38,417 nucleotides of DNA from Actinomycetota bacterium (GTDB lineage: Bacteria; Actinomycetota; CADDZG01; WHSQ01), in assembly GCA_013694625.1 (NCBI GenBank), contig JACDCD010000032.1:1-38417 (forward strand). Direction: 5' to 3'. The notes beneath the pieces were generated by a model. It was not told where the DNA came from. It worked only from the letters and a program-made list of their open reading frames with translations, and ran no database searches. Each line of letters opens with the position of its first letter. The stretch's first letter is position 1. A program made the translations under genes and the position numbers. Of the stretch, positions 1 through 38,417 are shown in pieces.

Positions 1-2
1 CG

Positions 3-37
3 TGTCCGGAAGGTGCAAAAGGGGACCCTCCCGGACA
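3..37 (+). other. possible RNA hairpin in the rpoB leader
   Basis: A 7-bp perfect inverted repeat (TGTCCGG at 3-9, CCGGACA at 31-37), extended inward by a few more pairs, lies just upstream of rpoB. No T-run follows, so it is not a standard terminator. In other bacteria the rplL-rpoB interval carries attenuation or RNase processing hairpins; assigning that role here is inference. The window starts too late to see what lies upstream. Confidence 0.3.
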
Positions 38-80
38 GCTTGCGCGTTCCCCGTCCGAAACAGATTCTTAGGAGGCTCGT

Positions 81-3434
<3,354 letters not shown>

Positions 3435-3522
3435 TGACCCTCTCGGCAACACCTAATACGCCGCATGGCGATGTCTCTTCGCCGCCAGCCCCTGGACAGC
3501 ATCACCAAGGAGGTCACCAGAG

Positions 3523-6500
3523 TTGTTAGACGTCAACTTTTTTGATGAGCTGAGGATTGGACTTGCTACCGGGGATCAGATTCGCACCTGGTCAAACGGC
3601 GAAGTCAAGAAGCCGGAAACGATCAACTACCGCACGCTCAAGCCCGAGAAGGACGGACTCTTCTGCGAGAAGATATTTGGCCCGACCAAGGACTGGGAAT
3701 GCTACTGCGGTAAGTACAAGCGAGTCCGGTTCAAGGGGATCATCTGCGAGCGCTGTGGCGTCGAGGTGACGCGCGCCAAGGTGCGTCGTGAGCGTATGGG
3801 CCACATCGAGCTTGCGGCTTCGGTAACCCATATCTGGTATTTCAAGGGCGTCCCGTCGAGGCTCGGATACCTGTTGGACATCCCGCCCAAGAAGCTCGAG
3901 CAGGTCATCTATTTCGCAGCATCGATCGTGACGTCGGTTGACGAGGCCAAGCGGCACCGCGAGCTTCCCAGGCTAGAGGAAGACATCAATCACGAGATCG
4001 CTCGTATCGAGAGTGACAGGGATCGCAGAAAAGAGGAGATCCTCAAGGAGACCGAAGCCCGCCTCGAAGAGATGGAGGGTCGTAAGGCACGCTCCTCTGA
4101 GAAGACGACTGCTCGAAACCAATCCGAGCGGCAGCGCAAAGAGGTAGAGACGCGCGCCTCACGTGATATCGACCTCGTCAGAGATACTTTTGAGCTGTTC
4201 AGGGACCTCAAACGGCAACAGATCGTGGATGACGAGGTCATCTGGCGCGAGATGAAGGACCGCTACGGCGACTATTTCAAGGGTGGTATGGGCGCCGAGG
4301 CGATCAAGGACTTGCTGAGCTCGCTCGACCTTGTGGCCGAAGAGGAGTTCCTGCGCGAGCAGATCAAGTCGCAGAAGGGTCAGAAGCGTCAGCGTGCGAT
4401 CAAGCGCCTCAAGGTTGTGGCGCCTTTCAGCGACCCGGCGAAGAAGAACACTCCCCTGGGCATGGTGCTGGATTGTGTGCCGGTCATCCCACCGGACCTC
4501 CGCCCTATGGTGCAGCTCGACGGTGGCCGTTTTGCGACAAGTGATCTGAACGACCTCTACCGACGGGTGATCAACCGCAACAACCGGCTGAAGAGGCTGC
4601 TGGATCTCGGCGCGCCGGAGATCATCGTCAACAACGAGAAGCGCATGCTGCAGGAGGCCGTTGACGCTTTGTTCGACAACGGCCGGCGTGGCCGGCCGGT
4701 CACCGGTCCCGGCAACCGTCCACTCAAGTCTCTATCGGACATGCTGAAGGGCAAGCAGGGTCGCTTCCGTCAGAACCTGCTGGGGAAGCGCGTCGACTAC
4801 TCGGGCCGCTCGGTGATCGTGTCGGGTCCCAAGCTGAAGCTCCACCAATGTGGTCTGCCGAAGCAGATGGCCCTCGAGCTCTTCAAGCCTTTCGTGATGA
4901 AGAGGCTGGTGGACCTCGGACATGCCCAGAACATCAAGAGCGCAAAGCGCATGGTCGAGCGCAGCCGTCCGCATGTGTGGGATGTGCTCGAGGAGATCAT
5001 CCACGAGCACCCGGTGTTGCTGAACCGGGCGCCAACCCTTCACCGACTCGGCATTCAGGCCTTCGAGCCGGTGCTCGTCGAGGGCAAGGCCATTCAGATC
5101 CATCCGTTGGTCTGTGTCGCCTTCAACGCCGACTTCGACGGGGACCAGATGGCCGTGCACGTTCCGCTATCATCCGAAGCGCAGGCCGAGGCACGCATCT
5201 TGATGTTGTCGGCGCACAACGTGCTCTCGCCGGCGCATGGTGATCCCATTGTGGCGCCGTCGCAGGACATTATCCTGGGCACGTACTACCTCACGGTCGT
5301 GACCGAGGATGCCCATGGTGGTGGCCATGCGTTTTCGTCGGCCACCGAGCTTCTGCAGGCGCTCGATGCGGGCGCCGTAGACATACATGCAGTGGTCAAG
5401 GTGCGCGGTCTCAAGCGATTCGAAGACGAGTCCGAGGAAGACTTCACGTCGAATCCGGGCCGTTTAATGGAGACGACCGCCGGACGAGTGATCGTCAATG
5501 AGGCGTTTCCGAAGGACTTCCCATACCAGAATCGGGTGCTCAAGAAGCGTGAGCTTGCGGCGCTCATCGACAAGTGCGCCCGCACCTATGACAAGAAGGA
5601 CCTCGCCGAGGTCCTCGACGCCGTCAAGAGCGTCGGGTTCACCTATGCCACCAAGGCCGGCGTGACCATCGGGCTCGAGGACGTCACGACTCCTGCTTCC
5701 AAGCCGAAGATCCTCGCCGACCACGACAAGCTCGCAGAGAAGGTCGAGACGCAGTATCGGCGTGGAATCATGACCGAAGACGAGCGGCGGCAGGCGCTGA
5801 TCAAGATCTGGACCGATGCCACCGACGCGGTCAAAGAGGCGATGGAGAAAGGCTTCGGGGAGCTGAACCCGATCTACATGATGGCGAACTCCGGAGCGCG
5901 TGGAAACATCATGCAGATCCGGCAGATCGCCGGTATGCGCGGTCTGGTGGCCAACCCTCGGGGTGAGATCATCCCGCGTCCGATCAGATCGAATTTCCGT
6001 GAGGGTCTCACGGTTCTCGAGTACTTCATCTCGACGCACGGCGCCCGCAAAGGGCTCGCCGATACGGCCCTCAGGACCGCCGACTCCGGGTATCTCACCC
6101 GGCGGCTGGTCGACGTTGCTCAGGAAGTGATCATTCGCGCAGAAGAGTGCGGAACCGACCGTGGGCTGCGGCTCGACATCGGCGAGGAGCGAGCATTCCT
6201 CAAGCAGAAGCTGACGGGCCGGGTGCTGCTCGAAGATGCGATGGCGAAATCCGATGTCGTCGCGTCTGCAGGCCAGGAGGTCTCGGCGGAGTTGGCAAAG
6301 CGTATCGACGAAGAGGGCGTCGAGGAAGTTGTCGTACGTTCGGTGTTGACTTGTGACGCACGCGTCGGCGTGTGCCAGAAGTGCTACGGCACATCGCTCG
6401 CCACGGGCAAGCTCGTCGAGCTCGGAGAAGCGGTCGGGATCGTCGCCGCTCAATCGATTGGCGAGCCGGGCACACAGCTAACGATGCGGACGTTCCACAC

Positions 6501-7431
6501 CGGAGGAGTGGCCGGAGAGGACATCACTCACGGGCTGCCGCGTGTGGTCGAGCTCTTCGAGGCACGGACGCCCAAAGGCAAGGCCGAGATCGCAAGCGTC
6601 TCGGGTCGCATCCAGGTGCAGGAGGACGAGCGCACCCGGACAATCGAGCTCGTTCCGGACGACGGGAGCGACTCCATCCCCTACAAGGTGTCACGCCACG
6701 CACGGCTGACCGTGCACGACGGCGACAGCGTCGCCGCCGGTGACTCCCTCACCGAAGGGTCGAGGGATCCTGATGAGGTGCTCGAGATCATGGGGACCAG
6801 GGACGTACAGACGTACCTGGTCGACGAGGTGCAGTCGGTGTACCGCTCCCAGGGGGTCCCGATTCACGACAAGCACCTCGAGCTGATCGTTCGCCAGATG
6901 CTCCGCAAGGTGCAGCTGAACGAGCCGGGTGACACTGAATTCCTCCCCGGAGAGCTCGTCGATGCGAAGGTGTTCTCCGACGCCAACGAAGCGGTGGTGG
7001 CAAATGGTGGGGAGGCTGCCAGCGCCCGTCCCATTCTCATGGGGATCACCAAGGCGTCTCTGGCAACCGAGTCGTGGCTGTCGGCCGCCTCCTTTCAGGA
7101 GACGACACGGGTGCTCACCGAAGCCGCTATCAAGGGCAAGTCCGACCCGCTGCTCGGGCTCAAGGAGAACGTCATTATCGGAAAGCTCATCCCGGCCGGA
7201 ACGGGGATGACCCGTTACCGTTCCACTCGGGTGGTCACCACCGGCGAGGGCGCAATGTCCGACGAGGAAGCTCGGGCGATGTTTGGTCTGCCCCCCCGGA
7301 TCGAAGACGACGAGGCAGTCGAGGCAGCACGCGAGCTGCTCGGTGGTGTGGGCCTCACCTCGGTTCCGTCGCCGGACGGCGACGGCAACGGCCGGCCGGC
7401 GCAGGAAGAGGTTTCGAGCGCAGTCGAGTAG
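3523..7431 (+). CDS. rpoC: DNA-directed RNA polymerase subunit beta prime
   Basis: Catalytic beta prime subunit of RNA polymerase, 1302 aa. The start is TTG, with a perfect AAGGAGG at 3507-3513 nine nt upstream. An N-terminal zinc ribbon (CYCGKYK...CERCG) opens the protein. The Mg-binding motif [12 protein letters not shown] lies at about residues 535-546, with Asp537, Asp539 and Asp541. The second zinc site is seen as EECGTDRG plus [11 protein letters not shown]. Between about residues 155 and 260 lies a charged, heptad-rich segment ([20 protein letters not shown]) followed by [20 protein letters not shown]. This matches the coiled-coil insert typical of actinobacterial beta prime and is the best taxonomic marker in the protein. 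A GC hairpin directly downstream likely ends the rpoBC transcript. Confidence 0.99.
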
Positions 7432-7440
7432 GAGATGAAC

Positions 7441-7467
7441 CCCCGGGCCGGTTGGCCCGGGGCCTTC
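7441..7467 (+). terminator. Rho-independent-type terminator after rpoC
   Basis: A perfect 9-bp GC stem (CCCCGGGCC at 7441-7449, GGCCCGGGG at 7454-7462) with a GGTT loop begins 9 nt after the rpoC stop. Only CCTTCTCC follows, so the U-tract is weak, as is common in actinobacteria. Its place between rpoC and the next promoter fits termination of the rpoBC operon. Confidence 0.8.
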
Positions 7468-7485
7468 TCCCAGCCGGCGAAGCCC

Positions 7486-7528
7486 TCCTGCTCTGTCGGA
7501 GCGATCCTGCTGTGGCCGGAGCGATCCT
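7486..7528 (+). repeat. tandem direct repeat upstream of the str promoter
   Basis: Two copies of CGGAGCGATCCT (7497-7508 and 7517-7528) are 20 bp apart, about two helical turns. TCCTGCT also occurs twice (7486-7492 and 7505-7511), giving the pattern TCCTGCT-N4-CGGAGCGA-TCCTGCT-N5-CGGAGCGA-TCCT. The second copy ends 4 bp before the -35 element. The spacing suggests a tandem binding site for an activator or another DNA-binding protein; that is inference, and no regulator is identified. Confidence 0.6.
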
Positions 7529-7532
7529 ACGT

Positions 7533-7561
7533 TTGACCTGGTGAGGGCGTTGTTCTATAGT
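7533..7561 (+). promoter_or_regulatory. strong sigma-A promoter of the rpsL (str) operon
   Basis: TTGACC (7533-7538) and TATAGT (7556-7561) are separated by exactly 17 bp. It is the best consensus promoter in the window and follows the rpoC terminator. Transcription should start near 7568 and read the whole ribosomal protein array. Confidence 0.8.
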
Positions 7562-7567
7562 CTAGAG

Positions 7568-7931
7568 TCGCGTCCTTAGGGGCGCCAGTGCGTCGCGAGA
7601 GTGGCGCCTGTCCACTACTGCAGTTCCCGAGTTCGGTGAGCTTCGGCAGGCCCGGTTGCCCCGGGAACCGCCGGGGTGTGGGTTTCCATCGCCAAACGCC
7701 ACGCGGCCGCCCTGTGAAGGGCGGCACCGACGTGCGAGATCGTCGCGATGCCCGGCTCGTGTGGAAAAACGGTCCCCCGCCTTGTGCTGCGTACAGGCAC
7801 GGGGCGGGCCACGGCCCATAGAGGTGATCCGGCAGTTAGCGACCGGACGAGGACGAACAGGTGGCCGGTTCTGTCAGGCGCCCCGCCCATGCGGTGCGCC
7901 GAAGGGACCTTTAGAGGAGAACGGGAGAGAA
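7568..7931 (+). promoter_or_regulatory. long structured 5' leader of the rpsL operon
   Basis: The roughly 365 nt between the predicted start site and rpsL hold no recognisable gene but many hairpins. GGCGCCA/TGGCGCC pairs at 7581-7587/7602-7608. A perfect 8-bp stem GCCGCCCT/AGGGCGGC is closed by a GTGA (GNRA-type) loop at 7706-7725. TCCGG/CCGGA pairs near 7830-7850. At 7877-7900, GGCGC-C-CCGC pairs with GCGG-T-GCGCC across a CCAT tetraloop. The last stem ends about 15 nt before the rpsL ribosome binding site, so it could affect initiation. A ribosomal-protein-binding or attenuating leader is inference. Confidence 0.5.
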
Positions 7932-8303
7932 GTGCCGACAGTTCAACAACTGGTTCGCCAAGGAAGAGAGTCCAAGCGGGAGAAGTCGAAGTCGCCCGCC
8001 CTGAGAGGGTCACCTCAGCGCAGAGGCGTGTGCACCCGCGTTTACACCTTCACGCCGAAGAAGCCGAACTCGGCTCTGCGCAAGGTCGCACGCGTGCGGC
8101 TCACCTCCGGAATCGAAGTAACCGCATACATCCCCGGGATCGGCCACAATCTCCAAGAGCACTCGATAGTCCTGGTGCGCGGAGGCCGGGTGAAGGATCT
8201 ACCGGGTGTTCGCTACAAGATCATCAGGGCCGCACTCGACACCGCAGGGGTCCGCGACCGGATCCAGTCGCGCTCCAAGTACGGCGCAAAGAGGGGTGGC
8301 TGA
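7932..8303 (+). CDS. rpsL: 30S ribosomal protein S12
   Basis: S12 sits at the decoding centre of the small subunit. The GTG start gives the canonical opening [12 protein letters not shown] and the normal length of 123 aa; the frame stays open upstream, but nothing there looks like S12. A purine-rich AGAGGAGAACGGGAGAG precedes the start. Lys43 in TPKKPNSA and Lys88 in RVKDLPG are both present, the sites usually altered in streptomycin resistance, so a sensitive type is predicted. Asp89 is the residue methylthiolated in other bacteria. The stop codon shares one base with the rpsG start (TGATG). Confidence 0.98.
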
Positions 8304-8773
8304 TGCCGCGCAAAGGTCCTGCCCCGAGACGGCCCCTCAACCCCGATCCCATCTACAGTTCGATCCTGGTCACCCAGGTCCAGAACCGTCTGCTTATGCG
8401 AGGGAAGCGCAGCCTTGCCGAGAACATTGTTTACGACGCATTGCGCAAGGTAGAGAACAAGACAGGTAAAGATCCGCTGCAAACCCTCAAGAAAGCCGTC
8501 GACAACATCAAGCCGTTGCTCGAGGTCAAGTCGCGCCGAGTTGGTGGGGCGACCTATCAGGTGCCTGTCGAAGTCCCGATGCGCCGCGGAACCACTCTGG
8601 CGATCCGATGGTTGATAACGTTTGCGCGCCGGCGCAGGGAGAGAAGCATGTCGGATCGGCTTGCCGCCGAGATTCTCGACGCGTCGGGCGGCGCGGGCGC
8701 CGCCGTGAAGCGACGTGAAGACATCCACAAGATGGCGGAGGCTAACAAAGCTTTCGCTCACTACAGATGGTGA
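8303..8773 (+). CDS. rpsG: 30S ribosomal protein S7
   Basis: S7 nucleates assembly of the small-subunit head and contacts mRNA and tRNA at the exit site. The protein has the standard 156 aa, opens [10 protein letters not shown] and ends NKAFAHYRW, with the conserved [11 protein letters not shown] and ALRWL-like (AIRWLI) segments. The start overlaps the rpsL stop in TGATG, so translation is probably coupled. In the classic str operon S7 is the autogenous repressor; whether that holds here, where a long leader precedes rpsL, is not shown by the sequence. Confidence 0.98.
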
Positions 8774-8779
8774 TAAACG

Positions 8780-10951
<2,172 letters not shown>

Positions 10952-10970
10952 ATAGATAGGAGAAGGGCAA

Positions 10971-12161
10971 ATGGGCAAGCCAAAGTTCGAGCGCAACAAG
11001 CCGCACGTGAACATCGGCACCATGGGGCACATCGACCATGGCAAGACGACGTTGACGGCCGCAATCACAGGGGTACTCCACGAGCGCAATCCCAAAGTGG
11101 ACTTCATGCCGTTCGACAAGATCGACAACGCTCCCGAGGAGAGGGAGCGGGGGATCACGATCGCCATCGCTCATGTGGAGTACGAGACCGATAACCGTCA
11201 TTACGCGCATGTCGACATGCCCGGCCACGCCGACTACATCAAGAACATGATCACCGGCGCCGCCCAGGTGGACGGGGCGATCCTCGTGGTTTCTGCCGCC
11301 GACGGCCCGATGCCCCAGACTCGCGAGCATGTCCTTCTCGCCCGGCAGGTCAACGTGCCCTACGTCGTCGTCGCCCTGAATAAGGTCGATATGGTTGATG
11401 ATCCGGAGCTTCTTGACCTGGTCGAATTGGAGGTCCGCGAGCTCCTGACCGAGTACGAGTATCCTGGCGACGACGTGCCTGTGGTGCGGGTTTCTGCACT
11501 GAAGGCTCTCGACGGCGACGCTGAGGCGGCGGAGGGAATCGTCGAGCTCATGGCTGCGGTGGACGAGGCGGTCCCCGAGCCCGAACGTGACACTGCCAAG
11601 CCTTTCCTCATGCCTATCGAGGATGTTTTCACGATCACCGGACGAGGCACGGTCGTAACCGGACGGGTGGAGCAGGGTGTGCTCAAGCTGGGAGAAGAGA
11701 TCGAGATCGTCGGCATCCAGCCTGGCACGCGCAAGACGGTGGTCACCGGCATCGAGATGTTCCGCAAGATGCTGGACGAAGCACAGGCCGGCGACAACGC
11801 AGGGATTCTTTTGCGAGGCATCAAGAAGGACGACGTACAGCGTGGTCAGGTGTTGGCCAAGCCGAACTCCGTGACTCCGCACACGAAGTTCCAGTCTCAG
11901 GTCTACGTGCTCTCCAAGGACGAGGGTGGGCGGCACACCCCGTTCTTCAACAATTACCGCCCGCAGTTCTACTTCCGCACCACCGACGTCACCGGCTCAA
12001 CCCGCCTTCCTGGTGGGACCGAGATGGTGATGCCGGGCGACAACACCGAGATGGAAGTCGAGCTCATCCAGCCGGTGGCCATGGACGAAGGTCTGCGCTT
12101 CGCCATCCGTGAGGGTGGACGAACGGTTGGTGCAGGCCGCGTCACCAAGATCCTCGAGTAG
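10971..12161 (+). CDS. tuf: elongation factor Tu
   Basis: GTPase that carries aminoacyl-tRNA to the ribosome, 396 aa. AGGAGAAGGG at 10958-10967 gives a strong ribosome binding site. G1 is GHIDHGKTT (residues 19-27), followed by [12 protein letters not shown], the G3 motif DMPGHADY and the G4 motif NKVD. The G3 Cys of many EF-Tu proteins (DCPGH) is Met here. The switch His of PGH is intact. Domains 2 and 3 are complete ([25 protein letters not shown]). Only 15 nt separate it from rpsJ, so the str and S10 gene groups form one array without room for a separate promoter. Confidence 0.98.
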
Positions 12162-12176
12162 TCAGAAAGAAGCGAT

Positions 12177-12488
12177 ATGGCGAACGGAATGAAGATCCGC
12201 ATCCGGCTGAAGGCGTATGACCATGAGGTCATTGATCAATCGGCGAGGAAGATCGTCGAGACGGTCACGCGCACGGGTGCGAGCGTGAATGGCCCGATCC
12301 CGCTTCCCACGGATCGTGCCCTTTACACGGTGATCCGCTCGCCGCACAAAGACAAGGACTCTCGGGAGCACTTTGAGATGCGAACGCACAAGCGACTACT
12401 CGACATCGTCAATCCGACGGCAAAGACGGTCGACTCTCTGCAGCGGCTGGATCTGCCTGCGGGTGTCGATATCGAGCTGAAGCTGTAA
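12177..12488 (+). CDS. rpsJ: 30S ribosomal protein S10
   Basis: S10 is part of the small-subunit head and also partners NusB in antitermination. The 103-aa product has the core [18 protein letters not shown], the loop [25 protein letters not shown] in conserved form, and [13 protein letters not shown]. The first ATG adds four residues (MANG) before [10 protein letters not shown]; the second ATG is an alternative, and neither has a strong ribosome binding site (AGAAAGAAG lies upstream). It is the first gene of the S10 group, here fused directly to tuf. Confidence 0.97.
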
Positions 12489-12510
12489 AGAGAAGAGGAA
12501 CCAACACCAG

Positions 12511-13173
12511 ATGGCGACAGTGAAGGGCATTCTAGGCCGCAAGGTGGGAATGACCCAAATCTTCGACAACAACGGGCGGGCTGTTCCGGTCACGGTCGTA
12601 CAGGCGGGCCCGTGCCGTATCACCCAGATCAAGACTCCGGAGACCGACGGGTATGGGGCGGTGCAGCTGGCCTACGGTGCGCCGTCGCGCGTCAATAAGC
12701 CCATGACCGGCCACTACGCGAAGTCCGGCGGCGATCCGGCGCGTCATCTGGTCGAGCTTCGGGTGGATGACCTGGAAGCGTTCGACCTGGGTGGCGAGAT
12801 CAAGGCAGACATCTTCGAACCGGGCGACATCGTCGACGTCATCGGGGTCACCAAGGGGAAGGGCTTCGCCGGAGGGATGAAGCGCCATAACTTCAAAGGA
12901 TTGTCGGCGACTCACGGGACGCAGCGGAAGCACCGTTCCCCAGGCGCCATCGGCGCCTGTGCGACTCCGGCGAGGGTGTTCAAGGGGATGCGTATGGCAG
13001 GTCATATGGGACACAGACGAGTGACCACCCTCAATCTGAAGGTGATCACCGCCGACGCCGAACGCCACCTCCTCTTGATCAGAGGAGCTATCCCCGGTCC
13101 CAAGGGGGCATTGATCATGGTCCGTTCGGCGGTCCGCATCAGGCAGCGCGGTGCCCAAAGGCAGGCAAGCTGA
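12511..13173 (+). CDS. rplC: 50S ribosomal protein L3
   Basis: L3 reaches into the peptidyl transferase region and starts large-subunit assembly. At 220 aa it is a full-length bacterial L3, opening [19 protein letters not shown], with the [19 protein letters not shown] loop and the tip segment [14 protein letters not shown]. At the site equivalent to the methylated Gln of E. coli (GQMGN) this protein has His ([10 protein letters not shown]). Other actinobacteria, as I recall, also lack Gln there, so a PrmB-type modification is not expected. The stop overlaps the rplD start in TGATG. Confidence 0.97.
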
Positions 13174-13829
13174 TGCCGTCTTCCGCAGCGCGACTCGACG
13201 GGAACGGGACGAACCTGGGAGACCTCGAGTTGCCCGATGAGCTATTCGGCGGCCCGGTCAACACCGATGTCATGCACCAGGTTGCGACGGCGCAGCTCGC
13301 TGCAGCCCGTTCTGGGACGGCATCGACCAAGACGCGCTCCGAAGTGCGTGGCGGTGGTCAGAAGCCGTGGCGCCAGAAGGGCACCGGACGCGCCAGGCAT
13401 GGGTCCATCCGCAGCCCCATCTGGGTCGGCGGGGGAGTCGTCTTTGGGCCCAAGCCACGCGATTACACACTTCGCGTACCGAAGAAGATGCGCCGCGCCG
13501 CGCTTCGATCGGCGCTTGCCTCCAAAGCTTCCGAAGGCCGCGTCGCGGTGTTGGAGAACTTCACCGACACCAAGACCCGGGCGGCGGCAGCACTCTTGCG
13601 TCAGGCCGGGATCACCGGCCGGATACTCCTGGTCCTGGACCCACAGGACGATGTCTCGGTATCCGTGGACCGGGCCTTCCGGAACCTCGAGGGGTCTGCG
13701 TTTTCGCTCTACGGGTCGCTGGCGACCTACGACGTGCTCGTTGCCGATGCCGTGCTCTTTACTCGATCGGCGTTGGACGCATACACCAGGTCGGAGCCGC
13801 TTCAACCGGAGGGGGCCGCGTCGGCATGA
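13173..13829 (+). CDS. rplD: 50S ribosomal protein L4
   Basis: L4 lines the peptide exit tunnel and, in the classic S10 operon, represses its own operon. The 218-aa protein shows the extended tunnel loop with [23 protein letters not shown] (in parts), followed by [18 protein letters not shown]. The family runs about 200-220 aa, so the length is normal. The N-terminus is preceded by roughly ten extra residues ([10 protein letters not shown]) of low conservation. It overlaps rplC by one base and rplW by four (ATGA). Confidence 0.97.
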
Positions 13830-14131
13830 GCGAATCGACCAAGAGCGATCCTCGCGATGTGATCCTGGCTCCGGTTGTTAGTGAGAAGTCCTATGAGCTG
13901 TTGGACCAGAACGCCTACACATTCAGGGTGCACCCTCGGGCCAACAAAACCGAGATCAGGCAGGCGGTTGAAGCGATCTGGGACGTGAGGGTGCTGAACG
14001 TCAACACATTGAACCGAAAGGGCAAGGTCAAGCGCTTCAGACTGAAAACGGGACGCCGGCCGGACTCGAAGAGGGCAATTGTCAAGCTCGCCGAGGGCGA
14101 CCGCATCGACCTGTTCGAGAACCAGGGTTAA
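13826..14131 (+). CDS. rplW: 50S ribosomal protein L23
   Basis: L23 sits at the tunnel exit and docks the signal recognition particle and trigger factor. The ATG in the ATGA overlap with rplD gives 101 aa; the open frame extends further upstream, but only inside rplD. GGAGGGGG at 13809-13816 precedes the start. Diagnostic segments are [35 protein letters not shown] and [16 protein letters not shown]. It is followed by rplB after 19 nt. Confidence 0.97.
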
Positions 14132-14150
14132 GGGCACAAGGAGCCACAGC

Positions 14151-14981
14151 ATGCCGATACGGAAAGCAAAACCGACTTCACCGGGGCGCCGTTTTCAATC
14201 GCACTCGGACTTCTCCGAGCTTACGCGTTCGCAACCTGAGAAGAACCTTGTGCAGCCCAAACCGAAGAAGGCAGGGCGCAACAGCTACGGCCGTATAACC
14301 ACCCGCCATCAGGGCGGCGGCAACAAGGTCAAATACCGTCAGGTTGATTTTCGCCGGAACAAGGACGGCGTGCCGGCAAGGGTGGCCCATATCGAGTACG
14401 ACCCGAACCGGAATGCCCGCCTTGCGCTGCTCCACTATCTTGATGGTGAGAAGCGCTACATCCTGCTGCCGAACCGGGTGCGGGTCGGGGACCTGCTCGA
14501 GTCTGGTGCGGGAGCCGACATTCGTCCCGGGAACGCACTCCCGTTGCGCAACATCCCGGTGGGAACGGTCGTGCACAATATCGAGCTCAAGCCCGGAGCA
14601 GGCGGCCGGATGGCGCGCTCGGCGGGAGCGTCCGTCCAGCTCGTTGCGAAGGAGGGCCGTCGGGCGACCTTGCGTCTCCCCTCCGGCGAAGTGCGAATGG
14701 TCGCATCTGAGTGCCGGGCGACGGTCGGTTCGGTGGGCAACGCAGAAGCTGAGCTCATCTCGGTCGGCAAGGCCGGGCGAAACCGATGGAAGAACAAGCG
14801 TCCATCGGTCAGAGGAGTAGTCATGAACCCGGTCGACCATCCTCTCGGTGGTGGAGAGGGAAAATCATCGGGAGGACGCCATCCCGTCAGCCCCTGGGGG
14901 AAGCCCGAGGGCCGTACACGGAAGAAGAAGTCGTCGGACGCTCTCATCGTGCGCCGCCGCGGAAAGAAGAGGGGACGCTAA
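14151..14981 (+). CDS. rplB: 50S ribosomal protein L2
   Basis: L2 is one of the primary 23S rRNA binders and supports peptidyl transfer and subunit joining. The chosen ATG gives [14 protein letters not shown] and 276 aa, the usual length, with AAGGAG at 14138-14143. The core has [31 protein letters not shown] and, near the C-terminus, [15 protein letters not shown] with the conserved His, followed by HPVSPWGKP. The open frame upstream of 14151 lies inside rplW and is ignored. The stop is directly followed by the rpsS GTG. Confidence 0.97.
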
Positions 14982-15266
14982 GTGCCTCGAAGCACAAAGA
15001 AGGGACCTTTTGTCGACGACCACCTCTATCTCAAGGTGGCGGCGATGAACAGCAAGAACGAAAGGCGCGTTATCAAGACCTGGTCGCGGCGCTCCACCGT
15101 GATTCCCGAGATGGTGGGCCACACGATAGCGGTGCATGACGGGCGCAAGCATGTCCCCGTCTACATCACCGAATCGATGGTGGGCCACAAGCTGGGGGAG
15201 TTCGCTTCCACGCGTGCCTTCCGCACCCACGGCGGCGCGACCGAACGCTCCACAAGGATTAGATAG
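14982..15266 (+). CDS. rpsS: 30S ribosomal protein S19
   Basis: S19 forms a head complex with S13 near the A site. The GTG start abuts the rplB stop (TAAGTG) and gives [19 protein letters not shown]. The 94-aa length is standard. The conserved run [24 protein letters not shown] (in parts), [17 protein letters not shown] and AFRTHGG identify the family. The stop abuts the rplV ATG (TAGATG), so there is no intergenic base on either side. Confidence 0.97.
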
Positions 15267-15761
15267 ATGGCTGCCAAGACCGCACCTGCCGCAGAAGAGG
15301 CGATGGCCAAGTCCAGCTTCACCCGGATTTCGCCCACAAAGGTAAGACAGGTCGTGGACCTCATCCGCGGCCATCATGTGGAGGACGCCCGGCGCATCCT
15401 CAAGTTCACCCAGCGAGGCGCCTGCGCCCCGGTGGCAAAGGTTCTCGACTCGGCGATCGCCAACGCGGAGCACAATCGCGGGCTGGACCGCGACGAACTG
15501 CTGGTAGTGCGGGCTTGGGTGGACGAGGGCCCGACGCTCAGGCGCTTCAGGCCCCGGGCCCTCGGACGCGCAACCCGTGTCCGCAAGCGAACCTGCCATG
15601 TCTCCATCGTCGTGGGCAGGATCGCGCCACCCCTCGCGACCGATCTCCCCGAGCAGGGCGACACGCGCCGTCGGAGAAGAGCGGCGGGAACGAGCCCGAC
15701 TGAGACCCAATCGTCACGAGAAGGGCGCGGATCCGCGCCCGAGAGCCAAGGAGATCGCTAG
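15267..15761 (+). CDS. rplV: 50S ribosomal protein L22, C-terminally extended
   Basis: L22 lines the exit tunnel with its beta hairpin. Core features are [28 protein letters not shown] and [23 protein letters not shown] (in parts), the tunnel hairpin. The protein has 164 aa, against about 110-130 in most bacteria. The excess is a polar tail after residue about 120 with a basic run (RRRRRAAG) and then Ser/Glu-rich sequence. An 18-bp palindrome lies within the tail codons. The tail ends in TAGTG, overlapping the rpsC start by one base. Tails on L22 are known in actinobacteria, but their role is unclear. Confidence 0.96.
15723..15740. repeat. 18-bp perfect palindrome in the rplV tail
   Basis: GGGCGCGGATCCGCGCCC is a perfect 18-bp palindrome, able to fold in RNA as a 7-bp GC stem with a GATC loop. 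It ends 7 nt before the rpsC ribosome binding site (AAGGAG at 15748-15753). It lies in the poorly conserved C-terminal codons of rplV, so protein conservation is unlikely to explain it. A role in setting rpsC translation or in RNA processing is inference. Confidence 0.6.
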
Positions 15762-16606
15762 TGGGTCAAAAAGTCCACCCCTACGGGCTGCGGCTCGGGA
15801 TCCACACCGATTGGAAGTCACGCTGGTATTCAGAGAAGCAATACTGCGACTACCTCGAGGCGGACCTCCGCATCCGCGAATACCTCTCTCAACAGCTTCC
15901 GCACGCCGGCATCAGCCGGGTTGATATCGAGCGGACGCGCGAACGCGTTCGGATTGACGTCCACACCGCCCGCCCGGGAATCGTGATAGGTAGGAGAGGA
16001 TCGGAGGCAGAGCGCCTGCGCTCGCACCTCGAGTACATGGAATCGCGCATCTACGGCAAGCCTACCGACGTGCGTCTGAACATCATCGAGGTGAAGCAGC
16101 CTGAGCTCGATGCCCAGTTGATAGCTCAGGGGGTTTCTGAGCAGCTCGTAAGTCGCGTCTCCTTCCGCCGCGCCATGAAGAAGGCAGTAGGCACTGCGAT
16201 GCGTAACGGAGCCAAAGGCGTACGGGTGCAATGCGGCGGACGTCTGGGCGGCGCCGAGATGAGCCGCACGGAGTGGTACATCGAGGGACAGATGCCGCTC
16301 CATACCCTCAGGGCGGACGTCGACTACGGATTGGCGGAAGCTCGTACGACCTTCGGCCGCATCGGGGTCAAGGTGTGGATCTACAAAGGTCCGTTCCAGG
16401 ACATCTACGCCTCGGCGCGCGACGTCGCAAGATTGCGTCGCGAGGCGGCCCTCGCTGCCGGTGAAACCGTGGGACGCGGCGCGGAGGAGCGCCGCGCCGG
16501 CAATGGACGGCCCTCGACTCAACGTGCCGGCGCAACGCAACGCCCCGTATCCGCCCCGGCCGGAGCTCAGGGCAAGAGTGAAGGTGGGGGCAGTGCTTCA
16601 ACCTAA
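15761..16606 (+). CDS. rpsC: 30S ribosomal protein S3, C-terminally extended
   Basis: S3 forms part of the mRNA entry channel and has RNA-unwinding activity with S4. The GTG start is in a TAGTG overlap, with AAGGAG seven nt upstream. The N-terminal KH domain carries [16 protein letters not shown] (about residues 72-87), a GxxG-type loop. The C-terminal domain shows [20 protein letters not shown] and [22 protein letters not shown]. The family core ends near residue 215; about 65 further residues, rich in Ala, Gly, Arg and Gln, bring it to 281 aa. Similar tails occur in actinobacterial S3. It overlaps rplP by 14 nt. Confidence 0.97.
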
Positions 16607-17018
16607 GAGAGTCAAACATCGTAAACAACAGCGTGGCCGCATGCGAGGCCGGGCGAAGGGTGGCACCCAGGTGAGTTTCGGTGATTTCGGGCTCATGGCG
16701 CTCGAGCCGGGATGGGTGACCAACCGCCAGATCGAAGCAGCCCGTATCGCCATGACCCGTCACATCCGCCGAGGCGGAAAGGTGTGGATCAACGTGTTCC
16801 CGGACAAGCCGGTAACGAAGAAACCGGCCGAGACGCGCCAGGGGTCCGGTAAAGGCAATCCCGAGCACTGGGTCGCCGTCGTGAAACCGGGACGAGTCAT
16901 GTTCGAGATTGCAGGCATTCCCGAGCCCCTGGCGAAAGAAGCCATCCGGCTGGCCGCTCACAAGCTGCCGATCAAGTGCCGGTTCGTGGCCCGGGAACAG
17001 CCACTGGAGGTGCAGTAA
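16593..17018 (+). CDS. rplP: 50S ribosomal protein L16
   Basis: L16 helps form the A-site tRNA binding region of the large subunit. The GTG at 16593 gives [19 protein letters not shown], the canonical start, and 141 aa. The start lies inside the last codons of rpsC, with AGGTGGGGG just upstream. Conserved segments are [40 protein letters not shown] and [20 protein letters not shown] (each in part). The longer open frame upstream is only rpsC in another frame. The next gene follows after 2 nt. Confidence 0.97.
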
Positions 17019-17020
17019 CG

Positions 17021-17230
17021 GTGCCTAAAGCCTCCGAACTCAGGGAACAGAGCTTTGAGGAAATCGAGCAGAGACTTGCAGAGACCAAAGAGGAGCTCTT
17101 CAATTTGCGTTTCCAGAATGCAACCGGACAGCTCGACAACTACCGGCGACTGCGCGCTCTGCGTAAGGACATCGCCCGCATGAGAACGATTCTCCGAGCG
17201 ATGGAGCTGAGCAGAGGGAGCACCACATGA
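17021..17230 (+). CDS. rpmC: 50S ribosomal protein L29
   Basis: L29 is a small protein next to L23 at the tunnel exit. The GTG start, with GGAGGTG in the end of rplP, gives 69 aa opening [19 protein letters not shown]. The helical-hairpin features [16 protein letters not shown] and [17 protein letters not shown] are clear. The tail SRGSTT ends in an ATGA overlap with rpsQ. A further in-frame start upstream lies inside rplP and would add non-homologous residues. Confidence 0.95.
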
Positions 17231-17502
17231 GCCTGCAGGAACCGTCCACCACGAGGGGTGATCGCAAGGTCCGGATTGCCCGCGTCGTATCCGATCAGAT
17301 GCACAAGACGATCGTGGTCGAGATCCAGGACGCTGCCGCCCACGCAACCTACGGCAAGATCGTGCGGCGCAAGCAGCGCTTGAAGGCGCACGACGAGGAC
17401 AACCAGGCATCGGTCGGGGACACCGTCAGGATCATGGAAACCCGTCCCTTGTCACGCACGAAACGCTGGCGTGTAACCGAGATTGTGGAAAAGGCAGAGT
17501 GA
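17227..17502 (+). CDS. rpsQ: 30S ribosomal protein S17
   Basis: S17 is an OB-fold primary binder of 16S rRNA. It has 91 aa: a short extra N-terminus ([12 protein letters not shown]), then [39 protein letters not shown] and [20 protein letters not shown], all typical (in part). The start is in an ATGA overlap with rpmC, and the end is in a GTGA overlap with rplN. It closes the S10 group. Confidence 0.96.
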
Positions 17503-17867
17503 TACAGCAAGAAACGCGTTGTCGCGTTGCAGACAACACGGGAGCGCGGGAGGTTCTCGTCATCAAGGTTCTCGGCGGCTCCAGACGCCGTTACGCCGGC
17601 GTTGGGGACGTTGTGGTATGCGCCGTAAAGGATGCGCTGCCCGGTGGCGCCGTGCGGAGGTCGGATGTGGTCAAAGCCGTCGTGGTGAGAACTGCAAAGG
17701 AACGCCGGAGAGGTGACGGCTCCTATATCAAATTCGACGAGAACGCGGTTGTGATCGTGGATGGGCAGATGCAGCCGCGCGGAACGAGAATCTTTGGACC
17801 CGTAGCACGTGAGCTCCGGGAAAAGCGTTTCATGAAAATCATTTCATTGGCTCCGGAGGTGCTCTAG
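17499..17867 (+). CDS. rplN: 50S ribosomal protein L14
   Basis: L14 lies at the subunit interface and binds the silencing factor RsfS in other bacteria. The GTG start gives [20 protein letters not shown] and exactly 122 aa, the family length. [32 protein letters not shown] and [20 protein letters not shown] (in part) are diagnostic. It overlaps rpsQ by four bases and rplX by one (TAGTG). It is the first gene of the spc group. Confidence 0.97.
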
Positions 17868-18190
17868 TGGCTGTCAAGATCAAGAAGGGTGACCGCGTTG
17901 CGGTCATTGCAGGTAAAGACCTCGGCGCCGAAGGACAGGTGCTCCAGGTCATTCCTGCAAAGCGACGGGTGCTCGTGGAAGGCATCAACCAGGTGACCCG
18001 CCATGAAAAGATCCGCATGGGGCGGCGGGGCAACCAGGAAGGCGGCATCAGCCACAGGGAGGCAGCCATAGATATCTCGAACGTGGCCCTTGTGTGTCCG
18101 AACGACGGGCCTTCTCGGGTTGGTTTTCGGATCGAGGAGGCAACCGGCGCCAAGGTGCGAGTGTGCAAGAAGTGCGGAACGGAGCTGTAG
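17867..18190 (+). CDS. rplX: 50S ribosomal protein L24
   Basis: L24 initiates large-subunit assembly and lies near the tunnel exit. The GTG start shares a base with the rplN stop and has GGAGG at 17855-17859, a well-spaced site. The 107-aa protein has a KOW motif at the N-terminus ([21 protein letters not shown]), then [11 protein letters not shown] CxxC (VCKKCGTEL) stands at the C-terminus. Together with VCPNDG it could bind zinc, as in other zinc-type L24 proteins; that is inference. Confidence 0.96.
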
Positions 18191-18192
18191 TC

Positions 18193-18765
18193 GTGGCCGG
18201 TACGCAGACCGAAACCTACACGCCGAGACTCAAAGAGAGCTTCAACACCGTGCTGCGCGAGCAGCTCAAGGGTGAGCTCAACCTGAGCAACATCATGGAG
18301 GTACCGAGGCCCGTGAAGGTCGTTGTGAACATGGGGGTAGGGGAAGCCTCCAAGGACGCAAGACTCCTCGAAGGGGCGGTGCGTGACCTGACCACCATTG
18401 CCGGACAGAAGCCGGCGATCCGGCGCGCCAGAAAGTCAATCGCCACCTTCAAAATCCGTCAGGGAATGCCCATTGGCACGAGCGTGACCATCCGGGGGGA
18501 TCGGATGTGGGATTTTCTCGACCGGCTGGTGTCGGTCGTTCTTCCCCGAACCAGGGACTTCCGGGGCTTGAATCCTGCGTCTTTCGACGGGCACGGAAAC
18601 TACTCCATGGGGTTGACCGAGCAGTTGGTGTTTCCGGAAATCGACTACGACGACATCGACGCGACACGCGGTATGGACATAACGATTGTGACAACGGCCA
18701 AGGACAACGAGGCAGGCAGGACGCTCTTGACGGCCTTGGGGCTCCCTTTCAGGCAGACGGGCTAA
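18193..18765 (+). CDS. rplE: 50S ribosomal protein L5
   Basis: L5 binds 5S rRNA and contacts S13 at the subunit bridge. The GTG start, 2 nt after rplX and with GGAG at 18181-18184, gives 190 aa beginning [18 protein letters not shown]. Typical segments are [50 protein letters not shown] and the C-terminal [19 protein letters not shown] (in part). An open frame further upstream lies inside rplX. It is slightly longer than the usual 180 aa because of the N-terminus. Confidence 0.96.
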
Positions 18766-18799
18766 AACGATGATCGAGTCGCAGGCGGTGACAGCTTAG

Positions 18800-18985
18800 A
18801 TGGCGAAGAAAGCACTGGTCATGAAAGCGCAGAGGCAGCCGAAGTACAAGGTGCAGGCGTACACGAGGTGCAAGCGTTGCGGCCGGCCGCGCGCGGTATA
18901 CAAGAGATTCGGATTGTGCCGCCTCTGCTTTCGCATGATGGCCCATAACGGGGAAGTCCCGGGGATCACGAAGGCGAGTTGGTGA
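18800..18985 (+). CDS. rpsN: 30S ribosomal protein S14, zinc type
   Basis: S14 binds in the small-subunit head. The 61-aa length and two CxxC pairs (Cys24/Cys27 in CKRCGRP and Cys40/Cys43 in CRLCFR) mark the zinc-binding type Z form. The protein opens [19 protein letters not shown] and ends GITKASW. Its ATG directly follows the stop of a 9-codon ORF (18770-18799, MIESQAVTA), which may be chance. The purine stretch AGGCGGTGA is the likely ribosome binding site. Confidence 0.97.
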
Positions 18986-18989
18986 TTCG

Positions 18990-19388
18990 ATGACGATGAC
19001 AGATCCCATCGCCGACATGCTCGCCAGGGTCCGAAATGCTTCATCTGCGATGCACGATGACGTAGTCATTCCGGCCTCGAAGCTGAAGGAGAACATTGCC
19101 CACATTCTGCTGGATGAGGGCTTCGTCTCCGGAGTGGAGACCGTGACCGAAAACGGCCACCTGAGCATCAAGATAAGATTGAAGTACTCTGAGGAACGGG
19201 ACCGGGCGATAGCGGGTATCCGCCGCGTCTCGACGCCCGGGCGCCGGGTCTACAAGGGGTCGCGGGAACTGCCGCGTGTTCTCGGTGGACTGGGCGTGGC
19301 GATTATCTCAACCTCACAAGGCATCATGACCGACAGGCAGGCTCGAAAGGCGAGGGTCGGCGGTGAGGTCCTCGCCTACATCTGGTAA
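18990..19388 (+). CDS. rpsH: 30S ribosomal protein S8
   Basis: S8 is a primary binder of the central 16S domain and in the classic spc operon represses its own synthesis. It has 132 aa, standard length: [37 protein letters not shown] and the C-terminal signature [20 protein letters not shown] (in part) with GGEVLAYIW. It begins 5 nt after rpsN. The purines AAGGCGAG upstream could serve as the binding site. Confidence 0.97.
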
Positions 19389-19410
19389 CTAAGGAAGAAG
19401 GAAGCGATCT

Positions 19411-19956
19411 GTGTCACGAGTTGGATTAGCCCTCATAGCGGTTCCCGACGATGTCAGTGTCAGCGTCACTTCAAACACTGTCCACGTCAACGGTCCTCGC
19501 GGCGAGTTGCATCGTGCGATTCCGGCTGGAATTGCGGTCGAACACTCCGACGGCACCATCTTCGTAAGGCGACAGAGTGAAGAGCGAAATGTGAGGGCGC
19601 TGCACGGCCTGATACGAAGCTTGGTCGCCAACATGGTCGAGGGTGTGACGCGCGGATTCGAGAAGCGTCTCGAGATCCACGGCGTCGGCTACCGGGCGCA
19701 GAAGCAGGGCAGCGACCTCGAGCTTGCCGTGGGCTTCTCACACACGGTCAGAAAGCCCGCCCCCGATGGCGTGGAGTTCGAAGTCCCCACCCCTACGCGC
19801 ATAACGGTGCGCGGGATAGACAAGGAGCTGGTCGGTCAGGTGGCCGCCGAGGTTCGAGCCATCCGGTCTCCTGAGCCTTACAAGGCCAAAGGAATCCGTT
19901 ACGAAGGCGAATACATCCGCCGTAAGGCCGGCAAAGCCGCCAAGGCGGGCGGCTAA
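19411..19956 (+). CDS. rplF: 50S ribosomal protein L6
   Basis: L6 lies at the base of the L7/L12 stalk near the factor-binding site. The GTG start follows a purine run AAGGAAGAAGGAAG and gives [17 protein letters not shown], 181 aa. The two repeated L6 domains are visible: [10 protein letters not shown] in the first half, and [10 protein letters not shown] with [20 protein letters not shown] in the second. The C-terminal [22 protein letters not shown] (in part) is diagnostic. It is followed after 4 nt by rplR. Confidence 0.97.
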
Positions 19957-19960
19957 CGGC

Positions 19961-20311
19961 ATGAGGACTGAGCTGAAGGCAAAGGGGCGTGCCGCAAGGC
20001 ACCGCCGTGTTCGCAAGAAGGTAGCCGGCACCCCGGATCGTCCCCGGCTTGCGGTGTACCGGTCGAACAGGCACATCTATGCGCAGGTCATCGATGACAC
20101 CGAAGGGAGGACCCTGGCGGCCGCGTCGACCCTCGGGGACGGCGCGTCGGGTGATCCGAAGAAGAAGGCCAAAGAGGTGGGTCTGGCCGTCGCGGAGGCG
20201 GCGAAGACCGCCGGAATCGGCAAGGTGACCTTTGATCGCGGTGGCTTCAAGTATCACGGTCAGGTGCGTGAGGTCGCCGAAGGAGCGCGGGAAGGTGGTC
20301 TCGAACTGTGA
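19961..20311 (+). CDS. rplR: 50S ribosomal protein L18
   Basis: L18 binds 5S rRNA in the central protuberance. The 116-aa product has [45 protein letters not shown] and the C-terminal [24 protein letters not shown] (each in part), all typical. It starts 4 nt after rplF and is followed by rpsE after 37 nt. Confidence 0.97.
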
Positions 20312-20348
20312 CCACGGGGCGCGATTACACCTACAGAAGGAGCAGCTG

Positions 20349-20906
20349 ATGGGACGAGCTGGTCGTGGCCGTTCGTCTCGTGACGACGACCGCATGCAAT
20401 ACGAGGAGCGAGTCGTATCGATAAACCGGGTGTCCAAGGTCGTAAAGGGTGGGCGCAGGTTCTCGTTTACGGCTTTGGTGGTGGTCGGTGACGGCGCCGG
20501 CCAGGTCGGTGTTGGTTACGGAAAAGCGCGTGAGGTGCCGGCCGCAATCCAGAAGGGCGTCGAAGAGGCAAAGAGCAACTTCTTCCGGGTCCCGATGGTC
20601 GGTCAGACCATCGTCCACGAGATCACCGGCGAGGATTCCGGAGGTGTGGTGCTGCTCAAGCCGGCATCGCCTGGAACGGGTGTCATCGCAGGCGGGCCGG
20701 TGCGTGCGGTGGTCGAGTGTGCCGGTATCCGCGACATCCTGTCGAAATCGCTGGGATCTGACAATGCCATCAACATCGTGCGCGCCACGATGAAGGGACT
20801 CATGAGCTTGACCACCGCCGAGCAGGTCGCTCGCAAACGCGGCAAAAGGCCCGAAGAGGTGGCGCCGCCTTACCTGCTCAAAACCGCCTCTCCCTCGGGG
20901 AGCTGA
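20349..20906 (+). CDS. rpsE: 30S ribosomal protein S5
   Basis: S5 contributes to decoding fidelity at the mRNA entry site. The ATG at 20349 has AAGGAG at 20338-20342 and gives 185 aa opening [14 protein letters not shown]; the frame is open upstream, but that part overlaps rplR. The double-stranded RNA binding fold shows [39 protein letters not shown] and [21 protein letters not shown] (in part). [17 protein letters not shown] follows. In most bacteria rpmD comes next; here it does not. Confidence 0.97.
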
Positions 20907-20933
20907 ACCCCTAATACGGAAGGCCTGATACAC

Positions 20934-20978
20934 ATGGTTCGAGGAACACCTTTCACGTATTGGAGCTGCACGTTATGA
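20934..20978 (+). other. 14-codon ORF in the position of rpmD
   Basis: Between rpsE and rplO, where rpmD (L30) normally lies, there is only a short ORF encoding MVRGTPFTYWSCTL. GGAAGG at 20918-20923 is a plausible ribosome binding site, and the stop overlaps the rplO ATG as ATGA. The peptide shows no resemblance to L30. It could be a coupling leader for rplO or a chance ORF. Confidence 0.3.
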
Positions 20979-21442
20979 AACCTCATGATCTGAAGCCACC
21001 TCCCGGGTCTCGCAAGGTGGCCAAGCGCGTCGGACGTGGCGAGGGATCGGGACACGGCAAGACGGCCGGCCGCGGAAGCAAGGGAACGAGAGCCCGTGGC
21101 TCCGTCCCGGCCGGCTTCGAGGGCGGCCAGATGCCGTTGCTGCGCCGGGTGCCGAAGCTGAAAGGCTTCAGGCCCCCGAACAGGATCACCTACGGCGCCG
21201 TGAACCTCGATGCCCTCGACGCTCTGCCCGGCTCGTCGCTGGGACCAGAGGAGATCCGGGCCGCCGGCCTGCTCCACAAGCGCAATTCCCTGATCAAGGT
21301 CCTCGGCCGGGGCGAGATCTCGGGCGCAAAAACGGTGCGGGCCCACGCTTTCAGCTCCTCGGCGAGAACCAAGATCGAGTCGGCCGGCGGATCGGCCGAG
21401 GTCATCTCGACGGCTCCCGCAGGGCCAAAGGCGGCTCGGTGA
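20975..21442 (+). CDS. rplO: 50S ribosomal protein L15
   Basis: L15 is a late assembly protein that threads the large subunit interior. The ATG at 20975 gives MKPHDLKPPPGSRKVAKRVG and 155 aa, with GGAG nine nt upstream. A TTG at 20960 would add five residues (MELHV) and is less likely. The Gly/Arg-rich N-terminal arm GRGEGSGHGKTAGRGSKGTR and PAGFEGGQMPLLRRVPKLKGF (in part) are diagnostic. The end overlaps the secY start as GTGA. Confidence 0.96.
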   Translation: MKPHDLKPPPGSRKVAKRVGRGEGSGHGKTAGRGSKGTRARGSVPAGFEGGQMPLLRRVPKLKGFRPPNRITYGAVNLDALDALPGSSLGPEEIRAAGLLHKRNSLIKVLGRGEISGAKTVRAHAFSSSARTKIESAGGSAEVISTAPAGPKAAR

Positions 21443-22731
21443 ACCTCCTGGGAGCGTTCGCCAGCGCCTTCAGGATTCCCGACTTGCGAAAGAAGATCCT
21501 TTTCACGCTTCTGATAATCGCCGTGTACCGATTCGGCGCCCACGTCCCGACCCCAGGCATCAACGTCCAAGCGGCTCAGGATTTTTCACGAGGGGCGCAG
21601 GGAGGTGTGTTCCAGTTCATCAACCTGTTCTCCGGCGGCGCCCTGACCCAGATGGCCATTTTTGCTCTGGGAATCATGCCTTACATCACGTCGTCGATCA
21701 TCATGCAGCTTCTGACCGTGGTGATCCCAAAGCTCGAGGCATGGTCGAAGGAGGGTGAAACCGGCACCAAGAAGATCACCCAGACGACGCGTTATCTGAC
21801 CGTAGTGCTGGCGCTGCTCCAATCCACGGGCTTGGCCTTTCTGTTCCACAGTGGAGGTTTGCAGACGGGGGCGACGACCGTGGACCTCATCCCCAATTTC
21901 ACCGCACCGCGTGTCGCCCTTGTGGTTTTGTCCTTGACGGCAGGTACCGCTCTGATCATGTGGCTGGGCGAGCTCATCACGCAGCGGGGAATCGGTAACG
22001 GCATGTCGATTCTGATCTTTGCTTCGATCGTCTCGACGCTGCCGAGCGAAGGGCAGGCGATCCTGGCGCAGAAGGGCTGGGGGGTCTTTCTGGTGATCTG
22101 CCTGATGGGAATCGGAATAATCGTGGCAATCGTGGCCATGGAACAGGGACAACGACGGATTCCCGTCCAGTACGCAAAGCGGGTGGTGGGCCGGCAGATG
22201 TACGCAGGGAGCTCGACCTACATCCCACTCAAGGTCAACCAGGCCGGCGTCATCCCGATCATCTTTGCGTCTAGTGTCCTCTACATCCCCTCGTTGCTCC
22301 AGAACGTCATCCAGAACCAGGCCATCCAGAACTTCATCTCCAACTACCTGGTCAACTCGTCGAGCATCCTGTACATGGTTCTCTACGGCACGATGGTGGT
22401 CTTCTTCGCCTACTTCTATACGGCAATCTCGTTCAACCCAACCGATGTTGCCGACAACATGAAGAAGTACGGCGGTTTCATCCCAGGGATCCGTCCAGGT
22501 CGTCAGACCGCGGAGTACCTTGACCGTATCCTGACCCGGATCACCCTTCCGGGCGCGCTGTTCATCGCGGCTATCGCACTGCTCCCATCGGTCTTCACGG
22601 CCACGCAGAACATCCGGGCACTTCCCTTCGGAGGGACTTCGATACTGATCACCGTCGGTGTGACGCTCGAAACCATGAAGCAGATCGAGTCGCAGCTCAC
22701 GATGCGGCACTACGAAGGCTTCCTAAAGTAG
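21439..22731 (+). CDS. secY: preprotein translocase subunit SecY
   Basis: SecY forms the protein-conducting channel in the cytoplasmic membrane. The 430-aa product shows about ten hydrophobic membrane segments. The first follows FRIPDLRKKILFTLLIIAVYR, and the plug region starts near PTPGINVQ. The loop GETGTKKITQTTRY and the ribosome/SecA contact loop RRIPVQYAKRVVG (about residues 235-247) are conserved, as is FNPTDVADNMKKYGGFIPGIRPG (in part). It starts in a GTGA overlap with rplO and is followed by adk after 11 nt, the usual spc-group arrangement. Confidence 0.98.
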   Translation: MNLLGAFASAFRIPDLRKKILFTLLIIAVYRFGAHVPTPGINVQAAQDFSRGAQGGVFQFINLFSGGALTQMAIFALGIMPYITSSIIMQLLTVVIPKLEAWSKEGETGTKKITQTTRYLTVVLALLQSTGLAFLFHSGGLQTGATTVDLIPNFTAPRVALVVLSLTAGTALIMWLGELITQRGIGNGMSILIFASIVSTLPSEGQAILAQKGWGVFLVICLMGIGIIVAIVAMEQGQRRIPVQYAKRVVGRQMYAGSSTYIPLKVNQAGVIPIIFASSVLYIPSLLQNVIQNQAIQNFISNYLVNSSSILYMVLYGTMVVFFAYFYTAISFNPTDVADNMKKYGGFIPGIRPGRQTAEYLDRILTRITLPGALFIAAIALLPSVFTATQNIRALPFGGTSILITVGVTLETMKQIESQLTMRHYEGFLK

Positions 22732-22742
22732 GTGTTCGGCTA

Positions 22743-23399
22743 GTGCGGTTGGTCATATTCGGACCGCAAGGGGCCGGGAAGGGCACCCAGGGGTACCTTA
22801 TATCTGAGGAGTGGGGGATCCCCGCCATCTCCACCGGCGATATCTTCCGGTGGTCGATCGCCCAGGGCACCGAGCTCGGCGGGGACGTGAAGGAATACGT
22901 CGACAACGGCGATCTCGTTCCCGATCGTTTGACGGTGCGCCTGGTTCGGGACCGCCTTGCCCAGGAAGACACCGTCTCAGGCTGGTTGCTCGACGGTTTC
23001 CCCCGCAACATCGGTCAGGCGGAAGCTCTCGACAGGCTCACAGCGGGCCTGGGCACGGCACTCGACGCAGCTCTTCTTCTGGACGTTCCTGAGGAGGTGT
23101 CCCTGCACCGGATCTTGGGACGCACGGTCTGTTCCGGCTGTGGCCGCAACTATCACGTCGACGTGCCTCCCAGGGAAGATTCAATCTGCGACGCTTGTGG
23201 AGCTGAGGTCGTCGAGCGTAGCGATGACAACGACAAAGAATCCATCCGGAGGAGGCTGAGGACCTACTACGATGAAACCGCCCCTCTGGCAGATTTCTAC
23301 GCGGAGCATGGCCTCCTCTGCCGGATCGACGGCAATGGTTCTCCGGATGTCATTTTCGAACGAATCAAGCGAGAGTTTCCCAGGGTGAGTCACCGATGA
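22743..23399 (+). CDS. adk: adenylate kinase, zinc-LID form
   Basis: Adenylate kinase interconverts ATP plus AMP and two ADP. The GTG start gives MRLVIFGPQGAGKGTQGYL, with the P-loop GPQGAGKGT at residues 7-15. AMP-site motifs STGDIFR and DGFPRNIGQAEALD follow. The LID domain is the long form with four cysteines (CSGC...CDAC, about residues 129-153), expected to bind zinc. The total of 218 aa fits the long form. The Lys/Arg-rich REFPRVSHR tail ends in an ATGA overlap with map. Confidence 0.97.
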   Translation: MRLVIFGPQGAGKGTQGYLISEEWGIPAISTGDIFRWSIAQGTELGGDVKEYVDNGDLVPDRLTVRLVRDRLAQEDTVSGWLLDGFPRNIGQAEALDRLTAGLGTALDAALLLDVPEEVSLHRILGRTVCSGCGRNYHVDVPPREDSICDACGAEVVERSDDNDKESIRRRLRTYYDETAPLADFYAEHGLLCRIDGNGSPDVIFERIKREFPRVSHR

Positions 23400-24178
23400 T
23401 CTACAAGAAATCGGGCGAGGAGATTGCGCTCATGCGGCGCGGTGGGGCGATTCTTGTCGACACCCTCAATCGCCTCGAGGAAGCGTTGCTCCCCGGCATC
23501 ACCACGGGCGAGCTCGACGCCATTGCCGAGAGGTCGATAACGGCGCAGGGCGCCAAGCCGTCCTTCAAGGGCTACAGGGGTTTTCCTGCGTCCATCTGCA
23601 CGTCGCCCAACCATGTCATCGTTCACGGGATCCCCGGCCCCGTGATGCTCGAAGAGGGTGACATCGTGTCCCTCGATGTCGGTGTCCTGTACGGCGGAAT
23701 GCATGTGGACTCGGCGTGGACCTTTCCGGTGGGGCAGGTGGACCCCGCCAAGGCCGCGCTCTTGAAGGCCAGTGAGGCGGCCCTCGAGGGGGCGATAGCT
23801 CGGTGCCGTCCCGGGGCGCGATTGGGTGACGTTGGCCACGCAGTCGAGGTGGTCGCCGAGGCGGCCGGTTTCTCCGTTGTGCGTGAGTACGTCGGCCACG
23901 GAGTGGGGCGTTCGTTGCACGAGGACCCACAAATTCCTAATTACGGGCCCCCGGGTCGCAGGGAAGTGCTCGGGGCCGGCATGACCCTCGCGATCGAGCC
24001 CATGATCAACGCGGGAGGGGCGGCGACCAGGGCGTTGGATGACGGGTGGACGGTGGTGACGGCGGATGGAGCGCCGTCGGCCCATTTCGAGCACACCGTG
24101 GCGATCCTGACCGAGGGCCACGAGGTCCTGACCAGTCGCACCCATGCCCGGCCGCCGGTTGCCCTCGGCGCCTCTTGA
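23396..24178 (+). CDS. map: methionine aminopeptidase, type I
   Basis: It removes the initiator Met from nascent proteins and is a two-metal enzyme. The 260-aa protein has the pita-bread fold motifs. His77 lies in VIVHGIP, metal ligands Asp94 and Asp105 in SLDVGVLYGGMHVDSAW, His168 in GHGVGRSLHE, Glu201 in AIEPM and Glu232 in HFEHTVAI. No N-terminal zinc-finger extension is present. It is translationally coupled to adk (ATGA) and ends the spc-group transcript. The C-terminal dozen residues (ARPPVALGAS) are not conserved. Confidence 0.97.
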   Translation: MIYKKSGEEIALMRRGGAILVDTLNRLEEALLPGITTGELDAIAERSITAQGAKPSFKGYRGFPASICTSPNHVIVHGIPGPVMLEEGDIVSLDVGVLYGGMHVDSAWTFPVGQVDPAKAALLKASEAALEGAIARCRPGARLGDVGHAVEVVAEAAGFSVVREYVGHGVGRSLHEDPQIPNYGPPGRREVLGAGMTLAIEPMINAGGAATRALDDGWTVVTADGAPSAHFEHTVAILTEGHEVLTSRTHARPPVALGAS

Positions 24179-24242
24179 CCCATACTTTGCCAGACAGACA
24201 CAGCGCGACTCCCGGTGTGGCGGAATGCCTAGTGGGAGGCGC

Positions 24243-24271
24243 TCGACCTGCACAAACGCGTCTGCTATTCT
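24243..24271 (+). promoter_or_regulatory. sigma-A promoter of the infA-rpoA gene group
   Basis: TCGACC (24243-24248) and TATTCT (24266-24271) lie exactly 17 bp apart in the 183-nt gap between map and infA. This is the first gap in the array large enough for a promoter. Transcription should start near 24278, about 84 nt before infA. Confidence 0.65.
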
Positions 24272-24361
24272 TACGTGTCGGCCCGCTCCCCAGAGTTATC
24301 GCCAGGTTTCTTCTCCGCGGGGTCGGCCGGCCAAAGAACCGTCTAGACAAGAAAGCCGCGC

Positions 24362-24604
24362 GTGGCGAAGAACAAAGACAAGACCTCCCAGAAGGAGGAG
24401 GGCATACAGGTCGAGGGCGCCGTCATCGAACCGCTCCCGAACGCCATGTTCCGGGTCGAGCTGGACAACGGCCACCGGGTGCTCGCTCATATCTCGGGAA
24501 AGATGCGCATGCACTACATCCGGATACTTCCCGGCGATCGCGTCCTCGTCGAGCTGTCTCCGTACGACCTGAGTCGCGGCCGAGTGGTCTTCCGCTACAA
24601 GTAG
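24362..24604 (+). CDS. infA: translation initiation factor IF-1
   Basis: IF-1 binds the A site of the 30S subunit during initiation. The 80-aa protein is an OB fold with [40 protein letters not shown] and [23 protein letters not shown] (each in part). The GTG start adds a polar Lys/Glu-rich N-terminus ([14 protein letters not shown]), making it about seven residues longer than most. The ribosome binding site is weak (AAGAAAG). rpmJ follows after 13 nt. Confidence 0.97.
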
Positions 24605-24617
24605 TGGTGGAGCCGAG

Positions 24618-24731
24618 ATGAAGGTGCGTCCCAGCGTCAAGCAAATATGCGACAAGTGCAAGATCATCAGACGTCATGGCACCGTCATGGTGATCTGCTC
24701 GAACCCCAGACACAAGCAACGCCAGGGATAA
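24618..24731 (+). CDS. rpmJ: 50S ribosomal protein L36, zinc type
   Basis: A 37-aa protein, [19 protein letters not shown] followed by [18 protein letters not shown]. The zinc ligands Cys11, Cys14, Cys27 and His32 are all present, so it is the C+ form. The length and sequence match the family closely. It lies between infA and rpsM as in most bacteria, with 9 nt to rpsM. Confidence 0.97.
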
Positions 24732-24740
24732 GGGGGCCAG

Positions 24741-25118
24741 TTGGCACGTATTGCGGGAGTTGACCTTCCGAGGGACAAACGTCTGAATATCGGTCTCACC
24801 TACATCTACGGCATCGGTGACACCAAGGCCATGGATATCTGCAGGGGTACCTCCGTCAACCCGGCCACACCGGTGCGGGATTTAACGGACGAAGAAGTTG
24901 TTCGCATCAGGGAATGGATCGGCAACAACCTCAACGTCGAAGGAGACCTTCGGCGGGAGGTCAACCAGCACATAAAGCGAAAGATCGAGATCGGGTCCTA
25001 TCAGGGGCTGCGCCACCGGCGCGGTTTACCGGTTCATGGGCAGCGGACCCACACGAATGCGCGTACGCGCAAAGGACCGAAGAAGGCCGTCGCCGGCAAG
25101 AAGAAGACCAAGAAGTAG
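24741..25118 (+). CDS. rpsM: 30S ribosomal protein S13
   Basis: S13 sits in the small-subunit head and contacts L5 and the P-site tRNA. The TTG start, after AAGGGGG, gives [20 protein letters not shown] and 125 aa. The family signatures [30 protein letters not shown] and [18 protein letters not shown] (in part) are clear. The Lys-rich tail is typical. It is followed by rpsK after 18 nt. Confidence 0.97.
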
Positions 25119-25136
25119 CTAGGGGGCATAAGAGAT

Positions 25137-25535
25137 TTGGCACCTCCCAAGAAGAGCACAAAGAAGACCCGACGGCGTGAAAAGAAGAATGTTGTTCACG
25201 GGGTCGCCCATATCAAGTCGACGTTCAACAACACCGTCATCTCGATAACAGACCTCGAAGGCAACGTTCTGTCGTGGGCGTCCGCAGGGAATGTCGGCTT
25301 CAAGGGATCGCGTAAATCCACCCCGTACGCCGCTCAGCTCGTAGCCGAAGCTGCCTCCAGGCGGGCACAGGAACACGGTGTCCGGCGGGTCGATGTCGAG
25401 GTCAAGGGGCCCGGTTCAGGCCGCGAAACCGCCGTGCGATCGCTGCAGGCATCCGGACTCGAGGTCATGGTCATCAAGGACGTGACCCCCGTGCCGCACA
25501 ACGGGTGTCGCCCCCGCAAGAGGAGGCGTGTGTAA
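25137..25535 (+). CDS. rpsK: 30S ribosomal protein S11
   Basis: S11 lines the mRNA path on the platform. The TTG start, with AGGGGG at 25121-25126, gives [20 protein letters not shown] and 132 aa. [40 protein letters not shown] and the C-terminal [18 protein letters not shown] are diagnostic. It precedes rpsD by 4 nt. Confidence 0.97.
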
Positions 25536-25539
25536 CCGT

Positions 25540-26166
25540 ATGTCGAGAGAGCTAGGTCCTCGGTGTAAACGATGCCGCCGAGAGAAGATGAAGCTGTTCT
25601 TGAAGGGCACTCGGTGCGAGTCACCCAAATGTCCAATCGAGAAGGGCCGTCCACCCCCCGGCGAGCACGGGCGCGCGCGCGTGCGTGAGTCCGAGTACCT
25701 CCTTCAGCTCCGGGAAAAGCAGAAGGCAAAGCGCTTCTACGGGGTTCTCGAGAAGCAGTTTCGCAGCTATTACGAGGAGGCGGCTCGCTCCAAAGGCGTG
25801 ACCGGCGAGGAGCTAATCCGGATATGTGAATCGCGGCTCGACAACGTCGTGCATCGCTCTGGACTTGCGATGAACCGATCGATGGCCCGTCAGCTTGTGA
25901 GCCATGGGCACTTCGAGGTGAACGGCAAGAAGGTGAACATCCCTTCGTTCCGCGTGAAGTCCGGCGATGTTGTCGAAGTCCGCAATCGCTCCAAGAGCAT
26001 GGGCCGGATCATCGAGAATGCAGCGTTCCACGAAGGCCGCCCCGTCCCCGAGTGGCTGCGGTCGAATTTGAGAGAGATGACCATCGAGGTCGTCGCCTTG
26101 CCGGAGCGGGAACAGATGGACGTGCCCGTTCAAGAGCAACTGATCGTCGAGTATTACTCGAAGTAA
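25540..26166 (+). CDS. rpsD: 30S ribosomal protein S4, zinc type
   Basis: S4 is a primary 16S binder and helps unwind mRNA. The ATG at 25540 gives MSRELGPRCKRCRREKMKLF and 208 aa. Cys9, Cys12, Cys26 and Cys31 match the spacing of the zinc-binding form exactly, which supports this start. A GTG at 25528 is too close to AGGAGG (25521-25526). The S4 RNA-binding domain follows (LDNVVHRSGLAMNRSMARQL, HFEVNGKKVNIPSFRVKSGD). The tail VPVQEQLIVEYYSK is typical. Confidence 0.97.
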   Translation: MSRELGPRCKRCRREKMKLFLKGTRCESPKCPIEKGRPPPGEHGRARVRESEYLLQLREKQKAKRFYGVLEKQFRSYYEEAARSKGVTGEELIRICESRLDNVVHRSGLAMNRSMARQLVSHGHFEVNGKKVNIPSFRVKSGDVVEVRNRSKSMGRIIENAAFHEGRPVPEWLRSNLREMTIEVVALPEREQMDVPVQEQLIVEYYSK

Positions 26167-26214
26167 ACGCAGATCATCACCGGAGCAGATGGCTCCGTGT
26201 TGGGAAGGAGCTTC

Positions 26215-27156
26215 ATGGATCTCTTGGTAGTCCAGCGCCCCCAGATCTCCGAAGCGGAGATCAATGAGGCGCGGCGCAAATTTGTGATCGAGCCTCTCGA
26301 GCCCGGCTTCGGCTACACGCTCGGTGTTGCTCTGCGCCGCACTCTGTTGTCTTCAATACCCGGGGCCGCCGTGACGCAGGTGAAGATCGATGGAGTTCTG
26401 CATGAGTTCTCCACGATTGAAGGCGTCAAGGAAGACGTCACCGACATAGTCCTGAATTTGAAAGAGCTCGTTCTCCGCAGCGACAATGAAGAAGCGACGA
26501 CTGTGTATCTGAGGGTCACCGGACCTGCTGATGTAACGGCCGGAAGCATCGAATTGCCCGCGGGACTCGAGATATTCAACCCCGGTCATCACATTGCAAC
26601 GCTCAACGGCAAGTCGACTCTGGCGATGGAACTGAGGGTCGAGCAAGGCCGTGGTTACGTCCCCGCTGCGACGGCCCCCAAGGAGGCCATCGGGGCGATT
26701 CCGATCGACGCGTTGTTCTCGCCGGTCAAACGGGTCACCTACGAGGTCGAGCCGACGCGCGTGGCCCAGATGACGAACTACGACCGCCTCGTACTCGATG
26801 TCGAGACCGATGGTTCCATGGCGCCGGCCGACGCCCTATCTGCCGCCGGATCAACTCTCGTCGAGTTGTTTCAGCTCTTTGCCGCTGTGGGTGAGGGCGA
26901 GGGTGGCCTCGTGATAGGTCCGGAGGAAGGTGGGGACGCGGAATCGGGCGTGCTGGCAACCCCGATCGAAGATCTCGATCTGACGGTTCGCTCCTACAAC
27001 TGCCTCAAGCGGGAGAATGTCACCACCGTGGGTGAGCTGGTTCAGAAATCCGAGCAGGACCTGCTCGAGATCCGCAACTTCGGGCAGAAGTCGATCGACG
27101 AGGTGAAGGGGAAGCTCGAGGAGATGGACCTCAGCCTCGCTGAAAGAGACTTCTGA
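26215..27156 (+). CDS. rpoA: DNA-directed RNA polymerase subunit alpha
   Basis: Alpha dimerises to seed RNA polymerase assembly and contacts UP elements and activators. The ATG at 26215 after GGAAGGAG gives 313 aa starting [20 protein letters not shown]. The N-terminal domain has [20 protein letters not shown] and [23 protein letters not shown] (in part). The C-terminal domain carries [16 protein letters not shown], with the Arg and Asn equivalent to E. coli Arg265 and Asn268 for DNA contact. A linker rich in Gly/Glu ([19 protein letters not shown]) joins the two. The stop overlaps rplQ as TGATG. Confidence 0.98.
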
Positions 27157-27812
27157 TGCCCCAACCGAAAAAAGGTCCCAGTCTCGGTTCTTCTCCTTCG
27201 CACCAGCGTCTGATGCTCGCCAACCTCGCCCTGTCGTTGTTCGAGCACGAGAAGATCAGAACCACCGAGGCAAAGGCCAAGCTTCTCCGCCCCTACGCCG
27301 AGCGCCTCATAACCAAGGCGAAGAAGGGCGGCATCCACGACCGGCGCCAGGTTCTCTCGGTCATCGAGGATCGCGCCGTGGTCCACAAGCTGTTTGCCGA
27401 CATCGGGCCGCGCTTCGCTTCCCGCAACGGTGGCTACACGCGCATCCTCAAGCTGGGACAGCGTGGCGGGGACGGGGCCCCCATGGCCCTCATCGAGCTT
27501 GTCGACTCTGCCACCCTCTCCGGGGGGGACGAGGCGGATGCCGGGGGTGAACGAGGTCGCCGGCGATTACGTCGTCCGGGCCGCAGGCGCCCCTCGGAGC
27601 TTCCCGAGGACAAGCCGGCGCGGTCACAGGCGGCCGAGGCGGCTGCAATCGGCGACGAAGAGCCGGCTCCCGAGGACGAGACGGCCCCCGAGGACGAGAC
27701 AGCCCCCGAGGACGACGCGGCCCCCGACGAGGAAGCAGGCACGGATGAGGGCGCCTCCGATGCAGGTTTCCCCGACGCCGAGAACGACCAGGCGGAGCCC
27801 GGCAAGAGCTGA
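27156..27812 (+). CDS. rplQ: 50S ribosomal protein L17 with long acidic tail
   Basis: L17 sits near the tunnel exit. The core fills about residues 1-118 ([63 protein letters not shown] in part). About 100 further residues follow: first a basic patch ([13 protein letters not shown]), then a strongly acidic stretch with the tandem hexapeptide APEDET. Most bacterial L17 proteins end near 120-130 aa; acidic tails are known in actinobacteria. The stop TGA overlaps a CTG that appears to start truA. Confidence 0.96.
27666..27719 (+). repeat. 18-bp tandem repeat in the rplQ tail
   Basis: Three in-frame 18-bp units encode [12 protein letters not shown] and APEDDA, followed by a degenerate fourth (APDEEA). 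Units one and two are nearly identical at the DNA level. Such a repeat could expand or contract by slippage, changing tail length without changing frame. Confidence 0.75.
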
Positions 27813-28576
27813 ACCTGCGCCTGGACGTCGCTTACGACGGCGCCCCTTTTCGCGGTTGGGCGCGACAGGCGGCAGCACGCACCGTTCAGGGGGATCTAGA
27901 AGCAGCCCTCGAGCAGGTTCTCGGCGTTCGCCCCGAAACCGTTGGAGCAGGTCGCACCGACGCCGGGGTCCATGCCCTCGGCCAGGTGATGGGTGCCCCC
28001 GGTGTAGCCGACGACACCGACCTCAGCCGCCTCCAATTGTCGCTGAACCGCCTGTGCAGCCCTTCGATCGCCGTCAACCGCATCATCAGGGCCCCCGAGG
28101 ATTGGCACGCCCGGTTCAACGCGCGCTCGAGGACCTATGTCTACGCGGTTCTGCATGCGCCGGTCCACGATCCATGGCTGACCGGCACCTCTCTTCACCA
28201 TCCGGGCGAACTTGACATCGCGGCCATGAACGAGGCATGTGGACATCTGGTGGGCGCGCACGATTTCTCGTCCTTCGGCCGGGTTGCCGGGGGACTGAGC
28301 CCGGAGCGCAATCTCTGGGAGCTCCGCTGGGCCCAGAGTGGACATTTGCTGAGGCTTCGCGCCAGGGCCAGCTCGTTCATCGGCCAGATGGTGCGCTCCC
28401 TGGTGGGGACGCTGATCTCGGTGGGGGAGGGCCGCCGCTCTCCCGACGACATGCCCGCCATTCTGGCGAGCAGGGACCGCAGCGCGGCCGGGCCCGTGTC
28501 CCCGGCCCACGCGCTCTGTCTCGTCTCGGTTGAATACGATGCCGGGTGGAGCCGCCCGTTTGACCCGTTCAGATAG
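27809..28576 (+). CDS. truA: tRNA pseudouridine(38-40) synthase TruA
   Basis: TruA makes pseudouridine at positions 38-40 of the tRNA anticodon stem-loop. The catalytic motif [13 protein letters not shown], with its Asp, is present near residue 53, along with [12 protein letters not shown] and [21 protein letters not shown] (in part). Homology begins at [19 protein letters not shown], but the open frame (from 27749) contains no ATG, GTG or TTG before codon 60, which lies beyond the catalytic Asp. The best start is CTG at 27809, overlapping the rplQ stop as CTGA, the same geometry as the ATGA and GTGA overlaps nearby. This gives 255 aa, a normal length. A sequencing error is the alternative. 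Confidence 0.9.
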
Positions 28577-28588
28577 TGCCGTTATCCT
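28560..28588 (+). promoter_or_regulatory. sigma-A promoter of rplM-rpsI
   Basis: TTGACC (28560-28565) and TATCCT (28583-28588) are 17 bp apart and overlap the end of truA. The sequence CGTTTGACC is shared with the str promoter. Transcription should begin near 28595, leaving a leader of about 52 nt. Confidence 0.7.
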
Positions 28589-28598
28589 GGATCTTCCC

Positions 28599-28618
28599 CC
28601 GGACCTTGGTTCGTCCGG
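28599..28618 (+). promoter_or_regulatory. hairpin at the start of the rplM leader
   Basis: CCGGAC (28599-28604) and GTCCGG (28613-28618) form a perfect 6-bp stem with an 8-nt loop, almost at the predicted 5' end of the rplM-rpsI transcript. L13 leader RNAs exist in other phyla; a similar autoregulatory role or a stabilising 5' hairpin is possible but is inference. Confidence 0.45.
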
Positions 28619-28646
28619 CAGCTGCCAGAACTCCGAAGGACACTCA

Positions 28647-29138
28647 TTGAAGACCCATTCAACAAAACCAAGCGAGGTCACGCGCGAGTGGTGGCTCATC
28701 GATGCCGATGGCGTCGTGTTGGGCCGTCTCGCCGCTGAGATCGCAAAAATCCTCCGCGGGAAAAACAAACCCTATTTCGCGCCCCATCTGGATACAGGCG
28801 ATCATGTAGTGGTGATCAATGCCTCGAAGGTGATTCTCACGGGCAACAAGCTGTTGCAGAAGCAGTACTACCGCCACTCTGGATATCCGGGCGGTCTGAA
28901 GTCCGTGCCCTACTCCAAGCTGATGGCGACGCGACCGGAAATGGCCATCGAGAAGGCGGTCAAGGGAATGCTCCCGCGCAACCGCCTGGGAAACGCAATG
29001 CTCAAGAAGTTGAAGGTCTACGCCGGGCCGGAACACGCCCAGGCTGCGCAGAACCCAAAATCTCTCGATGTCAAGCCGGTCGCTGCTCCGCGCAATACCA
29101 AGCAGGCGCACACGATCGAGGAGGTCATGGGTGCCTAA
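28647..29138 (+). CDS. rplM: 50S ribosomal protein L13
   Basis: L13 is an early large-subunit assembly protein. The TTG start with AAGGA six nt upstream gives [20 protein letters not shown] and 163 aa. Core motifs are [38 protein letters not shown] and YRHSGYPGG, then [12 protein letters not shown]. The family norm is about 145 aa; the extra residues form a C-terminal tail ([20 protein letters not shown]). It overlaps rpsI by 8 nt. Confidence 0.97.
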
Positions 29139-29523
29139 CGAGTTGGCGGCTGCAACCGGCCGTCGCAAGGAAGCGGTCTGCCGGGCGCGCCTCATGGAAG
29201 GCACGGGGCGGTGGTCCATAAACGGACGGCCCATCGAAGATTACTTTCCGAGCGCGACCCACCGCATGATCATCACCGAGCCCCTGCGAATAACGAGCAC
29301 CGAGGGCCGCTATGACATTCTGGTCAAGATCCAGGGTGGCGGCGCCAGCGGGCAATCCGGCGCGCTCCGTCATGCGATCTCCCGTGCCCTCGTGAACCTC
29401 GACCCGGATCTGCGTCCGGTCCTGAAGTCGGCCGGTTTCCTTACGCGCGACGCACGCGAGAAGGAACGCCGCAAGTATGGACTGAAAAAGGCGCGCAAAG
29501 CTCCGCAGTACAGCAAGCGCTAG
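29131..29523 (+). CDS. rpsI: 30S ribosomal protein S9
   Basis: The C-terminal tail of S9 reaches the P-site tRNA. The GTG start, after GAGGAGG in rplM, gives 130 aa opening [20 protein letters not shown]. Other conserved parts are [31 protein letters not shown], and the C-terminus [20 protein letters not shown] followed by KR. The final Arg that contacts tRNA is present. It is the last ribosomal protein gene of the array; a decayed island follows. Confidence 0.97.
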
Positions 29524-29870
29524 CACTCCCGCCCCATCTCAGAGTAATTGCCCGAGGTTGCCAATCCGCCGGCAAGTTCGCACAGGCGTGGGCAGCTTGA
29601 AGGCGACGGATAAGGGGTGACGTCCCTTGTCGAGCAAACGTCGAGAAGTCGGCGTCAGAAGCGCGACGGTACCGTCCTCAAGTGAATTGGAGGGCCGCGT
29701 CACGGCCTAAGCCTGGCGCCACTCTGCCCTCCACACAAGAATCCAACCCAAGTTCCCCAGGCGGGATCAGTGGAAGCGGGCGGCCGAAAGCGGCCTGGAG
29801 GAAGAGGCTGTTGACAGGGAGCCTTTCTTCCGGACCATCCCACCCCGTTCAATGGCGCCTCGTGGCGCAC
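29524..29870. other. non-coding stretch after rpsI, no gene recognised
   Basis: I see no convincing gene on either strand. Weak hairpins occur (AAGGG/CCCTT at 29612-29628, GGCCG/CGGCC at 29693-29707), neither with a T-run, so no clear terminator for rplM-rpsI is visible. The right part may hold further decayed insertion sequence DNA adjoining the transposase remnant. Confidence 0.5.
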
Positions 29871-30359
29871 CACGCCGTCGACCCAGATGTAGACGAAGTC
29901 TTTTCCTTGAGCTTTTTCGCCATGAACTCGGCGCGCTCGGCCCCCACGCCTTGGTGAGGCGCGTGATCGCAGCCGGCGACAACCCCGCGTCGGTGCCCAA
30001 GAATTCGCTGAGCGCGGGACGGAAGTCCCCCGAGGACAACCCGTGCAGGTACAGCAGCGGCAGCACCTCCACCGTCAACCGGTTGATGGTGAACGTGGGA
30101 ACCATCTCGAAGTCGCCCTCTTCATCGGCTACCCAGGTGGGGACGGTGTCGCAGTCGATCAGGCCGCTTATCTGGCCCATCCCCGGCTTCATCGGACCGG
30201 TCTGGGGGCTGACCGCGGGATCGGGGGATTCGGCCACGTAGGAGTCGACCTCGGACTCGAGCGCCGCAGCCAGCATCCTGCGGCGCCGTCACGAACGATC
30301 TCGTCGAGGACTCCGGCGAATTCCACGCGCGCAGCCTCCTCTTGGACTACCCTCAACAT
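29871..30359 (-). pseudogene. IS256-family (Mutator-type) transposase remnant
   Basis: Read on the minus strand, it starts MLRVVQEEAARVEFAGVLDE, then RRMLAAALESEVDSYVAE after a frameshift near 30282. EVLPLLYLHGLSSGDFRPAL and GLSPAAITRLTKAWG follow, then AERAEFMAKKLKEKDFVYIW and VDG after two more frameshifts near 29941 and 29901. These segments match the N-terminal half of IS256-type transposases in order. About 50 residues between them (around PQTGPMKPGMGQISGLIDC) do not fit the family. The catalytic DDE core beyond WVDG is missing, so the gene cannot work. No terminal repeats were found. Confidence 0.8.
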
Positions 30360-30508
30360 TGGCGTCTCCTTCCCGCCGGCGCTCCAACGCCGGGCCGGCA
30401 CCATCGTTTAGCTCAGATGGGAAGGTACGCCGCGCTCTCCTTCGGGTTCCGGATTCCACAACTTCTGGTCATATCTCTTGCTGGAGAAGGAGAGAACGAT
30501 AGACGACA

Positions 30509-31285
30509 TTGTGGATGCGTGTACTGCCGTATATGAGGGAAGTGCAGCGGACGACAGTCTTGTTGATTGACGCTCTGACTTTCGTCTTAGCCTTCGTGCT
30601 CCTCTTTTTGTTGGTTCCTAGCGAAGTCCATGGCAATGGATTCGGGGCTGGTGGACCGTTGCTGGCAGGCGTGCGGGTTCTATTAGCCCACCATGTATTG
30701 CGTCCGTTGAGTGGCGGTCAGGTATTGAGTCAGACGGCTTACCAAGCGCTTATGCTCGCGCTGCCCGTTTTGGCGTTCCTGAGATATGGAGCAAATCCTA
30801 GGGTGGCGGGGGCGTTGGTGGCGGGTTGGGGCGCGGGGGCTTTCTTGGGCAGCCTTGTGGCTTTCCGAGCCGTACAAGTCGTTAGTTCACTTGTTCTCTT
30901 GCGGCGAGCGTGGTTAGTGCAATCACTTGTTCTTTGGTTCTTGATCGTAAATGTTCCTTCAGGGATAGCAGTCGCGGTGGTGTTCGTTTCTGGGATTGCG
31001 AATGGGCTGCGAGTACCACCGATGACAGCTCTCTGGGCTAGGTGTACCTCTGTGGAACTGAGACCTCAGGCTTTTGCGGTCGTGAGTACCGTGGCAACGG
31101 CCGGGACTGTGATAGCGCTTGTCGTTGCAGGGCCAGCGATTGAGACGTTCGGAGTGACGCCTGTGTTCGCTGCAATCGCAACTATCTCTACAGCATCGGC
31201 CTGGCTCGCCTCCATCGCTGCGGGGCGTCAAGAGGGAAGGGAAGCGAGTAGTCGCAATGGGGCGGACAGAGAAGCCGTAGCGTAG
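30509..31285 (+). pseudogene. C-terminal half of an MFS transporter
   Basis: The 258-residue frame from a TTG codon begins with a membrane segment (VLLIDALTFVLAFVLLFLLV) resembling TM6 of MFS exporters. It is followed by the central loop with RVLLAHHVLRPL, then about six more hydrophobic segments up to VFAAIATISTASAWL. The usual 12-TM protein has about 400 aa, so TM1-5 are missing and function is doubtful. A stop at 30500 closes the frame upstream. The DNA is visibly less GC-rich, and its codon choice (more TTG, CTT, GTT) differs from the neighbouring genes, which points to transfer. Substrate unknown. Confidence 0.65.
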
Positions 31286-31608
31286 ACGGCTTGGGTGTTG
31301 GCGCCGCCACTCAGAATGACCATGACGGCGACACCTTCGGTGACCACGTTCCAAACGCGGACGAACCCACCGGCGACCTCAAGCGATCACTCCGATGTGA
31401 CTTCATCGACTGCCGTCCGGGCGCAGGACTCAACGATGATCCTCTCTTGTTGTCGCCGAACGCCCCTCTCTGCCAGCATGAGGTGAGATACTTCTCCGCT
31501 TGAAATTACTGAGCAAGAAGGGCACGGAAGGAGCACCGGTCCACCGCACCCGATTTCCTTAGACACCGCACAAGCGGGCATGATGGTGTCCGCGGAGGAG
31601 GTGACCCC
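31286..31608. other. no gene recognised between MFS and HTH remnants
   Basis: Short open frames occur on both strands, but none resembles a known protein, and base composition is mixed. I regard it as island spacer or decayed sequence. Confidence 0.4.
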
Positions 31609-31848
31609 GTGGGAACTGGGAGGTCAGCGGTGGCTGAGAAGGCACCCAAGGAGACGCGTTGGACCGCGCGCAAGGAGGCCGATGCGGTCGTTCGTCTGTT
31701 GCGCGGTGAGAGGCGAGCCTCAGCCCGGACCGGAGTTCACCTTCGAGCTGATAGAGATCTCAGGCGAAGAGGGAAGAGAGCTCCGGCTCGAGCAGGCCCG
31801 CGCGATCAGGGACCTATTGCTGTGGGCCAGGTTCCGGACGAGTACTGA
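31609..31848 (+). pseudogene. HTH / transposase OrfA-like fragment
   Basis: From the GTG at 31630, the frame reads VAEKAPKETRWTARKEADAV then VRLLRGE, like the first helix-turn-helix of transposase OrfA or related HTH proteins. After GE the resemblance stops. In another frame, the downstream half reads FTFELIEISGEEGRELRLEQ and ARAIRDLLLW and overlaps the recombinase start as ATGA, like a small ORF upstream of a recombinase. The locus thus looks like a fusion of two scraps by deletion near 31710. Assignment is tentative. Confidence 0.35.
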
Positions 31849-31881
31849 CCGGCAGGGGAGAGGCGACAGGAGCTTGACCAG

Positions 31882-32319
31882 ATGACCATGACCAACCGCT
31901 CCCCTGACGTCGCAGGGGCATTCGGATCCCTACTTCGGTTCGCCTGGTGGGGAAGGGTGTCAACCGAGGATCAGCAAGACCCGACTCTGTCGCTGCCGAG
32001 ACAGCTTCGGAACTCCCGAGCGGCGTTGCCGCCCGGCGCCGTGATCGTCGCTCACTTCTACGACGTGGAATCGGGGCGGAGAGAGCTGGAGTTGCGGGGC
32101 AGGAGCAATGCGCACGAACGATTCGATATCCCGATTCCGAGAGATGGAGGGATACAGGAACTACTGCAAGAGGCGCAACGAGCGGACCGTACTTAGGAGC
32201 CCCCGGTGAGTCCTTCGGACATCTCGCTCCTGGACGAGCTTCCGATTCTCCAAGCCGAGCTCGACTCGGCTCCGGAGGAGCTGCTCCGGAAGCTGCTCGA
32301 GCCCTCCGGCTCGAGGTAG
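31882..32319 (+). pseudogene. serine recombinase, internally deleted
   Basis: The first 104 codons encode the start of a serine recombinase catalytic domain. FAWWGRVSTEDQQDPTLSLP includes the nucleophile Ser of the GRVST motif; AHFYDVESGRRELELRGR and FDIPIPRDGGIQELLQEAQR follow, and the frame stops at 32196. A second piece at 32206-32319 in another frame reads SLLDELPILQAELDSAPEEL then LRKLLE, like the C-terminal end of the same family. The middle (rest of the catalytic domain, zinc and coiled-coil region) is gone, so the enzyme is dead. It lies 184 bp from the 3' end of tRNA-Arg, a usual integration target. Confidence 0.75.
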
Positions 32320-32463
32320 GTTCGACAAGCGCTCCCGTCGTGCTCTGGTTAGCGCAACCGTCACCGGCGACTGTGTTGATGAAATCGGCGATAGAGCTCG
32401 TGATCTTGCTGCGGGAAGTGGCGCATTGCAGCCGATCGGTGACTCCAAGCCGAGCCGTCGCAA

Positions 32464-32480
32464 GGGAAACAGCGTTTCCC
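32464..32480 (-). terminator. hairpin downstream of tRNA-Arg
   Basis: GGGAAAC (32464-32470) and GTTTCCC (32474-32480) form a perfect 7-bp stem with a 3-nt loop, 22 nt beyond the tRNA CCA end on the minus strand. Only TTG follows on that strand, so the U-tract is weak. It could terminate the tRNA transcript. Confidence 0.45.
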
Positions 32481-32502
32481 CAGGATGGTGCACAGATGCT
32501 GT

Positions 32503-32577
32503 TGGTGCCCCCGGCAGGATTCGAACCTGCGCACCTCGCTCCGGAGGCGAGTGCTCTATCCCCTGAGCTACGGGGGC
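32503..32577 (-). tRNA. tRNA-Arg (anticodon CCG)
   Basis: On the minus strand the sequence folds into a full cloverleaf. The acceptor stem is GCCCCCG/CGGGGGC, the D stem GCTC/GAGC, and the anticodon stem CTCGC/GCGAG with loop CTCCGGA (anticodon CCG, reading CGG). The T arm is GCAGG-TTCGAAT-CCTGC. A 4-nt variable loop and an encoded CCA are present, 75 nt in all. It is head-to-head with argS, which charges it. Its 3' end faces the recombinase remnant, so it may be the attachment site of the island. Confidence 0.97.
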
Positions 32578-32592
32578 TCAGCGTCCACTCCT

Positions 32593-32599
32593 TACACTA
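32593..32599. promoter_or_regulatory. shared divergent -10 region of argS and tRNA-Arg
   Basis: In the 29-nt gap between tRNA-Arg and argS, TACACT (32593-32598) reads as a -10 box for argS. On the other strand TAGTGT (32599-32594) reads as one for the tRNA. The argS ATG lies 8 nt after the box and has no ribosome binding site, so the mRNA may be leaderless or nearly so. The -35 elements are weak on both strands. Confidence 0.4.
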
Positions 32600-32606
32600 C
32601 AGAACA

Positions 32607-34265
32607 ATGATTACCGACCGTCTCTCCGATCTCGTGGGACAGGCCCTCGAACGGGCCGCCGCTGAGGGCGTGGTCCCCCTCGAAGGCGTCCCCGCGATCG
32701 AGTTCGAGCGCCCTCGCCGACGGGAGCATGGTGACTGGTCCACCAACCTGGCCCTCGGCCTTGCCAAGGGGGCCGGGAATCCACGCACCCTTGCCCAGGC
32801 GCTGGCCGAACGCATGCCGGCCTCCGACCTGGTGGAGAGCGTCGATGTCGCCGGGCCCGGCTTCCTGAACTTCCACCTGTCGGCGAGCTGGCTCCACGAC
32901 GTCGTCACCAGGGCTGCGGACGAGGGGAGCTCCTTTGGGCGCGCCGACTCGGGCTCCGGGACGAAGGTCAACATCGAGTATGTGTCGGCCAACCCGACCG
33001 GTCCGATAAACGTCGTCAGTGGCCGCCATGCCGCCATCGGGGATGCGATCGCAAATCTGCTGACCGCCGTTGGTTGTGAGATCACCAGGGAGCATTACGT
33101 CAACGATGCGGGCGGCCAACTTAAGTTGTTTGGGGAGTCGATCGCGACTCACTATCTGCGTCACTTCGGCCTCCCGGCAGAGCTTCCCGACGACGGCTAC
33201 AGAGGCGCCTACGTGGCAGATCTAGCCGACGAGATAGTGCAGGAGATCGGCGACGAGCTCGTACACGCCGATCCCGAGAAGCGGACGACCGCTCTGCTCG
33301 AGCTCGGGCTCACACGCATGCTTGGGAGGACTCGCGCAACCCTGGAACGGTTCGGAACCCACTTCGATGTGTGGACGCTCGAACACTCCCTGCACGAATC
33401 GGGTGCCGTCGAAACCGCCCTGCAACGTCTCGGTGACCGGGGCTACGCGCAGGAGCGCGACGGCGCTCTGTGGTTCAAGGCAACCGACCTCGGCGACGAC
33501 AAGGACCGCGTTCTTGTTCGCTCCAACGGCGCGCCGACGTATCTCGCATCCGATGTTGCTTACTTCGTGCACAAGTTCGATCGCGGTTTCAACCGGCTCA
33601 TCTACCTGCTCGGCCCGGACCACCACGGCACGGTTGCTCGGATGCTCGCCACCGCCGAAGCCCTTGGCTACGACCGTAATCGGGTCGAAATGCATCTCGT
33701 CCAGGTGGTGACCTTGTCAAGCGGAGGAACGACGCTCAAGGCTTCCAAGCGGGCCGGTGTGATTGTGGCCTTGGATGAACTCATGGACGAGGTCGGAACA
33801 GATGCGGCGCGCTACACCTTCTTGACGCGAGCCATGGAATCTCCCCTCGAGTTCGACATCGAGTTGGTTAAGCAACAGGCGCCTGAGAACCCCGTTTTCT
33901 ATGTGCAGTACGCGCACGCTCGTATCTGCTCGATTCTGCGCAGGGCGGACGAAGAGGGCATCAGGTTTGGCGGCGCCGGCGCGCCTTTGGACCGGCTCGT
34001 TCATCCCAGTGAAACGGAGTTGATGCGCAAGCTTGCCGACTACGAAGAGGTTGTGCCCGAGGCCGCCCACCTTCGCGCTCCTCAAAGGATCGCCCGATAC
34101 GTCGACGAGCTTGCGGGCGCGTTCAGCGCTTTCTACCGGGATTGCAAGGTGATCTCCGAGGATACCGAGCTCAGCGCCGAGCGGCTGAAGCTGTGCGTTG
34201 CCACCAAGCGCGTGATCGCGGATGCACTCGGGCTCCTCGGAGTAACCGCTCCCGAGAGGATGTGA
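32607..34265 (+). CDS. argS: arginine--tRNA ligase
   Basis: Class I synthetase that charges tRNA-Arg, 552 aa. The ATG at 32607 gives MITDRLSDLVGQALERAAAE; the frame is open far upstream through the tRNA, but without homology. The Add-1 N-terminal domain (EHGDWSTNLAL) is followed by VNIEYVSANPTGPINVVSGR, where the usual HVGHGR (HIGH) motif is replaced by NVVSGR at residues 135-140. The KMSKS region reads KASKRAG (378-384). HYVNDAGGQL, LLGPDHHG and the C-terminal DALR anticodon-binding domain (VQYAHARICSILRRA) are normal. The catalytic variant is either a known subtype or an oddity. phzF-like gene follows after 2 nt. Confidence 0.96.
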   Translation: MITDRLSDLVGQALERAAAEGVVPLEGVPAIEFERPRRREHGDWSTNLALGLAKGAGNPRTLAQALAERMPASDLVESVDVAGPGFLNFHLSASWLHDVVTRAADEGSSFGRADSGSGTKVNIEYVSANPTGPINVVSGRHAAIGDAIANLLTAVGCEITREHYVNDAGGQLKLFGESIATHYLRHFGLPAELPDDGYRGAYVADLADEIVQEIGDELVHADPEKRTTALLELGLTRMLGRTRATLERFGTHFDVWTLEHSLHESGAVETALQRLGDRGYAQERDGALWFKATDLGDDKDRVLVRSNGAPTYLASDVAYFVHKFDRGFNRLIYLLGPDHHGTVARMLATAEALGYDRNRVEMHLVQVVTLSSGGTTLKASKRAGVIVALDELMDEVGTDAARYTFLTRAMESPLEFDIELVKQQAPENPVFYVQYAHARICSILRRADEEGIRFGGAGAPLDRLVHPSETELMRKLADYEEVVPEAAHLRAPQRIARYVDELAGAFSAFYRDCKVISEDTELSAERLKLCVATKRVIADALGLLGVTAPERM

Positions 34266-34267
34266 GC

Positions 34268-35131
34268 ATGGAGTTTCTGCAAGTCGATGTCTTCACCGAG
34301 ACACCTTACAAAGGCAACCCGCTTGCTGTTTTTCCCCGCGCCGGTGAGCTGACCAGGCGACAGATGCAGGCGATCGCTAGAGAGATGAACCTCTCGGAAA
34401 CGACCTTCGTGACGAGTGCAGCGCGTGATTCCTACGAGGTGCTCATCTTCACTCCAGGGGAAGAGCTTCCCTTTGCCGGTCATCCCACGATAGGCACGGC
34501 GTGGACACTCCGGCACCTGGGGCTCATCTCGGGTGACGAGGTCTATCAACACTCGCCCGCGGGACCGACTTCGGTGAAGGCTAGAGGGCAGAGGCTGTGG
34601 TTCGCGAGAACCGGAGTTGCGACCGGGGACATCGAAGACACCGATCCAACCGCCCCGAGGAGGATTGCCGACGCCCTTCGTCTCGACGTCGACGCACTGG
34701 GGCTCGAGGCGCGTGAGCTCGGCCGCTCGGGTCTTCTGCGGCCTGCGTACTCGAACGCGGGCCTGCAACAGCTTATGGTGCCGGTCAAGAACCTCGGCGC
34801 ACTGGGCGCGTGCCGTCCAGACGCCGAGATCCTGGGTGAGGTCTCTCCCGAAGGCGCCTACTGCTTCACCGCGACCGGGGCCGGCCAGGCGCGGGCGCGG
34901 GGCTTCTTTCCGGACTTCAATATCCCGGAAGACCCGGCGACGGGGTCCGCAGCGGCCGCACTCGGTCTCTATCTCGCTTCCAGGCTGGGTGCGGTCGAGC
35001 TGTCCGTGACGCAGGGGGTCGAAATCGGCCGCCCCTCACTCATCCGGATCGAGGCAGAACCCGGGCGCGTGGCGGTGGGTGGGAGCTGCCGGATGGTGCT
35101 CTCCGGCCGCCTCGAAACGCTTCCGGAGTAG
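34268..35131 (+). CDS. PhzF-family isomerase/epimerase
   Basis: This family holds PhzF of phenazine synthesis and many enzymes of unknown substrate with a diaminopimelate-epimerase-like fold. The ATG, with AGAGGA nearby, gives 287 aa starting MEFLQVDVFTETPYKGNPLA. The catalytic Glu44 lies in NLSETTFV, His72 in FAGHPT, and Asp222 in the DPATGSAAAALG motif. The fold has two similar halves. It is not in a phenazine cluster. Its place 2 nt after argS and before lysA suggests general metabolism, but the substrate cannot be told from sequence. Confidence 0.88.
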   Translation: MEFLQVDVFTETPYKGNPLAVFPRAGELTRRQMQAIAREMNLSETTFVTSAARDSYEVLIFTPGEELPFAGHPTIGTAWTLRHLGLISGDEVYQHSPAGPTSVKARGQRLWFARTGVATGDIEDTDPTAPRRIADALRLDVDALGLEARELGRSGLLRPAYSNAGLQQLMVPVKNLGALGACRPDAEILGEVSPEGAYCFTATGAGQARARGFFPDFNIPEDPATGSAAAALGLYLASRLGAVELSVTQGVEIGRPSLIRIEAEPGRVAVGGSCRMVLSGRLETLPE

Positions 35132-35193
35132 ACACACCCAGCCTTTTCCGGCTCCGGGCCATCAGGGGGGCCGAGGGAAGGCGTCGTGTTCGC

Positions 35194-35199
35194 TACCCT
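35194..35199 (+). promoter_or_regulatory. possible -10 box of leaderless lysA transcript
   Basis: TACCCT ends 6 nt before the lysA ATG, and no ribosome binding site lies between, a geometry seen for leaderless actinobacterial mRNAs. No good -35 element is visible. Confidence 0.3.
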
Positions 35200-35205
35200 C
35201 AACCG

Positions 35206-36522
35206 ATGCACAACTTGCTTCCGGCCTCCGCCAGGCCCATGTCCGACGGCCATCTAATGGTGGGTGGCTGCGACACGACCGAGCTCGCTCAGCGCTTCGG
35301 GACTCCATTGTTGGTCCTGGACAGCATGACCTTGGAAGCCAAAGCACGCTCCTACACGCAGACGATGGGGGCCGGGAGGGTCTTTTTCGCATGCAAGGCG
35401 CTCTGCTGCGTTGCACTTTGCGAGGAGCTTGACGGCCTTGGGCTGGGACTCGACGTCTGCAGTGGGGGAGAGCTTGCAACCGCCCAGGCCGCCGGGTTCC
35501 CGGCGCACCGAATTGTCTTTCATGGCAACAACAAATCTCTCGAAGAACTTCAGCAAGCGCAAAGGGCAGGCGTGGGTCGGATCGTCATCGACTCGTTCGA
35601 TGAGATCGATCGTCTCACCAAGATCGGTGCGCCGCTAGATCTGCTCATGAGAGTGACCCCGGACGTCGCCACCGATACTCACGAATCGGTGCAGACGGGT
35701 CAGCACGACTCCAAGTTTGGTTTTGCCTTCGGCAACGGGGTCGCCATGGCCGCACTGGAGAGCCTCCTCGATGTCCCGAACGCTCGTGTCGTGGGGCTTC
35801 ACTCGCATATCGGGTCGCAAATTTTCGAAATGTCGGCTTTCCGGCTTGCAGTAAGCCGCCTAGCAGGGTTCCTTAGCGCGGCGCGAGACCACCTCGGCTT
35901 CATAGCGGAAGAGATCAATCTCGGCGGGGGGCTCGGCATTGCCCACACGAGCGATCAAGTGAGCCCGCGCCCTGAAGCCTCCGTCGAGGCGATTCGGAGA
36001 GCTGTGACGCATGAGTTTGGCCTTCGTCATTTGCCAAAGCCACTCATCGCGATCGAGCCGGGGCGCTCGATAGCAGGGCCCGCGGGGGTCACCCTCTACT
36101 CGGTCGGAACGGTCAAACGTCTTCCGGGTGGACGGACCTTCGTATCGGTCGACGGCGGCATGTCGGACAACATTCGACCAGCGCTCTATGGGGCCCGTTA
36201 TGAAGCGTTTCTCGCCAACCGCATGAACTCCCCCCTGGGAGCGCAGGTAACTGTTGCCGGCAAGCATTGTGAATCGGGCGACGTGCTCGTGAGGGATGTG
36301 CATCTGCCAGATGATGTTCAGCCCGACGATCTCTTGTGCATTCCGGCAACCGGCGCTTACACATATTCGATGGCGTCCAACTACAACCGCATCCCGAAGC
36401 CGGCAGTGGTGATGGTCGACTCGGGGAATGCGGTTGAGATCATCAGGCGCGAGAACTACGACGATGTTGTGCGCCTCGACCGCCACCTCGACGGAACGCC
36501 GGTCTCGAGGGGAACTTCGTGA
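35206..36522 (+). CDS. lysA: diaminopimelate decarboxylase
   Basis: PLP enzyme that makes L-lysine from meso-diaminopimelate, the last step of the pathway. The 438-aa protein has the alanine-racemase-type barrel. The PLP Lys64 is in RVFFACKALC, where the common motif is YAxKAN. GLHSHIGSQIFE, EINLGGGLGI and IEPGRSIAGPAG follow, and the C-terminal domain has VDGGMSDNIRPALYGARYEA, CESGDVL and GAYTYSMASNYNR. These are LysA-type, not ornithine-decarboxylase-type, features. An internal ATG at 35239 is an alternative start. The stop overlaps hom as GTGA, linking lysine and threonine branches. Confidence 0.95.
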   Translation: MHNLLPASARPMSDGHLMVGGCDTTELAQRFGTPLLVLDSMTLEAKARSYTQTMGAGRVFFACKALCCVALCEELDGLGLGLDVCSGGELATAQAAGFPAHRIVFHGNNKSLEELQQAQRAGVGRIVIDSFDEIDRLTKIGAPLDLLMRVTPDVATDTHESVQTGQHDSKFGFAFGNGVAMAALESLLDVPNARVVGLHSHIGSQIFEMSAFRLAVSRLAGFLSAARDHLGFIAEEINLGGGLGIAHTSDQVSPRPEASVEAIRRAVTHEFGLRHLPKPLIAIEPGRSIAGPAGVTLYSVGTVKRLPGGRTFVSVDGGMSDNIRPALYGARYEAFLANRMNSPLGAQVTVAGKHCESGDVLVRDVHLPDDVQPDDLLCIPATGAYTYSMASNYNRIPKPAVVMVDSGNAVEIIRRENYDDVVRLDRHLDGTPVSRGTS

Positions 36523-37814
36523 GCTCTTCGATACGTGTCGGTCTGCTGGGCTGCGGCGTCGTCGGCGGCGCCACGGCACGCATCCTGCTCGAGCACGCCG
36601 ACACCGTGTCACAGAAGGCCGGTGTCCGAGTGGACCTGGCTCGCATAGCGGTTCGAAGTCTCTCCAAGCAGCGGGAGATTTCGCTGCCCCCGGAAACATA
36701 TACGACCGACCCTTGGGAGGTCGTGGGCGATCCAAACATCGACGTGATCGTAGAGGCCATGGGCGGTATCGAGCCCGCTCTCGACCTCATCCTTCACGCC
36801 ATAAGGAGTGGGAAACACGTCGTCACCGCCAACAAAGAGTTGCTGTCGACTCTCGGCCGCGAGGTCATGGCCGCTGCGGACGAGGCGGGGGTGGATGTTC
36901 TGTTCGAGGCGTCAGTGGCCGGCGGAATTCCGATTGTGCGGCCGATGAAAGAGTCGCTGGCCGGAGACAGGGTGAAGCGCGTAATGGGAATCGTCAACGG
37001 AACGACGAACTACATTCTCACCCAGATGTCGGAAACGGGAGTGTCGTTCACCGAAGCACTCGGCCAAGCCGAGGAGCTTGGTTATACCGAGCTCGATCCT
37101 TCGTCGGACATCGAGGGCTTTGACGCAGCATCGAAAATCGCAATTCTTGCGTCGATTGCCTTTGGGGCCCGGGTTGTGGCCGGAGACGTGCATCGTGAGG
37201 GCATCTCGAAGGTGACAGCAGCAGATGTCGACGCGGCTCACCAGCTGGGGTACGAAGTGAAGCTCCTGGCGGTGGCCGAAATCGAGGACGGGCAGGTCGC
37301 AGTGCGGGTCCATCCGGCAATGCTGCCCCGCACACACCCGCTTGCCTCTGTGCGCGACGTTTACAACGCCGTGTTCGTTGAAGCAGAAGAGGTCGGCGAG
37401 CTGATGTTCTTGGGGCGCGGGGCGGGCGGGCCTCCGACAGCCTCTGCCGTCGTTGGCGACATCGTCGAGCTGGCCCGCAACATCAAGTCGGAGAGTCGGA
37501 GTCCGGGCAGCGCCTATTATCGGGAACCCGCGCACATCAAAGCTCAAGATGAAGTCGGCGTTCGTTACTACGTGGTCTTGTCGGTCCAGGACCAACCCGG
37601 AGTGTTGTCTTCGGTCGCAGGAATGTTTGCACATCATGGCATTTCCATAGCCAGCGTGCGGCAGGAAGGATTCGGCGATCAAGCGTCTCTGGTGTTGATC
37701 ACCCATCATGCTACCGAGGCGCAGCATGCAGCGACCTTCGGCGACCTCGAGCAGCTTGACGCGGTGAAGAGTGTCGGGTCGAGGATGAGGGTCGAGGGGA
37801 CGTCCGAGAGTTGA
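36519..37814 (+). CDS. hom: homoserine dehydrogenase
   Basis: NAD(P)-dependent reduction of aspartate semialdehyde to homoserine, the branch toward threonine and methionine. The GTG start, with GAGGGG upstream, gives 431 aa. A Rossmann motif [10 protein letters not shown] lies at residues 8-17. Lys106 is in [24 protein letters not shown] and [20 protein letters not shown] (the conserved catalytic region) follow. A C-terminal ACT domain from about residue 350 ([20 protein letters not shown]) predicts feedback control, usually by threonine. It is the long monofunctional type, with no aspartokinase fused. Confidence 0.97.
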
Positions 37815-37842
37815 GCGACCCTGCCGGGAGTGGAGGGGGGGC

Positions 37843-38417
37843 ATGAACGAGCGTGCCCTTGCGGTAGCGGGCGCGAGGGGTGTGATCAAAAGATATTTCG
37901 ACCACCTCCCCGTGGGGCCGGCCACTCCAATCGTAACCCTGGACGAAGGGGACACACCTCTTATCTACTCGGCCAGACTGTCGGAAGAGTGCGATGCGGA
38001 CGTGTGGCTCAAATGGGACGGACTGAATCCCACCGGGTCATTCAAGGACCGCGGCATGACCGTTGCTATTTCCAAGGCGCTCGAGGAAGGTTCCAACGCC
38101 GTGCTGTGTGCTTCCACGGGTAACACGAGCGCCTCCGCGGCGGCATATGCGGCACGTGCAGGGATGATCTGCGCGGTCCTTATTCCCTCCGGCAACGTTG
38201 CGCTGGGCAAGCTGGCTCAAGCGCTTATACACGGAGCTCGCGTGATCGAGATCGACGGCAACTTCGATGAGGCGCTTGGGTTGTCGCAGGAGATGGCCCG
38301 CTCCCATCCCATCACGCTGGTTAACTCGGTCAACCCCTACCGCATCGAGGGTCAGAAAACCGCCGCGTTTGAGATTGTCGAAGCCCTGGGACGAGCTCCC
38401 GACATGCATCTCATGCC
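37843..38417 (+). CDS. thrC: threonine synthase (5' part)
   Basis: PLP enzyme converting phosphohomoserine to threonine. The window ends after 191 codons, so the gene is partial. GGAGGGGGGG lies just before the ATG. The PLP Lys68 is in [30 protein letters not shown] is the phosphate-binding loop, followed by [17 protein letters not shown]. These are features of the short, actinobacterial-type ThrC. It follows hom by 28 nt, so lysA-hom-thrC look like one operon; homoserine kinase may lie beyond the edge. Confidence 0.95.

Follow-up and report, generated by a model that had tools for sequence, protein, structure and literature searches.

The argS gene on this actinobacterial contig most likely (probability of about 0.7) encodes the sole working arginyl-tRNA synthetase (ArgRS) of its host and belongs to a recurring subtype, in which N/V/S/T/G-x-V-S/N takes the place of the HxGH signature as a unit and the ATP pocket would be rebuilt. 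The gene lies near one end of the window, i.e., the whole stretch of 38,417 nucleotides that was analysed, and the features discussed below are the following.

32503–32577, minus strand: tRNA-Arg with anticodon CCG, divergent from argS (ARAGORN; Rfam tRNA, 68.2 bits)
32607–34265, plus strand: argS, arginyl-tRNA synthetase, starting with ATG at 32607 (552 residues plus stop)
33006–33026, plus strand: residues 134–140, INVVSGR, at the place of the HIGH motif (HxGH to N135-V136-V137-S138; from the translation)
33612–33629, plus strand: residues 336–341, GPDHHG, with P337 for the usual Ala
33738–33755, plus strand: residues 378–383, KASKRA, the KMSKS loop with Met replaced by Ala379
34268–35131, plus strand: phzF-like gene (Pfam PhzC-PhzF), located 3' of argS in the loci of the host family
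35206–36522, plus strand: lysA-like PLP decarboxylase (Pfam Orn_Arg_deC_N and Orn_DAP_Arg_deC)
36519–37814, plus strand: hom, homoserine dehydrogenase (Pfam Homoserine_dh)
37843–38415, plus strand: thrC-like PLP enzyme, truncated at the end of the window (Pfam PALP)

Gene Product and Active-Site Motifs

The argS product was assigned as a full-length ArgRS by the TIGR00456 equivalog, which scored 388.9 bits over residues 5–552 (cut-off, 261.65). The Pfam domains Arg_tRNA_synt_N, tRNA-synt_1d, and DALR_1 follow one another in the order of an ArgRS, for which the tRNA-synt_1d score was modest yet above its cut-off (66 bits). An AlphaFold2 model was obtained with a mean pLDDT of 94.4, and its best match among solved structures was the ArgRS 3fnr; the predicted fold is that of an ordinary ArgRS.

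The HIGH signature of class I synthetases is HxGH or, in a PROSITE-like form, [HT]-x-G-[HNTG]. At this place the protein reads INVVSGR, embedded in SANPTGPINVVSGRHAAIGDA, and translation of the codons confirmed the original prediction that both motif histidines are replaced, by Asn135 and Ser138. The third motif position, which had been overlooked, changes from Gly to Val137, the rarest of the three changes among the ArgRS examined. NVVS deviates from the signature at positions 1, 3, and 4, and it also differs from the altered motif of IleRS2, which has His at position 3 where this protein has Val and no motif histidine at all. The rest of the active site had been described as intact, which held for SANPTGP and HYVNDAGGQL. 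It did not hold for P337 or for the KMSKS place, which reads KASKR with both lysines and the serine kept and the Met replaced. The motif is not a sequencing accident, because a 91%-identical congener (L003/L032) carries the same one and both histidines are absent in all 15 argS genes of the host family. Val137 was found in 15/15 host-family rows and in 0/57 rows that are not of the Val type. The first helix (α1) is predicted at 136–154 in this protein and at 144–162 in an HVGS class-mate, which is the same start when the numbering offset of 8 is considered. Position 141, which is His in the host family, was considered as a stand-in histidine and rejected as not general, as Ala or Ser occupies it in the phylum of genome G061.

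Distribution of the Val-Type Motif

ArgRS sequences were searched for the Val-type pattern [NVSTG]-x-V-[SN...], and the search revealed that NVVS-like motifs recur in distant bacteria. All 15 tetrads of the host GTDB family are of the Val type (NVVS in 12, and SVVG, TVVL, and SVVL in one each). Within the class of the host, a generic pattern matched in 21 of 24 genomes; 14 of these matches belong to the family and are of the Val type as read by eye, and the other seven are HVGS (5), HVGA (1), and HVGN (1). The Val pattern, which misses G005 (tetrad SVVL) and NPVGP forms, was detected in 14 of 296 genomes of the host phylum, all within the host family. The G061 phylum, which contains the record L106, matched the pattern in 68 of 80 genomes, and reading by eye found a Val-type copy in all 68. 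One genome of this phylum (G115) has an additional HLGH fragment on another contig, which is probably contamination. The Bacillota-type phylum of G064, including the Eubacteriales record L044, has the Val type in 36 of 249 genomes, chiefly as NVVN.

The phylum of G063, including the Balneolales record L107, matched in 159 of 247 genomes. Among the matches listed, reading by eye showed that position 3 is always Gly and that position 1 is Thr, Ser, or Asn throughout; Arg replaces the second His at position 4, with Gly kept, in at least 60 rows. Judging from the tetrads of this and the other phyla, losing one or both HIGH histidines is ordinary in bacterial ArgRS, and it is therefore Val at position 3 that distinguishes the subtype. 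Further odd tetrads, LVSH and HVAH, were seen in Actinomycetota ArgRS (L152, L162). A literature search confined to open-licence papers found no description of an ArgRS without HIGH, nor of this subtype, so that the Val-type ArgRS is apparently an undescribed variant of a known enzyme.

A Discrete State with Coupled Changes

The composition of the motif was compared over 226 ArgRS, a deduplicated convenience sample from which sequences of less than 33% identity to the query, those with a gapped or unread motif, and duplicates were dropped. Val3 is present in 91 of them and coincides with His1 in 0/91 and with His4 in 0/91; position 4 of these 91 is Ser (60), Asn (27), Leu (2), Gly (1), or Ala (1). 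The 135 non-Val enzymes have His1 in 122 cases and His4 in 91. GADHHG is changed to GPDHHG in 77/91 Val-type enzymes against 0/135 others (one of the 135 being unread at this site), a link that stands for only 3–4 independent origins, with which a sign test on pairs cannot reach significance. P337 occurs in all rows of the G061 phylum, in 14/17 Bacillota-type rows, and in 5/15 host-family members including the query, being missing in the other 10. In 15/15 family members the KMSKS Met gives way to Ala (10), Gly (3), or Ser (2), a change that none of the remaining ArgRS among the 226 shows. Residues E124, S127, N129, R140, E162, N166, G169, Q171, Y312, D316, K323, H339, and R382 are invariant in 91/91 Val-type enzymes, and K381 is kept in 90/91. 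The Asp of GDA at column 146 is present in 57/57 non-Val-type rows and 14/15 family rows and is lost in G061-phylum rows. A coupling of residue 365 to Val137, which appeared in the first set, was dropped, since Val, Ala, Leu, or Met stands at this site in Bacillota-type enzymes with the normal Gly as well.

These data bear on the alternative of relaxed constraint, according to which a missing HIGH is simply tolerated by ArgRS and NVVS would be one drifted, uncompensated form among many. It agrees with the wide plasticity of the motif, which takes 40 different tetrads in the 226 ArgRS, with the Thr, Ser, and Asn first residues and the 60 or more Arg fourth residues listed for the G063 phylum, and with the HVGS, HVGA, and HVGN forms already present in the host's own class. 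Drift is nevertheless difficult to reconcile with the fixation of Val3 within clades (15/15 and 23/23), its constant association with the loss of both histidines, the several origins of similar sets, and the P337 and small residue at 379 that track Val3. We hence consider relaxed constraint unlikely, and favour replacement of the motif as a compensated set.

Another alternative is that the altered motif was selected as a resistance trait by an adenylate-mimicking inhibitor, like the GxHH of IleRS2 against mupirocin. We know of no natural ArgRS-directed adenylate mimic, nothing at the argS locus hints at an inhibitor, and the subtype spans entire phyla, which together make this explanation improbable. 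What speaks for it is the GIHH motif carried by the IleRS of the same genome and the precedent of IleRS2, for which PMC10485003 describes up to about 1000-fold resistance brought about by a non-Gly third position, and at least two origins.

Origins of the Val Type

The distribution was examined on an 81-row tree and on 41-row and 50-row sets for AU tests, which are hand-picked subsets of the loci. When the motif columns were removed, Val3 required four changes on the 81-row tree, at least three of them by starred branches. The AU test rejected a single clade of the host family with the G061 phylum (p 0.0043), with the Bacillota-type (p 0.0027), and with both together (p 0.0018). The Val forms of the G061 phylum and of the Bacillota-type may share one origin. 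As the same replacement arose repeatedly in distant bacteria, these sequences look like a recurring alternative active site rather than a broken gene.

A further alternative is that the gene or its motif segment was taken over from another phylum with a Val-type ArgRS. In its favour, residues 112–260 alone (138 columns) fail to reject the clade of family and G061 phylum (p 0.52). The whole-protein AU tests do reject it, the tree nests the host family within Actinomycetota, and the gene order matches that of actinobacterial relatives. Windowed identity is also against transfer: over the flank 140–175, the family shares 60% identity with class-mates and with other Actinomycetota, and 48% and 54% with the potential donors, the G061 phylum and the Bacillota Val type, respectively. 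Over residues 115–132 the identities are 63% and 59% to the G061 and Bacillota Val types, 54% to class-mates, and 60% to other Actinomycetota; this segment gives no hint of a Val-type donor, because its nearest sequences are normal-motif Bacillota (64%). An imported motif tract is accordingly disfavoured, with no such tract seen, and we regard transfer as very improbable compared with repeated origin of the replacement in place.

The Sole Working Enzyme and Its Locus

The original prediction regarded this argS as the only one, with a second ArgRS of normal HIGH motif as the observation that would overturn it. Such a gene was looked for in the host's own genome (2.72 Mb, 98.2% complete, 230 contigs, not closed) with PF00750, and the search gave a single match and no second argS. 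Exactly one ArgRS match was likewise obtained in 15/16 host-family genomes; the remaining one, G013 (98% complete), gave no argS by PF00750 or TIGR00456 search, which is probably an assembly gap. Comparison of the gene with that of the 91%-identical congener yielded dN of 0.052 and dS of 0.360, indicating that argS is under purifying selection.

The gene order at the locus is argS-phzF-lysA-hom-thrC. The tRNA-Arg(CCG) lies upstream of argS also in 8/14 host-family loci, and phzF is present in 14/14, adjoining argS in 13. The lysA gene was found within the fetched stretch in 66 of 76 non-family loci (L036–L111). The simplest reading is that argS is ancestral, both as a gene and in its position. 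The phzF-like gene that stands between argS and lysA in the host family was absent in the same 76 non-family loci.

In the G061 phylum, PF00750 matched in 74/80 genomes, and 3/80 (G125, G131, and G134) were seen to have a canonical full-length ArgRS as a second copy. The Val-type copy of G131 and G134 is undecayed (NVVS with MSKR). The copy beside the canonical ArgRS of G125 (L178) is degenerate in both motifs (TAVS, VSRR) and looks decayed. Of the 36 Bacillota-type genomes having the Val type, 35 show no other strong argS match, the exception being G761, where a second strong match of another type lies on a 3.3-kb contig.

That the protein is a non-catalytic paralogue, with Arg-tRNA made by an enzyme absent from the assembly, is scarcely credible, since the unclosed 230-contig assembly and the decayed G125 copy on its side are set against a single argS per genome throughout the host family and the conserved KMSKS lysine and arginine, arginine pocket, and anticodon domain. 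The sole argS found, the conserved locus, the purifying selection, and the ordinary predicted fold together make it very probable that the NVVS ArgRS does the housekeeping work in this organism.

Proposed Mechanism and Significance

The HIGH motif, GxDHHG, and KMSKS come together around the ATP of class I synthetases, and since all three are changed here, we infer a rebuilt pocket. The adenine pocket would be rebuilt from several sides: Val137 may fill the space over the base, and Pro337 together with the shortened KMSKS Met may re-fit the pocket around it. The ATP phosphates would be held without HIGH histidines by the KMSKS lysine and arginine, His339, His340, and backbone amides, perhaps with Asn135 and Ser138; of the DHH residues, His339 is invariant and His340 nearly so. 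Reaction and specificity are presumed unchanged, with Arg and ATP giving Arg-AMP and then Arg-tRNA. The expectation of a little-studied subtype with altered ATP contacts thus stands as far as the sole argS, the family-wide set, the convergence, and the coupled changes are concerned. The subtype is neither rare nor private to this host, and its ATP contacts are proposed from sequence and from known class I structures. We would give even odds to the stronger view that the Val type is a second, convergent solution of the ArgRS active site, having no HIGH histidine, adenine packed on Val, and an obligate GxDHHG/KMSKS re-fit (the latter in the host family).

If this is true, a class I synthetase can do without the HIGH histidines. 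Textbooks give HIGH as the hallmark of this class, and the motif is used for calling and annotating synthetases; the Val-type ArgRS is a caution against labelling such genes defective. A sole and presumably essential enzyme that lacks all conserved HIGH residues, in a form with several origins, makes the need for these histidines in transition-state stabilisation directly testable, and the Val-type ArgRS offer naturally occurring combinations of compensating residues for exchange.

Comparison with Known Systems

The protein is similar to canonical bacterial ArgRS (TIGR00456; 3fnr) in domain order, fold, arginine-site and DHH residues, and the DALR anticodon domain, and differs from them by the changes of HxGH to NVVS, GADHHG to GPDHHG, and KMSKS to KASKR. 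The TIGN of TrpRS is a known tolerated change of HIGH; TrpRS and CysRS with TIGN or HIGN keep the Gly, however, and only one or two positions are changed. The Bacteroidota/Balneolota-type ArgRS with TxGH or TxGR similarly lack the first or both histidines, but they keep Gly3, have Ala or Ser at 337, and retain the KMSKS Met (Ile in 1/9 rows).

Decay of HIGH throughout the host's genome was excluded, as the other class I synthetases read keep the motif apart from IleRS: ValRS has HMGH, LeuRS HMGH, MetRS HLGH, and CysRS HIGN, with names assigned from motifs and lengths. The IleRS (G000:C188, L210) has GIHH, the known type-2 form linked to mupirocin hyper-resistance in PMC10485003. With GIHH in IleRS and NVVS in ArgRS, two class I synthetases of this genome have altered HIGH motifs.

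According to PMC10485003, IleRS2 carrying G/AxHH is an active enzyme with hyper-resistance to mupirocin, and its altered motif arose at least two times; a His at position 3 misplaces adenine in IleRS1, whereas a shift of the motif allows IleRS2 to accommodate it. The Val-type ArgRS resembles this active enzyme in being a naturally occurring class I synthetase whose third motif residue is not Gly, and in its repeated origin. The two differ in that one His of the IleRS2 motif stands in for the first His (PMC10485003), whereas the ArgRS variant is without any motif His.
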